DNA from: Methanovulcanius yangii
Lineage (GTDB): Archaea > Halobacteriota > Methanomicrobia > Methanomicrobiales > Methanomicrobiaceae
Direction of reading: 5' to 3'
DNA length: 64,000 nucleotides
Assembly (NCBI RefSeq): GCF_018687785.1
Contig: NZ_LTBL01000001.1
Location: forward strand, 673,780 to 737,779
In this document: positions 1 to 64,000 of the stretch, piece by piece
How positions within the stretch are numbered: the first letter of the stretch is position 1
Layout of the letters: every line of letters begins with the position of its first letter
The notes under the pieces: generated by a model
Told to the model about the DNA's origin: nothing
The model's input: only the letters and a program-made list of their open reading frames with translations
The model's database searches: none
Made by a program: the position numbers and the translations under genes

Positions 1-265
1 CGGCATGGCTGTTCGGGATCACCCGGAGGGGGCTCTCTCCTTCCACGAGCCGGACCGTCAGCATGGAATTGTCAATCCGTATGGTCGTGCTTCCGACCAT
101 TATCGCATCATATTCAGCCCGAGTCTGGTGAAGAAGTATCTCCGTCTTCGGATCCATATATTTCATGAGTATTTTGCTTGATGCCCCCCGCTTGAGTGTC
201 AGTTTCCCGTCGACGGTAATCTCCGACATCACCAGAACATGGGGCCTGGATAACGAACCAGACAT
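1..265 (-). CDS. arfC: 2,5-diamino-6-ribosylamino-4(3H)-pyrimidinone 5'-phosphate reductase, N-terminal part
   Basis: Translating the minus strand from the ATG at 265 gives 88 residues beginning MSGSLSRPHVLVMSEITVDG; the rest lies beyond base 1. The start RPHV..MSEITVDGKLTLKRGASSK and the later MVGSTTIRIDNSMLTVR match the archaeal RibD C-terminal (dihydrofolate-reductase-like) reductases. These make the ribitylamino pyrimidine precursor of riboflavin and of the F420 chromophore. The pathway fits the cof genes further along the window. Family assignment is from recognition; the C-terminal half cannot be checked. Confidence 0.85.
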   Translation of the reverse strand, partial: MSGSLSRPHVLVMSEITVDGKLTLKRGASSKILMKYMDPKTEILLHQTRAEYDAIMVGSTTIRIDNSMLTVRLVEGESPLRVIPNSHA

Positions 266-434
266 AAAAATCCTAATGATTTACTATGCCCTGCGATGCT
301 TAAAACCTTATTTGGTTCTGCCGCAAAGACGGCCCTCCTGCCCCGGGACATATGACGGGCCGGGCCTTCGTCCCCCTCTCCGGAAGATGCTTAAACAACA
401 GTTATAGGGTCGGCAGGCTACACTATAGCTGAGA

Positions 435-1079
435 ATGAATATTACCGCGCTCAGGCCCAAATTCATTAAAAAACTGGAACCAGTGGCTCAGTTTTTTGCA
501 AAAACCGGTATTACCCCAAATCAGCTGACGGTCCTCTCACTCGTATGCGGCATAACCTGTGCCGCCCTGTATGCAAACCGTTTCTTTATCCTTGGGAGTT
601 GTGCGCTCATACTTTCAGCAGTCCTCGACCTCGTCGACGGGGGTGTTGCCCGTATCAATAAGAAGGAGACGAATTTCGGTGCAGTCTTCGACTGGATTGC
701 CGACAAATATGTCGACACCATCGTCCTCCTCGGCATCGGCATCTCCGGCATTGCCATCCTTTCACGGTTTGCGCTTGTTCCCGCCGAATGGGGCCTTCCC
801 GCCGATTTTACCATCGTGTGCCTTGCGATCATCGGTTCGATGATGAATACCTTCATCAAGCCCGTCGTCTATGCGGAGATCGGATATGACGGAAGAAAAG
901 ATGGAAAAATTTCCGACCCCCTTGAGGGGATCGGCTTTTTCGGCCGGCCGGAAACGCTGATTATCCTCATTCTCGGCGGCCTGTCCGGGTTCATATGGGT
1001 GTCGGTGATTATCGTTGCCGTCTGCACAAATCTCTCGGCTATCCAGAGAATCCTTTATCTTTACCGAACCATCCCCTGA
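435..1079 (+). CDS. CDP-alcohol phosphatidyltransferase, probably archaetidylinositol phosphate or archaetidylserine synthase
   Basis: The 214-residue membrane protein carries the family signature DxxDGxxAR...GxxxDxxxD, seen as DLVDGGVAR then GAVFDWIAD near residues 66-96. The aspartates bind the divalent metal and the CDP-activated lipid. Several hydrophobic helices flank this motif. The enzyme would transfer a polar head group onto CDP-archaeol at the cytoplasmic membrane. The N-terminal pattern (LRPKF...KTGITPNQLT) resembles archaetidylinositol phosphate synthases, but the substrate cannot be settled from sequence. Its last 41 bases overlap the end of the convergent archaeosortase gene. 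In haloarchaea a related enzyme (PssA) is needed for archaeosortase substrate processing, so the neighbourhood is suggestive. Confidence 0.85.
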   Translation: MNITALRPKFIKKLEPVAQFFAKTGITPNQLTVLSLVCGITCAALYANRFFILGSCALILSAVLDLVDGGVARINKKETNFGAVFDWIADKYVDTIVLLGIGISGIAILSRFALVPAEWGLPADFTIVCLAIIGSMMNTFIKPVVYAEIGYDGRKDGKISDPLEGIGFFGRPETLIILILGGLSGFIWVSVIIVAVCTNLSAIQRILYLYRTIP

Positions 1080-1863
1080 TTTCACGGACGAACATCTCAA
1101 CCACCTCCACCATCACATCTCCCAGTTTCGGATTGATGCGATAGAGCATCCAGGCGATGCCGATAAAGACGAAGAGGGCGCCCAGCTCTGCAAAGAAGTT
1201 ATGCGCCCAGAAGAAACTTTCGTACCCGATATGGCCGTTGGAGGCAATCTCCGGGAAATACGGGAACCACTGTCCGCCATATGCCATGATGACGAAGCTG
1301 TTGCGTACCGTGTTGAGAATATAGATGACCGGTGCGACCGCAAAAAACGACAGAATCTTCTGCCTGCGTGTTGATGGAACCGCCCATGCCACCCCAAGCA
1401 TGATCGCAATTCCCTGAATACCTGTGCACGCGAGGATGATCTCGACCCGGTAAATATCGGCGAGGAACATATTCCAGGTCACGAGTTCATAGGGAAATCC
1501 GATTGTCTGGAAGACCCATGCCAGCTGGGCGACGTTAACCGCGATGAGCCAGTCCCCGACGGCAGGCAGAAAGGCAAATGGCGCAAATATCAGATATGCG
1601 ATTGCCGCCATCCTGCTCAGGATGAAACTCTGTTCATTCTCCTCCAGGAGTTTGGGGATGAGAATGATAAGAAACGGAATCCCGAGGAAAGCGGCTATCG
1701 GGTACATAAAATTGTTTGCTATGATATATTCCGGAAATTTCGCAAAGAGGATCAGGACAACACTTACCCACCCGATCACCGCACAGTACTTCCGGTATGC
1801 GGTCGGGATGAGAAAGGCCAGGAATGCAATGAACGAGATCAATACAAAAATTTCCTGCATCAT
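1039..1863 (-). CDS. artA: archaeosortase (exosortase/archaeosortase family transpeptidase)
   Basis: The 274-residue protein has about eight hydrophobic segments. The family active-site cysteine is in ACTGIQ (C146) and the conserved arginine in NTVRNSF (R187), followed by H211 and H221 in the next loop as candidates for the third polar site. Archaeosortases cut C-terminal sorting signals such as PGF-CTERM from surface proteins and link them to a lipid on the outer membrane face. Length and motifs fit ArtA or a close subfamily; no CTERM substrate was found in this window. The gene is convergent with, and overlaps by 41 bp, a CDP-alcohol phosphatidyltransferase. Confidence 0.85.
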   Translation of the reverse strand: MMQEIFVLISFIAFLAFLIPTAYRKYCAVIGWVSVVLILFAKFPEYIIANNFMYPIAAFLGIPFLIILIPKLLEENEQSFILSRMAAIAYLIFAPFAFLPAVGDWLIAVNVAQLAWVFQTIGFPYELVTWNMFLADIYRVEIILACTGIQGIAIMLGVAWAVPSTRRQKILSFFAVAPVIYILNTVRNSFVIMAYGGQWFPYFPEIASNGHIGYESFFWAHNFFAELGALFVFIGIAWMLYRINPKLGDVMVEVVEMFVREIRGWFGKDKGFSG

Positions 1864-1964
1864 AACGCATTGAGCGCCTCAGGTAAAAAGAGTTTTTAAG
1901 GTGATATTCTCCGGGGAGCGCATCTTCCATATCTTAATCATACGTCACCGCGAATCTGTTACCG

Positions 1965-2282
1965 ATGATGTTCTGTCCAGAATGCAAGGGAATGCTTGTT
2001 CCCGTCGGTGGAAAGCTTAAATGTCGGAAATGTGGATATATCGAAGAAGCCACCGCAGACAAATCGGTCCTTAAACGAACGGAAAAACGCGATGAGAAAG
2101 AGATCGTTATCATCGAGGACGCCGAACAGATGGCAACCCTTCCGACCATTGCCGTACGGTGCCCCGAGTGTGGACACGACATTGCCGAGTGGTGGCTCAG
2201 ACAGCTGAGATCAGCCGATGAGTCTGAAGTCCGGTTCTTCCGGTGCGTCAAGTGTCGCCACACCTGGCGTGAATATGATTAA
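1965..2282 (+). CDS. tfs: transcription factor S (TFIIS-like RNA cleavage factor)
   Basis: The 105-residue protein has two zinc ribbons. The N-terminal one uses C4, C7, C20 and C23, like RNA polymerase subunit RpoM. The C-terminal one uses C66, C69, C94 and C97, with the acidic tip D85-E86 that enters the polymerase active site and triggers cleavage of backtracked RNA. The size and both ribbons match archaeal TFS. Two adjacent ATG codons (1965, 1968) are possible starts; no clear ribosome binding site precedes them. An AT-rich TATA-like stretch near 1928-1936 suggests a nearly leaderless mRNA. Confidence 0.93.
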   Translation: MMFCPECKGMLVPVGGKLKCRKCGYIEEATADKSVLKRTEKRDEKEIVIIEDAEQMATLPTIAVRCPECGHDIAEWWLRQLRSADESEVRFFRCVKCRHTWREYD

Positions 2283-2293
2283 TAGAACATACC

Positions 2294-2300
2294 TTTTTTT
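2294..2300 (+). terminator. T-tract terminator after tfs
   Basis: A run of seven T residues lies 11 bases after the tfs stop codon, the usual simple archaeal terminator. The minus-strand acyl-CoA synthetase has its own T-rich tract just after its stop (about 2341-2361 read on the minus strand). Confidence 0.5.
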
Positions 2301-2360
2301 CCGGAACGCAGCGGGCATTGGTCGATGTCCCCTGTCTCCGATTATAAAATAATAAAAAAA

Positions 2361-4427
2361 TTAGTTGAACAGTCCGGGCGCCTTGACCCTGAACTGCTGC
2401 CAGAGAACACGGCCCATCACGCGGAACGTGAAGTCGAGTTCTTCGAAGCTCGGAATGGAGTGCTGGCGAAGGATCTTGCGGCCGCGGTTCATGGAATCGC
2501 CGCCGAGGAGTGAACAGATGACGCGCTTGTTCGTGCTCTCGGAGAGCTTGAGGATCTGGTTTGCCATCTGTTCGGAATTGAGGATGTTGTTCGGGAACCC
2601 GACGACAAAGCACATGTCCCAGAGGTCGTCGTGTTTGGCAAGGACCTCGAAGGTCTGCTCGAACCTGCGCTCTGAGGCGTCGCCGAGAAGGTCCACCGGG
2701 TTTCCTTTGTTCCAGAATTCCGGCAGGAACTTGTCGAGCTCCTCCACGACATCCGGTGGAAGGGTGATGAGATCGATACCATACCGCTCGGCATAGTCGG
2801 AGGAGAGAACGGCAAATCCACCGGCGTTTGTCACGACGACCGCACGGGTGCCGACCGGGAACCTCTTGTGGTGCGAGAGCATTTCTGCGGCGAGGAAGGC
2901 CCCGGTCAGGGTGTGAACGGAGACGACACCGGCCTTACGGAAGGCCTCCATGTAAACGTCATACGACCCGGAGAGCGAACCCGTGTGGGAGGCGGCCGCC
3001 TGGGAACCACGTTCGGAGGAACCCGACTTGATCGCGATGACGGGTTTTGTCTTCGTCACTTCGCTGACGACATCCATGAAGGCCTGCCCGTTGTTGATCT
3101 CCTCGATATACATGATGATCGCAGACGTATGCGGGTCGCGCTCCACCCAGCGGAGATAATCAAAGAAGTTCAGGTCGGACTGGTTTCCGACGGAGACGAC
3201 GGCGGAAAACCCGATGTCCTCGGCAAGACTCCAGTCGACGACGGTGTTGACGATTGCACCACTCTGAGAGAGGAAGGCGATGTTGCCCGGCTTCGGAGAC
3301 TGGTGCACATAGGTTGTGTCAAGACCACGGGGAGGCACGATGAGGCCGAGACAGTTGGGACCGACGATGCGGGTTCCGTATTTGTTTGCGATCGCAACGA
3401 TACGCTCTTCCAGCGCCTTGCCGTCCTCGCCCATCTCCTTGAACCCGGCGGTGATGACGACCGCGATGGAGACGCCCTTCTCACCGCACTCTTCGACCAC
3501 CTTGGGGACATGCATGGCAGGCACGGTGATGACCGCCATATCGACCGGGGCTTCGATGTCCTTGATGGAGGCATACGCCTTCAGCCCCTGGATAGTGTCG
3601 CGCTTGTTGTTGACAGGGTAGAGCTGACCGGGGAAGTGAAGGAGGTTGTGCATGACGGCGTATCCCATCTTGGTCGGTTCGTCGGATGCACCGATGACCG
3701 CCACCGAGCGGGGGTTGAAGTATTCGAGAGGAACATCGGGCCGGGAGACCGTTTTGACCTTCTTCTTCTTCTCGGTCATGATCACCCGGGAATCGACGGC
3801 ACATGCACCCGACTCATACAGACGGAGAGGGTTGATATCGAATTCCTTGACCTGTTCATTCTCTTCGAAGAACCGGCAGACATTGATGATCGTCTGGACC
3901 AGTGTTTCCTCGTCCTTCGGTTTCGAACCACGGTACCCTGCGATGAGCGGGTAGGAGTTGATCTCCCGGACCATCAAACGGGCGTCTTCTTCGGTCACCG
4001 GCAGAATGCGGAGGGTGACGTCCTTGAGAAGTTCAACGAGCGTTCCGCCGATACCGAAGGTGATGACCTTTCCGAAGGACGGATCGGTCTTCCCGCCGAT
4101 GATCAGTTCAAGGCCCGGTTCGGCCTGCTCTTCAATAATCACTCCTTCAATCTGTGCATCCGGATTGTACTCCTTTGCACTGCTGACAATCCTGTTGAAT
4201 GCCGCCTGTGCCATCTCCTTGGTGCCGATACTGGTGACGACACCGCCGGCATCGCTCTTGTGGACAATCTGGGGAGAGACGATCTTCATTACCACCGGGA
4301 ATCCGATTCCCTCTGCAACATCGCCCGCTTCTTCAGCGCTGGTCACAATTTTGAACTTTGGAACAGGAATATCATATTTCGCAAGGATTTCGTATCCTTC
4401 TGCTTCACTTAGCATCCATTCTTTCAT
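2361..4427 (-). CDS. acetate/acyl-CoA synthetase, ADP-forming, fused subunits
   Basis: The 688-residue protein interconverts acyl-CoA, ADP and phosphate with acid, CoA and ATP. It is a fusion with the ATP-grasp (beta-type) domain first, about residues 1-225. The CoA-binding Rossmann domain (PRSVAVIGASDEPTKMG) and two succinyl-CoA-ligase-like domains follow. The phosphohistidine site is in AAASHTGSLSG. Start: ATG at 4427 is chosen because GAGAGGATGA lies at good distance before it; upstream ATGs at 4436 and 4484 are less well placed. It is divergent from AMP-forming acs. Candidate physiological roles are acetate or other short or aryl acid activation; substrate is not readable from sequence. 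Confidence 0.88.
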   Translation of the reverse strand: MKEWMLSEAEGYEILAKYDIPVPKFKIVTSAEEAGDVAEGIGFPVVMKIVSPQIVHKSDAGGVVTSIGTKEMAQAAFNRIVSSAKEYNPDAQIEGVIIEEQAEPGLELIIGGKTDPSFGKVITFGIGGTLVELLKDVTLRILPVTEEDARLMVREINSYPLIAGYRGSKPKDEETLVQTIINVCRFFEENEQVKEFDINPLRLYESGACAVDSRVIMTEKKKKVKTVSRPDVPLEYFNPRSVAVIGASDEPTKMGYAVMHNLLHFPGQLYPVNNKRDTIQGLKAYASIKDIEAPVDMAVITVPAMHVPKVVEECGEKGVSIAVVITAGFKEMGEDGKALEERIVAIANKYGTRIVGPNCLGLIVPPRGLDTTYVHQSPKPGNIAFLSQSGAIVNTVVDWSLAEDIGFSAVVSVGNQSDLNFFDYLRWVERDPHTSAIIMYIEEINNGQAFMDVVSEVTKTKPVIAIKSGSSERGSQAAASHTGSLSGSYDVYMEAFRKAGVVSVHTLTGAFLAAEMLSHHKRFPVGTRAVVVTNAGGFAVLSSDYAERYGIDLITLPPDVVEELDKFLPEFWNKGNPVDLLGDASERRFEQTFEVLAKHDDLWDMCFVVGFPNNILNSEQMANQILKLSESTNKRVICSLLGGDSMNRGRKILRQHSIPSFEELDFTFRVMGRVLWQQFRVKAPGLFN

Positions 4428-4461
4428 GTGTGTCATCCTCTCATTCGAGTGATTACCAAAT

Positions 4462-4476
4462 GGCTTTAAAAAAGCC
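4462..4476 (-). promoter_or_regulatory. candidate TATA region of the ADP-forming synthetase gene
   Basis: GGCTTT-AAA-AAAGCC is a perfect 6-bp inverted repeat with an AT core. Read on the minus strand it gives a TTTTTTAAAG TATA-like box centred about 42 bases before the chosen start codon. Its function as promoter is inferred. Confidence 0.45.
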
Positions 4477-4485
4477 TTCAACAAA

Positions 4486-4505
4486 TGACGAAATAATCTT
4501 CGTCA
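4486..4505. promoter_or_regulatory. inverted repeat TGACGAA-N6-TTCGTCA, candidate operator
   Basis: The 7-bp arms are perfect and separated by six bases, the geometry of a site for a dimeric winged-helix regulator. It lies just upstream of the candidate TATA box of the minus-strand acyl-CoA synthetase gene and about 130 bases from the acs start, so it could act on either gene. Confidence 0.5.
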
Positions 4506-4534
4506 CCCTAGCATGCAAAAATATTGAACTGTGA

Positions 4535-4569
4535 TCTACATATAATTTTGTAATTGTTAATCATGTAGA
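4535..4569. promoter_or_regulatory. inverted repeat TCTACAT-N21-ATGTAGA, candidate regulatory site
   Basis: The two perfect 7-bp arms at 4535-4541 and 4563-4569 flank a 21-base AT-rich core containing TATAAT-like sequence. It sits about 70 bases before acs. Either protein binding or an AT-rich promoter core bounded by half-sites is possible. Confidence 0.4.
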
Positions 4570-4635
4570 ATGGTTCCCTCATCACCACAAACGATAATGT
4601 ATCGCACACAAAATCATTGTTGGTGATGAGTAATC

Positions 4636-6531
4636 ATGACAAATTCTGAAGCCGGTATTCGTCCCGAACAGGTGGTCTATTGCCCGCCTGCCGAATACCG
4701 GGAATATGCTCCTTTCAGGGACTATGAAAGCGCATATCAGAACTATCTGAAAGATCCTGACGGATTCTGGAGAGATATCGCGTCGGATCTCCTCTGGTTC
4801 AGGCAGTGGGACAAGGTCAGGGAATGGGAATATCCCTTTGCAAAATGGTTCATCAATGCAAAACTGAATATCACCTACAATTGTCTCGAACGCCATCTCA
4901 AAAACAACCGCAGAAACAAGGTGGCACTCTTCTGGCACGGGGAAAACGGAACGAAGAAGATCTATACCTATGACCATCTCCACCGGGCGGTCATGCAGTT
5001 CGGCAATGCCCTCAAAAACCTGGGTGTCGGGAAAGGGGATGTCGTCTGCATCTACATGCCGACGGTTCCCGAACAGGTGGTCGCCATGCTGGCCTGTGCA
5101 CGTATTGGTGCGGTGCATACCGTCGTCTTTGCCGGATACGGTGCAAGCGCCCTCAACCAGCGTATAGTCGGGTCGAATGCAAAGGTCGTGATCACCGCCG
5201 ATGCCTCGATGCGTCGCGGAAAGAGCATCCCTCTCAAACCCATCGTCGAAGAGGCCCTCATCCATGCGCCGAGCGTCGAGCGGGTCGTTGTCCTGAGAAA
5301 CCAGGATCCCCCTACATGCCTGCTCGACGACTTTGAGGTCGATTTCTACGAGATCATGCAGGCCGCGGAGAAGAAATGCCCGCCCGAGGAGATGGATTCG
5401 GAAGACCGCCTCTTCATCCTCTACACCTCCGGGACGACCGGTGCACCAAAAGGAATCGTCCACACCTGCGGGGGGTACATGGTCGGGGCCTATTACACGA
5501 CGAAGTATGTGCTGAATGTCAAGGACAATGACGTCTACTGGTGCACCGCCGACCCCGGATGGATCACCGGACACACCTATGCGATATACGGACCGCTTCT
5601 CCTCGGTGCCACGATCTTCATGACCGAGAGTACCCCGGATTACCCGGATGTCGGGATCTGGTGGAAACTCATCGAAGAATACGGCATCAACGTCTTCTAT
5701 ACGGCGCCGACCGCAATACGGATGTTCATGCGGTATGGGGAGGACTGGCCGAACAAATACGATCTCAGCTCACTGAGAATCCTCGCATCGGTGGGTGAAC
5801 CGCTCAATCCCGAGGCCTTCGAGTGGTTCTATCATGTGATCGGCAAAGGGAAGTGCCCGCTGACCGACACCTGGTGGCAGACGGAAACCGGCAGCCACAT
5901 GATAACCACCCTCGTCGGCGAACCGATGAAGCCGGGATTTGCCGGCAAACCAATCCCCGGCGTCGTTGCCGATGTCGTTGACAGCAAAGGAAACCCGGTC
6001 GGTCCCTTCCAGACCGGCTATCTGGCCATAACGGAACCCTGGCCGTCCATGATGCGGTATGTCAATGACGACGAGGAAAAATACCGTTCGTACTGGGAGT
6101 CGCCCAATCACCGCTATTACAGCACCAATGATCTTGCAATCAAGGACGATGACGGATATATCATGATCCTCGGGCGTTCCGATGATCTCATCATCGTGTC
6201 GGGTCACAATATCGGTACGGCCGAAGTCGAAAGCGCTCTCGTCTCGCACCAGGCCGTCGCCGAGGCGGCGGCGATAGGAAAACCGGACGCCGTCAAAGGC
6301 AACATCGTCAAGGCATTCGTGATCCTTGTCGAAGGAACAGTCCGGACACCAAAGCTCGAGCATGATCTCAAGTACCATGTGCGTCAGACACTGGGGCCCA
6401 TTGCCGTGCCGTCCGAAATCGAATATGTCGACAACCTGCCGAAGACGAGGAGCGGAAAAATCATGCGCAGGGTGCTCAAAGCGAAAGAAATGGGCGTCGA
6501 TCCGGGTGATATCACCACCCTCGATGAGTAA
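4636..6531 (+). CDS. acs: acetyl-CoA synthetase, AMP-forming
   Basis: The 631-residue enzyme activates acetate with ATP and CoA to acetyl-CoA, AMP and pyrophosphate. Seen motifs: YTSGTTGAPKG near residue 263 (nucleotide loop), DTWWQTETG, the YYSTNDLA..DGYIMILGRSDD hinge, and PKTRSGKIMRR near 607 with the lysine that is often acylated for control. Length is typical of the family. GGTGATGAG is placed about seven bases before the ATG, which fixes the start. It is divergent from an ADP-forming synthetase and is followed 45 bases later by the TBP gene. Propionate is an alternative substrate. Confidence 0.93.
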   Translation: MTNSEAGIRPEQVVYCPPAEYREYAPFRDYESAYQNYLKDPDGFWRDIASDLLWFRQWDKVREWEYPFAKWFINAKLNITYNCLERHLKNNRRNKVALFWHGENGTKKIYTYDHLHRAVMQFGNALKNLGVGKGDVVCIYMPTVPEQVVAMLACARIGAVHTVVFAGYGASALNQRIVGSNAKVVITADASMRRGKSIPLKPIVEEALIHAPSVERVVVLRNQDPPTCLLDDFEVDFYEIMQAAEKKCPPEEMDSEDRLFILYTSGTTGAPKGIVHTCGGYMVGAYYTTKYVLNVKDNDVYWCTADPGWITGHTYAIYGPLLLGATIFMTESTPDYPDVGIWWKLIEEYGINVFYTAPTAIRMFMRYGEDWPNKYDLSSLRILASVGEPLNPEAFEWFYHVIGKGKCPLTDTWWQTETGSHMITTLVGEPMKPGFAGKPIPGVVADVVDSKGNPVGPFQTGYLAITEPWPSMMRYVNDDEEKYRSYWESPNHRYYSTNDLAIKDDDGYIMILGRSDDLIIVSGHNIGTAEVESALVSHQAVAEAAAIGKPDAVKGNIVKAFVILVEGTVRTPKLEHDLKYHVRQTLGPIAVPSEIEYVDNLPKTRSGKIMRRVLKAKEMGVDPGDITTLDE

Positions 6532-6540
6532 TTACCCAAC

Positions 6541-6570
6541 TATTTATATACTTTTTATATCCTTTTTATA
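6541..6570 (+). promoter_or_regulatory. three consecutive TATA-like boxes before the TBP gene
   Basis: In the 45 bases between acs and tbp, TTTATATA, TTTATATC and TTTATATA occur at about 10-base steps (near 6543, 6553 and 6563). The spacing is close to one helical turn. The last is only about ten bases from the tbp start codon. These are ideal binding sites for the gene's own product. Confidence 0.55.
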
Positions 6571-6576
6571 TACTAT

Positions 6577-7137
6577 ATGAAGCACAATCCAGAGGATTCT
6601 TTAAAAATTGAAAATATCGTTGCTTCCGCCAAAGTTGCCGATGAACTGGATCTTCAGATGATCTCATCGAAGATTAAGGATGCCGAATACAATAAGAAGC
6701 GGTTCCCCGGTGTTGTCCTCCGTATGCAGAATCCGAAGATCGCCGCCCTTGTTTTTGGGTCGGGAAAGGTGGTTCTGACCGGTGCCAAGAGCATCGACGG
6801 TGTCTCACAGGGCCTTGAGATTCTCGGAGAAAAACTCAGGGAGCTTGGAATCGACATCCCCAATGAACTTGAATATAAGGTTCAGAACATCGTCACCTCA
6901 GCCGATCTCGGCACGCCGATCAACCTGAACAAAATTGCCGTCGGATTCAATCTCGATCGCATCGAATACGAACCCGAACAGTTTCCGGGACTGGTCTACC
7001 GTCTTGAAGAACCAAAAGTGGTCGTTCTCCTCTTTGGGTCGGGCAAGTTGATCATCACGGGTGGAAAAGTACCGGAAGATGCGAAAAAGGCAGTCAATAA
7101 GATTCTCTCAGATCTTTCGAATCTTGGATTAATTTAA
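6577..7137 (+). CDS. tbp: TATA-box-binding protein
   Basis: The 186-residue protein is made of two imperfect repeats of about 90 residues forming the DNA saddle. Matching segments are FPGVVLRMQNPKIAALVFGSGKVVLTGAKS in the first half and the corresponding FPGLVYRLEEPKVVVLLFGSGKLIITGGK in the second, each with the LVFGSGK/LLFGSGK strand that contacts the minor groove. It recruits TFB and RNA polymerase to promoters. Length is normal for archaea. The gene is preceded by several TATA-like sequences and followed by an AT-rich intergenic region. Confidence 0.97.
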   Translation: MKHNPEDSLKIENIVASAKVADELDLQMISSKIKDAEYNKKRFPGVVLRMQNPKIAALVFGSGKVVLTGAKSIDGVSQGLEILGEKLRELGIDIPNELEYKVQNIVTSADLGTPINLNKIAVGFNLDRIEYEPEQFPGLVYRLEEPKVVVLLFGSGKLIITGGKVPEDAKKAVNKILSDLSNLGLI

Positions 7138-7203
7138 TAATACAATTCAAATATTCTTCTTTTCTTTATAACCAACTGGTTTAACCCTATCCGAAGGTTT
7201 TTA

Positions 7204-7252
7204 TGTATATATACAGACATAATACATACACCAATGTATTTATAGTACATTG
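7204..7252 (+). promoter_or_regulatory. palindrome and inverted repeat overlapping the promoter of a winged-helix regulator
   Basis: TGTATATATACA (7204-7215) is a perfect 12-base palindrome. It is followed by CAATGTA-TTTATAG-TACATTG (7232-7252), a perfect 7-bp inverted repeat whose spacer contains a TATA-like TATTTATAG. The regulator start codon is 32 bases downstream, so a protein bound to the repeat would cover the promoter. Autoregulation is inferred. Confidence 0.6.
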
Positions 7253-7283
7253 AATAATTGAGATTGTATTTACGGTGTAAAAT

Positions 7284-7682
7284 ATGAGAATGGAAAAGGT
7301 AATGATCTTCACGGATGAGGATGAGGAATTCTCTAATCTTCTCACGGAGATCGGTCTCAAGCGAAACGTTGCCAAAGTGCTGGTCTACCTGGCAAGTTCC
7401 CCCGAAGCAACATCCAGGGACATTGAACGGGGAACAGACCTCCGGCAGCCTGAAGTCAGCATTGCGATGCGGACGCTCAAGGAAAACGGATGGATCCAGA
7501 GTCGCGAATCGAAGGCAGAGAGTAAAGGACGCCCGGTCAAAATCTATTCTCTTTCAAAACCGATTGCCGAAATAATGGATATAATTGAGGAAAATAAGCG
7601 AAAAGAAGTGGAGAATCAGCTCATGCTCATCCACAAGGTTCGTGAACACCTTTCACAGGTCCAGAAGACCATATTAGAGTGA
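7284..7682 (+). CDS. small winged-helix transcriptional regulator (MarR/TrmB-like)
   Basis: The 132-residue protein has a winged helix at about residues 15-90: helix GLKRNVAKVLVYLAS, recognition region DLRQPEVSIAMRTLKENGWI, and a wing with SKGRPVKIYSL. A C-terminal helix from about residue 92 looks suited to dimerisation. No ligand or metal domain is visible. It probably binds the inverted repeat in front of its own gene. ATG at 7290 is an alternative start. The last 9 bases overlap the convergent rpiA gene. Confidence 0.8.
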   Translation: MRMEKVMIFTDEDEEFSNLLTEIGLKRNVAKVLVYLASSPEATSRDIERGTDLRQPEVSIAMRTLKENGWIQSRESKAESKGRPVKIYSLSKPIAEIMDIIEENKRKEVENQLMLIHKVREHLSQVQKTILE

Positions 7683-8381
7683 ACGGACTTCCACTCCGTC
7701 GGAAGTACCGACAACAATACTTGTTTTTCCGGTAAATTCAGTAAAAATTCCGCAACTCAGGACACCCGGCATGGCATTGATAGTACATTGAAGCTCTTCC
7801 GGATTCTCAATGTGCGGGAAGGTGCAGTCAATGATCCAGTTCCCGTTATCGGTGATGACCGGACCGTCCTTTTTGACGCCCTCCCGAATTACCGGTGTCC
7901 CGCCAAGTGCGACGAGCCCGTTCATGACAATGGGTACGGCAAATGCGAGAACTTCCACGGGCACCGGAGCGGTGAACCAGTCGGTCAGCTTGCCCTCATC
8001 CGCGACGATAACGAATACTTCCGCCGCCGCCGCAACGCAGCGCTCCCGGGTCTGGGCAGCCCCCCGCCCCTTGATCAGGCGAAACTGCGGATCAATCTGA
8101 TCGGCACCGTCTATCGCGATATCTATATGATCGTGTTCATGCAGGGATGTGATGGGGATGCCGTATTCATATGCCCGGCGTTCTGTCTGAAACGAAGTGG
8201 CAATTCCGGTTACCCTGAGCCCTTCGCCCATCCGTTCGGCAAGACGCTCCATCATGAAAAAGACCGTCGAACCGGTCCCAAGACCAACGATGGAGTTGTC
8301 CGGTATCATATCCGCGGCGTAGTACCCGGCATTCCTCTTAGCACGGGTCTGTGAATCCATTGCGCCGGATGTATCGCTCAT
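7674..8381 (-). CDS. rpiA: ribose-5-phosphate isomerase A
   Basis: The 235-residue enzyme interconverts ribose 5-phosphate and ribulose 5-phosphate, supplying pentoses for nucleotides. Visible family motifs: GLGTGSTVFF phosphate loop, IDGAD with the catalytic aspartates, LIKGRGAAQTRE with the active-site lysine and glutamate, and VADEGK in place of the usual ADxSK. Start: ATG at 8381 (MSDTSGAMDS) is preferred; ATG at 8402 adds seven residues and cannot be excluded. The 3' end overlaps the convergent regulator gene by nine bases. Confidence 0.92.
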   Translation of the reverse strand: MSDTSGAMDSQTRAKRNAGYYAADMIPDNSIVGLGTGSTVFFMMERLAERMGEGLRVTGIATSFQTERRAYEYGIPITSLHEHDHIDIAIDGADQIDPQFRLIKGRGAAQTRERCVAAAAEVFVIVADEGKLTDWFTAPVPVEVLAFAVPIVMNGLVALGGTPVIREGVKKDGPVITDNGNWIIDCTFPHIENPEELQCTINAMPGVLSCGIFTEFTGKTSIVVGTSDGVEVRSL

Positions 8382-8437
8382 ACATACACATCGGTCTGGC
8401 ACATCTTTATCCTTTCACCGCGGTGCACGGATAATGG

Positions 8438-8445
8438 AAAAAAAA
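8438..8445 (-). terminator. T8 terminator after the SIMPL-domain gene
   Basis: Read on the minus strand, eight consecutive T residues start four bases after the stop codon of the gene ending at 8450. Confidence 0.5.
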
Positions 8446-8449
8446 GAGT

Positions 8450-9202
8450 TCAGATGAAATAGGTGACGGAGACCGTCGCCGTTACATCGATGCTGCCGGA
8501 TTCGATGGGGGTGGGGAAGGCATACGACCCTGCTGCATCCATGCTCCTGTAGACCGCTTCCTCGGCATAGACGACCGGTGTGTAACTGCCTCCCACACTG
8601 ACCTCCTTGACACCGAGGATCATGACGCCGAGGGCGTCAGCAACGGCATCGGCATCCGCGCGGGCCTGCGTAACGGCTGCATGCAGGGCGTCTGCCCGGA
8701 GTTCCTGAGACTTCTCGTCACTGAGGGTGAACCGGACGGAGTTGACCTGGTTGGCCCCGCTTGAAACGGCGGTGTCGATCACCTCTCCTGCCATCGTCAC
8801 GTCCTCAAGGGTGACGACGACATTGTTGCTGACCACGTACACCTTCACCTCCTTTCCTCCGAAAGGCGAATCATCATCCGCAGTCCTCGAATACATGGAG
8901 TATCCCGAGGTCTGGATATTTTCTGCAGGTATGCCCATCTTCTTGAGGGCGGATACGACCGCATCCATCTTTGCCGCATTCTGCTGCTGCGCCGTCGCGG
9001 CATCCGGGTTCTCCGTCTCCACACCCACCGTGATGATGACCCGGTCCGGAGAGGTGGTGACCTTTCCGGTGCCGGAGACGTGGATGACACGTTCGTCTGC
9101 ACTGTCCGTTGCGGCGGTTACTGTGCCGCCGAGGAGCAGTGCTCCAATGAGGACCGCGATTGCAAGCCCTATGATCGGTTTTGCATACATGATACACTTC
9201 AT
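8450..9202 (-). CDS. exported SIMPL-domain (DUF541) protein
   Basis: The 250-residue protein begins with a signal-anchor (MKCIMYAKPIIGLAIAVLIG...TVTAA) of about 35 residues. It is followed by a SIMPL/DUF541 domain: VSGTGKVTTSPDRVIITVGVETENPDAATAQ..., KMGIPAENIQTSGYSMYS, and a C-terminal ATVSVTYFI strand. SIMPL proteins are found in the periplasm or on cell surfaces of many prokaryotes, with no settled biochemical role. The start is placed at ATG 9202 or 9190, both just before the hydrophobic segment; the longer upstream extension lacks signal character. It is divergent from an SLC13 transporter. Confidence 0.85.
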   Translation of the reverse strand: MKCIMYAKPIIGLAIAVLIGALLLGGTVTAATDSADERVIHVSGTGKVTTSPDRVIITVGVETENPDAATAQQQNAAKMDAVVSALKKMGIPAENIQTSGYSMYSRTADDDSPFGGKEVKVYVVSNNVVVTLEDVTMAGEVIDTAVSSGANQVNSVRFTLSDEKSQELRADALHAAVTQARADADAVADALGVMILGVKEVSVGGSYTPVVYAEEAVYRSMDAAGSYAFPTPIESGSIDVTATVSVTYFI

Positions 9203-9318
9203 GGCATTTTTATTGTAATCAAGGTATGCTAGACTACGAATTTTTTCGAAGTGACCCCCAACAACCGGGCCGGCGCAGTTTTGCATATCTTTATGAGGAG
9301 GCTCTGATAATTGTGGAT

Positions 9319-9378
9319 ATGAGCCATATGCCTGAAAGCTCCTGCGGTGGTCTGTGCACGGACATTCGATTTCATTGA
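9319..9378 (+). other. candidate 19-codon leader ORF before the SLC13 transporter
   Basis: An ATG-started ORF encoding MSHMPESSCGGLCTDIRFH ends at TGA 12 bases before the transporter ATG. A TATA-like CATATCTTTA at 9284-9293 would place transcription start close to its ATG, so it could be translated as a leaderless ORF. It has two cysteine codons. No homology evidence is available and it may be chance. Confidence 0.3.
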
Positions 9379-9390
9379 GGGAATCATAAC

Positions 9391-11196
9391 ATGCTGATCT
9401 CTATGACGCCCGATGCATGGCTGACATTACTACTCCTCATAGCCCTCTTTGCACTTCTTGTCAGAACGAAAATCCCCCCGTGGGTACTCTTCGCCGGTGC
9501 CATCACAGCGGCAATGACCCTTGGACTCGCTCCCCCCGCTGATCTTCTGAAAGGGTTTTCCAATACGAGTGTCATAGCCGTCGCCGTCCTCTTCATGGTG
9601 GCAGAAGGAATGTATTCCACCGGGGCCATCTCCCTCATCGTCGACACCGCCATCGGCATCCCCCGGACCCTGAGAAACGCACAGGCAAAACTTCTCCCGA
9701 CGATCGCCGTGGGAAGTGCGTTTCTCAACAACACCCCGCTCGTCGCCATGATGATTCCCGTCATACGGGATATTACCCGGACGACCGGACTCTCGTCATC
9801 ACGTCTCTTCATGCCGCTCAGTTATGCCTCCATCCTCGGCGGTGCCGTCACCCTCATCGGAACCTCCACCAACCTGATCATTGCAGGACTCGTCGCAGAA
9901 TACATCGCCATCGGCGACCCGAACGCACCGCACATGACGGAGATAGGGATGTTCACCCCCTCGATGGTCGGCATCCCCTGTGCCGTTGCCGGCATCCTCT
10001 TCATCATGGGCTTTTCAGGTCTCTTGATCCGGTCCGGTGCAGGGGAGAGTACCGATTTGGGCCGCAAGAGAATCTACACCGCAGACTTTCTCGTCGAGGA
10101 GCGTTCCAAGCTCATCGGCAAGACCCTTACCGAAGCGGGATTTCTCCAGCAGAAGGGATCGACCCTGAAAAACCTCGTGCGTGACGGGCGGGAGATGAAG
10201 CCCCTTCCGGACCTCGCCCTTCAGGCAGGCGACATCCTCCTCTTCCTGACAGACCTCGAGTCCCTGTCCCACCTCTGGTCGAGGATTGGTCTTCGTCCCG
10301 CATACCTCTCGACGGAAGATGGAAGTGAGCGGCACCGGCATCAGCTTGTGGAGGTTGTCGTCGCCCCGACAAACCCGGCCGTCGGCTACAGGATTTCCTT
10401 CCTTCAATGGCTCACATCCTCCTTTTTTACCACCGAAGTCGTCGGCATGTCGCGCAACGGAAAACCTCTTGAGACGCCGTTTCCCGAGACGGCCATCCAG
10501 GCGGGGGACAGCATCATTCTCGAAGTCGATGAATCGTTCTTCTTCGAACGAAGGGATGAGACGCAGTTCATCGTGGAGAAACCGTTGAGCGGCTTTCACA
10601 TCAAGCGTACCGACAAGGCAATCACCGCGATCGCCATCACCGCCCTTATGGTCGCCTCCGTCGCACTCCAGGTGCTCCCCCTCATCAATGCAGCACTTCT
10701 GGCCACCATCGCCATGCTCCTGACCGGATGCATGACCGTGTACAAGGCGGGCAAAAGCATCGACTTTCCGACAATCATTATCCTTGCCTGCGCCATAGGG
10801 CTGGAATCTGCCATCACCTCATCGGGACTCTCCCAGACCATCGCGGATGCGATCGCCCACCTCGGGGGCACAACCCCGATGACCAGCCTCGTGGCAATCT
10901 TTCTGGGCTGCATCATCATGACAAACATCATCACCAACGCCGCAGCGGCGGCGTTCATGTTTCCGATCGGCTACTCGCTCGCCGCAACCCTTGATGTCAG
11001 CTTCATGCCCTACGTGATTGTGATTATGCTCGGCTGTTCCTATGCGTTCATCAACCCTGCGGGGTACCAGACAAACATGATGGTCTACGAACCCGGTGGA
11101 TATTCGGTGAAGGACTATATTCTATTCGGCACCCCCCTCACTCTCATCACCGGCATCCTCGCGGTGGTGCTCGCCCCGGTGTTTTACCCGTTTTAA
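9391..11196 (+). CDS. SLC13/DASS-type anion transporter with two TrkA-C (RCK-C) domains
   Basis: The 601-residue protein has two membrane halves of about 200 residues flanking a cytosolic insert at about 215-385 with two TrkA-C-like modules (DILLFLTDLESL; DSIILEVDES). Transport motifs are duplicated: FLNNTPLVAMMIPV with GTSTNLI in the first half, and ITNAAAAAFMFPI with INPAGYQTN in the second. This layout fits sodium-coupled sulfate or dicarboxylate carriers of the SLC13/ArsB superfamily. The substrate is not determinable. TTGAGGGA about eight bases before ATG 9391 supports the start. Confidence 0.87.
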   Translation: MLISMTPDAWLTLLLLIALFALLVRTKIPPWVLFAGAITAAMTLGLAPPADLLKGFSNTSVIAVAVLFMVAEGMYSTGAISLIVDTAIGIPRTLRNAQAKLLPTIAVGSAFLNNTPLVAMMIPVIRDITRTTGLSSSRLFMPLSYASILGGAVTLIGTSTNLIIAGLVAEYIAIGDPNAPHMTEIGMFTPSMVGIPCAVAGILFIMGFSGLLIRSGAGESTDLGRKRIYTADFLVEERSKLIGKTLTEAGFLQQKGSTLKNLVRDGREMKPLPDLALQAGDILLFLTDLESLSHLWSRIGLRPAYLSTEDGSERHRHQLVEVVVAPTNPAVGYRISFLQWLTSSFFTTEVVGMSRNGKPLETPFPETAIQAGDSIILEVDESFFFERRDETQFIVEKPLSGFHIKRTDKAITAIAITALMVASVALQVLPLINAALLATIAMLLTGCMTVYKAGKSIDFPTIIILACAIGLESAITSSGLSQTIADAIAHLGGTTPMTSLVAIFLGCIIMTNIITNAAAAAFMFPIGYSLAATLDVSFMPYVIVIMLGCSYAFINPAGYQTNMMVYEPGGYSVKDYILFGTPLTLITGILAVVLAPVFYPF

Positions 11197-11207
11197 AAAA
11201 AAAAGAT
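11197..11207 (-). terminator. T-tract terminator of the degenerate elongation-factor gene
   Basis: Ten A residues on the plus strand (T residues on the minus strand) fill the 11-base gap between the convergent stop codons, directly after the minus-strand stop. Confidence 0.5.
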
Positions 11208-12170
11208 TCAGAGGTCGATTGTTCCCGCGACCCTGAGGCGACCGCCGTCGAGATAGTGGATGACCGCGGAATGTCCCGGGAGATATGCCAGTTCCCTGTC
11301 GAGTTCTATGACAAGCGTCGGCGTGTGCCAGTCGCCCTCCGATGCGACCGACACAACCCGGCCGTTGATATACTGCATCCAGAACCCGATATGAACAACC
11401 ATCCCCTCCTTGAGGGGTTCGGGCCAGTATTTTACGATATGCGCCGGCCCCTCCAGGCGATTGCTGACTTTGATGCCGGGTCCGTTGGTGAGGACCATCC
11501 CTCGTTCCAGCTCCTCGGCGGAGATGTTTTTGAGAGCGAGGCCCACGCGGTCGCTCTCATAGGCCTCGGTCACATCGTCGTCGTGTTTCTGGATGGACCG
11601 CAGCTGAGCGGTGATTTCGCCGGGGTAGCCGGTCAGGGTGTCATGCTGCCGTATTGTCCCGGATTCGACACCGCCAAGAACGACCGTCCCTATCCCTTTC
11701 ACATTGAAGGCATGGTCGACGGAGACAATCCCCGTCATGCCGGTGGCGTCCTGTTCATAGGTAAGCGCCTGGGCATCCACGAGGAGTTGTTCCCGCATTG
11801 CTATCGGATTGTCCTCGACGACGGCATACCCTTCGACCGCCGTTCCCCGGATAAGCGGTGCAATCTGGGAGATATCGAGATAATTACGCAGCACGATGTA
11901 CCCTTTCGTCACCTTCTGTGCATCGAGCATGACCACCATCTCGCCGAATTCCGCGGTGATCGCATCGACGATGAGAAGGGCCGCCGACGACATCGCAACC
12001 GCATAGTAGAGGGGGGCAAGCCGTTCGGGATACCGGGTCGGTTCGATGATCGTGACCGTATCCTCACCTTTTTTCAGATTATAGAAGGTGATATCCGAAC
12101 TTGTCCCCGCCTTTCCGATATCTTTTGCATATCCATTGGCACCCAGGACAGCTATGGTCAGGTTTGGCAT
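11208..12170 (-). CDS. degenerate translational GTPase (SelB/EF-Tu-like) with intact domain 2
   Basis: The 320-residue protein has the outline of an elongation factor, but the G domain is broken down. The P-loop position reads GANGYAKDIGK instead of GHVDHGK. The DxPGH position is EPTRYPERL, and no NKxD/TKxD is visible. The beta strand ALLIVDAITAEFGEMVVML still resembles the GTPase core. A beta-barrel like EF-Tu domain 2 follows from about residue 150 (AFNVKGIGTVVLGGVESGTIRQHDTL), then a domain-3-like end. It is unlikely to bind GTP conventionally. A role in translation or RNA binding is inferred only. It lies 51 bases downstream of gltX. Confidence 0.72.
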   Translation of the reverse strand: MPNLTIAVLGANGYAKDIGKAGTSSDITFYNLKKGEDTVTIIEPTRYPERLAPLYYAVAMSSAALLIVDAITAEFGEMVVMLDAQKVTKGYIVLRNYLDISQIAPLIRGTAVEGYAVVEDNPIAMREQLLVDAQALTYEQDATGMTGIVSVDHAFNVKGIGTVVLGGVESGTIRQHDTLTGYPGEITAQLRSIQKHDDDVTEAYESDRVGLALKNISAEELERGMVLTNGPGIKVSNRLEGPAHIVKYWPEPLKEGMVVHIGFWMQYINGRVVSVASEGDWHTPTLVIELDRELAYLPGHSAVIHYLDGGRLRVAGTIDL

Positions 12171-12221
12171 AATGCTCTCTCTATACGCTGCCCATAAAGA
12201 AATTGATTTCCAAAAATAGAA

Positions 12222-13907
12222 TTATCGGTGGGTAAAGTAGGCGGAGACATTATGCTCCGTCACCTCATCCACGCGGACAAAACCGACACGTTCGAACTGA
12301 ACGACCCTGTCATATTCGTCCATGACACCGCGTTCACAGAGCCCGTGAACAATGCCGTCGGGCGTATGGAGGCTGCAGGGGACGGTCTCGCCCTTCGGAA
12401 GCCACTGCACGATAGGCGCCCGCTCCGCACGTGCCTCCTCCAGTGAATCCCCGTCATAGACAAAGGTCGGGATGCCGCCGCTCTCCCCGATGCGCACATT
12501 GAAGAGATCCTTGAACCGCACCAGCCCGGGGGTGGCCACCTCATCTTCCGGCGCATAGAGCGTTCCGGCAAACGGCAGGTTTCGGGAGCCCTCCGCCGGG
12601 TCATTCGGGTTTCTGGAGGGAGTTGCCACCATCTCCGGCGCCCCTTCGATGGTGCAGGCGACCGGGTCGGGGACAAAGAAGTACCGCGGGGCGACGGGGT
12701 CGACGAGGGCCTTGTTCGCCGCATAAAGGTTCTCCCATGAAAAGGAGATGTCCGTCTGCCCGATGCCGATATCCACCATCGCATGCCGGACCGCCTCCGC
12801 CTGAAATCCACGGCGTGCGATTGCCTTCAGGGTCCCGAGGTGAATATCGTCCCACCCGGTATAGATGCCCTGTGCAATGCCCTCCTTCATCGCCGATGTG
12901 GAGAGGACGACGCCTTCGATGGACATGCGCCCGTAATGGAAATACTCCGGCATCGGCCATCCGAAGTACTCGTAGATGAACTGCTGGCGACGGGTGTTCG
13001 CGATGTGATCCTTGCCGCGGATCACATGAGTCAGACCAAGGAGATGATCGTCCACCGCGACGGAGAAGTTCATCAGCGGGTAGACGCGGGCATCGATGCG
13101 GGGATGCGGGGGCGATTCGACGATCCTGAATATCGAGTAATCCCGCATCGCGGGGTCCGGGTGTTCGATGTCGGTCTTCACGCGGACGGTGATCGTCCCT
13201 TCGGCATACTCCCCGTCCAGCATCGCCTGCCAGAGGCGAAGGTTATCTTCGACGCTCTGCTCCCTGCAGGGGCAGGCAACCTTTGCATTCTTCTTTTCGC
13301 GGAAGACCTCTGCATCACAGGTGCAGACATACGCCCCGCCGATGGAGATGAGCTTTTCACAGTATTCGTAGTAGATGTCGAGCCGGTCGCTCTGGTAGAC
13401 GATATCCGAGATTTCAAGGCCGAGCCACTCGATATCATCGAGGAGCATCCGGTAGTTCTCCTCGTTCACCCGCTTGGGATCGGTATCCTCGATGCGCAGG
13501 ATATACTTCCCACCGTATTCCCGGACATAGTAGTCATTGAGAAATGAGGCGCGGGCATGCCCGAGATGAAGCGGGCCGGAAGGGTTCGGGGCAAAGCGCA
13601 TCACCACGCCCTCGGGACCAACATTTGCAAGGGGCCGAAGACCGGTCTCGCGTTTCTTCTTCTCTTTCTTTTCGAGCATTTCCGGTGCGAGCTCTGCGAG
13701 CTTTGCGCGCCGCTCCTCCGGCGTCATGCCCTCGATGTCCGAGAGGACCCCCTGCAGGATGCCGGAGAGTTCCTTTGCCTGCGACCGGAATTCCGGGTGT
13801 GCACCCATCAGTGCGCCGAGAACCGGTCCCGCCCGTGGGACATTGTTGTGCTCGACGGCGTTTCGCAGGGCGTGAAGATAAAAGAAGTCTTTGGGGTCTG
13901 TTGCCAT
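12222..13907 (-). CDS. gltX: glutamyl-tRNA synthetase (archaeal class I, GluRS/GlnRS type)
   Basis: The 561-residue enzyme charges tRNA-Glu; in archaea without GlnRS it also makes Glu-tRNA-Gln for amidation. The HIGH motif is HLGH at 114-117 in PNPSGPLHLGHAR. The KMSKS-like loop is STSAMKEG. A cysteine cluster (CTCDAEVF...ACPC) near residues 200-220 is typical of the archaeal zinc-type insert. The C-terminal part is beta-barrel anticodon-binding rather than helical. It is the last clear gene of the long minus-strand superoperon; its ATG directly follows the idsA stop codon. Confidence 0.95.
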   Translation of the reverse strand: MATDPKDFFYLHALRNAVEHNNVPRAGPVLGALMGAHPEFRSQAKELSGILQGVLSDIEGMTPEERRAKLAELAPEMLEKKEKKKRETGLRPLANVGPEGVVMRFAPNPSGPLHLGHARASFLNDYYVREYGGKYILRIEDTDPKRVNEENYRMLLDDIEWLGLEISDIVYQSDRLDIYYEYCEKLISIGGAYVCTCDAEVFREKKNAKVACPCREQSVEDNLRLWQAMLDGEYAEGTITVRVKTDIEHPDPAMRDYSIFRIVESPPHPRIDARVYPLMNFSVAVDDHLLGLTHVIRGKDHIANTRRQQFIYEYFGWPMPEYFHYGRMSIEGVVLSTSAMKEGIAQGIYTGWDDIHLGTLKAIARRGFQAEAVRHAMVDIGIGQTDISFSWENLYAANKALVDPVAPRYFFVPDPVACTIEGAPEMVATPSRNPNDPAEGSRNLPFAGTLYAPEDEVATPGLVRFKDLFNVRIGESGGIPTFVYDGDSLEEARAERAPIVQWLPKGETVPCSLHTPDGIVHGLCERGVMDEYDRVVQFERVGFVRVDEVTEHNVSAYFTHR

Positions 13908-14873
13908 TCAGAATCCCCGTGAGACAAAGTAATCGGTAATCTGCATCAGGCAGTCTTTTTCATCGCAGTCGGGGAAGATGTTGAGCATGCTCTTGGCCCT
14001 CTCAACCCGGGACTGTGCGATGGCCCGTACTTCTTCCAGGACACCGCCATCTTCGAGAAGAGAGATCGCCTCATCAATCTCCCCCTCTGTCAGGTCGGGT
14101 TTGCGGTATTTCGAAAGGTCGATGCCCTTCTCACGGGCAAGGATCGCAACAAGCGTCTGCTTCCCCTGCCTAAGATCGGAGGCACGGTCCTTTCCACTCT
14201 TTGAGGAATCTGCCATCAGGTCGATGTAATCGTCCTGTATCTGGAATGCGATGCCGCTGGAAAGCCCCCACTCATAGAGCGACTGGGCCTGCTGGGCGCT
14301 GCAGCCTGCAAGAGTTGCACCGATGGCGGCCGCTGCGGCATAGAGAATCCCGGTCTTCTTCGAGACCATCTCAATGTACTCCCATTCATCGACATCCTCG
14401 CGGGTCTCAAACGACATGTCCATGTGCTGCCCCTCGCAGAGTTCGGCACAGGCATTGGCAAGAGTCGTGACCGATCGTACTTTATCCACATCGGCGGCGA
14501 TCGCGGTACATATCAGTTTGAACGCATGGGCATAGAGGACATCTCCCGCAAGAATGCCGGTCGGTTCGTTCCAGACCGTATGCACGGTCGGGACACCGCG
14601 GCGCACTGCGTCCCCGTCCATGATGTCGTCATGGATCAGTGTGAACGTGTGGGTGACTTCCAGTGCAAGGGCGGCGGGAAATATCTCCTGCGACCGGCCT
14701 TTTCTGACCATATCGGCGGCGAGCATGACCACCGCAGGTCGCAGCCTCTTTCCACCCGCAAGCAGCAGGTGGGCGCTCGCCTTGTTAAGTTCGCCGGGAA
14801 GTCCGCCGAATTCCCTCTCCAGTGCCGTGTCAATCTCTTCCGCAACAGTTTCCAGATATGTGAACAGATCCAT
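13908..14873 (-). CDS. idsA: geranylgeranyl (short-chain trans-prenyl) diphosphate synthase
   Basis: The 321-residue enzyme joins isopentenyl units to make the C15/C20 diphosphate precursors of archaeal lipids. First aspartate-rich motif DDIMD is at 82-86 and the second DDYID at 214-218, with GGKRLRP near 40. A phenylalanine five residues before the first motif is the feature that limits product length in archaeal GGPP synthases. Start: ATG 14873 is preferred because GGTGAT is four bases upstream; a GTG at 14882 and ATG 14879 are alternatives. It is co-transcribed with mevalonate pathway genes upstream and gltX downstream. Confidence 0.93.
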   Translation of the reverse strand: MDLFTYLETVAEEIDTALEREFGGLPGELNKASAHLLLAGGKRLRPAVVMLAADMVRKGRSQEIFPAALALEVTHTFTLIHDDIMDGDAVRRGVPTVHTVWNEPTGILAGDVLYAHAFKLICTAIAADVDKVRSVTTLANACAELCEGQHMDMSFETREDVDEWEYIEMVSKKTGILYAAAAAIGATLAGCSAQQAQSLYEWGLSSGIAFQIQDDYIDLMADSSKSGKDRASDLRQGKQTLVAILAREKGIDLSKYRKPDLTEGEIDEAISLLEDGGVLEEVRAIAQSRVERAKSMLNIFPDCDEKDCLMQITDYFVSRGF

Positions 14874-14890
14874 TTTCATCACCAGGAATA

Positions 14891-16234
14891 TTACCGTACT
14901 CTGACCCGCTGTCCGTTTCTCAGGATATGCACATCATTATTCAGGGTGTACCCGCACTCCTCCGCAAGTTTCAGGTATCCGCCTGTCATGTCAATATCGC
15001 CGTGGGACGGAATTATGTGTTGTGGATTGAAGTAGTGCAGGATTTCGTAGTGCTCCTCACGCTGGGCGTGACCACTCACGTGAAGATCGGTGAATATACG
15101 GGCTCCCTTCATCCCGAGGAGCACCTCCTGCGTGTGCCGCTGGCCGTAATTCATGGGATTGGGGATGACCTTTGCACTGTAGAGGATCCGGTCGCCCTTC
15201 TCGATCTTGAACGGCGTCTGGCCGAAGGCAAGACGGGTGAGAATGGCGCCGGGCTCGCCCTGACTTCCGGTGACGATGGGCACATAGTTCTCCCGGCCCT
15301 CCTTCATGATGGTACGGAACATCTTGTCCACCGTGCGCCGGTTGCCGCGCATCGTCATGCCGCGAGGGAACCCGACGAGCTTCATCTGCTCGGCGGTGGA
15401 AGAGTAGCGCTCCATCGATCTTCCAAGGAGCACCGGTTTTCGTCCGATCTCGTGGGCACACTCGGCGATCATCTTCACACGGGCAATGTTCGAGGCAAAG
15501 GTTCCGACCATCATCGCATTCTTGTCGTCCTCATAGCAGGTCATCACGTCTCTGACCAGTCGCTGGGCAATCCGTTCACTGGGGCAACGACCCGGGATTC
15601 TCACGTTCAGGCTCTCGACGATGAGGGCGAGCACGCCTTCCTTGCCCACTTCGCGCATCCGCGCGAAGTTGGGAGGTTCGCCGAGGACCGGGGTGCGGTC
15701 GAGCTTGAAATCATTCGCATAGATGACCGCACCTTCCGGCGTGTGGAGAACCGCCATCGCGGTATCGAGAATCGAGTGCTGCACCGCGATGAACTCAAGG
15801 GAGAGGTGCTTGGATATCTCGTAGCGGTATTTCTTCCCTGCCGGAAGCTCGAATACCGGATTGTTCACCACGAAGCGCTTCTCCCCCTCGATCTGCTGGC
15901 GGATGAGGGCCGCAGTATAGGGCGTTGCGATGATCGGGGCGTCGTACCGGTGCGCAAGTTTGGGAATGGCACCGATATGGTCCAGGTGCCCGTGGGTACA
16001 GACAATCGCCTTGACCGTCCCTTCCACGGCATTCATGATCGTATCATCGGGAATCGCCTTCATCCCGATGAGATCCAGGGAATGCATATTCTCTACTTCC
16101 GCATCCTCATGGATCATGATCTGGTCCAGACGCAGACCCATATCGAAAATAACTATTTCTTTTCCGCAGCGGACGGCGGTCATATTTCTGCCGACTTCGT
16201 TATACCCGCCCACGGCTATTACTTCAACTTCCAT
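14891..16234 (-). CDS. rnj: archaeal RNase J (beta-CASP metallo-beta-lactamase nuclease)
   Basis: The 447-residue protein starts directly with the metallo-beta-lactamase fold. HGHLDH (81-86) gives the metal ligands, followed by the ANDFKLD aspartate region and the beta-CASP histidines in GSQGEPGA, HVSGHAQREE and IPSHGD. Such enzymes are 5'-3' exoribonucleases acting in RNA turnover and processing. It lacks the bacterial C-terminal domain, as is usual for archaea. It sits between fni and idsA, a gene order found in many euryarchaea. Confidence 0.92.
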   Translation of the reverse strand: MEVEVIAVGGYNEVGRNMTAVRCGKEIVIFDMGLRLDQIMIHEDAEVENMHSLDLIGMKAIPDDTIMNAVEGTVKAIVCTHGHLDHIGAIPKLAHRYDAPIIATPYTAALIRQQIEGEKRFVVNNPVFELPAGKKYRYEISKHLSLEFIAVQHSILDTAMAVLHTPEGAVIYANDFKLDRTPVLGEPPNFARMREVGKEGVLALIVESLNVRIPGRCPSERIAQRLVRDVMTCYEDDKNAMMVGTFASNIARVKMIAECAHEIGRKPVLLGRSMERYSSTAEQMKLVGFPRGMTMRGNRRTVDKMFRTIMKEGRENYVPIVTGSQGEPGAILTRLAFGQTPFKIEKGDRILYSAKVIPNPMNYGQRHTQEVLLGMKGARIFTDLHVSGHAQREEHYEILHYFNPQHIIPSHGDIDMTGGYLKLAEECGYTLNNDVHILRNGQRVRVR

Positions 16235-16237
16235 TGT

Positions 16238-17287
16238 TTATTCCTCGTTTCGTAGCATTTCGGCGGTTATGCCGGTGATGTACGTTCGTATTGATTTCAG
16301 TTCGTTCACGGTTCGTGCACCGGTAAGATACATCGCAACCGCAAGTTCCCGGTGTATCCGGGAGATCTCACTCATCAGGGCATCATCGCCGTCAAGCGCA
16401 GGCCCAAGGAGCGCATGTGCCATGCCGCCAAGATCCGCGCCGATTGCAATGGCCTTTGCAATATCCGTTCCCCGGCTCAGGCCGCCGGTCGCAATGACCG
16501 GCCCTCCGGCCCGCCGCGTCTCGACGACGCTGACGGCGGTCGGGATTCCCCAGTCGGCGAAATGATCGCCGAGGGAGGCGAGCGCCGGATCATGGGCCCG
16601 CACCCGTTCGACCGCCGCCCACGATGTCCCGCCGATGCCGCCGACGTCGATGGCCGCCGCACCCGCTGCATACAGCGAACGGGCGACTTCATACGATATC
16701 CCCGACCCGGTCTCCTTGACGATGACCGGGTACCTGGCGGATGAACAGAGATCACGCAGACTTTCGAGGCACCCGGAGGTGTCGTGATCGCCTTCGGGCT
16801 GGATTGCTTCCTGAAGAGGGTTCAGGTGAATGCAGAGTGCCTGTGCATCGATCATCTCGACTGCACGATCGGCCCATTCTGCACCATGGTCCTTGAGCTG
16901 AATTATACCCAGGTTCGCACAGAGAAATGCGGTCGGCGCTTCTTCCCGGACGACGGTGAAACTTCCTTCCAGTTCGGGGTCTTCAAGGGCCGCACGCTGG
17001 GAGCCGACGCCCATGCCGATACCACATTCCTCTGCCGCTCTCGCGAGGGTTGCATTGACAGCCGTCGTGTCGGGATGCCCCCCGGTCATCGCAGCGATAA
17101 AGAGAGGTGAGTTCAGCTGATGTCCAAGAAACCGCTGACGCAGGTCGACAGCATCCATGGAACATTCAGGCAGAGCATCGTGCACCAGACGGATGTCGTC
17201 GAACCCCGTCGCACCCGCGAGAACGGGCTCGTTTGCACAGATGATGAGATGCTCTTTCTTTCGTGATGATGTGCTCGTATTTTTCAT
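16238..17287 (-). CDS. fni: type 2 isopentenyl-diphosphate delta-isomerase
   Basis: The 349-residue FMN enzyme interconverts IPP and DMAPP, supplying both substrates for IdsA. Motifs: RKKEHLIIC at the N terminus, LFIAAMTGG, QRAALEDPE, NLGIIQLKDHG, VIVKETGSGIS, AIDVGGIGGTSW and IATGGLSRGTDIAKA (flavin phosphate site). Start: ATG at 17287 is preceded by AAAGGGGGAAA, a good ribosome binding site; the 34-residue extension upstream is not protein-like. The stop is three bases before rnj. It belongs to the mvk-ipk-fni-rnj-idsA block. Confidence 0.95.
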   Translation of the reverse strand: MKNTSTSSRKKEHLIICANEPVLAGATGFDDIRLVHDALPECSMDAVDLRQRFLGHQLNSPLFIAAMTGGHPDTTAVNATLARAAEECGIGMGVGSQRAALEDPELEGSFTVVREEAPTAFLCANLGIIQLKDHGAEWADRAVEMIDAQALCIHLNPLQEAIQPEGDHDTSGCLESLRDLCSSARYPVIVKETGSGISYEVARSLYAAGAAAIDVGGIGGTSWAAVERVRAHDPALASLGDHFADWGIPTAVSVVETRRAGGPVIATGGLSRGTDIAKAIAIGADLGGMAHALLGPALDGDDALMSEISRIHRELAVAMYLTGARTVNELKSIRTYITGITAEMLRNEE

Positions 17288-17397
17288 TATGATATTTCCC
17301 CCTTTCTGGCATGTGGGGTCCATCCTTTTTTCCGTACACCGCCTCGTATGCGAGGGTGCCGATATTGTGCTGCTACACCAGGTATGCAACGGAGCAG

Positions 17398-18165
17398 TCA
17401 GTTCTGCTTGTGGGAACCTTTCACAACAGTTCCACCGTGATCACGCCCATCCAGGAAATCCCCGAGCCTTGAAATATGAAAGATGGCCGATTCCGTTCCT
17501 TCCTCTGCAAGAGCGAGGAGTTCGGAAATCTTCCCTTTCATTCCGCCCGTAACATCGGTATTGTCTGATTGCCGAATGTCCAGGATGTCTGCGGTCTCCG
17601 GAGTGATGACCGGCACCACGTCCCCATCGCTGAGAACGCCCGCAACGTCGGTCGCAAGACCAATACGGTCGATCCGTATCCTTGACGGAAGAGCTGCTAT
17701 CAGCTGATCCCCGGAAACAATGCATGCACCCCGTTTACGGTCCATGACCACGTCCCCGTGGAGGACCGGAACAATTCCATGCTGCATGAGGAGTTCTACA
17801 GGTCCGCTTTCGAATGATATGAGACGTCCGTTGTTTGCGATGCATGCATCAAGCGGATGGATACCGACGGCCTCCACCCCTCGTGCACGCAGCGCCTTTA
17901 TCACCGCATCGTTCAGATTCCGAACGGCATTGTGGGTGATAAATATACCTGCTTTATTATTCTGATTTAAACCTTTATCAAGGTGATGGCGTTTCGCTTC
18001 CGGGTGCCCGCAGGAACCGGCACCATGTACAACCACAAACCGGACATCCGGACGGGATGCGAGTTCATCCGCAATTGCCGCCAGTCGTGCCTCGTCTACT
18101 TTGCATTCACCCGATTTGTCGGTAACGACGCTACCGCCCAGCTTTACCAGTATGCTTTCTGTCAT
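17398..18165 (-). CDS. ipk: isopentenyl phosphate kinase
   Basis: The 255-residue amino acid kinase-fold protein phosphorylates isopentenyl phosphate to IPP, the last step of archaeal mevalonate pathway variants. Motifs: ILVKLGGSVVTDK (phosphate loop), VVHGAGSCGHPEAK with the substrate histidine, VLHGDVVMD, IVSGDQL and NTDVTGGMKGK. Start: ATG 18165 has AAGGAG eight bases upstream, located inside the end of mvk; the genes overlap by 35 bases, implying translational coupling. The bulky N-terminal extension possible from 18327 is out-of-frame mvk sequence. Confidence 0.95.
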   Translation of the reverse strand: MTESILVKLGGSVVTDKSGECKVDEARLAAIADELASRPDVRFVVVHGAGSCGHPEAKRHHLDKGLNQNNKAGIFITHNAVRNLNDAVIKALRARGVEAVGIHPLDACIANNGRLISFESGPVELLMQHGIVPVLHGDVVMDRKRGACIVSGDQLIAALPSRIRIDRIGLATDVAGVLSDGDVVPVITPETADILDIRQSDNTDVTGGMKGKISELLALAEEGTESAIFHISRLGDFLDGRDHGGTVVKGSHKQN

Positions 18166-19030
18166 CTTCTGACTCCTTTCGTGCCCCTTCTGTGTCGATC
18201 GTGGTGGTGATTGCCTTCCCGTCACAGCCCTCGATGGCTCCTGCGACCTTTGATTTGGATCGTTTGGGACAAAGGGCCACCATGGAACCGCCGCCCCCCG
18301 CGCCCGTGATCTTCGCCCCATAGGCACCTGCCGACCGTGCGGCCATCACCAGGCGTGTCAGTGATGGATGCCCGACGCCGAGTGCCTCAAGCAGTTCATG
18401 ATTGATATCCATGTACCGGCCGAGAGAACGGTGATCATTGAAGACATGCATGGATTTGAGTGTCACCGCCTCGATGGCATCGAGAATGGGATTGACGATG
18501 TTCGGGTCCTCTTCCCGGAAGGTTGCAACCTGCTCGACCATCTTTGCCGTGGAGTGAGAGACCATCGTATTGCCGATGACGAGGTGAAAATCCTGCGGAG
18601 GGAGACGGCGCTTGGTTCCACCCATGATCAAAACGATGCCACCGAAGGTGGAGACGTAGGTGTCCGTGGGGCTTGCACGTCCCATCTGGACCTCCTTTTC
18701 CACCTGGAATGCGAGATGCGCAATATCATCTCTCGAATGTCCCAGCGAGAATTCGTCGTTGATCGCAGAAAGCGTTGCGACCGTCACTGCCGCCGAGGAC
18801 CCCAGGCCCGATGAACTCGGAAGCTGGGAATGGATATAGACGCTTCCATTGACACCCATCTTCTCAAAACACATCTCAAGATAGGGCGATTTCACCCGCG
18901 GGGGATGCCGGGTCTTTCGCACGGTTACATAGACCCGCGGTTTAATCCCCATCGCTATGCCGGGCTTTCCGTACACCACCGCATGCTCACCAAATAGAAA
19001 TACCTTGCCAGGTGCGCTCCATACTGCCAA
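18131..19030 (-). CDS. mvk: mevalonate kinase
   Basis: The 299-residue GHMP kinase phosphorylates mevalonate. Motif 1 is SAPGKVFLFGEHAVVYG at the N terminus, motif 2 is PSSSGLGSSAAV at 71-82, motif 3 is ITGAGGGGSMVAL near 245-257. The start codon is TTG at 19030, two bases after the memo stop codon; it gives the family N terminus MAVWSAPGK, and no in-frame ATG lies nearby. It is followed by ipk with a 35-base overlap. No phosphomevalonate decarboxylase or dehydratase gene is in this window. Confidence 0.95.
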   Translation of the reverse strand: MAVWSAPGKVFLFGEHAVVYGKPGIAMGIKPRVYVTVRKTRHPPRVKSPYLEMCFEKMGVNGSVYIHSQLPSSSGLGSSAAVTVATLSAINDEFSLGHSRDDIAHLAFQVEKEVQMGRASPTDTYVSTFGGIVLIMGGTKRRLPPQDFHLVIGNTMVSHSTAKMVEQVATFREEDPNIVNPILDAIEAVTLKSMHVFNDHRSLGRYMDINHELLEALGVGHPSLTRLVMAARSAGAYGAKITGAGGGGSMVALCPKRSKSKVAGAIEGCDGKAITTTIDTEGARKESEDDRKHTGKAGR

Positions 19031-19032
19031 AT

Positions 19033-19824
19033 TTATACCGCCGCTATTGATGCATATCCGACAACCTGATCGAAGTCACCGGTGACGTCGCCGCTTGTTG
19101 CATATTCTATCAGACGTCCCTGTGTGGCTCCGAGATGCCGACAGACCTCGGTGAGGACCGCTATCGGCCCGTACCCGCATGCCGTCAGTCTTTTCTCGAC
19201 TAATCTTTTATAAAACTCTTCAGTATTTAAATTATGAAGTGCCTCGATCACGTACTGATCGTCGGCACGTGCCACCGCATCCGGAATATAATGGGAAAAA
19301 TCGCTCGATGCGATGATCCTGATATCGCCGGAATACGTCTCCAATGCCGCGGTTATCCGTGAAGCAACGTCCATCGCGCTCGCATAATCCTGGTATCCCA
19401 TCAGGACGGGAACTATCTTCGCTTCGGGGAAGCAGTGCCTGATAAACGGCATCTGCACCTCAAGAGAATTTTCGCGCGCATTGATCGCATCATCGCGTAT
19501 TTCGATACCCAGTGCCCGGCAGAGGTCTGCATCGGTCTCGACGACCCCGATGGGCGTTCCCCAGTCCATAGCAGACGTGCTGGTCGGATAGCCCGCATGA
19601 CTCGGACCCAGTACAATAAAGGTCCCGGAATAGCCCTTTGGAATGCATGAATATGAGGCCGCCTGGACCTGTCCTGAATATGGATATCCCGCATGGGGGG
19701 CGACAACGCCGTAACAGTCGTCGACACCGTGCGCCCGGGAAAGAAAAAGATCCATCAGGGTCATTAATTCAGCGGGGTCATCCGGGTAGAACATCCCGGC
19801 AAATGTCGGGCGACGTACAACCAT
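19033..19824 (-). CDS. MEMO1-family protein (AmmeMemoRadiSam system protein B)
   Basis: The 263-residue protein matches the MEMO family over its whole length: RRPTFAGMFYPDD at the start, APHAGYPYSG, LGPSHAGYP, NSLEVQMPFI and ASSDFSHY. The metal-ligand set known from human MEMO1 is conserved as H44, H76 and C216. Family members resemble non-haem iron dioxygenases; the archaeal function is unproven. The gene regularly lies between rps2 and mvk in euryarchaea, as here. Its usual AMMECR1 and radical SAM partners are not in this window. Confidence 0.92.
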   Translation of the reverse strand: MVVRRPTFAGMFYPDDPAELMTLMDLFLSRAHGVDDCYGVVAPHAGYPYSGQVQAASYSCIPKGYSGTFIVLGPSHAGYPTSTSAMDWGTPIGVVETDADLCRALGIEIRDDAINARENSLEVQMPFIRHCFPEAKIVPVLMGYQDYASAMDVASRITAALETYSGDIRIIASSDFSHYIPDAVARADDQYVIEALHNLNTEEFYKRLVEKRLTACGYGPIAVLTEVCRHLGATQGRLIEYATSGDVTGDFDQVVGYASIAAV

Positions 19825-19866
19825 CCTCGCTCCCTGATAGTATGATGACTGGTCGGGAAATCCGAC

Positions 19867-20475
19867 TCAGAGTTCTATTTCGAAGTCTTCCTGAACGAGT
19901 GAGGTCGTAATGCCACGCTCTTTCAGAACTTCGCGTGTCAGGAGATAGTAGACCATTGAGAGTGCCTTGCGGCCTTTGTTATTCGTTGGAATAACGAGAT
20001 CGATGTATTTGGTGGAGTTATTGGTATCGCAGAGCGCCACGACGGGGATGCCGGTCTGGACTGCTTCCTTGATAGCCTGTGCGTCACCGGTCGGGTCTGT
20101 CACAAGGACGAGACGGGGCTCGATGAACCCATCCATATTCGGGTTGGTCAGGGTTCCGGGGATAAAGCGCCCTACCTTGTGCATGCCCCCGATTGCCTGG
20201 GCAAACCGCTTTGCGGGGTACTGCCCGTACTGGCGGGACGTGACAACAAGGACCTCAGCAGGGTTGAACTTTGCAATAAACTGTGCCGCAGTCTTAATCC
20301 TGCCGTCCGTCTCCCTGATATCAAGTATGTACAATCCATCGCCGCGCACGCGGTAGATGAATTTCATCATATCATCATTCTTCTGCTGCGTTCCGATGTG
20401 AACGCCTGCAGCCAGATATTCCTCGACCGGAACAAGTGATTCAGTCAGCTCAATTTCCATTTCGTTTGAGTTCAC
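19867..20475 (-). CDS. rps2: 30S ribosomal protein uS2
   Basis: The 202-residue protein shows the archaeal S2 features: [16 protein letters not shown], the [17 protein letters not shown] segment and a late [14 protein letters not shown] region. It sits on the small subunit body near the platform. The start is GTG at 20475, overlapping the eno stop as GTGA, with GAGGAG about nine bases upstream inside eno. The ATG at 20460 is a weaker alternative. Coupled translation with eno is likely. Confidence 0.95.
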
Positions 20476-21662
20476 GATATCAACTCCTCAATTCGTATAA
20501 GTTCATTCAGTTTTGCGATGCGTTCTCCGCCAACGACACCGGTCTTCAGATAAATACATCCGAATGCCGTTGCGAGATGCGCTATGGTTTCATCGGTGGT
20601 TTCACCGGAACGATGGCTCATTACGGTTTCCATACCATATGAATGTGCCATCTTAATAGCCTCATAGGTATCCGTAAGGGTTCCGATCTGATTTGGTTTA
20701 ATGAGAACGCAATTCGACGCATCGGTCTCGATACCCGTTTCTATGCGCTCAACATTCGTAACATAAAGGTCGTCACCACAGATAAGACAGCGGTCTCCCA
20801 CCAGTGAGGTCAGGTCCGAAAACCCTTCAAAGTCCTCTTCCTGCAAGGGGTCCTCGACATAGGCAAGCTCGTAGCGGTCGACGAGCTCTGCGATATATGC
20901 GACCTGGTCCTCTGTGGTGCGGTGTGCATCACGGTAAGCGTACGCGCCGTCCTTCCAGAGTTCGCTTGCCGCAACGTCGATGCCCATCCGAATCTCAATC
21001 AGCAGTTCGTCGGAGACCATTCCGACCGCTTCCTGCACGAGATCGAATGCCTCAATGTCCTGGATCCGGGGTGCCCAGGCGCCCTCATCCCCCTTGCCGC
21101 AGGCATTGCCGCGAGCGGCCAGAAGCTCTTTTATCGTCCGGTGAACGGCCGCGTTTGCAAAGACACCTTCTTCGGAGTTCATCGCACCTGTCGGAACGAC
21201 GAGGAATTCCTGGATATCGGTTGCATTTGCCGCATGTGCCCCACCGCCGATGACATTGCCCAGCGGGTACGGGGTCTCCATCGCAAATGCACCCCCGAGG
21301 TACCGGAAGAGCGGCAGTCCGAGTGACGATGCCGCAGCCTTTGCCGAGGCGAGCGATATCGCGACTGCAACATTGGCTCCGATGACCGAGAAATCCTGCG
21401 TCCCGTCAATTTCCCGAAGAATTGCGTCGATACACGGTTGATCCGTCACATCCTCCCCGAGGAGGACCGGTATCACCGTTGATTCTGCATCGGCAATGGC
21501 GTCTCTCGGCGGACGAACCTTTGCCTCATACATCCCTGTACTTGCACCGGAAGGTGCCGCAGCACGCCCGGTAGCTCCTTCTGCCACAACCTCTGCTTCA
21601 ACCGTTGGATTGCCGCGGCTGTCGAGAATAGTTCGTAAATTGATCTGCTGAATCTGTGCCAT
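20472..21662 (-). CDS. eno: enolase
   Basis: The 396-residue enzyme converts 2-phosphoglycerate and phosphoenolpyruvate in gluconeogenesis or glycolysis. All catalytic landmarks are present: [53 protein letters not shown] (catalytic lysine) and SHRSGET. It is somewhat shorter than the usual 410-430 residues but has no obvious gap in the active site. It lies between rpoK and rps2, the common euryarchaeal arrangement, and overlaps the rps2 start codon. Confidence 0.96.
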
Positions 21663-21666
21663 TCAA

Positions 21667-21837
21667 TCACTTCGCTCTTTTTACCGTGATGGGAATTACA
21701 TTTTTTCGGAATTCTTCATCGGCAATCTCAAGAGGATCAATCGCATCAGTCTGGACCAGAAGAGGAGCTCCCATCGAAATCTGCAAAGAACGTGCGCCGA
21801 CAATTCTTGCTCTTTCATAACGGGTAAATGATTCCAT
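21667..21837 (-). CDS. rpoK: RNA polymerase subunit K (Rpb6/omega homologue)
   Basis: A 56-codon gene read from the ATG at 21837, beginning [20 protein letters not shown] and ending TVKRAK. The [21 protein letters not shown] core and the late [10 protein letters not shown] are diagnostic of RpoK, which clamps the largest subunit and helps assembly. It starts 21 bases after the 3' end of tRNA-Pro and stops four bases before the eno start codon. It belongs to the rpoN-(tRNA)-rpoK-eno-rps2 segment. Confidence 0.93.
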
Positions 21838-21858
21838 TATCTCTCCAAAATTTGAAAA

Positions 21859-21932
21859 TGGGGTCGCTGAGATTTGAACTCAGGTTACAGCATCCCGAAC
21901 GCCATAGGATGGCCAGGCTACCCCACGACCCC
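21859..21932 (-). tRNA. tRNA-Pro (anticodon CGG)
   Basis: A 74-base cloverleaf on the minus strand. Acceptor GGGGTCG pairs with CGACCCC, the T arm is CTGAG-TTCAAAT-CTCAG, and the anticodon loop TTCGGGA gives CGG. The anticodon stem TGGCG/TGCTG is weak, with three G-U pairs. Discriminator is A and CCA is not encoded. It lies between rpoN and rpoK with 16 and 21 bases on each side, so it is probably cut out of the operon transcript. Confidence 0.92.
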
Positions 21933-21948
21933 CTGTAAACATACATCT

Positions 21949-22137
21949 TTACTGGAACGGATTGAGATCATCGATAATCTCTTTGTGTGCTAGCAGCATA
22001 CGCCTGCAGCAGTAGCGCGAAAGTCCGAGGTCGTCGAGGATCTGTTTGGGATCCTCGCCTGCATCTCTCCTCTGCCTGAACTCTTCCCAGGAGGAGGAGA
22101 TTACTTTCCCGCAAGTGAAACATCGGACCGGAATCAT
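21949..22137 (-). CDS. rpoN: RNA polymerase subunit N (Rpb10 homologue)
   Basis: The 62-residue zinc-bundle protein starts [21 protein letters not shown]6 and C9 with the later CC pair (RYCCRRM) form the atypical zinc site of Rpb10/RpoN, which holds the D-L assembly platform. Length is typical. It lies between rps9 and tRNA-Pro in the superoperon. Confidence 0.96.
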
Positions 22138-22166
22138 GTAAACGACTCTCTATATGTTATTCCTAT

Positions 22167-22568
22167 CTAACGATAAGACTTTTGGAATTTCGCACGTGCA
22201 CCACGGCCATGCGGCTTCTTTGCTTCCTTCTGACGCGAGTCATTTACAAGGAGCGTACGGTCATATGCCAGGTATGCATCCTTGATCTTCGGGTCATTGT
22301 GCCACTGTACAATTCCACGCGCAAGCGCAGTCCGCACTGCCTCCGCCTGCCCCATGAAACCGCCGCCATTGACATCGATGCTGACGTCAATACCGTCGAT
22401 TGCCTCAGGGACCAGGAGGAGCGGTTCGGAGATTTTCATCCGGATCAGCTCGGTTCCGAAGATTTCCAGCGGAACTGAATTGATCCTGACGCGGCCCTTG
22501 CCTTCACTGAGCGTTGCACGCGCAATAGCAGTCTTCCTTTTACCGCTTGTGTTAACTACTTTCGTCAT
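22167..22568 (-). CDS. rps9: 30S ribosomal protein uS9
   Basis: The 133-residue protein begins with [16 protein letters not shown] and contains [27 protein letters not shown], followed by the basic C-terminal tail [16 protein letters not shown] that reaches toward the P-site tRNA. Family and length are clear. It is 15 bases from the end of rpl13 in the same operon. Confidence 0.97.
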
Positions 22569-22583
22569 ATCATCTCACCGCCA

Positions 22584-23006
22584 TTAAAACTTTGCTCCAA
22601 GCCGGGTGCTGACCTCGCCGAGTGTGATGAACTTGGGCGTGGAGAGACCGTCGATGTGCGCCTGCTCAAGGACTTCGCGTTCAGCGCCCTGGAATTCATC
22701 AGGAACGCCGACGTAGACCTTCACAAGCTCAAGTGCTTCCGAACCACGCTTGCGCTTGTAGGGAACCATGCCCCTGATGGTGCGCTTGAGGATGTGATCC
22801 GGCCTGCGCGGGTAGAAGGGCCCACCCTCGCGGGAGCCACGCTTGCGCTTGTGATCATAGTCAGCGATGATGCGTGCCCGGGAACCGGAGACCACACAGA
22901 GTTCAGCGTTGACAATCGCGATCTCCTCTCCTTCAAGCGTGCGTTTCGCAACGATGCTTGCAAGTCTGCCGAGGCGAAGACCTTCTGCGTCAATTACTGT
23001 CACCAT
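22584..23006 (-). CDS. rpl13: 50S ribosomal protein uL13
   Basis: The 140-residue protein begins [26 protein letters not shown] and includes [27 protein letters not shown], typical of archaeal L13. Start: ATG 23006 has GAGGTGA five bases upstream, better than the in-frame GTG nine bases earlier. It follows rpl18e with the ribosome binding site inside the rpl18e end. Confidence 0.97.
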
Positions 23007-23011
23007 TCTTC

Positions 23012-23377
23012 TCACCTCAGAATCCTAACCTTCGAGCCCTGCGGATTATTTGCAACAAGCTCTTCGATTGTCATGCATTTCCCGTTCGCACCGGTGATCT
23101 TGTCTACTGCCGCTGCACTGAAGTTGAGTGCGGCTACAGAGACACTCTGGTCAATCAGGCCGCTGCCAAGGACCTTACCCGGAACAAGGATAATGTCCCC
23201 TTCCTGCGCATAGCGGTTGATCTTGCTGATGTTTACTTCAGCATAGTTATTGCTCGGCGCTTCCAGCCGTTTTGCAATCTCGCGCCATACTCCGGCCCCG
23301 GTGTTTCGTGAGACCTCCTTGAGTGTGGAGATGAGGGCAGAGTAGCGCGGGTTCGTCTTTGAACTAGATTTCATCAT
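23012..23377 (-). CDS. rpl18e: 50S ribosomal protein eL18
   Basis: The protein of 121 residues shows [34 protein letters not shown] and a late KVRIL end, matching archaeal L18e. Start choice: GGAGG is seven bases before ATG 23377; the ATG at 23383 is too close to it. The start overlaps the end of rpoD by 14 bases. Confidence 0.96.
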
Positions 23378-24203
23378 TTCCATTTCCTCCAGAAATGTCG
23401 CTTAAAACATCCACCAGGCTTTCAGATTTGGACTGTATTTCCCGAAGTGCCCGCTCGATTATCTCCTTTACCGGGAGGGAACCGTCGCTTTCCACGATGA
23501 AGAGGAACCGTGCGTCGTCCGAGGTGATGCGAATCGCCGGGACGTCCCAGGTCCCCTCTGAATTACAGATCCTCTCGCAGAGGCGACAGAGCGAACAGTC
23601 TTCGAGTTTTCCATCGACAACCCGTGCCGAGTCTCCTGCCACTTCAAGGACTCCACGTGGACATTCATCAATGCACATCCCGCACCCGTCACACTTCTTG
23701 TCGATGGTGATGATGGGGTATGTCTTATAACCGCACACAAGAGTCGGCTGCCATTTCGCATGGGTGGTCCCCTTTCCAAGGACGGCACGTGCCTCGAGGA
23801 CAACCTTCTGCTCCTTCTCGAGCTTGACAAGGGGGATACTGTCCACAACGGGAGCCGCCTGAGGATTCTGCGGAATGAGATCACTGGAATAGACCATCTT
23901 CGGCCCTTCCACACTCAGCGTATAGATTGCTGTGCAACTGGAACATCCTTCGCCACCGCATGAGCATTCCTCCTTCATGACATATTCGTCAAGATCGGTC
24001 CTGAGGGGAATCAGACCCAGGCGGTGAGCCAGTATTTCGTCAAAGAGTGCGCTGTTATTATCGTAGATGAATACATCCTCGATGGCAAGCGTCGGAACTT
24101 CTCCGATCATCGTTCTGCGGAGGGTGTTGGCAAATGCCGGTGTTGCCCCCTTGAGAACGAAACGGGCGACGGTGTCATCAAGCCTGCTGAATGAAATCTG
24201 CAT
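23364..24203 (-). CDS. rpoD: RNA polymerase subunit D with two 4Fe-4S cluster motifs
   Basis: The 279-residue Rpb3/alpha-like subunit starts MQISFSRLDDTVARFVLKGATPAFANTLRR and ends with the AC40-type dimer helix. A ferredoxin-like insert holds two complete four-cysteine sets: C171, C174, C177, C181 and C203, C206, C209, C213. A third set, C80, C82, C87 and C90, could bind zinc. D pairs with L and seeds polymerase assembly; the clusters in homologues help stabilise the fold. It lies between rps11 and rpl18e. Confidence 0.95.
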   Translation of the reverse strand: MQISFSRLDDTVARFVLKGATPAFANTLRRTMIGEVPTLAIEDVFIYDNNSALFDEILAHRLGLIPLRTDLDEYVMKEECSCGGEGCSSCTAIYTLSVEGPKMVYSSDLIPQNPQAAPVVDSIPLVKLEKEQKVVLEARAVLGKGTTHAKWQPTLVCGYKTYPIITIDKKCDGCGMCIDECPRGVLEVAGDSARVVDGKLEDCSLCRLCERICNSEGTWDVPAIRITSDDARFLFIVESDGSLPVKEIIERALREIQSKSESLVDVLSDISGGNGNDEI

Positions 24204-24206
24204 TAA

Positions 24207-24602
24207 TCAGACTCTCCTGCCCCTTCTCCCACCTTTGGCACGAATGCTGTCGTGGGGGACGGGTGTAACGTCTTCGATGCGTCCGATACGCATGCCGGCC
24301 CGGGCAAGTGCACGAATTGCTGCCTGCGCACCAGGACCGGGGCTTCTCTGTTTCCCGCGACCCGGGGCACGAACCTTGACATGCAGCCCGACAATGCCTT
24401 TCTCCATTGCCTGGTTTGCCACATTCGTTGCCATCTGCATTGCTGCATAGGGTGAGCTTTCATTTCTCGCCTGCTTCACCACCATTCCGCCGGAAGACTT
24501 CGTGACAGTCTCGGCACCGGAAAGATCAGTGACCGTGATGACGGTATTGTTAAATGAAGCGTAGATGTGCGCCACTCCCCATTTTTCGGTCTTTTCAGCC
24601 AT
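24207..24602 (-). CDS. rps11: 30S ribosomal protein uS11
   Basis: The 131-residue protein begins with [22 protein letters not shown] and contains the [21 protein letters not shown] and [26 protein letters not shown] segments and a basic KGGRRGRRV tail, as in archaeal S11. Its start overlaps the rps4 stop by one base (TAATG). Confidence 0.97.
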
Positions 24603-25150
24603 TAGCTACGGCCTCCCTTTATGATTCTCTCCCTCTCGGGGTGGACTTCGTTCGTAAACGGCGACGGGCCATAATACTCAATCATGTCCTCTTCGCCCCG
24701 CTTTACACGGTAGCCCGGGATCGTCAGTTTACGGCCGGAGATCGCAATGTGGCCGTGAGTTATGAACTGGCGTGCCTGTTTCGGTGAACGGGCGAGGCCA
24801 CGACGGTAGACAAGCGTCTGGAGACGGCGCTCAAGTTCATTCTCGGTCTTGAGTGCAAGGACCTCACTGATGCCTGCGTGTTCTCCGAGAAGGCCATACC
24901 GGAAGAGGTGGCCGAGGAGTTCATCCTCCTTGCGTACGATCAGTGCCTCATTGGTGGACGAGGACTTCAGAGCAAGAAGTTCACGGGCGAGACGGCGGTA
25001 TTTACGAAGCGTGGACTGTGCTTTCCAGAGTTCCCTCTTGTTTCTCAGACCATAGTCGATGACCAGACGGGTCTCATCCTCAATACGGGACTTTTCAAAG
25101 CGGCGTTTCGGCGTTTCGTATGTCTTGTGGTTCTGTCCTGGATATCCCAT
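24602..25150 (-). CDS. rps4: 30S ribosomal protein uS4
   Basis: The 182-residue protein shows the archaeal S4 start [20 protein letters not shown], the S4 RNA-binding domain [35 protein letters not shown] and a [10 protein letters not shown] end. S4 is a primary 16S binder. It lies nine bases after rps13. Confidence 0.97.
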
Positions 25151-25159
25151 CTAACCCAC

Positions 25160-25609
25160 CTAGCTCTTCTTTCTCCGCACACCGACGGTCGACCCGGTTC
25201 TTCCGGTAGACTTCGTGCGCTGCCCACGGACCTTCTGACCGGTCTCATGACGAATTCCACGATAGCTCCGGATTTTTCTCATCCGGTTGATATCGTCCTC
25301 GATTGCCAGACGCAGATCAGTGCCGAGAAGCTGCTTTGCTTCACCGGTATAGACATCCTTCTGGCGGTTCAGCATCCACGTCGGGACGTGGTCTTTATAG
25401 TTCGCTACGACATCGCGAATGCGGTTGACCGGCTCGTCGTCCAGAAGACCAAGGGTTGCGCGCGGGTCTACATCAGCAAGCTGTGCAATGACCCTTGAGG
25501 TGTGCATCCCGATGCCCGGAAGGCCGGTAAGTGCAATCTGGACGGCTTTTGTTCCGTCAAGGTCCGTATTCTCGATACGTACGAAGTAATTTATCTCCTG
25601 TTCTTCCAT
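25160..25609 (-). CDS. rps13: 30S ribosomal protein uS13
   Basis: The 149-residue protein begins [21 protein letters not shown] and contains the helix-two-turn-helix and basic tail ([20 protein letters not shown]) of archaeal S13. Start: ATG 25609 with GTGAGG nine bases upstream. The extra codons available further upstream run into the tRNA-Ser gene and are not real. It is the first protein gene of the superoperon. Confidence 0.96.
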
Positions 25610-25642
25610 TCGGTTAGCCTCACAATGAGATCTACTCTGAAG

Positions 25643-25728
25643 CGTTGAGAGAGGGATTTGAACCCTCGAGTCCCGCAAGGGACACGGGGTTAGCAACCCC
25701 GCGCCATGCCTGGCTTGGCTATCTCAAC
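25643..25728 (-). tRNA. tRNA-Ser (anticodon GCT)
   Basis: An 86-base tRNA on the minus strand with a long variable arm. Acceptor GTTGAGA pairs with TCTCAAC, the anticodon stem GGGGT/ACCCC encloses TGCTA (loop TTGCTAA), and the T arm is GAGGGTTCAAATCCCTC. Discriminator is G, as expected for serine; CCA is not encoded. It lies 33 bases before rps13 and may share its promoter. Confidence 0.95.
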
Positions 25729-25792
25729 AGAGATAATCTCGCATCGTTACGACACTCGCAACACCATACAGTGCTGCTACATGAATGTTACC

Positions 25793-25801
25793 TTATAATT
25801 A
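25793..25801 (-). promoter_or_regulatory. candidate TATA box for tRNA-Ser and the ribosomal superoperon
   Basis: TAATTATAAG read on the minus strand lies about 65-75 bases before tRNA-Ser in an otherwise mixed sequence. It is the best TATA-like element ahead of the operon. A closer ATTATC is too near the tRNA to act as a TATA box. Confidence 0.45.
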
Positions 25802-25884
25802 GGGCCGAGAGTGATATTAAGGATTGTGGTTCGTACCGCACCGTTCCCGCCGGTGTCACGGTTCCGACCAAAAAAAGTGGGTAT

Positions 25885-26661
25885 TCAAAGGGCAACCAGA
25901 AGTGCCTCTTTGGTGATGATTCCGGCGAACTTCCCATCCCGGATAACCGGAACGGAACTGATGTTCTTGCCGACGATCAGGTCAATGAACTCCGGGACGG
26001 CAGTCGTATACTCCCGTACGATAGCAGGCGAGGTCATGATATCCCCGACGCGGATATGTTTGACCTGGTTTTCCTGGTGACGGTCGTCAACCCGGAGCCT
26101 GAAGTCGCGCATCGCTCGTGCGACATCGGTCTCGGTCACGATGCCGAGGATCTCTCCTTCCTCCGTGACAACGAACTTTGTGGCTTCTTCGTCAATCATG
26201 CGCCTCCTGAGATGAATCACTCGTTCCTCCGGTCCGATTACCGGGGCTGTCTGGAGCAGGTTCTCGGTGGTCGTCTCCGGCTTCAGCACCTTCAAAAGGT
26301 CCGTCGCATCGACTTTACCAATGAGGTGGTGTTCGCTATCCAGAACCACCACAACCTTGAACTCCTGCAGGAGCGGAATGAGAATCTCTGCCTCTTCATC
26401 CGGATAGACGGAGGTGAAATTCTCATCCGTTTTGTTGGCCACATGTATCTTGGTTGGTGACAGCGACGACGTTTTCCTGCTTCCAAGCGTCTCTGCGATG
26501 GCCGCCCTCGATATGGTTCCCATGACACCGCCATTGTTCGTCACAATGAGCGGGTCGATACCATCGGCAAGCATCTTATCGAGTGCCTCCGTGATCGGTG
26601 CGGATTTCGCAATGGTGATGGGCCTGGACATAACGTCTTTTACAAATAGTTCGTCACTCAT
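25885..26661 (-). CDS. four-CBS-domain protein
   Basis: The 258-residue protein is made entirely of about four CBS motifs, each with the (D/E)VMSRP..I...API.EAL..M..DGIDPLIV type pattern and a GxIT/GKVDATDLL end (around 6-60, 75-130, 135-195, 205-258). CBS pairs bind adenosine nucleotides or S-adenosylmethionine. No catalytic or membrane domain is attached. Start: ATG 26661 with AGGAAGTG upstream; the GTG nine bases earlier is less likely. It is the last gene of a run of four CBS genes, separated from the others by a structured intergenic region. Confidence 0.88.
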   Translation of the reverse strand: MSDELFVKDVMSRPITIAKSAPITEALDKMLADGIDPLIVTNNGGVMGTISRAAIAETLGSRKTSSLSPTKIHVANKTDENFTSVYPDEEAEILIPLLQEFKVVVVLDSEHHLIGKVDATDLLKVLKPETTTENLLQTAPVIGPEERVIHLRRRMIDEEATKFVVTEEGEILGIVTETDVARAMRDFRLRVDDRHQENQVKHIRVGDIMTSPAIVREYTTAVPEFIDLIVGKNISSVPVIRDGKFAGIITKEALLVAL

Positions 26662-26702
26662 TTTTGCCACTTCCTGATTATTCTACACTTTGAGCCTTAC
26701 CG

Positions 26703-26810
26703 GGCGGCGAAACGCCGCCGGGCAGGTGATATCCTTTCAGCGTTGCTTCAGGCACCGTCCATGTACCACAGCGGAACAGTGCCGGAGTGCTGCCGCCGCA
26801 TGCGCAGCAG
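26703..26810 (-). ncRNA. candidate structured leader RNA upstream of a CBS-domain gene
   Basis: The minus-strand intergenic sequence folds by eye into three successive strong hairpins. The first is CTGCUGC/GCGGCAG with a 7-base loop (26790-26810). The second is a 10-bp helix GGCACUGUUC/GGACGGUGCC (26751-26783). The third is GGCGGCG/CGCCGCC closed by three bases (26703-26719). The ribosome binding site and ATG follow about 40 bases later. It does not match a riboswitch class that I recognise. A stable intrinsic element of another kind is possible. Confidence 0.45.
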
Positions 26811-26886
26811 GCGAGCATTCCTCTACTGTGTTGATCTCCTTTTAGGAATTAAATCCTGATCCTTGTGACACACACAGGCAAAGACC

Positions 26887-27831
26887 CTACATCTCCCGGC
26901 GGAGCGCCCGGACCATGTCGAATTCGGTTATGATCCCGACGAGACGGGAATCTTCGATAACGGGAAATGCCCCCACTCCGCGTGAGATCATCATCCTCGC
27001 CGTCTCACCGATATTCGTATCAGGCGTCGTCGTATAGAGCTCCCCGCTGATAATCTCCCGGATAGGAAGATTCATCACGTCATCGGCATTGCCGGTCTCC
27101 ATGTCGGCAAATGCATCACCGTTTCCGAGGTACCGCATGACGTCCATCGCCGTCACGATGCCGAAGAGGACGTCTTCGCTGACCACCGGAAGTCTCCGGA
27201 ATTTGCGTTTGACCATCTCCCGGGTCACCTCGGAGATCGTCGCGTCGGGAGAGGTGACGAATGGCGATACCGTCATCACCTCCTCAACCGGAAGACCGCT
27301 CCTGAATGTCGAGAGGACATTGAGTGCGTCGCGCTCGGTAAAGATCCCGCAGAGGACCATCTCCTTGTCGACGATGGGGAGGCCGCCGTATCCCGACTGA
27401 AGAATGCATTCGACGGCATCCCCCAGCCCATCGGACGGGGAAAGGGTCATGATGTTCGTCGACATGATCCGCCGGACCGGTTCATTGACGGCGGCAATGA
27501 GATTGCCGTGGTGCCTGCCGCGGACCAGGTTGTACTTCTGACCACCGCCCATGAAGTCGATGATGTCTCCTGCCGTCACCAGCCCCTTGAGCTGCTGGGT
27601 ACCGGGATCGGTTACCGGAAGCCGCCGAAACCCCTTCCGGATCATTCCTTCGACCGAACCGATGATACTCATCGTCGGCGGCACGGCGCAGACATCCTTC
27701 GTCCCCAGTGAGAGCAGTTCATTGTGACTGCCGGACCTGTGCGAATTCAACTCCACTGCGCCGCCCGGGTTTTTGCCGGGGCTCAGAATCCTCTTGTCAT
27801 TCACCTTATTGTGTTGATTATGCCGGTTCAT
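26887..27831 (-). CDS. CBS-domain protein, four motifs with N-terminal extension
   Basis: The 314-residue protein has a basic, low-complexity start (about 40 residues) followed by four CBS motifs: MSIIGSVEGMIRKGFRRLPV, IMSTNIMTLSPSDGLGDAV...YGGLPIV, VEEVMTVSPFVTSPDATISEV...FRRLPVV and IREIISGELYTTTPDTNIGETARMMISRGVGAFPV. The RRLPV/GGLPIV strands and G(I/L)V/I..D end segments define each unit. It probably senses adenine nucleotides; partner unknown. The ATG overlaps the upstream CBS gene stop by four bases. Confidence 0.88.
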   Translation of the reverse strand: MNRHNQHNKVNDKRILSPGKNPGGAVELNSHRSGSHNELLSLGTKDVCAVPPTMSIIGSVEGMIRKGFRRLPVTDPGTQQLKGLVTAGDIIDFMGGGQKYNLVRGRHHGNLIAAVNEPVRRIMSTNIMTLSPSDGLGDAVECILQSGYGGLPIVDKEMVLCGIFTERDALNVLSTFRSGLPVEEVMTVSPFVTSPDATISEVTREMVKRKFRRLPVVSEDVLFGIVTAMDVMRYLGNGDAFADMETGNADDVMNLPIREIISGELYTTTPDTNIGETARMMISRGVGAFPVIEDSRLVGIITEFDMVRALRREM

Positions 27832-28601
27832 TCATATTCACCTGGTAGGGAGAGTGCCCGCAGGATATCCTGTCGTGAAATTATGCCGATTACGGTTCCG
27901 TCCGGTTCTATTACCGGAAGTCGGCTGATATCATGTTTTATCATCGCCTCCGCCGCATCTCTTACCGTGTCGCCCCGAAATGCAATGATGGGAGGCGTCA
28001 CCATGATCATCTGCACCGGCGTCCTGTGCCGTGAGGTTATGGAATTTTTTATATGTCCCTGAAGAAGATCCCGGCGGGATATGATGCCGACGATCTCCCG
28101 ACCTTTCCCCCGGATAACCGGGAGGCCATCATACCCGCTCTCCGTGATCATCGCATACACCCGATAGAGGAATTCATCCTCTCCGCAGGTGACGACCCGT
28201 TTGGTCATATAATCCTCGATGATCCCGGTAGGATTCTGCCGGGACATGACGATCGGGAAGAGGTCGGAGAGGAGGACCGCACCGAGGAGTTCCCCATCGG
28301 GCCGGACCACACCGGCACTGTCCGTCCGTGCATCGCGGATGACCAGGAGGGCCTCTTCGACCGACACGTCCTCCCCGACAACAGGCGCCGGCCTCATCAG
28401 TGAGGCGAGCGTCAGGTTCGACCGGGTGTCACTTACCATCAGGACATCGGAGATGTCGATGATGCCCGCTATGGTGCCGGCATCATCCTGTATATAGAGT
28501 TCCCTGAAATCACCGTCGCGCAGCATCTGCCGTGCCTTCGTGATCGGATCGCCGGATTTCAGGGGTGGTAATGTCCGCATCAGGTCCGAGACGACCTTCA
28601 T
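27828..28601 (-). CDS. four-CBS-domain protein
   Basis: The 257-residue protein has four CBS motifs. Examples are LMRTLPPLKSGDPITKARQMLRDGDFRELYI, ASLMRPAPVVGEDVSVEEALLVI, YMTKRVVTCGEDEFLYRVY...YDGLPVI and MVTPPIIAFRGDTVRDAAEAMIKHDISRLPVI, followed by DGTVIGIISRQDILRAL. Start: ATG 28601 overlaps the preceding gene as ATGA, with GGAGG upstream; an in-frame extension to 28634 is less likely. Overlaps on both sides imply a tight operon. Confidence 0.88.
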   Translation of the reverse strand: MKVVSDLMRTLPPLKSGDPITKARQMLRDGDFRELYIQDDAGTIAGIIDISDVLMVSDTRSNLTLASLMRPAPVVGEDVSVEEALLVIRDARTDSAGVVRPDGELLGAVLLSDLFPIVMSRQNPTGIIEDYMTKRVVTCGEDEFLYRVYAMITESGYDGLPVIRGKGREIVGIISRRDLLQGHIKNSITSRHRTPVQMIMVTPPIIAFRGDTVRDAAEAMIKHDISRLPVIEPDGTVIGIISRQDILRALSLPGEYE

Positions 28602-29140
28602 AGAGGTTCTTCCTCCGCCCGGCATTCGGGGCACAGCATCCGGCCGTCAACGCTCCGAAGATCGTCGGACATGCACTCGCATTCGTCACAGATGCCGGTT
28701 ATGAGGTCGTCATATCGGTTGATCTCGATGAGATTCGCCATAATCTCGTTCATCTCATTCGAGACGGCAAGAATGTCGCGGACGGTGACGATCCCGGTGA
28801 CATAGCCGTTCTCCACCACCGGCACACGTCGTACCTTGTGCCTGACCATCATGTCAACGACGTCACCGACCGTCTTGTCGGCCTCGATGGTAATGAGCGG
28901 GGTACTCATCACTTCCTTTACCAGAACATCCCCCGGTTTTCTGTCCTTTGCGACGACCTTGCAGTTGATGTCCTGCTCAGTGATGATGCCTGCCGGATGG
29001 CTGTTTTCCAGGACGATGCAACTTCCCACCTCCTCCTGGCACATTTTCTGAGCCGCCGATGCAACCGTGGTATCAACCGGGATAGTCGCGGGCCGGAACT
29101 TCATAACTTCCTTGATGGGGACACGTGTTTCAAAACGCAT
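28598..29140 (-). CDS. CBS-pair protein with C-terminal zinc ribbon
   Basis: The 180-residue protein has one CBS pair (VPIKEVMKFRPATIPVDTTVASAAQKM and VKEVMSTPLITIEADKTVGDVVDMMV). A small zinc-ribbon-like tail with CDEC near residue 151 and CPEC near 172 follows. CBS-zinc-ribbon proteins are common in methanogens; the CBS pair probably binds an adenosine compound and the ribbon may contact nucleic acid or protein. Start is uncertain: ATG 29140 is chosen, a GTG lies at 29173. It heads the CBS gene run and is divergent from an Era-like GTPase. Confidence 0.85.
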   Translation of the reverse strand: MRFETRVPIKEVMKFRPATIPVDTTVASAAQKMCQEEVGSCIVLENSHPAGIITEQDINCKVVAKDRKPGDVLVKEVMSTPLITIEADKTVGDVVDMMVRHKVRRVPVVENGYVTGIVTVRDILAVSNEMNEIMANLIEINRYDDLITGICDECECMSDDLRSVDGRMLCPECRAEEEPL

Positions 29141-29362
29141 CGCGTTCACATTGTTGTCGCTCACACAGATCACCAGATATCCTACAATTTCACGGGAAAT
29201 CGAGATCGTTTGGATACAAATGGGGTATTATGCACAGCATCTATAAAAGAATACTGAAGGTGCACCAATCCCGCGTATTCTCCAATAAAGTGGATTATAA
29301 AGGTATATTAGATAGGAATGAAATATCCTAATCTGAATACGTCTTTCTTTCAGGAGGAGTTC

Positions 29363-30004
29363 ATGAATCTCTTTATCCGGACCAAAAAACGACTATCCAG
29401 ATTTTTAAGCGCCTTTCTCAAGAAGCGCCAGTCACGAATAGGCATATACGGGCCGCCGAACGCGGGCAAGACTACGCTTTCCAACCGTATCGTGCGTGAC
29501 TGGACGGGCGACGCCCTCGGCCCCGTCAGTGAAATTCCGCATGAAACACGTCGTGCACGCAGGAAAGAAGGCATCACCATCTCAAACCAGAACGGCAGTT
29601 CGCTGACCATCGACATCGTCGATACCCCGGGTGTGACGACAAAGATCGACTACCAGGAATTTGTCGAGTACGGTATCGAAAAGGATGAGGCGATCAAACG
29701 GGCCCGTGAGGCAACCGAAGGTGTGGCGGAGGCCATGCACTGGCTCAGGGAGGATATCGACGGCGTCATCTACATGCTTGATGCAACGCTCGACCCCTTT
29801 ACCCAGGTCAATATCATGCTCATCGGCATCATTGAGAGCAGAAACCTTCCGGTCCTCATCGTCGCAAACAAGATCGATCTCCCCGATGCTGCACCGCAGC
29901 GCATAAAAAAGGCCTTCCCGCAGCACCCGGTCATCTCGATCTCCGGTCTCGAAGGCGATAACGTTGAAGAACTCTACGAAAAAATGCTCGAGGTCTTTGG
30001 GTGA
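29363..30004 (+). CDS. Era-like GTP-binding protein
   Basis: The 213-residue GTPase has G1 GPPNAGKT at 30-37, G3 DTPG at 87-90 and G4 NKID at 169-172. A basic N terminus of about 25 residues may touch membrane or RNA. AGGAGG five bases before ATG 29363 decides the start over an upstream ATG at 29318. It is followed by DUF2073 and a DUF2072 zinc-ribbon gene, a trio conserved across euryarchaea and named origin-associated proteins in comparative work. The cellular role is unproven. Confidence 0.88.
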   Translation: MNLFIRTKKRLSRFLSAFLKKRQSRIGIYGPPNAGKTTLSNRIVRDWTGDALGPVSEIPHETRRARRKEGITISNQNGSSLTIDIVDTPGVTTKIDYQEFVEYGIEKDEAIKRAREATEGVAEAMHWLREDIDGVIYMLDATLDPFTQVNIMLIGIIESRNLPVLIVANKIDLPDAAPQRIKKAFPQHPVISISGLEGDNVEELYEKMLEVFG

Positions 30005-30008
30005 GCTC

Positions 30009-30380
30009 ATGATTCAGGGAGTTCAGATTAATTTGATTTCAGCGGACAGGCTGGACAGGATGACCTCGATGGAGAAGATTCGCCTCATCCTCGATGACGT
30101 GATGGAAGGCAATATCGTCATTTTGGAAAAAGGCCTCTCTCCCGATGAGCAGAGCAAACTCATCGAGATGACGATGATGGAGATCTCACCGGACGGGTTT
30201 TCCGGCATCGAGATGGAGACCTACAGTGCAAAGGATAGCCAGTCCTCACCCGGATTTCTGGGAAAGCTCCTTGGAAAGAAGGCTCCCGGCGCCCGTATGA
30301 CCGTTATCGGACCTGCCAACCAGATGAAGACCATCAAGAAAGACAAAGACCTCATCAGTGCCTGGGTCTCGTCAAGGTGA
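30009..30380 (+). CDS. DUF2073 protein
   Basis: The 123-residue protein starts MIQGVQINLISADRLDRMTS and contains DDVMEGNIVILEKGLSPDEQSKLIEMTM and a late MTVIGPANQMKTIKKDKDLISAWV, matching the archaeal DUF2073 family of unknown function. No membrane segment. GGTGAG lies just upstream of ATG 30009, and the gene starts four bases after the GTPase stop, so it is translated with its neighbours. Confidence 0.83.
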   Translation: MIQGVQINLISADRLDRMTSMEKIRLILDDVMEGNIVILEKGLSPDEQSKLIEMTMMEISPDGFSGIEMETYSAKDSQSSPGFLGKLLGKKAPGARMTVIGPANQMKTIKKDKDLISAWVSSR

Positions 30381-30388
30381 GGGGGTAA

Positions 30389-30817
30389 ATGCCGCACAAA
30401 TGCACACAATGCGGACGGGAATTTACTGACGGGTCGACCGTCATTCTCAAGGGCTGCCCCAGTTGCGGGGGGAAGAAATTCCTCTACGTCAAGGCAGCGG
30501 ATATCCACAAGGATGTCCTTGAAGAGAAGACCATCGGACAGATAGCCGAAGAGACAAAACAGCAGTTTCTGGAACTGAAGGAAGAAAAATCCGAAAAACG
30601 TTCCGGCGAAGAGGCGAAGCGTCCCCGGAAAATAGAGATATATGACCGGATTGAGAGCATCACCGTTGTCAATCCCGGCACCTATGAACTCAATATCGAG
30701 AAACTTGCCGAGTCGGATGAGGTGGTCGTGCGCATGGGAAGCGACGACCGGTACCTTGTGGACATCCACTCGATGGGCAAGCCGGCAAAGAAGAAGAAGG
30801 ATAAAGCGAAGAAATAA
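30389..30817 (+). CDS. DUF2072 zinc-ribbon protein
   Basis: The 142-residue protein begins with a zinc ribbon, MPHKCTQCGREF then CPSCGGKKF (C5, C8, C23, C26). A charged, probably helical middle (about 40-82) and a compact C-terminal segment (DRIESITVVNPGTYELNIEKLAES) follow. It ends in a lysine-rich tail. It matches the zinc-ribbon partner (DUF2072, called OapC in some surveys) of the Era-like GTPase/DUF2073 cluster. Nucleic acid or ribosome binding is inferred from the ribbon and basic tail. Confidence 0.82.
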   Translation: MPHKCTQCGREFTDGSTVILKGCPSCGGKKFLYVKAADIHKDVLEEKTIGQIAEETKQQFLELKEEKSEKRSGEEAKRPRKIEIYDRIESITVVNPGTYELNIEKLAESDEVVVRMGSDDRYLVDIHSMGKPAKKKKDKAKK

Positions 30818-31096
30818 TTTCCCCTCTTTTTTCCTCTCCCGTACCGTTAACGGGCCAATTATCCGCTCAACCCATTCTCCTGCGTCCCCCCTCAGCAGAC
30901 GGAGACGTGCGTCACCGGGTGCACGGTGCACACTTCATCTTCTGCCGGTCCTGCAATGCCACGTTTCGCCACGGGCGCAGGGCACGGCTTTTTTGCATAG
31001 CAACCCGCATACCCTTTCCTGCAGCGAACAGACGACATGCCCCGACCTACGCGGGGGCAGCAGTCTTACCTACATATTGTTAATCTAAGAGTTCCA

Positions 31097-32650
31097 ATGT
31101 ATAACCCGATGCAGCAGCAAGCCGGCAATGCCAACGGAAAGATACACTGGGCAGACGTCTGTGCAGCCGAGGTTGACCAGGATACTCCCCATCGGATTGC
31201 AACAGGGATCACTCCTTCCGGTCCGATTCATATCGGAAATATGCGGGAGGTGCTGACGGGCGATCTCGTCTACAAAGCGATGAACGAGCGTGGTCTCGAT
31301 GCCGAACTCATATACATAGCGGATGACTTCGACCCTCTCAGAAAGGTCTACCCGTTCCTGCCTGAAGAATACAGCAAATATATCGGCCGTCCTCTCTGTG
31401 ACATCCCATGTCCCTGCGGGGAGCATGCAAGCTATGCGGAGCATTTCCTCGAGCCGTTTTTAAGCGCTCTGACCGAGATGGATGTCCGGCCCACCGTCAT
31501 CAAATCGAGCGAACAGTACCGGAGCGGCCGGTATACGGAACAGATACGGACCGTTCTCGAAAAGAGCCGGGAGATCAAGGAGATCCTCGAGAGAGTCTCC
31601 CGGCGCACCCTCCCCGACGACTGGGTGCCGTATTATCCGGTCTGTGCCGGGTGCGGGACCATCTCCAATGCCGAGATCCTCGCCCATGATGCCGATTGCC
31701 ATACCGTGTCATACCGCTGCGGGTGCGGATACGAAGGCGTCTCCGACTATGCAAAGGGCGAAGGAAAACTTGTCTGGCGTGTCGACTGGCCGATGCGGTG
31801 GGCCGCCCTCGGCATCACCGTCGAACCGTTCGGCAAGGATCATGCGGCCGCCGGTGGATCATATGACACGGGAAGGGAGATCGTCCGCACCATCTTCGGC
31901 GGAATGGAGCCCCACCCCGTCCAGTATGAATGGATCAGCCTGAAGGGCAAGGGCGCCATGGCATCCTCAACGGGGGTTGCCATCACCATCAACTCCATGC
32001 TCGACATCGTCCCCCCGGATGTCCTTAGGTATTTGATCGTCCGGACAAAACCGGAAAAGGCAATCAACTTCGACCCGGGCATGGGCCTCCTGAGCCTTAT
32101 CGACGAGTATGCCCGCGTCGCAGAAGAAGGAAACACCCGCGAGTACGAGCTTTCAGCCATCTCCTCGGTTGCAACCGACATCCCCTTCCGCCACCTCGTG
32201 ACGGTCGTTCAGATTGCACAGGATGACGATGCAATATTCGATATTCTTGAAAGAAGCGGCTATAATGTGGCGAACCGCGATGCAGTCCTCGCACGGGCAA
32301 AACGGGCGAAGCTGTGGATTGAGCAGTACGCACCCGCCGACGTCCGGTTCACCATCAGGGAGACCCTTCCCGAAGAGACGTTTGCGTTCGGTGACGATGA
32401 GCGCTACGGGCTTGGCGCCCTCCTTGCGGCATACACCGGCTTTGACGAGTGGCGTGCGGAAGACATCCACAACGCCGTCTACAAGGTCGCCGAAGATACC
32501 AACGTCAATCCAAAGGTCATCTTCACGGCGGTATACATCGCCATCCTCGGCCAGAAACGCGGCCCGCGCCTGGGATGGTTCCTCGAGGCACTCGGCAGTG
32601 ACTTTGTCACCGGACGGATTGCAGAAGCGGTGAACGCCGGTGTTGAGTAG
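31097..32650 (+). CDS. lysS: lysyl-tRNA synthetase, class I
   Basis: The 517-residue enzyme is the archaeal class I LysRS rather than the class II form. HIGH motif HIGN at 45-48 (PSGPIHIGNMRE), KMSKS-like loop GKGAMASSTG near 290, and cysteine pairs CPCGEH and CAGC...CGCG typical of this family. Start: ATG 31097, with TACATATT about 25 bases upstream, suggests a leaderless mRNA; ATG 31109 is an alternative. The 3' end overlaps the radical SAM gene by 11 bases. Confidence 0.95.
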   Translation: MYNPMQQQAGNANGKIHWADVCAAEVDQDTPHRIATGITPSGPIHIGNMREVLTGDLVYKAMNERGLDAELIYIADDFDPLRKVYPFLPEEYSKYIGRPLCDIPCPCGEHASYAEHFLEPFLSALTEMDVRPTVIKSSEQYRSGRYTEQIRTVLEKSREIKEILERVSRRTLPDDWVPYYPVCAGCGTISNAEILAHDADCHTVSYRCGCGYEGVSDYAKGEGKLVWRVDWPMRWAALGITVEPFGKDHAAAGGSYDTGREIVRTIFGGMEPHPVQYEWISLKGKGAMASSTGVAITINSMLDIVPPDVLRYLIVRTKPEKAINFDPGMGLLSLIDEYARVAEEGNTREYELSAISSVATDIPFRHLVTVVQIAQDDDAIFDILERSGYNVANRDAVLARAKRAKLWIEQYAPADVRFTIRETLPEETFAFGDDERYGLGALLAAYTGFDEWRAEDIHNAVYKVAEDTNVNPKVIFTAVYIAILGQKRGPRLGWFLEALGSDFVTGRIAEAVNAGVE

Positions 32651-33602
32651 GGCCTGTCAACTCTGCCACGAGGGGGCCAAGATGGTCCTCTTCATCACCG
32701 GACAGTGCAACCGCACCTGCTGGTACTGCCCGATATCGAGTGAACGAAAAGGAAATAGTGCCGTCTGGGCAAATGACCGGGAGGTTCGCTCCGACGATGA
32801 CGTCCTGGACGAGGCACGCATCATGAGTGCCCTTGGGACCGGCATCACCGGGGGGGAACCGTTCCTTGTCCTCGACCGCATCGTCCATTACTCCCGGCTC
32901 CTGAAAGAGACGTTCGGAAACGACCATCACATCCACATGTATACCGGTATCGCACCGGGGGAGCGGGAACTGACAGCCCTCGTCGGCCTCGTCGATGAGA
33001 TCCGGTTTCACCCGCCGCATGAGATATGGCCCCATATCATGGAGAGCAGGTTTCCGGACGCAATACGCACCGCAAAGCGCCTCGGCATGGAAGTCACCAT
33101 AGAAGTCCCGTCGCTGCCAGGGCTCGAGTACTTCGAACCCCTCCTCGATGAACTGGACTTCTTCAATATCAACGAGCTTGAATGGAGCGAGACCAATGCG
33201 GGCGAAATGCGGCAGCGGGGATTCGATCTCGAGGACTGCTACCACAACGCGGTGGGGGGCGCCGAAGAGTGGACCCGTGAGATACGGCGGCACGAAAAGG
33301 TCCATTGGTGCTCATCGACATTCAAGGACTCCATCCAGCTCAGGGAGCGCCTGAAGCGTATTGCCGCCAACACCGCCCGGCCGTTCGAGGAGATTACCGA
33401 GGACGGCACGGTGATATACGGTGTCCTCGAGTATGGGGACGAGATGCCGGAGATCGACCCCGACGAGATGGAGGTCATCGATGGTCGGGTGGAGATGGCA
33501 TGGTGGGTGCTCACCGAAGACTTCAATGATCATCCCGGTAAAAAATACGTCGTGGAACGGTTCCCGAACAACGGTATGGTCGTCGAGGTCATCCCGGTAT
33601 GA
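32640..33602 (+). CDS. radical SAM protein of unknown function
   Basis: The 320-residue protein carries the radical SAM cluster motif C23-x3-C27-x2-C30 (CNRTCWYC) and a GGEP segment (TGGEPFLVLDR). An additional CQLC pair at residues 6-9 precedes it. The C-terminal 90 residues, rich in acidic and aromatic residues, look like a separate domain. The start is GTG at 32640, overlapping lysS, with GGTGA about eight bases upstream. The stop overlaps the cis-prenyltransferase start as ATGA. Substrate is unknown; linkage to lysS and polyprenol synthesis is only positional. Confidence 0.82.
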   Translation: MLSRACQLCHEGAKMVLFITGQCNRTCWYCPISSERKGNSAVWANDREVRSDDDVLDEARIMSALGTGITGGEPFLVLDRIVHYSRLLKETFGNDHHIHMYTGIAPGERELTALVGLVDEIRFHPPHEIWPHIMESRFPDAIRTAKRLGMEVTIEVPSLPGLEYFEPLLDELDFFNINELEWSETNAGEMRQRGFDLEDCYHNAVGGAEEWTREIRRHEKVHWCSSTFKDSIQLRERLKRIAANTARPFEEITEDGTVIYGVLEYGDEMPEIDPDEMEVIDGRVEMAWWVLTEDFNDHPGKKYVVERFPNNGMVVEVIPV

Positions 33603-34387
33603 AGATACGTGCAATCCCCGAAAAGATCTACGAGTGGCACCTGAAAAAAAGCATCCGGCATGTGCCCGGTCACATCGCCATCATCATGGACGGCAACCGC
33701 CGGTATGCCTCCATTCTGGGGAAAAACACCGCATTCGGCCACTCCATGGGGGCGGAGACGACCGAACGGGTGCTTGAATGGGCACGGGACATCGGGGTTC
33801 GCTCCATCACGCTCTACACCTTTTCCACCGAGAACTTCAGCAGGTCGGAAGAGGAACTCTCCGAACTCTTCTCCCTTTTTACCAGGAAATTCGGGTCCGT
33901 CCGCAGCGATGAACGCTTCCACGCAAACGGGATATGTCTCCGGGTTGTCGGGGACCGGAGCCGGATACCTGCACCGCTCCTTGCAACGATAGAGGATGCG
34001 GAGGCGGCCACCCGTGACTATGACCGGTTTTTTCTCAATATTGCGCTTGCCTATGGGGGGCGAAACGAGATTATCAGGAGTGCACAGGGAATACTCGAGG
34101 ATGAACGTGAGGGACGCATCAGGCCGGACGAGATTACCGCTGCCATGGTCGAGGAGAAGATATGCGCCGACACGCATCTTGCACCCGTCGACCTGATCAT
34201 CCGCACGGGCAACGAACAGCGAACCTCAAACTTCCTGCCATGGCTTGCCAACGGCTATGAATCGGCGGTATATTTCTGTGCACCCTACTGGCCGCTCTTC
34301 AGAAAGATCGATCTGCTCCGGGGCATCCGCGTCTACAACGACCGGGTCAGGAACCATCACCTGCCGAACCGGCGGGTACGTATCTGA
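33599..34387 (+). CDS. uppS: cis-prenyltransferase (UppS family), catalytic subunit
   Basis: The 262-residue protein makes long-chain polyprenyl diphosphate, the lipid carrier for glycan assembly. HIAIIMDGNRR holds the catalytic aspartate D31; also seen are GHSMGAE, LYTFSTENFSRSEEE, and RTGNEQRTSNFLPW near 203-216, where the usual RTGGExR has N for G. The C-terminal YFCAPYWPLFRKIDLL region is complete. It follows a radical SAM gene with a 4-base overlap and converges with a second, divergent family member, overlapping by 31 bases. Confidence 0.92.
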   Translation: MKIRAIPEKIYEWHLKKSIRHVPGHIAIIMDGNRRYASILGKNTAFGHSMGAETTERVLEWARDIGVRSITLYTFSTENFSRSEEELSELFSLFTRKFGSVRSDERFHANGICLRVVGDRSRIPAPLLATIEDAEAATRDYDRFFLNIALAYGGRNEIIRSAQGILEDEREGRIRPDEITAAMVEEKICADTHLAPVDLIIRTGNEQRTSNFLPWLANGYESAVYFCAPYWPLFRKIDLLRGIRVYNDRVRNHHLPNRRVRI

Positions 34388-34950
34388 TAATCCCGCAGGG
34401 CGCGGAGAAAGTCAATTTTTCGGAAGGTGTCCCAGTTCACGTCCGTAAAAAAGAGTTCTGCGTATACCGACTGCCATATCAGAAAATCCGTCAACTGGTC
34501 ACCGCCCGTCCTGATGACGAGATCCGGTTCGGTCCTGATGGCCAGGTACGAACGAAACAGCTCCTCGTCCACCTCATCGGGAGAGACGCCCTCTTCAGCC
34601 ATGGACCGGATGGCCGCGGCAATCTCCTCTCGTCCCGACAGCCCGACGGCGATGAGGATCTCAAGGTTGCCCTCCCCGAACGCATCACATCCATTCTCCG
34701 TGTGCACCTCCACACGGGCAAAGGAAAAGAGATCCCGCAGCTCGGGAAGAAGGGTATGAATATCCGGCGAACCGGAAGTCCTGATATGGATGATGAGGGT
34801 TTTGATCCCGAGGTCCCTGCTCCACCGGGCGCAGTCGCCAATCTTTCCGGGGGCACTTTTCACCTCCTCCTCACTGACCATACAGCAGACATTTAAGGGA
34901 ATATCCTCCAGGGATTCCGTTAGCCTGCGTTCATACAATTTCCTGATCAT
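34357..34950 (-). CDS. divergent cis-prenyltransferase-like protein, likely non-catalytic partner subunit
   Basis: The 197-residue protein has the C-terminal half of the cis-prenyltransferase fold, including DLVIRTGGDQLTDFLIWQSVYAELFF and FRKIDFLRALRDYQ. The MDGNRR site with the catalytic aspartate is missing: the aligned position reads NVCCMVSEEEV. It ends RRFGR, containing the RxG motif typical of NgBR/Nus1 subunits of heteromeric enzymes. A two-subunit enzyme of this type is known from Methanosarcina. ATG 34950 matches family starts; ATG 34986 is an alternative. It converges with the catalytic subunit gene. Confidence 0.82.
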   Translation of the reverse strand: MIRKLYERRLTESLEDIPLNVCCMVSEEEVKSAPGKIGDCARWSRDLGIKTLIIHIRTSGSPDIHTLLPELRDLFSFARVEVHTENGCDAFGEGNLEILIAVGLSGREEIAAAIRSMAEEGVSPDEVDEELFRSYLAIRTEPDLVIRTGGDQLTDFLIWQSVYAELFFTDVNWDTFRKIDFLRALRDYQIRTRRFGR

Positions 34951-35010
34951 GATATCAGCTGCATTATTGGATACGGGACCCGTCATCCCATGGATGAGAT
35001 ATAATGAAGG

Positions 35011-35149
35011 CTACTTCGAAGTAGTGGAGGGTTCCGCAAAGCCCCCCCGACAGTAGTATCATGTATCGTTACGACCTGAAATAAAGCATTCTTTCAGGGA
35101 CAGTCCGTCAGGGGGCATTCCCGAACATTTTCGCCCCTCCGGGCGAAAA
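35011..35149. other. intergenic palindrome and hairpin before dphB
   Basis: The gap from 34951 to 35240 has no gene. It holds a perfect 14-base palindrome CTACTTCGAAGTAG (35011-35024). It also holds a perfect 9-bp hairpin TTTTCGCCC-CTCC-GGGCGAAAA (35128-35149) followed by C-rich sequence. The first may be an operator near the minus-strand gene; the second could be an RNA hairpin. Functions are unknown. Confidence 0.4.
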
Positions 35150-35240
35150 CCCCCCTCGTCATACCGCAGAGTTGATCTAGATCATACGCAAAACTGATAA
35201 GTCATACTATGAGGAATACGCATGAAGGGAGGAATACGCG

Positions 35241-35993
35241 ATGCTTTCGTTCATTGGTCTGGGGCTGTTTGACGGCGACGATATCTCACTGAAAGGGCTG
35301 AAAAGGATTCAGGCTGCGGATCATGTCTTTCTGGAAGGCTATACCTCACGCCTGATGGGAATAAAAATCTGTGAAATGGAGGATCTGTACGGCAAGACCG
35401 TCACGGTCCTCGGGCGTGAAGACGTCGAACTGCATCCTGATACCATACTTGAATATGCACGGGACTCCGATGTTGCATTTCTGACCGGGGGAGACCCGAT
35501 GGTCTCGACGACCCATGCGGACCTGAGAATCCGGGCGTCCGAACGGGGCATACCGACAGAGATCGTACACGGGTCGTCCATATCCTCTGCGGTCTGCGGT
35601 CTCTCCGGCCTCCAGAACTACCGGTTCGGGAAATCGTGTTCGATACCGTTTCCGGCAAAGGGCTGGTTCCCGACGGCTCCACTGGATACGATCCTCGCAA
35701 ACCAGCTGCGCAGTCTCCACACCATCGTCTACCTTGACATCCAGGAAGGACGGTATATGACCGTGCCGCAGGCAATCAGGCTGATCGAAGAGATGGCGGT
35801 AAAGGAAGGGAAAGAGCCTCCGCGCCTCTTTGTGGGGATTGCCCGTGCAGGTTCGGCAGACCCGCATGTCCGCGCCGGGGACGCACAGACACTCAGGGAC
35901 CATGATTTCGGCGACCCGCTGCATGTCCTGGTCATCCCGGCAGAACTGCACCTGATCGAAGAAGAATACCTTAAGACATTCGCAGGATTATGA
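35241..35993 (+). CDS. dphB: diphthine synthase
   Basis: The 250-residue SAM-dependent methyltransferase acts on elongation factor 2 during diphthamide formation. It has the tetrapyrrole-methylase fold: [19 protein letters not shown] at the start, [49 protein letters not shown] and [16 protein letters not shown] about eight bases before the ATG supports the start. The stop overlaps the DUF357 gene by four bases. Confidence 0.95.
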
Positions 35994-36562
35994 GCATACA
36001 GGCACTTGGAGAAGCACTCTGGGACAAGACCGAGAAGGTCAGGCCGGCCGTTTCACGGTCGGGATTCTACTACGCACTCTACCATGAGATGATCGAGATG
36101 GCAGGGGCATACGCAAGCGACGGGTTCCGGTTCTATGATGAGGGAGATTCCGTCAATGCCCACGCCGCCTTCACATACGGATTCGGCTGGCTCGATTGCG
36201 GATGCCTCCTCGGTATCTTCAGCGATATCGAACCCCTCGACGAAATCCCGTCTATCGGAGAGAAGGTGGCACCGAAACTGGACGAACACCTGAGGGAAAA
36301 GACCAGCCGGTACCACCGCATGCTGACAACAGCGGTTGAATCGGTGGCCATCAACCCGGAGGAGGAGAGCCCCGTCCATGAAGCGGCGGAGATGGTCCTT
36401 TTCAAGGCGGAACGGTATCTGCGCAAGGCAGAAAAGACGATAAAAACCGGGGATCTTCTTCAGGCACTGGGTGAACTCAGCTATGGGTACGGCTTCCTGG
36501 ATGCAGGCATCCGCGCCGGGCTTCTCAGGGTCCGAAAAAACCGCCATTTGTTCACCATTTAA
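35990..36562 (+). CDS. DUF357 protein with internal duplication
   Basis: The 190-residue helical protein contains two similar segments. Residues about 40-77 read [38 protein letters not shown] in pattern, and about 143-180 give [36 protein letters not shown]. Each has the (F/Y)GxGxLDxGxxxGL core seen in DUF357. The function is unknown. Its start codon overlaps dphB as ATGA, so it is co-translated with diphthine synthase. Confidence 0.8.
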
Positions 36563-36638
36563 AGTAAAAAGGGTATATAGTATCGGGTTCCAAAAAATAG
36601 AGATACGCAGTGCAGAAAAATCGCAAAAGAGGTGATGA

Positions 36639-37679
36639 ATGGAGAAAAAACAGTGGAAATGGCTCGCAATATCTGTCGCTTTCTCAACTGTCGTTCTCCT
36701 GATTGTTCTGTGGCTCACCATCGATGAAAACACCATCGATTACCTGCAGCATGCCAAGCTTCAGTATCTGATCTTTGCCCTTGTCCTGCACATGGGAGCT
36801 TTCGTCTTCTGGGCGCTGCGTATGAAGATGATGTCCCATTCCCTCGGCTACCACGTGCCGTTTCTGCATTCGCTCAATGCCGTCTTTGCCAATCTCCTGG
36901 TCGCCGCCATCACCCCCTCCCAGGCCGGAGGAGAACCCGTGCGGATTCATGAGCTGTACCGGGCGGATGTCCCCATCGGGGATGCAACCGCAGTCGTCAT
37001 CATGGAACGGGTCATCGACGGCATCGTTTTGGGGATCATCGGCATCTTCTCCTTCCTGCTGCTGGCATTTCAGGTCAGTGATCTCGATGTGAACCTTACT
37101 ACACCGCTTCTCGTCATGTGGGCGCTCCTTGTGGTGGTTCTTGCCATTTTCGTCTATTCCATACGTCACCCGGATTTTTTAAAGCGGTTGATCAAGAGAA
37201 TCTCCGGATGGTTTACAAAACGGTGGAAGTCGGAAAAAGTCGAACGCTTCCGCGACCGTATAGATGAAGAGGTGGACAATTTCAATTCCGCCCTCACCAA
37301 ATTCATCGGAAAGGCACGGTCCGGCCTCTTCTGGGGCTTTCTCTTTACGGCACTCTACTGGATAGCAGAGTTCCTCATACCGTCCTTCATCCTCATCGCC
37401 CTTGGTGAACCGCCCCATTTCCTGGAGTCCTTCATCGTCCAGCTGATGATTGCCATCATCATGATGATACCCCTGACACCGGGCGGATCGGGCATTGCAG
37501 AGATCGGTGCCACTTCGCTGTACGGCCTCTTCGTCCCATCGTCCATCGTGGGGGTCTTCGTCCTCATCTGGCGCCTCATCATGTATTACTTCAATATCTT
37601 CGCAGGCGTCCTTGCAAGCGTCTTTATCGTGCGGCGTGAGATGATCCTCCGACAGATCAAGCGACTGAAACGGACCTGA
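36639..37679 (+). CDS. flippase-like integral membrane protein (LPG synthase TM / UPF0104 family)
   Basis: The 346-residue protein has about eight membrane segments. It carries the family signatures ANLLVAAITPSQAGGEPVRIHELYR and PLTPGGSGIAEIGATSLY. A cytosolic loop of about 50 charged residues (about 185-225) lies in the middle. The family includes polyprenyl-linked sugar or lipid handling proteins in archaea such as AglD relatives, but the exact role is open. TGAATGGAGAAA starts after an AGAGGTGATGA ribosome binding site. Nearby polyprenol genes fit a lipid carrier role. Confidence 0.83.
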   Translation: MEKKQWKWLAISVAFSTVVLLIVLWLTIDENTIDYLQHAKLQYLIFALVLHMGAFVFWALRMKMMSHSLGYHVPFLHSLNAVFANLLVAAITPSQAGGEPVRIHELYRADVPIGDATAVVIMERVIDGIVLGIIGIFSFLLLAFQVSDLDVNLTTPLLVMWALLVVVLAIFVYSIRHPDFLKRLIKRISGWFTKRWKSEKVERFRDRIDEEVDNFNSALTKFIGKARSGLFWGFLFTALYWIAEFLIPSFILIALGEPPHFLESFIVQLMIAIIMMIPLTPGGSGIAEIGATSLYGLFVPSSIVGVFVLIWRLIMYYFNIFAGVLASVFIVRREMILRQIKRLKRT

Positions 37680-37827
37680 ATATATTCCTGTTTTCCCCGA
37701 TGTTCCCACCGGACAATCGTCAGCGGTTCAACGTCGGGCGATCAAAAAACCCTTGTCCGACATCGTCATGCAGAACAAACAGGTATCAGTGAGGGTGGAG
37801 CGGTGTGCACATCCCGATTCTCCGATG

Positions 37828-38457
37828 CTATCCCAGTGCCGGAATAAAGGATACTATGTAATAGAGACCGAAAAGCACGAGCATCACGCCACAAGCCCCG
37901 ATGACTCCGCGATATACCCGTTCAGAGATTATCGTTCTGCTTCTCCCGATGCCGACCGAGATGAAGGTGAACCATCCGAGATCGGCGAGCCAGTGGCCGG
38001 CCAGAAATGCAATGACGACGAGAAGACCACCCTGCACACCATCAAGAAGGAATCCTGCTCCGATTGTGAGCCACCAGAGCCAGAAATAGGGATTCGAAAC
38101 CGAGGTGATAAATCCTGCAAGGTACGGGCTGACATACACTTCTTCACCGGATACAATGAGCGAGGCCGTCTGTGCAGCCCGGAGAGTGATGGCGCCAAAA
38201 AATACAAGGGATATACCACCGGCAAAGGCAATTATCGTGCTGTGGGGGGTGATGTAATCTGCAAGCCCTACCAGTATGAAGAGAACGAATATCGCCTCGA
38301 TTGCCATGTGGCCCACGACAATGCGGGGTCCCACCCTCCATCCATCCCGTATGGAAGCAGTAATGGTGGCAACGAGCATCGGCCCCGGGGCAAGCGCACC
38401 GGTAAGACCGATAATAAACGCAAGAAGAAACATTCCCGCAATGCCTGCGTCATACAT
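37828..38457 (-). CDS. LysE/RhtB-family exporter
   Basis: The 209-residue membrane protein has six hydrophobic helices. It carries the N-terminal family motif FIIGLTGALAPGPMLVATITASIRDGWRVGPRIVVGH and the SNPYFWLWWLTIGAG segment. LysE-type proteins export amino acids or other small molecules. Substrate cannot be inferred. It is convergent with the flippase-like gene, with 148 bases between. Confidence 0.87.
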   Translation of the reverse strand: MYDAGIAGMFLLAFIIGLTGALAPGPMLVATITASIRDGWRVGPRIVVGHMAIEAIFVLFILVGLADYITPHSTIIAFAGGISLVFFGAITLRAAQTASLIVSGEEVYVSPYLAGFITSVSNPYFWLWWLTIGAGFLLDGVQGGLLVVIAFLAGHWLADLGWFTFISVGIGRSRTIISERVYRGVIGACGVMLVLFGLYYIVSFIPALG

Positions 38458-38539
38458 AATGCAGATATGCGTTGAACCCCACGGGTAATAACCGCAGCGC
38501 TACCGGAATAAAAACGAAGAATAACTTCTCTTTTAGAAA

Positions 38540-38659
38540 AACTGCAGCGAAGTATGGTTCCCGAGAGCTCGCGCATCTCAGTAGAGCATACCACGTGAGA
38601 GGGCTTAACTTCCGGGTTCGGGATGGGTCCGGGTGTTCCCCTCTGCTATGGCCGCAGTT
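38540..38659 (-). rRNA. rrf: 5S ribosomal RNA, copy linked to tRNA-Cys
   Basis: A 120-base 5S gene on the minus strand. Terminal helix AACTGC/GCAGTT closes perfectly, and the conserved loop CCCGGACCCATCCCGAACCCGGAAGTTAAGC core is present. It differs from the 5S in the rRNA operon at six positions, two of which form a compensatory pair in helix I. It follows tRNA-Cys by 52 bases and is followed by a T-rich stretch (TTTTTCTAAAAG on the minus strand). Confidence 0.95.
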
Positions 38660-38711
38660 TTATGCCGGAACGATTGCTCCGACGGTTGTTCAGAAAACCT
38701 GAACAACCTAA

Positions 38712-38783
38712 AGCCAAGGTCCGGATTTGAACCGGAGTATAGCTGCTCTGCAGGCAGCCGCGTGGCCGCTCCGCCACCTTGGC
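38712..38783 (-). tRNA. tRNA-Cys (anticodon GCA)
   Basis: A 72-base cloverleaf: acceptor GCCAAGG/CCTTGGC, anticodon stem GCTGC/GCAGC around loop CTGCAGA giving GCA, T arm CCGGTTCAAATCCGG. Discriminator is U, the identity base of tRNA-Cys. CCA is not encoded. A TATA-like TATTTTATG lies about 35-45 bases upstream on the minus strand. It is likely transcribed with the downstream 5S gene. Confidence 0.95.
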
Positions 38784-38915
38784 ATCGTAGTCTTGCCTTA
38801 CTAGATTGGAAATACAAGCATAAAATATGTTTGATTGGATTCTGTCGCGAAATGAAAATCATTAAGTGGAGAAGACCATTTGGGCTGTTTTTTTCTCACT
38901 GCGCCGTACTTCATC

Positions 38916-39176
38916 CTATTCTGCCGCAATTTCGCGCCGTATCTCGTCGAAGGTCAACAGCTCATATCCGCCAATGGACATGTCGGAATTGAGCCGTATG
39001 CGGACATATAATTCCAGTTCATCATTCTCCATTGCATAGGGGTCCGGCGAATTGGTGGCACGAAGAAATCCCAGCGATGCAAGTTCCCCCATGATCAGTT
39101 CGGCATTGTCATATGACGTCATGATGTCATGGACCCGGTCAATGACCCGTTTCTGCTCATGTGTGCGAATTACCAT
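38916..39176 (-). CDS. small protein of unknown function
   Basis: The 86-residue protein begins MVIRTHEQKRVIDRVHDIMTS and ends RREIAAE. It is acidic toward the middle (ENDELELYVRIRL) and appears soluble, with a helical start and a beta-rich centre. Start: ATG 39176 with TAGGGTG just upstream. I do not recognise the family. It lies between the two 5S genes, downstream of another unknown gene, on the strand of the rRNA genes. Confidence 0.6.
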   Translation of the reverse strand: MVIRTHEQKRVIDRVHDIMTSYDNAELIMGELASLGFLRATNSPDPYAMENDELELYVRIRLNSDMSIGGYELLTFDEIRREIAAE

Positions 39177-39225
39177 GCACCCTACTTGCAATGGGCGTAT
39201 ATATTGATTCTCCTCACACGCACAT

Positions 39226-39648
39226 CTACACCTGGCAGGCGGGAGCGTCCCTCATGTACAGTCTTGGTGCAGGAGAGAGCGGGTGTGGCAAAAGGCGTTC
39301 CTTGCGGGGAATGCGGGCGATATAGCAGTACGATCTTCGCCGCGCAAGCATTTCACGCACGGCGCTGAGCGAGACCGTGAAACGGTCTCCGTTCACCAGT
39401 TCGATATTCAATGCCTTTCCGGACCGTGACAGAACCATCACCCCGGCATTTCCCAGGAGATGCTGCCCATCATTATTTCGAAGGGGCTCTACGCGTGCGG
39501 CAGCGAGCCCTCCGCATGCCTGCTGCACCTCCCCGACCCGTACGGCAAAGCGCGTGCCACAGAGCGTACAGGTGAATATTCGGGATTCCACACCCATCGT
39601 ATCGATGGCGGGGTACCTGTTTACCGAAAGATTCCCAACCTTTTCCAT
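39226..39648 (-). CDS. protein of unknown function with CxxC and basic C terminus
   Basis: The 140-residue protein begins MEKVGNLSVNRYPAIDTMGVES and has one CTLC pair at about 27-30 plus a single later cysteine. A central strand-rich region (VMVLSRSGKALNIELVNGDRFTVSLSAVREML) looks like a small beta-barrel. The C terminus is basic. Start: ATG 39648 has GAGAGG eight bases upstream. Codon use is like a real gene, but no family is recognised. It lies between the rRNA operon and the second 5S unit. Confidence 0.6.
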   Translation of the reverse strand: MEKVGNLSVNRYPAIDTMGVESRIFTCTLCGTRFAVRVGEVQQACGGLAAARVEPLRNNDGQHLLGNAGVMVLSRSGKALNIELVNGDRFTVSLSAVREMLARRRSYCYIARIPRKERLLPHPLSPAPRLYMRDAPACQV

Positions 39649-39814
39649 GATCTGTTCCTCTCGGCATGACGTCACCGGAAAAGATAATAAGAGAGAACCG
39701 TATGCAGTGTGAAAGTATACTCAAGGAGACAGTGCAACAAAGAGAGCTGCAAACGCCCATGGCATTCGCTCCGAATACAAACATTACAGAAGAGTTTCAT
39801 TTTTTTTAGTCAGC

Positions 39815-39934
39815 AATTGCAGCGAGGTATGGTTCCCGAGAGCTCGCGCATCTCAGTAAAGCATACTACGTGAGAGGGCTTAACTTCCGGGTTCGGGATG
39901 GGTCCGGGTGTACCCCTCTGCTATGGCCGCAATT
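39815..39934 (-). rRNA. rrf: 5S ribosomal RNA of the rRNA operon
   Basis: A 120-base 5S gene on the minus strand, 63 bases after the 23S gene, with terminal helix AATTGC/GCAATT and the same core as the other copy. It is the distal gene of the 16S-tRNA-Ala-23S-5S operon. Confidence 0.95.
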
Positions 39935-39997
39935 ACACGTTGTTGGTATTTGGTGTGCACACAGGATTTCGTCTGGGTTCTGGGGACTCAATTTTAG

Positions 39998-42916
<2,919 letters not shown>

Positions 42917-43075
42917 GTCATTTTAAATGTGTCCGCCAGAACCCATTTAACGTCCTATGTGCACACCTTTACCCGACCTCACAGAGTCTTTTGGACTCTC
43001 GGTCCTTCCCCGGGGACTCACGTCTCCGGGTGCATTGGAAGCGGGTTTCACAAGAGTATTGTGGAACCTGCTTGA

Positions 43076-43148
43076 TGGACTTAAGGGGATTTGAACCCCT
43101 GGCCTCGGCGTTGCAAACGCCGCGCTCTTCCAGCTGAGCTATAAGCCC
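43076..43148 (-). tRNA. tRNA-Ala (anticodon TGC), spacer tRNA
   Basis: A 73-base tRNA between 16S and 23S: acceptor GGGCTTA/TAAGTCC, anticodon stem GGCGT/ACGCC around TTTGCAA giving TGC, T arm AGGGGTTCAAATCCCCT. Discriminator A; CCA not encoded. This spacer tRNA is the normal arrangement in euryarchaea. Confidence 0.96.
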
Positions 43149-43215
43149 ACAGCTTCCGTTGTTGACACCGGCAATTTTACGTTCTGTTTAGCAACCGCAT
43201 CCCCTTGATTTCTTT

Positions 43216-44683
<1,468 letters not shown>

Positions 44684-44924
44684 TGTTTTTGAAGTAGCTT
44701 CATGCAAGATTCTTGCATTCAGTGGTCTTCGGCACACATGCCTTATCGGCTTTATATTTGGAACCATTTCTGCTCATCATCGTGATGATGGCATTCCATG
44801 GTAAAAGGAATTAGCGGTTACTAAACAGATTTCCGCATTGCCAGTGCCAACGTCAGAACCGACACTCCCCACCGGAGCGGTTTCGGTTCCCCATCAAAAC
44901 ATCGGATTACAATATTAGTTTCGA

Positions 44925-44938
44925 GAGGTAATAAACCC
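44925..44938 (-). promoter_or_regulatory. rRNA promoter-like module P3 (degenerate)
   Basis: The sequence GAGGTAATAAACCC differs from the P2 counterpart GAGGATATAAACCC by a two-base inversion, 186 bases away. Similarity continues outside (ACCC then TCGAA and CCGACG). The TATA box reads TTTATTAC on the minus strand. Weaker match than P1 and P2. Confidence 0.5.
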
Positions 44939-45077
44939 ATCGAAACCGCTTGCATCCGACGCCGGAAGCCTTCCTGCAGAGCGGCGATTGCCACCCTGCA
45001 GAGGTATTTCCTTTGTAGTGCTAATGGCGTATTTCGGGCACCGTTTTTTCAACGGAGCATTTTGCACCCGTTTTGTG

Positions 45078-45124
45078 CCCGAACCATTCGACCTAACAAG
45101 GTTGTCTTCAGAGGATATAAACCC
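45078..45124 (-). promoter_or_regulatory. rRNA promoter module P2
   Basis: On the minus strand a TTTATATC box (45121-45114) is followed about 26 bases later by GTTAGGTCGAATGGTTCGGG, which is identical in P1. The likely transcription start falls in that shared block. Distance to P1 is 187-188 bases. Confidence 0.65.
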
Positions 45125-45264
45125 TTCGAATCGTTTTGTTCGGCCGACGTCCGCACCCGGAGAACCGGACAGACATCCGGTTTCGCGGTTGCGGTTCGCC
45201 ACGATTGCAATGTTCGTTCTTGGCGCGGATACGCACAAACGGAGCGCGTTGCGCCCGTTTTCGT

Positions 45265-45309
45265 CCCGAACCATTCGACCTAACAACATGGTATCCGGAG
45301 TGATATAAA
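45265..45309 (-). promoter_or_regulatory. rRNA promoter module P1
   Basis: On the minus strand a TTTATATC box (45309-45302) precedes the same 22-base block (45286-45265) as P2. It is the farthest upstream module, about 600 bases before 16S. The conserved spacing of TATA box and start block in two copies argues for real promoters. Confidence 0.65.
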
Positions 45310-45557
45310 GGTTATGAAACAAGAATTATCGTGACCCGTTCGCAGAAATACGGCCAATAATAACTCAATTCATAATTAAAAGCCTAATAACACCATTTTT
45401 CAAATTCACCGACAGTTTTCACCATCAAAATCCCCTCAAAAATCGCCCAAAACTACCGTCGAAAGGGGACGGCCACGCATGCCCTCACGCATAAAAAAAT
45501 ATCAAAAATATCTTCGATACCGCACAATACTCGTTAAATTTAAAATTGATGCGCATA

Positions 45558-46283
45558 TCAGTCTTCAAATGCGTCTGCGCGCCACCGTGAGACGTAAATA
45601 TCCCCAAAAAATTCTTCCTGCCAGATCATCAGGCGTCCCTCAAGCATGAGAAAGAGGAGCGGAAGATAGACGTCGCGCACATCCTTCCCCATGCTGCCGC
45701 TGAGCGCATGCAGGGTGGTCACTGCCTCCCCCGCACCTTCGATGCGCTCAAAAGACGTATACACGGTCTCGGTGACATCCTGAAAGTCCTCCTCGTGCGC
45801 CACACTGACGATATCGTCCGCCTCCAGCAGGAGGTCCGGTACCGCACTCTTGCGCCTCGTCCTCCGCCGCTCCATCTTCTCTGCGGTCTTGAGCTCTTTT
45901 ATCAGCTCATAGAGGGTTACCGGCCGGCGCCGTTTCCCTTTCCGCCCCACGCGGCGCCGGATCTCCCGCTCGAGACGTTCGATCGGTTCCGAAAGATCCT
46001 CGAAGGTGGAATCCGACCCAAATCCGAAGTCGTCATCAAAGAAGGATTCCTCCTCGAATTCAACCTCATCTGCCACCTCGACCTCTTCGAGATACTCGGA
46101 TTTCATCCGCAAAAGCGTCGATGCAAAAAAGAGAGTCCTGCCTGAGATGCGCAGATCGAGCTCCTTCATCCGCTCGAGCTCACCGAGGAAACGGTCCGTC
46201 ACCTCGACGATATCGATATTCCACGGGTCAATCTCCCCCGACTCGGCCATGCCGACAAGAATTTCAACCGGTTCCTCATGCAT
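45558..46283 (-). CDS. scpA: segregation and condensation protein A (kleisin)
   Basis: The 241-residue protein has the ScpA N-terminal SMC-neck binding helices (MHEEPVEILVGMAESGEIDPWNIDIVEVTDRFL) and LRISGRTLFFASTLLRMKSEYL. A long acidic linker and the C-terminal winged helix (EAVTTLHALSGS...VYLPLLFLMLEGRLMIWQEEFFGDIYV) follow. It bridges the SMC heads in the chromosome-condensing complex. ATG 46283 overlaps the smc stop by eight bases; a GTG at 46295 is possible. No scpB follows within the window. Confidence 0.93.
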   Translation of the reverse strand: MHEEPVEILVGMAESGEIDPWNIDIVEVTDRFLGELERMKELDLRISGRTLFFASTLLRMKSEYLEEVEVADEVEFEEESFFDDDFGFGSDSTFEDLSEPIERLEREIRRRVGRKGKRRRPVTLYELIKELKTAEKMERRRTRRKSAVPDLLLEADDIVSVAHEEDFQDVTETVYTSFERIEGAGEAVTTLHALSGSMGKDVRDVYLPLLFLMLEGRLMIWQEEFFGDIYVSRWRADAFED

Positions 46284-49200
46284 TGCTCTTAACACCGGTC
46301 ACGTAGGTGGACTTGTCCGGACGCGTCGTCACCCCGATGATACGGTCAGCCCGCTCAATCGTCGGCTTTCGCAGCGAGACACATATCGACTGGGCATCCC
46401 CCGAGAGTTCCTGGATCATCGTTGAAACGCGCTCCACATTCGACCCGTCCAGCATCATATCGATCTCATCGAGCGCGTAGAATGGGGCCGGCATGTGCTG
46501 CTGAATCGAGAAGATGAACGCAAGCGTCGTCAGGGACTTCTCCCCACCCGAGAGGGAGGAGAGAAGGTGAACCTTTTTTCCCCGCGGCTGAACGGCAAAA
46601 GTCATGCCGCCTGCAAAGGGGTCGTCGTCGTTATCGAGGACAAGGCTCCCGGACCCGCTCGTCAGCCGTGCAAAGATCTTCTGGAAATTCTCATCGATCG
46701 CCGTGTACGAATCCATGAACGAATCGAACTTCATCTTTTCATAGTGCTCGATACGCTCGATGAGCATCGTGCGTTCCCTTGACAGGACGTCCTTCTTCTC
46801 GGTCCGCTCGGCCGCACGCTTCTCGACGCGTTCATACTCCTCGATTGCGAGCATGTTCACCGCACCGATGCGCTTCATCGCCCGCTCCGCGTTCTCCATC
46901 CCGGCCTCGATCTCGTCGAGGGAGAGATCGGTGGTAGCCTCGCCCACTTCCTCCCTGAGCCGTTCGATCTCTTCCAGAACCGCGATCTTCCGGTCGTTCA
47001 GGGAGCCGACCTGGAGCCGAATCTGCCCCATCGTCGTCTCGATCTCCAGAATCGAATGATCGATTGCGCGGATCTCCGCCAGATGGCCGTCGTGGATCTC
47101 CTGAAGACGGGTGATCTCCGCGGAGAAGGACTGCTGCCGCGTCTCCAACTCGGCAATCTCCGTCGTCTTCGACTCGATCGTCGCCCGGGCCGCCTGGATC
47201 TCCACATCGATCTCCCGGTTCCGCACCTCGAGTTTCTCCCTCGCCTGCACAAATTCCTCGAGACGGTTCTTGTAGTGCTGCCGTTCCCGCTGGGTGTCGT
47301 TGAGGTCCGCTTCCTTGTTGCTGATGCGCCGGTCGAGATCCTCAAGGGACTTCATGAGACGCTCGCGCTCTTCGGAGAGACGGGGGATCTGTGTATCGCC
47401 GAGACGGGACTTCAGACCGCCAATCTCCTTCTCCACACCCGCGATCTCGTCGTTCGCCGCGGCAATCTCCTCCTCGAGCTGTGCGAGGGTTCTGCCGCCC
47501 GCCGAGACGCCTGCGATCTCCTCCTGCCCCGCGATGATGCCCGCCTGCTCCTCTCCAAGCGACGCAACCCTCTTGCGGTACTCCTCCAGAAGCATCCTAT
47601 AGCGGGCCATCTCGTCCTCGATCGCCGTCCGCTGACGACGTGCCTCCTCCGCCTCCGCGGTGTAGCGTTCGACCGCGGATCCCAGGTCGGCGAGCTCTCC
47701 CTGCAGTGCGGCTATGGCCGATGCCAGCCGGGCGACCTCGTCGCCGACGGCGACCCCGAACCCGCCGGCCTTCTGCCGCCGGGAACCGCCCGTCATCGCA
47801 CCGCCCTTCTCCACGAGATCGCCTTCAAGGGTGACCATGCGGTACTCGCCCATCATGCTGCGGGCCACATCGAGCCGGTCGATGACGACGGTGGCTGCGA
47901 AGACCTGCCGGAAGACCGGGTCGAAGAGCGGGTCATACTCCAGGAGATTGACCGCATAATCAATGACGCGGGAGTTCTTCAGGGGCGGAATGGCAGGGGC
48001 CTTCAGCTTGTTGAGCGGCAGGAAGGTCATCCTCCCGAGGCGGTTCTCTTTCAGGTACGCAATCGCCTCGGCTGCGATCCTGTCCGTTTCGACCACCACA
48101 TAGTTCAGGCGGCCGCCTGCGGCGATGTCCAGCGCCGTCGCATACTCGGGAGGCGCCTTTCCCAGCTGGGCGACCGTCCCGTAGACACCGTCCATCCCGA
48201 GGATCGCCTCGAGCGCCTTCCCGCCCGCACCGCTCACCTGCTGCTGCGCCTCGAGGCGCATCAGGTCGCGTTCCTTCGAACGGATCTGCTCCCGCACCTT
48301 CTCGAGTTCGGACCGGTTCGCAAAAAGCGTGCTTTCTGCCCGCGAAACGTGCTGGCTATGGGCATCCTTCTCCTTCTCGAGACCCGCGATGAGGGCCTCA
48401 TACTCGGCGCACTGCCGTTCCTTCTCCTCGATCTCCCGTTCGATCTGGACGAGCCGCCGGTTCATCCGTTCGTGCTCCGAGGTGCGCAGGCGGCTGCGTT
48501 CGATCATCAGATCACGCTCACCGATCAGTTCGGAACGACGGTTCTTCAGCTCGGAGATGGTATTCTGGAGGGCAAAGAGCTGGTCACGGGCACCCGCCAC
48601 CTCGTCGCTCTCCGTCCCGAGGGTCTTCTCGACAATATCGAGGTCGGCCTTCAGGCCCGCACGCTCCATATTGAGATTCGACCGGTCGATGGAGAGGTCG
48701 CGAATCGCATTCGAACACTCTCCGATACGCTCGTCGGCACGCTTCGCGTTGGTGTAGAGGGTATGAACCTCCTCAAGGTTCGAGGACTTTTCATAGTTCT
48801 TGCGGCCGATAGACTCTTCCGAGGCCTTGATCTCGCCGCGAGCGGATTCGATATCCTGCAGGAGCTGCAGGTATTCACTCCCGCTCTTCCGGTGAATCTC
48901 TTCGGATATTTCGGCTATTTTGGCCTGAATCCTGCCGATCTCCCCATCCAGCTCCGATTTTTCGGCCGTCTTCTTCCCGAGATCCGCCTCGTGGCCGGCG
49001 ATGATCTCGTGGAGGGAGCCCAGCTCACGCTCCCGTGCCGTCAGGAGCGCCACGGTCCGGCACTCTCGCAGGTGATCGAGCTTCTCCTGCCATTCGCGGT
49101 ATTTTATCGCCTGCTCACGCTCTTTCTCGAGCTCGACGAGCCGCACCGAGAGTTCATTCAGGAGAAGTTCCTCGCGCTCGATGCGCTCACGGACGACCTC

Positions 49201-49710
49201 GAGCTCTCCGAGGGACTGCTCCTTTTTCTTGTCGAACTCGGCGACGCCTGCGATCTCATCGATGATCTTGCGCCGCTCGAAGTCCGTCATCTCGGTGATC
49301 CGGGTGACGTCCCCCTGCATCACCACATTATATCCCTCGGCCTTGATGCCGACCTTTGCAAGAAACTCGATGATGTCGCCCTGTTTGCAGAGACGATCGT
49401 TGAGGTAGTTATAGCTGTAATAGCCGTGCGGCGTCCGCTTGATGCGCCGCCTGACACGGGTCCCGTCCGAGAAGGTGATCTGGACCTCCGCAGTATTCCT
49501 GCCGGTATTGACGTTGATGAGGTCCGTCAGTTTTTCCGCCCGAAGACCGCGTGCGCTAGAGAGGGCAAGGCAAAAGAGGATACTATCGATGATGTTGCTC
49601 TTGCCCGAGCCATTCGGGCCCGATATGACGGTAAATCCCTCATAGAAGGGGATTTTTGTTTTTTTCCCGAAAGATTTGAAATTGTCTATTTCCAGCTCAG
49701 TGATGTACAA
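46276..49710 (-). CDS. smc: chromosome segregation ATPase SMC
   Basis: The 1144-residue protein has the Walker A loop GPNGSGKSN at 31-39, two long coiled coils, and a hinge near 490-650 (GVYGTVAQLGKAPPEYATALDIAAGGRLNYVVV). The C-terminal signature LSGGEKSLTTLAFIF and Walker B FYALDEIDMMLD follow. It is the ATPase of the condensin-like complex. It starts 15 bases after a coiled-coil gene and overlaps scpA. The long ORF on the opposite strand is a codon-pattern artefact. Confidence 0.97.
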   Translation of the reverse strand: MYITELEIDNFKSFGKKTKIPFYEGFTVISGPNGSGKSNIIDSILFCLALSSARGLRAEKLTDLINVNTGRNTAEVQITFSDGTRVRRRIKRTPHGYYSYNYLNDRLCKQGDIIEFLAKVGIKAEGYNVVMQGDVTRITEMTDFERRKIIDEIAGVAEFDKKKEQSLGELEVVRERIEREELLLNELSVRLVELEKEREQAIKYREWQEKLDHLRECRTVALLTARERELGSLHEIIAGHEADLGKKTAEKSELDGEIGRIQAKIAEISEEIHRKSGSEYLQLLQDIESARGEIKASEESIGRKNYEKSSNLEEVHTLYTNAKRADERIGECSNAIRDLSIDRSNLNMERAGLKADLDIVEKTLGTESDEVAGARDQLFALQNTISELKNRRSELIGERDLMIERSRLRTSEHERMNRRLVQIEREIEEKERQCAEYEALIAGLEKEKDAHSQHVSRAESTLFANRSELEKVREQIRSKERDLMRLEAQQQVSGAGGKALEAILGMDGVYGTVAQLGKAPPEYATALDIAAGGRLNYVVVETDRIAAEAIAYLKENRLGRMTFLPLNKLKAPAIPPLKNSRVIDYAVNLLEYDPLFDPVFRQVFAATVVIDRLDVARSMMGEYRMVTLEGDLVEKGGAMTGGSRRQKAGGFGVAVGDEVARLASAIAALQGELADLGSAVERYTAEAEEARRQRTAIEDEMARYRMLLEEYRKRVASLGEEQAGIIAGQEEIAGVSAGGRTLAQLEEEIAAANDEIAGVEKEIGGLKSRLGDTQIPRLSEERERLMKSLEDLDRRISNKEADLNDTQRERQHYKNRLEEFVQAREKLEVRNREIDVEIQAARATIESKTTEIAELETRQQSFSAEITRLQEIHDGHLAEIRAIDHSILEIETTMGQIRLQVGSLNDRKIAVLEEIERLREEVGEATTDLSLDEIEAGMENAERAMKRIGAVNMLAIEEYERVEKRAAERTEKKDVLSRERTMLIERIEHYEKMKFDSFMDSYTAIDENFQKIFARLTSGSGSLVLDNDDDPFAGGMTFAVQPRGKKVHLLSSLSGGEKSLTTLAFIFSIQQHMPAPFYALDEIDMMLDGSNVERVSTMIQELSGDAQSICVSLRKPTIERADRIIGVTTRPDKSTYVTGVKSNA

Positions 49711-49725
49711 CCAGCAGACTCCCGG

Positions 49726-50271
49726 TTATTTTTTCTTAATTTCCACCGAGTCATCCTCTTCGGCGTAAATCAGGGGCTTGGATTCCTCAGCCTGGCGATA
49801 GCCCTTCCCCGTGCGGGTATTCTTCACGCGGGGGCGTGCCCCGGCGACGATGAGGTCTTCATCGTTTGACCGCTCTTCGTAATCGAGCGTGCCGTCCGGC
49901 TGCATGATCTTGACTGCGTCATGGGGCCGCTTCCCGGACGCTGCTTCAGGGGCGGGTTTGCGGGCCGTAGGGGCCGGCTCGGGGGCAGGACGCGTTCGCC
50001 GCGGTGCCGCAGGACCAGGCTGGGATGCCGCCGACGCACCTTCGACGAGTTTCGATAGCTTGCGCACCTCTGCCTTCATGTCAAGAAGCTCTTCAGTCAG
50101 TCCCTTTACCATCCCTTCAAGCTCGTTGACACGGTTTGCCAGACGCTCGTCAACAGGCTCGGTTCGAACCACTTCAGTGATTTCCGGATTTTCCTTTAAC
50201 ATTTCGATCTCCCGGTCTTTTTCCTCAATAATATGCTTAAGTCGATTAATTTCCCTCTGATTTTGTGACAT
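49726..50271 (-). CDS. coiled-coil protein encoded first in the smc-scpA operon
   Basis: The 181-residue protein has a coiled coil at about 1-80 (NQREINRLKHIIEEKDREIEMLKEN, then LANRVNELEGMVKGLTEELLDMKAEVRKL). A proline-alanine-arginine linker at about 85-115 and a charged C-terminal part (KIMQPDGTLDYEERSNDEDLIVAGARPRVKN) ending EIKKK follow. No known domain is recognised. The stop is 15 bases before smc, so joint expression is near certain. A role as SMC partner or regulator is inferred from position only. Confidence 0.78.
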   Translation of the reverse strand: MSQNQREINRLKHIIEEKDREIEMLKENPEITEVVRTEPVDERLANRVNELEGMVKGLTEELLDMKAEVRKLSKLVEGASAASQPGPAAPRRTRPAPEPAPTARKPAPEAASGKRPHDAVKIMQPDGTLDYEERSNDEDLIVAGARPRVKNTRTGKGYRQAEESKPLIYAEEDDSVEIKKK

Positions 50272-50405
50272 CGGCCCCTCACCTACTGAATCATTACGCC
50301 GAGTATCTAATAATTTTTATGTTCTTTCATTATTGATAGCGTTTCTGGGCGGATATTTCTGAAATCATCAGATATTTTATCTTTTTTCGCACCTTTGTGA
50401 CAAGG

Positions 50406-50412
50406 TATATAC
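50406..50412 (+). promoter_or_regulatory. TATA box of glyA
   Basis: TATATAC lies about 26-29 bases before the ATG at 50438, which places the transcription start at or next to the start codon. This indicates a leaderless mRNA; no ribosome binding site is present. Confidence 0.6.
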
Positions 50413-50437
50413 TCTTATCTATCCAACTTGTGTGCAT

Positions 50438-51685
50438 ATGTCTAGTCTGGCCGAATCAGATCCAGAAGTATATGAAATCATTGAACTCGAACGTTCCCGT
50501 CAGGTGAACGGTCTTGAACTCATCGCTTCTGAAAATGTGGTTTCCAAGGCAGTACTCGAAGCTGTCGGTTCCATCATGACCAACAAATATGCAGAGGGGT
50601 ACCCCGGGAAACGGTACTACGGCGGATGTCAGTACCATGACATGGTCGAAAACCTTGCACGCGACCGGCTCTGCAAACTTTTTGGCGCCGAACATGCGAA
50701 CGTCCAGGCGGTCTCGGGAAGCCAGGCCAACCAGGCGGTTTACTTTGCCTACATGAAGCACAACGACGTCATGATGAGCCAGGACCTCTCGCAGGGCGGC
50801 CACCTGTCCCACGGTTCACCGGTCAACATCACCGGCAAGTGGTACTCGGTCTCCCACTACGGCGTCGACCACGAGACGGAGATGCTGGACTATGCGTCCA
50901 TCGCCGAGCAGGCACGGAAAATAAAACCGAAGATGATCGTCTGCGGTGCGAGCGCCTACCCGCGTGAGATCGATTTCAAGGCATTCCAGGAGATCGCCGA
51001 GGACGTCGGTGCATACTGTATGGCCGACATCGCCCACATCGCGGGCCTCTGCGCCACCGGCGTGCACAACTCACCGGTGGGCGTCGTCAACTTCACCACC
51101 TCGACCACCCACAAGACCCTCCGCGGACCTCGCGGCGGTATCATTATGTGCAACGACGAGTATGCCGCCGACATCGACCGCTCGGTCTTCCCCGGCATGC
51201 AGGGCGGCCCCCTGATGCACGTCATCGCCGGTAAGGCGGTCTGTTTCCAGGAAGCCCTCCAGCCCTCCTTTACGGAATATGCAAAACAGGTCGTAAAAAA
51301 CGCCCGGGCAATGGCGGAGACCCTCCTCGACGAAGGCTTCGACCTCGTCTCCGGCGGAACGGACAACCACCTCATCCTCCTCGACCTGACCAATATCGGA
51401 CTGACCGGACTTGAGGCAGAGAACCTCCTCGGTGATGCCGGCATCACCGTCAATAAGAATACCATCCCCCGCGAGACCCGCAGTCCATTCGTGACCTCCG
51501 GTCTTCGCATCGGCACCCCCGCCGTCACCTCACGCGGCATGAAGGAAGACGAGATGAAACAGATCGCCCTCTTCATCGCCCGTGTCCTCAAGGACCCCGA
51601 GAACACGACCATGACTGCAGATGTCAAGGAAGAAGTTAAGGGTCTTGCCAGCGGATTCACCCTCTATCCGGATGAAGTATGTTAA
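50438..51685 (+). CDS. glyA: serine hydroxymethyltransferase
   Basis: The 415-residue PLP enzyme converts serine and tetrahydropterin to glycine and methylene-tetrahydropterin. Motifs: [47 protein letters not shown], and [15 protein letters not shown] with the PLP lysine. The C terminus is complete. Start: ATG 50438 is preferred over GTG 50432 from the TATA spacing. It overlaps folD by seven bases. In methanogens the pterin is usually tetrahydromethanopterin, but folD next door keeps folate possible. Confidence 0.95.
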
Positions 51686-52512
51686 TTGATGGAAAAGGAA
51701 TCTCAGTAAAGCGCCTTGCGGCACTCAAAGAGGAGATCGCCACTTCAGGATGTGTCCCCTGCCTTGCAACGGTCATCGTGGGGGCAGACCCGGCCTCCCA
51801 GATGTACGTGCGGATGAAGCACAAGGCCTGCGATGATGTCGGCGTCACCTCCGTTGGCGTCGAACTTCCCGAAGACGCCACCACCGAAGAGGTCGTGGCA
51901 GCAGTCGCCCACCTGAACGACGACCCGTCGGTCCACGGCATCCTCGTGCAGCTCCCGCTGCCGAAACAGATCGATACCGAGGCCGTCATCGAGGCCGTCT
52001 CTCCGGCAAAGGACGTCGACGGGTTCCACCCGGAAAATGTCGGCGCCCTCTTCTCCGGACGTCCGCGGTTCGTGCCGTGCACTCCCGGCGGAATCATGAC
52101 GCTTCTTGCCGAGTATGCCATTCCGACCGCCGGCGCCCGTGCGGTCGTCGTCGGCCGCAGTGTCGATGTCGGGCGCCCGATGGCAGCACTCCTCATCAAC
52201 GCCGATGCGACGGTGACCGTCTGCCACTCGCGGACAAAGAACCTCGAAGATGAGATGAAGGCGGCGGACATTTTGGTCAGCGCCATCGGCAAGGCCCGGT
52301 TCGTCACGAAGGATATGGTCAAACCAGGTGCCGTCGTCATCGACGTGGGCATCAACTATGACGACGATGGCAAACTCTGCGGCGACGTCGACTTCGACGC
52401 GGTTGCAGATGTCGCCTCCGCCATCACGCCGGTTCCGGGCGGGGTCGGCCCGATGACCATTGCGACGCTGATGGAGAACACCTTCGCCGCCGCAAAACGC
52501 CAGATATGTTGA
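51679..52512 (+). CDS. folD: methylenetetrahydrofolate dehydrogenase/cyclohydrolase
   Basis: The 277-residue bifunctional enzyme links methylene-, methenyl- and formyl-tetrahydrofolate. Motifs: [16 protein letters not shown] with the catalytic tyrosine and lysine, [29 protein letters not shown], and the nucleotide-binding [14 protein letters not shown]. The end [20 protein letters not shown] is the family signature. It overlaps glyA by seven bases and the next gene by seven. FolD beside F420 and pterin genes implies some tetrahydrofolate metabolism. Confidence 0.95.
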
Positions 52513-53330
52513 AGTGTTTCGTCGGAACGGTGGGTATTGGCGGCGGCGACCCGGTACGCCTGATGGCCGTGATGAATGCCAGCCCCGAATCTTTTTTTTC
52601 TCATTCTTTTGTTCCCCGTGAAAAGCTCCGTGACACGGCATTCAGGTTTCTGGACGATGGCGCCGAGATCATCGACCTCGGAGCACGCTCGACGGCACCC
52701 GATGCCCCGCCCCTCAGTGCCGCCGAGGAGAAGGAGCGTCTCTGCGCATCATTAAAGGAACTGGCGGGGATCGGGCTCCCCGTCTCGGTCGACACGATGT
52801 TTCCCGACGTGCTCGATGCAGCCCTCCGGTATGACATCGACGCCATCAACGATATCCACGGCCTTGCAAACCCCGACTACGCCCGTATCGCCGGAGACGC
52901 AGGGCTGCCGGTCTTTCTGATGGCGTCCACCGCCGTGCCTGGCGACGCCGTCGGGGTTACCGCGACCCATGCGGCCTGCGAGACGGTCATCGACCGGGCG
53001 CACCGGGCGGGCATCACCGACATTATCCTCGACCCCGCCATCGGCCACTGGATACCCGAACGCACGATGGAAGACGACTGGGATCTCTGCCGGGCATTTT
53101 CCTCGTTTCAGGCCCATGGCTGCCCCCTCCTTGCGGCGGTCTCCCGCAAATCGTTCATCGGCGATCTCCTTGACACGCCACCGGAGGGGCGCCTTGCAGG
53201 AACGATGGCCGTCACCTACGACCTCCTCCTGCAGGGAGCATCCGTCGTCCGCACCCACGATGTACGCGAAACGGCAGACCTAATACGAATCTTTGAACAC
53301 CTCAGGGAATCGAGGCAGAATATCACATGA
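52506..53330 (+). CDS. dihydropteroate synthase-family protein
   Basis: The 274-residue TIM-barrel protein shows the DHPS landmarks in altered form: [66 protein letters not shown] and a final [14 protein letters not shown] joins a pterin pyrophosphate to p-aminobenzoate; archaeal relatives are linked to methanopterin formation. The exact acceptor is not determinable. It overlaps folD by seven bases and cofE by four (ATGA). Confidence 0.88.
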
Positions 53331-54130
53331 CGGACAATTTCTGTGTTTATGGGCTCACCACCGGCATCATCACCGCCGGTGACGATATCACACAGGCCAT
53401 TCTCACCTCGGCTGAAACGGCCTGCGGCATCGAAGACGGGGACATCATCGTCATCGCAGAGAGCGCCCTTGCCTCTGCCGAAGGCGCCATCGTCTACCTC
53501 GACGATGTCACTCCTTCGGCCGAGGCAGAACGCCTCGCCGAAGAATACCGGATGGACCCGCGGGTCGTCGAGGTCGTCATCGGCCAGAGTGACGCCATCA
53601 TCGGCGGCATACCGGGCTTTCTCCTGTGTCTTCGGGGGGGGACGCTCCTCCCGAACGCAGGCACCGACGGGTCGAACGCACCCCCGGGTGCGCTCGTCTG
53701 CCTTCCCGACGACCCGGACCAAAGCGCCGCCACCATTCGCGAGCGCATCCGTCGGGAGACGGGGAGGACCGTCGGCGTGCTCATCGCCGATTCACGAACC
53801 CATGCGATGCGCCTCGGGTGCGGCGGGGTCGCCATCGGATGTGCAGGGTTCGGCGCCGTCGAGGACGATGTCGGGCGAAACGATCTCTTCGGCCGGACGC
53901 TCGAGGTGACGAAACGTGCCATCGGGGACAACCTTGCATCCGCTGCAGAACTCGTGATGGGTGAAGCGGACGAATGCGTTCCGGCCGCGCTCATACGGGG
54001 GACGAATATCCCCATGACCGAAGAAAGAGGTGTCGAGACGATAGACGCGGCAGAGTGCCTATTCATGGGGGCTGCGCTGCACGCTGACCCGTCCCGTCTC
54101 AAGGGAAAGCCCGATACCGATACCCTGTAG
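53327..54130 (+). CDS. cofE: coenzyme F420-0:L-glutamate ligase
   Basis: The 267-residue GTP-dependent enzyme adds glutamates to F420-0. It shows the family segments VYGLTTGIITAGDDI, DIIVIAESALASAEGAIV, ADSRTHAMRLGCGGVAIGCAGFGAVEDDVGRNDLFGR and a late AADECVPAALIRG-type region. The start overlaps the preceding gene as ATGA. It is the last gene of the glyA operon. Its final 72 bases overlap the convergent cofC, another F420 gene. Confidence 0.92.
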   Translation: MTDNFCVYGLTTGIITAGDDITQAILTSAETACGIEDGDIIVIAESALASAEGAIVYLDDVTPSAEAERLAEEYRMDPRVVEVVIGQSDAIIGGIPGFLLCLRGGTLLPNAGTDGSNAPPGALVCLPDDPDQSAATIRERIRRETGRTVGVLIADSRTHAMRLGCGGVAIGCAGFGAVEDDVGRNDLFGRTLEVTKRAIGDNLASAAELVMGEADECVPAALIRGTNIPMTEERGVETIDAAECLFMGAALHADPSRLKGKPDTDTL

Positions 54131-54694
54131 ATATCCCCTGCTCTCTCCTTTTCCGTGGAGAAGGATCTCCACCAGATCCTCCCGCTCGTCGATATCCGTC
54201 GACATGAAAAACGAATCGATCACCTCGACGGAGAGCCCCGCCGCCTCGGCGATCGCCATGTGATCGCAGAAACTTGCGCCGTAGAAATCGACCCGGTACC
54301 GGGAGGGTTCCCTGATGAAGATCACATTGGTCCCGCCGCCCCTCCCGGGGACGATGGCCACATCCGCCCCGGTTTCGATGACACGGCGGATAGATGCTGG
54401 CGTTGCGAGTGGAATATCCGACATGAAGATGAGGACCGGCCCTCCGGTGCAACGGGCAAGATAGTCATTGAGCGCCTCGTTGAGACCCTGTTCATCGATG
54501 TATGTCGCGGCCCCGGTATGACGAAAGTCCGTCGTGCAGAGGATGCACGGGCTGCACCCGGCCTCCCGGAGGGCACGGATCACATCGCCCAGCATGACGC
54601 GGGCAAAGGCCTCACGCTCCTGCTGATCCATGATGTCGGAAAGCCGCGTCTTCGGGTTTACCGGGCGAAATGGTATGATGGCGTCGACAGGCAT
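54059..54694 (-). CDS. cofC: 2-phospho-L-lactate guanylyltransferase
   Basis: The 211-residue nucleotidyltransferase activates phospholactate (or a related three-carbon acid) with GTP for F420 assembly. Motifs: VDAIIPFRPVNPKTRLSDIMDQQERE at the start, GPVLIFMSDIPLATPASI with the metal aspartate, VPGRGGGTNVIF and FYGASFCDHMAIAEAAG. It lies downstream of the cofG-pur genes and overlaps cofE by 72 bases tail to tail. Confidence 0.92.
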   Translation of the reverse strand: MPVDAIIPFRPVNPKTRLSDIMDQQEREAFARVMLGDVIRALREAGCSPCILCTTDFRHTGAATYIDEQGLNEALNDYLARCTGGPVLIFMSDIPLATPASIRRVIETGADVAIVPGRGGGTNVIFIREPSRYRVDFYGASFCDHMAIAEAAGLSVEVIDSFFMSTDIDEREDLVEILLHGKGESRGYLQGIGIGLSLETGRVSVQRSPHE

Positions 54695-54747
54695 TGGAGA
54701 GTCACCGTGATGGGGCTTTTCTGGAATTCACGTGTAAAAAATGAGAC

Positions 54748-55047
54748 CTATTCATCCCTGAAGAAGAGCCGGCAGTGACAGTTCCCGTCGTTTGCCAGTT
54801 CATCTTCATGGAATATGCAGGGACAGATGATTTCCCTGTCCGTTTCCTCGTCACCGGTGCGCATCCTGCACGGACAGTATCGCTCGCCCAGGCGCACGGT
54901 ATTTCGTGCCAGCCCCTTCAGGACAGCGTCGAGCTGTTTGTCGTTTGGGTTCAGGTGCCAGTCCTTCGAAGCAGCGTACTCCGCCGCCCATTCCCTGATG
55001 GACTTCTGGATGGCTTCTTCATCGGCTTTTTTGCTTTTTCCGGTCAT
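54748..55047 (-). CDS. ferredoxin:thioredoxin reductase beta-chain-like protein
   Basis: The 99-residue protein has the FTR catalytic subunit cysteines in order: CPC, CPC and CHC, in RYCPCRMRTGD, IICPCIFHEDE and GNCHCRLFF. This set holds a 4Fe-4S cluster and a redox disulfide that reduces thioredoxins. The spacings (14 and 12 residues) differ from plant FTR (16 and 8). Start: ATG 55047 is favoured from AGGTGA spacing; ATG 55050 is adjacent. The gene follows purQ by 11 bases. Confidence 0.88.
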   Translation of the reverse strand: MTGKSKKADEEAIQKSIREWAAEYAASKDWHLNPNDKQLDAVLKGLARNTVRLGERYCPCRMRTGDEETDREIICPCIFHEDELANDGNCHCRLFFRDE

Positions 55048-55058
55048 CATTCACCTGC

Positions 55059-55754
55059 TTACTGATTCTCGATATGGGCAATCATCGACTCAAACAGGCG
55101 ACGTCCGTCGTCCGAACCGAGGATGCCTTCCGCCGCCCGCTCGGGATGCGGCATCATTACAAGGACATTGCCGTCCTCTCCTAAAACACCTGTGATGTTG
55201 AGCTCGGACCCGTTCGGGTTGGACGCGGGGGTGCATTCGCCTGCCTCGTTGCAGAAGCGGAAGGCCACGCGTCCCTCGTCGAGGAGCTGCCTGCCCACGC
55301 CCGGCGGGACGACATACCGCCCCTCCTTGTGGGCAATCGGGATCCTGATGACCTCTCCTTTACGGTACTTCGTGGTGAAGGGAGAGGTGGCGTTCTCCAC
55401 CTTCAGGTGGACCCACTCACAGATGAATTTCGGGTATTCGTTGGTCGTAAAGACCCCGGGGACGAGCCCGCTCTCGGCACCTATCTGAGCGCCGTTGCAG
55501 ATGCCCAGGACCAGCCGTCCGGCACCTGCATGAGCGAGCACGTCCTGCATGATCGGCGTCCGCGTCGCAATCGCGCCGGCCCGCAGGTAGTCGCCGTACG
55601 AGAATCCACCGGGGATGATGACTGCATCGTACTCCCGGCCGATGCCTTCCTTGTACCATATCAGGTCGCAGTCCACGCCGCAGACATCGTGCACGACATG
55701 GTATGCGTCATGGTCACAGTTGCTTCCGCCAAACTGGAGTACTGCAAATCTCAT
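55059..55754 (-). CDS. purQ: phosphoribosylformylglycinamidine synthase glutaminase subunit
   Basis: The 231-residue class I glutaminase supplies ammonia to PurL. Catalytic cysteine in LGICNGAQ, with later PHPERAAE histidine and glutamate; FGGSNCDHDAY start and IIPGGFSYGDYLRAGAIA are typical. It overlaps purS by four bases (ATGA). The large subunit purL is not in the window. Confidence 0.95.
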   Translation of the reverse strand: MRFAVLQFGGSNCDHDAYHVVHDVCGVDCDLIWYKEGIGREYDAVIIPGGFSYGDYLRAGAIATRTPIMQDVLAHAGAGRLVLGICNGAQIGAESGLVPGVFTTNEYPKFICEWVHLKVENATSPFTTKYRKGEVIRIPIAHKEGRYVVPPGVGRQLLDEGRVAFRFCNEAGECTPASNPNGSELNITGVLGEDGNVLVMMPHPERAAEGILGSDDGRRLFESMIAHIENQ

Positions 55755-55996
55755 TTCAGGACCTCAATCTCGTAGGAGTGAATGACCGGGTTTGCAAGCA
55801 GCCGCTCGCACATCTCCCCGGCACGAATGCGGGCGTCCGCTTCCGTCGGGACGTCCATCGTGATGGAGAACACCCGTGCGGTCGTAAGCGTTTCAGTCTC
55901 AAATCCAAGATTGGAGAGGGCATGCTGGATGGCCCGGGCCTCCGGGTCGAGCATGCCTTCCTTGAGTGATATGGTAATGTTTGCGGTAAAACTCAT
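55751..55996 (-). CDS. purS: phosphoribosylformylglycinamidine synthase subunit PurS
   Basis: The 81-residue protein starts MSFTANITISLKEGMLDPEARAIQHALSNLGF in pattern, with the LKEGMLDPEA family signature. PurS bridges PurQ and PurL. Both ends overlap neighbours by four bases (purC upstream, purQ downstream), showing tight translational coupling. Confidence 0.96.
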   Translation of the reverse strand: MSFTANITISLKEGMLDPEARAIQHALSNLGFETETLTTARVFSITMDVPTEADARIRAGEMCERLLANPVIHSYEIEVLK

Positions 55997-56718
55997 GCAT
56001 TTCCTCCACGCATTTCATCGGTGATCCGTTCCACGACCCGTGCATAGGCCGACATCACATCGCCCTTGCCGAAGCGGTAGACGTCCTTGTCCAGCGACTC
56101 GCCGGTCTCCTGGTCCCAGAGGCGCATCGAGTCCATGCTGATCTCGTCGCCAAGGTAGATGCCGTTATCCGTCCGGCCGAACTCGATCTTGAAGTCAACG
56201 AGATCGATGCCAAGTTCGGCGAAGAACTCGGAGAGCAGGAGATTGATGCGAAGCGTCTGCTCGCGGACGAAGGCGAGCTCATCCGGCGTCAAAAAACCGA
56301 GCGCTATGATCAGGTCATCATTGATCGAGGGGTCGCCTGCGGCATCGTTCTTGTAGTCGGTGACGATGACCGGCGGGGAGAGCGGCTGCCCCTCGGTGAA
56401 CGGGAATTTCTTCACGATGGACCCTGCCGCGATATTGCGGGCGATGACCTCAAGAGGGATCATCTTCAGTTCCCGTACGGCCATGGTCCGGTCGTCTTCC
56501 ATCCCGAGATAGTGCGTCTGTATACCGTTCTTCTCGAGGTAATTGAAGAAGAAGGCGGAGACGCGGGCATTGTAGACACCCTTTCCTTCCAGCACATCCT
56601 TCTTCTCGCCATTGAACGCCGTGATGTCGTCCCGGAAGACGACGATCAGTACACCGGGGGTGTCCGAGCGGTACACCGATTTTGCCTTCCCCTGATACAG
56701 GAGTTCCCCTTTCTTCAT
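55993..56718 (-). CDS. purC: SAICAR synthetase
   Basis: The 241-residue enzyme joins aspartate to carboxyaminoimidazole ribotide in purine synthesis. Motifs: LLYQGKAKSVYRSD, VFRDDITAFNGEKKDVLEGKG, MIPLEVIARNIAAGSIVKK, DFKIEFGRTDNG and DEISMDSMRLWD. The start overlaps the cofG stop by four bases, so it is co-translated with an F420 gene. Confidence 0.96.
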   Translation of the reverse strand: MKKGELLYQGKAKSVYRSDTPGVLIVVFRDDITAFNGEKKDVLEGKGVYNARVSAFFFNYLEKNGIQTHYLGMEDDRTMAVRELKMIPLEVIARNIAAGSIVKKFPFTEGQPLSPPVIVTDYKNDAAGDPSINDDLIIALGFLTPDELAFVREQTLRINLLLSEFFAELGIDLVDFKIEFGRTDNGIYLGDEISMDSMRLWDQETGESLDKDVYRFGKGDVMSAYARVVERITDEMRGGNA

Positions 56719-57734
56719 AGCTCCTCTCCGTTTCTCTTCATCATTTGCATATTGCGTTCTTCAATCACTTCAGCAAGAGTTTTAATAAGCCCTTCGAGAG
56801 ACGGGTCGTTCCACCCGCGGTCGATGAACCGCTGGTAGATGCAGAGGCGTTCCCTGAGCATATTTGTTCCGACAAGACCCTGCAGCTCTTCTATCTGCGG
56901 CCATGGATGTTCGGGATTGACGTAGTCGATCGTCACCGGGGAGACGCCCCCGAGATCATCCACGCCGCATTCGATGAGGTAGGCGGCATCGGCCAGATTC
57001 GGCGGGACCTGCACCATCACGTCATCGGGCAGGATTTCGCGGGCAAGCCGTATGATCCCGCACATTTCCTCAGTGCCCGGATAGGTGGCGGCCTCCATCG
57101 GGGTGCCTTCCTTCGGGCAGAAGTTCTGGATGATAACCTCCTGGATATGGCCGTAGCGCCGGTGCAGGTCGCGTATGACCTCCAGCGACTCCTCCCGGTC
57201 ACGGGGAGTCTCCCCGATGCCTATCAGAAGCCCGGTCGTAAACGGTATCTTCAGCCGCCCGGCGTCCTCCATCATCGCGATGCGGACCTCGGGAGCCTTG
57301 CCCGGTGCCTTGCGGTGGGCGGGGATCTCGGCCGTCGTCTCCAGCATGAGCCCCATGCTGGCGTTGACGGTGCGGAAGCGCTCCAGCTCCTCGCGGGTGA
57401 GAATTCCCGCGTTCGTGTGTGGAAGCATCCCCGCATCGATGGCCGCCCGGCACATATCGTAACAGTAGTCGAGAATCGTCGCATAGCCGGTCGGTGCCAG
57501 TGCCGCGTCGAACCCCTCGACCATGCCGGGCTGTTCACCAAACGTAAAGAGAGCCTCGGTACATCCCATCGATGCGCTGTACCGGATGGTCTCCTCCACC
57601 ACCGCCGGAGGCATGATGCAGCCCTCCTGCACCGGGGTGCGGAAACAGCAGTATCCGCACGTGTTCCGGCACACGGTCGTGAGCGGAAGAAACGCATTTC
57701 GTGAATAGGTGATCACCCGGGGGTGCATGATCAT
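56715..57734 (-). CDS. cofG: 7,8-didemethyl-8-hydroxy-5-deazariboflavin synthase subunit CofG
   Basis: The 339-residue radical SAM protein makes the F420 chromophore (Fo) together with CofH. The cluster motif is CRNTCGYCCF near residue 21-30; TFGEQPGM, LPHTNAGILTREE, GLLIGIGETPRDREES, IIQNFCPKEGTPM and DDLGGVSPVT are CofG features. Start uncertain: ATG 57734 with GGTG upstream, or ATG 57728. No cofH is present here. The end overlaps purC. Confidence 0.93.
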   Translation of the reverse strand: MIMHPRVITYSRNAFLPLTTVCRNTCGYCCFRTPVQEGCIMPPAVVEETIRYSASMGCTEALFTFGEQPGMVEGFDAALAPTGYATILDYCYDMCRAAIDAGMLPHTNAGILTREELERFRTVNASMGLMLETTAEIPAHRKAPGKAPEVRIAMMEDAGRLKIPFTTGLLIGIGETPRDREESLEVIRDLHRRYGHIQEVIIQNFCPKEGTPMEAATYPGTEEMCGIIRLAREILPDDVMVQVPPNLADAAYLIECGVDDLGGVSPVTIDYVNPEHPWPQIEELQGLVGTNMLRERLCIYQRFIDRGWNDPSLEGLIKTLAEVIEERNMQMMKRNGEEL

Positions 57735-57786
57735 ACATTTCAGCACCGGGGGTATTCAAGCTTCGGACAGATGCCGTCCGGGTGCT

Positions 57787-58788
57787 TTAGAACCAGTGAT
57801 CCAGGGTCTTCTGCCCGCTGCCCGAGCGCATCTTCTCCAGGACGGCCTTTACGCGCACAGATGAGAAATCGTAGGTATTGCAGAGGAGATCGTGGATGCC
57901 GTCCTCGTCCGGCGTCCGCCATTCGACGGTATAATCCGTCGTCACCGGCGGTGTCCTGAAGAATTCGAATATCGGCTCCACATCCGTCTCCGGGGCCTTC
58001 TCCGCCATCGTCTCATCAAAGGTGCCGGCCCGGACGATCTTAAGCGCCGTCTTCGGTCCTATGCCCCTGATGCCCGTATTGAAGTCGGTGCCGATGAGAA
58101 TGCCCATCCGGATAAGATCATCGCGGGTAATGGAAAGCCCGGCCAGCACCTCGGCAAGGACGATACGTTCGGGTTCGACCGAGATGGTCCGGCCGCGGAT
58201 CTTCCGTTTTCCGCTCACGGTGAGATTGCGCACGAGCACCGGTACCCCGAAGAGGAGCGAGTCGTAGTCCTGGCTGACGGCATAGCTCACGTCCCCCCGC
58301 TGCGCCATGTATGCCGCCTGAGCCTCGCCCTCGGAGGGCGCGGTGAGATACGGGACGCCCATCAGGCGGAGAAGCTCCTGTGCGCCCTCGACCGTCTCCT
58401 TATCCAGCCGGGTCGCCGAACGGGCCTGTTTGTAGGCCTCCTTCTCATCGCCTGCCGCCAGTGCCTCCGACCATGCCTCCGCCGCCCGGCTCCGGGCAGC
58501 ACGCCGCTCCTCGATCGTCCGCATCTTGAGGTCGGGCGGTTTTCCGTCGAAGACATACACCGGCCGGATACCCTTCTCCATGAGGGTCGCCGTCCGGAAG
58601 AAGAGGCCCGACAGGTGCGAGGTCACCCTCCCTTCGCGGTCCATCAGGGGCGTTCCGTCCGGTTGGCGGATGATGGTCAGAAACTGGTACAGTGCATTGT
58701 TCCCGTCAATTGCGGCGCTGCCCGCAAGGGCATCCCAGGAAACCGTCGTCTTGTAATCTGCGAGAATCTCGCGTAGTCCTACACCCAT
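57787..58788 (-). CDS. fen1: flap endonuclease 1
   Basis: The 333-residue nuclease removes flaps during lagging-strand replication and repair. It shows the N domain MGVGLREIL...AIDGNNALYQFL and VFDGKPPDLK. The I domain EGEAQAAYMAQRGDVSYAVSQDYDSLLFG carries acidic metal ligands. The helix-hairpin-helix GTDFNTGIRGIGPKTALKIV is present. It ends in a PCNA-binding box QKTLDHWF. It is 52 bases upstream of cofG on the same strand. Confidence 0.97.
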   Translation of the reverse strand: MGVGLREILADYKTTVSWDALAGSAAIDGNNALYQFLTIIRQPDGTPLMDREGRVTSHLSGLFFRTATLMEKGIRPVYVFDGKPPDLKMRTIEERRAARSRAAEAWSEALAAGDEKEAYKQARSATRLDKETVEGAQELLRLMGVPYLTAPSEGEAQAAYMAQRGDVSYAVSQDYDSLLFGVPVLVRNLTVSGKRKIRGRTISVEPERIVLAEVLAGLSITRDDLIRMGILIGTDFNTGIRGIGPKTALKIVRAGTFDETMAEKAPETDVEPIFEFFRTPPVTTDYTVEWRTPDEDGIHDLLCNTYDFSSVRVKAVLEKMRSGSGQKTLDHWF

Positions 58789-58813
58789 AAAAAATTGTGC
58801 GTGTATGGTATTT

Positions 58814-59128
58814 TCAGCGGTACACGCGACGCGAAAGTTCGGAAACGATCTGGTGAACCTCGGAGATCATCGTATCACACTTCTTATTCACCATCTGGTT
58901 GAGCTCGTCCAGGTTCATCCGCATGGTGCGTTCACGGGCACTCACGTTCTGGTCGAGCGCACGGATCTTCGTTCCGAGCGAAAGAAACAGCCCGCCCAGC
59001 GATGCCATCATGAGCGTGGCCGCCACCGCGAGGATGAGATCCTGCCATACCCGCAGGACGAGGACAAGCGTGGCAATGATCAGCACGATTGCAAGGATAA
59101 TGTCGACAAGAGATTCCTGAATATCCAT
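58814..59128 (-). CDS. small membrane protein with two helices and a coiled-coil tail
   Basis: The 104-residue protein has two hydrophobic segments at about 8-27 and 30-55. A helical, heptad-like C-terminal half (ALDQNVSARERTMRMNLDELNQMVNKKCDTMISEVHQIVSEL) follows. No family is recognised. It probably anchors a coiled coil to the membrane. It lies 25 bases before fen1 on the same strand and is divergent from the presenilin-like protease gene. Confidence 0.65.
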   Translation of the reverse strand: MDIQESLVDIILAIVLIIATLVLVLRVWQDLILAVAATLMMASLGGLFLSLGTKIRALDQNVSARERTMRMNLDELNQMVNKKCDTMISEVHQIVSELSRRVYR

Positions 59129-59330
59129 GATATGTCATGATGGCAAACCAGTAATTAATCTAACTATATCGAATCCGCACCCGTCCGGCACCGCACAGAA
59201 CCGCTGCCGCCCGAATCGGACCGGACGGACGTGACAATGCCTGCAACCGGGGAAGAGACGGGGAGAAACGGGTCGAGAATAACCGGGCACCATATACGTT
59301 TATCCATATCCCGGTCAAGAAGTACCTCCA

Positions 59331-60254
59331 ATGAGTGAAGAATCGGGGATTCGTTCCTATATCCCGCTGGCCGGCATGCTGCTCCTGCTGCTGGTGGTCC
59401 AGATATGTGCGCTTGCCGTCACCCCCCTCATGATCGGTGCCGGGTACGAGGCCTTCGAAGACCCGGATTCGGCCGCAAACCCGATATTTTTCATCGTGCT
59501 CCTGCTGATCTTCACCGCCGTTCTGCTCTGGCTCATCCGCAAGGGCAAAAAGAACGTCATCACGGCGATCATCGGTTTCTCCATCGTCTTCATCTTCCTC
59601 TATATTTACAGCGCCGTCTTCCTCTTCCTCCTCGGCCCCACTATCGCAGGATATCTGGCGACGGGTGTTGCGACCGTCCTTTCGACGGCCGTCCTCTACC
59701 TCTATCCCGAGTGGTATGTCATCGACGTAATGGGGGTGATCGTCTCGGCGGGGGCAGCATCGATCTTCGGCATCTCCCTCGGTATCCTGCCGGTCATCCT
59801 CCTCCTCGTGCTGCTCGCCGTCTACGACGCCATCTCGGTCTACCGGACGAAGCACATGATCGATCTCGCCGAAGGGGTGATCGCAACGAAGAGCCCCATT
59901 CTCGTCGTCGTTCCGAAGAGTGTGGGGTACTCGTACAGAAAAGAGGGAATCGCCATCCACAAGGAGAAGAACGAACGCGGGGCATTCATCATGGGCATGG
60001 GGGACCTCATCATGCCCTCCATCCTCGTCGTCTCCTCCTATGCCTTCCTCGAGGCCCCCTCAGTTTTCTGGACGCTCTCCCTCCCCACCATAGGCGCGAT
60101 TGCGGGCAGCCTTGCCGGTCTTGTCGTCCTTATGCACTATGTCAATAAAGGGAATGTTCAGGCGGGTCTTCCGCTCCTGAACGGAGGAGTGATTACAGGG
60201 TTTCTTCTTGGCTGTATGCTGGCGGGGACCTGGGGCTGGCTGCCATATATCTGA
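59331..60254 (+). CDS. presenilin-family intramembrane aspartyl protease
   Basis: The 307-residue protein has nine predicted membrane segments. Catalytic aspartates are in the YD motif (Y165-D166, LLAVYDAISVY) and the GxGD motif (GMGD at 222-225). The PAL-type motif reads GLPLLNGG at 279-286, giving PLL rather than PAL. Such proteases cut transmembrane helices. No clear ribosome binding site precedes the ATG; a TTTATCC near 59299-59305 could be the promoter. Its last 62 bases overlap the convergent GTPase gene. Confidence 0.9.
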   Translation: MSEESGIRSYIPLAGMLLLLLVVQICALAVTPLMIGAGYEAFEDPDSAANPIFFIVLLLIFTAVLLWLIRKGKKNVITAIIGFSIVFIFLYIYSAVFLFLLGPTIAGYLATGVATVLSTAVLYLYPEWYVIDVMGVIVSAGAASIFGISLGILPVILLLVLLAVYDAISVYRTKHMIDLAEGVIATKSPILVVVPKSVGYSYRKEGIAIHKEKNERGAFIMGMGDLIMPSILVVSSYAFLEAPSVFWTLSLPTIGAIAGSLAGLVVLMHYVNKGNVQAGLPLLNGGVITGFLLGCMLAGTWGWLPYI

Positions 60255-61167
60255 GAAGGACTTCCACGACCTCCTCAATCCCCTCTTCTGTTGTCGTTGA
60301 CATGTTCAGGTAGCCCTCCATCCCGGCGAGGTCGGATTTGCCCACCACCACTTCGACGGGGACGTCACCCACCACCCGGCGGACCTCCTCGAGAAGGGCG
60401 AGCTGTCTTTCCACCGGGTACCCGCAGGCCTCGCTCGCGTCGATGATGAAGAGAATGACATCGGCGACATTGGTGATCGCCGAGAGCGCCTGGTGCTCGA
60501 TATAATTGCGCTCCTCTGCCGGACGATCGAGGATCCCGGGGGTATCCACGATCTGCATGCGCTCGCGTCCCACGTCCCGGTGTCCCACGACGACCTGCTT
60601 CGTGGTAAACGCGTATCCTGCGACCTCAGGTTCGGCGGACGATATCAGCCGGATGAAGGAGGACTTGCCGACGTTCGGGTATCCTGCGACGACCACGGTG
60701 AACTCGTCGCGGATATCGGGGAGTTTTCGCAGCACATCGCGGGCACTGTTCAGGAGGACGAGGTCGTCCTCCACCTGGTGCATGATGGAGGCCATGCGCC
60801 CGGTAGCGGCCTTTCGCAGGTTGGATGCATCATCCGGATTCGTTCGAATCCGCCATGCATAGTCGTTTCCGACCTCGCGGATGCGCCCTGCGGCCCATGT
60901 CAGGGCACCGAGGGACCGCCGCAGTTTGTCGATGGAAAAGAGGATGTTCGTCATCTCCTGATAGAAGATGGGCAGGTTCTCGAATGTCGGGAACCGGCGG
61001 ACGGTGTCGTCCAGTTTGTCGTAAAGGGATTTCGACACCGAACGCACGAACTCCTCGTTTGCACGGACCTTGTTGCGCTTTTCTTTTTTGGCGGCCGCCG
61101 CTCTCTTGAGCGCACGCTCAAGGAGTTCATCGGCAGTCGGTATTGTCGGTATATGTTCAAATTCCAC
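60193..61167 (-). CDS. NOG1-type GTPase
   Basis: The protein of 324 residues has an N-terminal helical region (MEFEHIPTIPTADELLERALKRA) and a GTPase domain: G1 VAGYPNVGKSSF, TTKQVVVGH switch, G3 VDTPGILDRP, and a G4-like VVGKSDLAG. Relatives act in large ribosomal subunit assembly. The start is GTG: 61167 gives the usual family N terminus, 61176 (also GTG) adds three residues. It is divergent, with only 47 bases, from a winged-helix/CBS gene. Confidence 0.88.
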   Translation of the reverse strand: MEFEHIPTIPTADELLERALKRAAAAKKEKRNKVRANEEFVRSVSKSLYDKLDDTVRRFPTFENLPIFYQEMTNILFSIDKLRRSLGALTWAAGRIREVGNDYAWRIRTNPDDASNLRKAATGRMASIMHQVEDDLVLLNSARDVLRKLPDIRDEFTVVVAGYPNVGKSSFIRLISSAEPEVAGYAFTTKQVVVGHRDVGRERMQIVDTPGILDRPAEERNYIEHQALSAITNVADVILFIIDASEACGYPVERQLALLEEVRRVVGDVPVEVVVGKSDLAGMEGYLNMSTTTEEGIEEVVEVLLRYMAASPRSPPAYSQEETL

Positions 61168-61214
61168 AGAAAGCACAACCCATTATTACTACAAATCGCT
61201 TATGATTAACCATT

Positions 61215-62093
61215 ATGGATCTGTCGCCCATCCAGAAAGATATTCTCATCACCCTCATTGCCCTCTATCACCAGCATTCATCCCCCATCAAAGGCGAAGG
61301 CATTGCGGATATGCTCAAACGAAACCCGGGGACCGTGCGAAATCAGATGCAGGCCCTCAAGGCGCTGGGGCTTGTCGACGGGGTGCCGGGGCCGAAGGGC
61401 GGATATACGCCGACGTCCCTTGCCTACAAGGAACTCAATATCGCCGACTATGCAACCGATGCCCGGGTGCCGATACGCAGAGGCGATGACATCGTCCCGA
61501 GTGTGAACGTGACCGAGATAGATTTTACCACCCTCTGTCACCCCGATATCTGTCAGGCGGTCGTCAAACTCATCGGCAGCGTCAAGATGTTCCAGATCGG
61601 TGATCGGATCACCATCGGACCGTCGCCCGTGAACAAACTGCTGGTGCGAGGCGAGATATACGGGAAGGACGAAGTCTCCCAGTCGCTTCTCATCACGATC
61701 ACCGAGATGATTTCGCTTCCCAAAAAGAAGATCAAACACTACATGTCGACGCCGGTCAAGAGCATACCTTCGACGGCCACCTTCCGGGAGGCGTTTGGCA
61801 TTTTCACGAAGAACCGCATCCACGGGGCGCCGGTGATGGACGGGGAGAAGGTGGTGGGCATCGTCACCCTCTCGGACATCTCCCGCGGGATTGAGAACGG
61901 GATGGATCTTGCGACCCCGGTCACACGCGTGATGACCGTCAAGGTCGTCACCGCCCCGCCGGACATCAACCTCTACGAGGTGATCGGCAGATTCAAGGAG
62001 CAGTCCATCGGGCGACTTCTTATCATGAAGGACGACAAGCCCATCGGCATCCTCACCCAGTCGGACATCATCAGGGTCTTCCCTGCACTCTGA
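61215..62093 (+). CDS. winged-helix/CBS-pair regulator
   Basis: The 292-residue protein has an N-terminal winged helix (LSPIQKDILITLIALYHQHSSPIKGEGIADML...VRNQMQALKALGLVDG, about 3-65). A middle domain of about 100 residues and a C-terminal CBS pair follow (IKHYMSTPVKSIPSTATFREAFGIF...IHGAPVM and VTRVMTVKVVTAPPDINLYEV...IGRLLIM). It is probably a nucleotide-responsive transcription factor. The short divergent promoter gap suggests control of its own gene and the NOG1-type GTPase. Confidence 0.87.
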   Translation: MDLSPIQKDILITLIALYHQHSSPIKGEGIADMLKRNPGTVRNQMQALKALGLVDGVPGPKGGYTPTSLAYKELNIADYATDARVPIRRGDDIVPSVNVTEIDFTTLCHPDICQAVVKLIGSVKMFQIGDRITIGPSPVNKLLVRGEIYGKDEVSQSLLITITEMISLPKKKIKHYMSTPVKSIPSTATFREAFGIFTKNRIHGAPVMDGEKVVGIVTLSDISRGIENGMDLATPVTRVMTVKVVTAPPDINLYEVIGRFKEQSIGRLLIMKDDKPIGILTQSDIIRVFPAL

Positions 62094-62174
62094 TTGAAAA
62101 AATACCTTTTTTCAAACGGCCTTTTTTACCGAGATTGAAACAATTTAAATAGTATCAGGCCCTCCTTTTTTAAT

Positions 62175-62429
62175 ATGAGGAATACATTCTCCCGCAATCT
62201 CTCAAAGAAAAAAGTGATGAGTACGGATGGAATGGTGATTGGGACAATACGGAATATCATGGTCGATTTCAAGACCGGGGAAGTCACCGACCTTGTCGTC
62301 AAGCCTGAGCAGAACTTCGATACGTCCAGTTATGCCACCGAAGGGGACAAGCTCTTCATCCCGTTCGAGGCCGTCAAGGATATCCGGGATTATATCGTCG
62401 TCGACCGGTATCTCTCTTCACGCAAGTGA
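62175..62429 (+). CDS. PRC-barrel domain protein
   Basis: The 84-residue protein is a single PRC barrel: LSKKKVMSTDGMVIGTIRNIMVDFKTGEVTDLVV then IPFEAVKDIRDYIVVDRYL. PRC-barrel proteins bind RNA or partner proteins in ribosome maturation and other settings; archaeal single-domain forms include CdpB-like cell-division relatives. TTTAAATAG about 30 bases upstream is a likely TATA box. Its end overlaps the convergent phosphatase by 12 bases. Confidence 0.88.
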   Translation: MRNTFSRNLSKKKVMSTDGMVIGTIRNIMVDFKTGEVTDLVVKPEQNFDTSSYATEGDKLFIPFEAVKDIRDYIVVDRYLSSRK

Positions 62430-63125
62430 AGGAAATACCGACCTGACCGCTTCTATAAACCCATCCCCGTACTTTTCTTTCGTGACCCGGTCCGCCGCGT
62501 CCTTCACATCATCGCTCGCATTTGCGACCGCAACCCCGGTGCCCGCAAGCTCGATCATCTCCCGGTCATTGTGCGAGTCGCCGACCGCAAGGAAATCCCC
62601 CACATCAAGGCCCATGTCGCGGGCGACGCAGCCAAACGCAGTGCCTTTGCTGATGCCGTGTCCCTGGAGATGAATCGCAAAACCGGTGTCGAGCACACGC
62701 ACGTCGAAGCCTGCAAGTGCGCGTTTCACCTCCTCCGGTTCCACCGTCCGGGCGAAGGCGACGTCGGCGAAACGATATTCCGGGCTGTAGAGCTCGAGCT
62801 CTACGCCTTGCCTGCCAAAATAGTGTTCAAGGTGGTGGAACGCGGCCCGGCAGAGCGCGATGTCCCCCAACACGCGCTCTTCACCGTGGAATCCGATCCT
62901 GTACAGCCCGCCGTTCTCGCAGATGACTGTCCCGTCGGTGCCGACCATCTTACAGAGGATTGTCAGCGAACAGATGGTATTGCCGCTTGCAAAGATGACC
63001 GGAATCCCGGCATCAACGAGATGCCGGATGCAGTCGACCGCACGGGTGTTCAGGCGCCGTCGTTCGTCGGTGAGTGTGCCGTCCAGGTCCGTGATGACCG
63101 CTTTGGGTTCCCGTTCCACATTCAT
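62418..63125 (-). CDS. HAD-superfamily phosphatase, archaeal phosphoglycolate phosphatase type
   Basis: The 235-residue protein has HAD motif I ITDLDGTLTD, motif II FASGNT, the lysine in HGISKGTAF and motif III VGDSHNDREMI. The Cof-like cap lies between. It matches archaeal phosphoglycolate phosphatases, which detoxify 2-phosphoglycolate, though related sugar-phosphate activity is possible. It is encoded downstream of radA. Confidence 0.9.
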   Translation of the reverse strand: MNVEREPKAVITDLDGTLTDERRRLNTRAVDCIRHLVDAGIPVIFASGNTICSLTILCKMVGTDGTVICENGGLYRIGFHGEERVLGDIALCRAAFHHLEHYFGRQGVELELYSPEYRFADVAFARTVEPEEVKRALAGFDVRVLDTGFAIHLQGHGISKGTAFGCVARDMGLDVGDFLAVGDSHNDREMIELAGTGVAVANASDDVKDAADRVTKEKYGDGFIEAVRSVFPSLA

Positions 63126-63154
63126 CGTCAGTACATGTGTCAGGTATCTGATAT

Positions 63155-64000
63155 TTAGATTGGTTTGAGACCGGTCAGATCGACCATGAACGCCGCCTCG
63201 CCGTCGGGGAGGCTCGGGCTGTCAACAAGTTTTGCCACCCGTTTGCCTCCCTTGCTCTTTCGCAGGTAGACACGGAACTTGGATGCGTGCCCGACGATGT
63301 TGCCGCCGACGGGTTTGGTCGGGTCGCCGAAGAAGACGGCCGGGTTTGACTGGACCTGATTGGTCACGAGGACGACGGCATTATGCTCCTCGGCCAGTTT
63401 GGCGAGATCGTACATGTGCTTGTTGAGCTTCTGCTGCCGGACGGAGAGCGTGCCCCGTCCCGAGTACTCCGCACGGAAGTGTGCCGTCAGCGAGTCGACG
63501 ATGAACAGCCGGACAGGCTTGTCACTCGTCTTCAGTTCCCCGGCAAGCTCACGGGCGCTGTCGACGAGGAGCATCTGGTGGTCCGAGGTGTACCCCTTTG
63601 CGACATGGATGTGTTCGAGGATGGTCGCAAACGGCGGGTGCTCGATCTCCGGGGGGAGGCCATGTACCATCTGCTCGATACGCTCGGGCCGGAAGGTGTT
63701 CTCCGTGTCGATGTAGATGCACGAGCCGTTCAGACCGCCCTCCTCCTCGGAGAGCTGCACGTTGACCGCCATCTGGTGCGAGATCTGACTCTTTCCCGAC
63801 CCGAACTCTCCGTAGAACTCGGTGATGGACTTCGTCTCCAGACCGCCGCCCATCAGGTCGTCGAAATCAGGGACGAGCGACTGAAGCTTGCGGACCTCCT
63901 TCCGCTCCTCCAGGACCACGGTCCCGGTCTTGAACCCGCCGATATCCGCCATCTTGCGGGCTTCCTTGATCATCTTCTTCGCCGTCGACTCGCCGATCTC
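63155..64000 (-). CDS. radA: DNA repair and recombination protein RadA, C-terminal part
   Basis: The reading frame is open to the window edge; 281 residues are visible. The first, [23 protein letters not shown], belongs to the N-terminal helix-hairpin-helix domain. The RecA-like core has Walker [10 protein letters not shown], Walker B RLFIVDSL, and the L2 region with [21 protein letters not shown]. It ends VDLTGLKPI. RadA forms filaments on single-stranded DNA for homologous recombination. The 5' part is beyond base 64000. Confidence 0.96.

Follow-up and report, generated by a model that had tools for sequence, protein, structure and literature searches.

A tail-to-tail gene pair very probably encoding a two-subunit cis-prenyltransferase in Methanovulcanius yangii and across its archaeal phylum

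Described systems and the gene pair

Homodimeric cis-prenyltransferases, e.g., E. coli UppS, have an RxG motif. In the bacterial UppS homodimers, DGN and RxG are carried by one and the same chain, and the RxG tail of the other chain completes the active site. In the human heteromer of DHDDS and NgBR (NUS1), the C terminus of NgBR (R290-L291-G292-K293) crosses the interface into the DHDDS active site, where the backbone of this segment coordinates the IPP-site phosphate and its terminal carboxylate is in contact with DHDDS Arg37 and Arg85 (PMC7573591). Among the archaea, MM_0014 of Methanosarcina mazei is homodimeric, and MM_0618 together with MM_1083 is reported to form a heteromer with C45-50 products (PMC8131916), in agreement with the mention of a Methanosarcina heteromer in the preliminary description of the locus studied here.

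The window, i.e., the whole stretch of 64,000 nucleotides of Methanovulcanius yangii that was analyzed (contig NZ_LTBL01000001.1, positions 673,780 to 737,779), holds two cis-prenyltransferase genes facing each other (Table 1). Both open reading frames of the pair described earlier as overlapping by 31 bases are present and score above the cut-off (27 bits) of the Pfam family PF01255 (Prenyltransf), with 215 bits for the plus-strand gene and 95.5 bits for the minus-strand gene. They are the only two PF01255 copies in this genome (96% complete, 2.29 Mb). The minus-strand gene could also start at an in-frame ATG farther upstream, at 34986, for a protein of 209 aa, but most relatives begin at the equivalent of 34950.

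Table 1. Coordinates within the window of the predicted gene pair and adjoining features
Feature	Position	Strand	Remark
Predicted catalytic cis-prenyltransferase subunit gene	33599..34387	+	262 aa
Predicted non-catalytic partner subunit gene	34357..34950	-	197 aa
Convergent overlap of both genes	34357..34387	.	31 bases
Codons of RRFGR (RxG plus one terminal residue)	34360..34374	-	Partner C terminus
Radical SAM gene	32640..33602	+	4-base overlap (ATGA) with the catalytic start

Compared with bacterial UppS, the two chains have the same fold but carry one motif each, instead of DGN and RxG together. As in DHDDS/NgBR, one chain has DGNRR, the other ends with RxG and a single further residue, and the partner resembles NgBR in lacking the catalytic loop and in being shortened at the same place of the N-terminal half. 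However, NgBR has a long N-terminal membrane region, for which there is no room in the archaeal partner, with only ca. 17 residues (MIRKLYERRLTESLEDI) before the domain in its 197-aa form, and the long C-terminal extension of DHDDS is absent from the archaeal catalytic chain. The M. mazei pair MM_0618/MM_1083 belongs to the same phylum and also combines one catalytic and one non-catalytic homologue, putatively orthologous by elimination (see below), but in the Methanosarcina-like family the genes are far apart, whereas those of the window are adjacent, convergent, and overlapping. MM_0014/MA1831, also archaeal members of PF01255, differ in being homodimeric and in forming their own clade, seen in this comparison only in some Methanosarcina-like genomes, as the third copy.

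The radical SAM gene is probably the upstream operon neighbor of the catalytic gene. A homologue of it was found in the flank of 94 distinct loci and shares the strand of the catalytic gene in all of them. A few kilobases upstream there is a gene of the OapC family (origin-associated protein; 30389-30817, plus strand), near a GTPase gene (29318-30004), and a replication origin may lie close to it.

Complementary motifs in the two chains

The MDGNRR catalytic site claimed for the plus-strand gene is present (residues 30-35, within HIAIIMDGNRR), together with FSTEN and IRTGNEQRTSNF, while the tail (..LPNRRVRI) has no C-terminal RxG. When 48 catalytic chains and 44 partners were aligned jointly with E. 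coli UppS, the equivalents of D26, G27, N28, R30, N74, R77, R200, and S202 were found in 48/48 catalytic chains. RxG was absent from the C terminus of all 27 aligned catalytic chains of the order (Methanomicrobiales), and Arg occupied the aligned RxG column in 5 of the 48 chains of the joint alignment, where the E. coli row is one residue short near the end and the labels of the last columns are consequently shifted by one. A loss of the E213 equivalent in the catalytic chain was also considered, but the joint alignment gives it no support. The residue before DGN is Met in the window protein, as in bacterial enzymes (MD codons at 33686-33691), and Gln (IIQDGNRR) in nearly all relatives of the order.

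The minus-strand protein has CCMVSEEEV at the position of the DGN loop and ends in TRRFGR, so that the absence of the catalytic site and the presence of a C-terminal RxG, both reported before, were seen again. None of the 44 aligned partners has R77, all have the H43 stretch deleted, and DGN is not a conserved triplet among them. All 44 retain W207 and E213 of the C-terminal core (the core had been described as retained), and 43/44 retain the RxG Arg. With the active-site columns gone and the C-terminal columns kept, the partner is a chain that no longer has an active site but retains the C-terminal core and tail. Its predicted structure (pLDDT 85.5, pTM 0.83) is a complete cis-prenyltransferase fold, which aligns with Bacillus subtilis UppS over 183 residues (Z 17.0, rmsd 2.7 Å).

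The partners end in R-x-G plus exactly one residue in 86/89 distinct proteins of the order and in 33/34 outside it. A few (L157, L089, L098, and L057) carry KFG or TLG instead, natural variants of use for probing the motif. RxG had been proposed as the hallmark of partner subunits; this does not hold, because the motif also occurs in homodimers, among them E. coli UppS. What is diagnostic is the combination, i.e., one chain with RxG and without DGN and the other with DGN and without RxG, and the alignment of both positions recommended in the preliminary description gave this pattern. By motif reading, the counterparts of the DHDDS residues that receive the NgBR tail (E81, N82, and R85) are E78, N79, and R82 in the window catalytic protein, invariant in its relatives.

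Distribution, gene order, and overlap

To follow the pair across the phylum, we surveyed 197 genomes with at least 90% completeness. PF01255 matches were found in 195 of them, nearly all with exactly two, and a partner profile built from the order matched 193/197 with E values of 1e-20 or better. Two of the four genomes without a match to this profile (family f15) have a short, divergent partner that likewise ends in RxG plus one residue. Such conservation rules out that the pair represents degenerate pseudogenes. One order relative has a third cis-prenyltransferase homologue (137 bits, G029:C20:37607-38212) besides the convergent pair.

In two genomes of a single genus (G045 and G053 of family f12, both ca. 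91% complete), neither cis-prenyltransferase subunit nor the STT3 oligosaccharyltransferase was found, a joint absence that fits a role in providing the carrier lipid for N-glycans and possibly means that carrier lipid and N-glycosylation were lost together. STT3 is present in the genome of M. yangii. Its gene (G000:C1:2150340-2152800; L193 445-2897) is split over two reading frames of 117 and 710 aa, either through an error in sequencing or because the frameshift is genuine.

In a maximum-likelihood tree, all partners formed one clade (100/99), apart from the catalytic chains and the MM_0014-like homodimers. Both subtrees track taxonomy, although support on the catalytic side was only 79/54, and the simplest reading of these sequences would be a single duplication before the phylum diversified. 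Two Methanosarcina-like genomes (G134 and G157) have three copies, the third being MM_0014-like: that of G134 matches MM_0014 at 3e-138, and that of G157 is its neighbor in the tree. Of the other two copies, one falls in the catalytic clade and one in the partner clade, and since the third is accounted for by MM_0014, we infer by elimination that they are the putative orthologues of MM_0618/MM_1083.

The convergent arrangement was found in 67/67 loci of the order with both genes on the DNA examined and in 29/30 close relatives. Both genes could be placed in 115 genomes of the phylum; in 56 of these, from 16 families, they lie within 3 kb of each other, and all 56 pairs are convergent, with none divergent or in tandem, a count that should not be read as a probability because the genomes are not independent. 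The genes are far apart in the Methanosarcina-like family, as well as in several further families. The simplest reading is that the tail-to-tail layout is ancestral. Where genes for subunits of one complex lie close together or overlap, they usually point the same way, and overlaps between convergent genes are relatively rare (PMC10666635). Since no single transcript can serve both genes of a convergent pair, the arrangement is unusual for subunits of one complex. We found no description of the gene order of this archaeal pair in the open-access literature searched. Split enzymes themselves were already known; what this comparison adds is the conserved convergent layout and the spread throughout the phylum.

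The overlap itself is less constant, being found in 28 of 89 distinct pairs of the order and falling into three classes (13, 31, and 27 bases), while elsewhere the genes are separated by 140 bases to several kilobases or are far apart. In the 13-base class, the x of RxG is Tyr in 12/12 cases, and the catalytic stop, TAA, lies on the strand opposite the T-TA of the Arg-Tyr codons. In the 31-base class, x is Phe (Leu once; 10/10), there is no such TAA, and the catalytic reading frame continues for six more codons until a TGA, which lies opposite the TAT-CA of the partner Tyr-Gln. The window belongs to this second class: the RxG Phe codon is read through, the catalytic stop lies antisense to the partner codons TAT CAG, and the catalytic protein has its NRRVRI tail because the partner motif is RFG and not RYG. 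The 27-base class uses another frame. At the level of codons, the RxG of one subunit is tied to the stop of the other, which amounts to a coding constraint.

A probable single enzyme from two genes and its possible origin

We consider it very probable, from the sequence comparisons above, that the plus- and minus-strand genes encode the catalytic and non-catalytic subunits of one heteromeric cis-prenyltransferase of the M. mazei MM_0618/MM_1083 type. The two-subunit enzyme of the preliminary description draws support from the complementary loss of DGN and RxG, the near-universal co-occurrence, the cis-prenyltransferase fold of the partner, and the orthology by elimination with M. mazei; with its retention in almost all genomes of the phylum, the pair is not a product of chance. 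The plus-strand subunit would bind the allylic primer and Mg by its DGNRR loop and IPP by the R-TG-x-x-x-R-x-S stretch. The minus-strand subunit would have lost its active site while keeping the dimer-forming C-terminal core, and its RxG-x-COOH tail would complete the active site of the catalytic subunit, whose own tail is lost, the same trans-completion as in DHDDS/NgBR. The enzyme would be the sole source in this genome of a polyprenyl diphosphate of ca. C45-C55, leading to the glycosyl carrier lipid. The physical complex, the dependence of activity on both chains, and the length and use of the product are what we infer from these comparisons.

Homodimers of DHDDS with weak activity can form in the absence of its partner (PMC7573591), and the catalytic protein could likewise be a working homodimer, with the minus-strand protein otherwise employed, e.g., in regulation or membrane delivery. 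We regard this as very unlikely, given that the catalytic chains are devoid of the RxG tail that the two chains of a homodimer provide to each other and that exactly this tail is kept by the partners in nearly every genome. Two separate homodimeric enzymes with different products, as the shared fold of both proteins might suggest, are hardly credible: no aligned partner retains R77 or the H43 stretch (44/44), DGN is not conserved among them, and the true archaeal homodimer MM_0014 retains DGNRR and forms a clade of its own. Rather unlikely, too, is the compound proposal that the pair is one enzyme and that the overlap also balances subunit levels by antisense transcripts, as suggested in the preliminary description. 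Every close pair is convergent and the window pair does overlap, but most pairs of the order (all except 28 of 89) do not, gaps reach several kilobases, and whole families with distant genes still keep the enzyme. An overlap that comes and goes is no evidence for antisense regulation.

The archaeal partner was also compared with NgBR/Nus1. The partner profile matched human NUS1 across almost all of its length (E 3e-10), and a profile of the N-terminal half at the level of the order retrieved NUS1 entries first in the PDB (E 0.005). The alignment to NUS1 has no gaps, whereas the catalytic enzymes have roughly a dozen extra residues between the His of LPxH and the Trp. The specificity of this N-terminal profile for NUS1 weakened with a wider alignment, as the phylum-wide version placed DHDDS first (8e-5) and NUS1 second (0.005). 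Orthology with NgBR was not recovered by fold searches: Foldseek and VIA-align put UppS, DHDDS, and plant enzymes first, with NUS1 absent among the 50 matches listed, so that the fold does not discriminate. Common descent of the archaeal partner and NgBR is possible on the basis of the profiles. A broader scenario, in which the enzyme was already split in the phylum ancestor by an inverted (tail-to-tail) duplication, the partner and NgBR/Nus1 share a non-catalytic ancestor, and eukaryotes obtained their two-subunit dolichol synthase from archaea, is offered only tentatively, and we think it doubtful.

If the two genes do form one heteromeric enzyme, the two-subunit cis-prenyltransferase would be the rule in one archaeal phylum and not a Methanosarcina exception. 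This phylum has genetically tractable organisms, in which the division of labor of the DHDDS/NgBR type can be studied.
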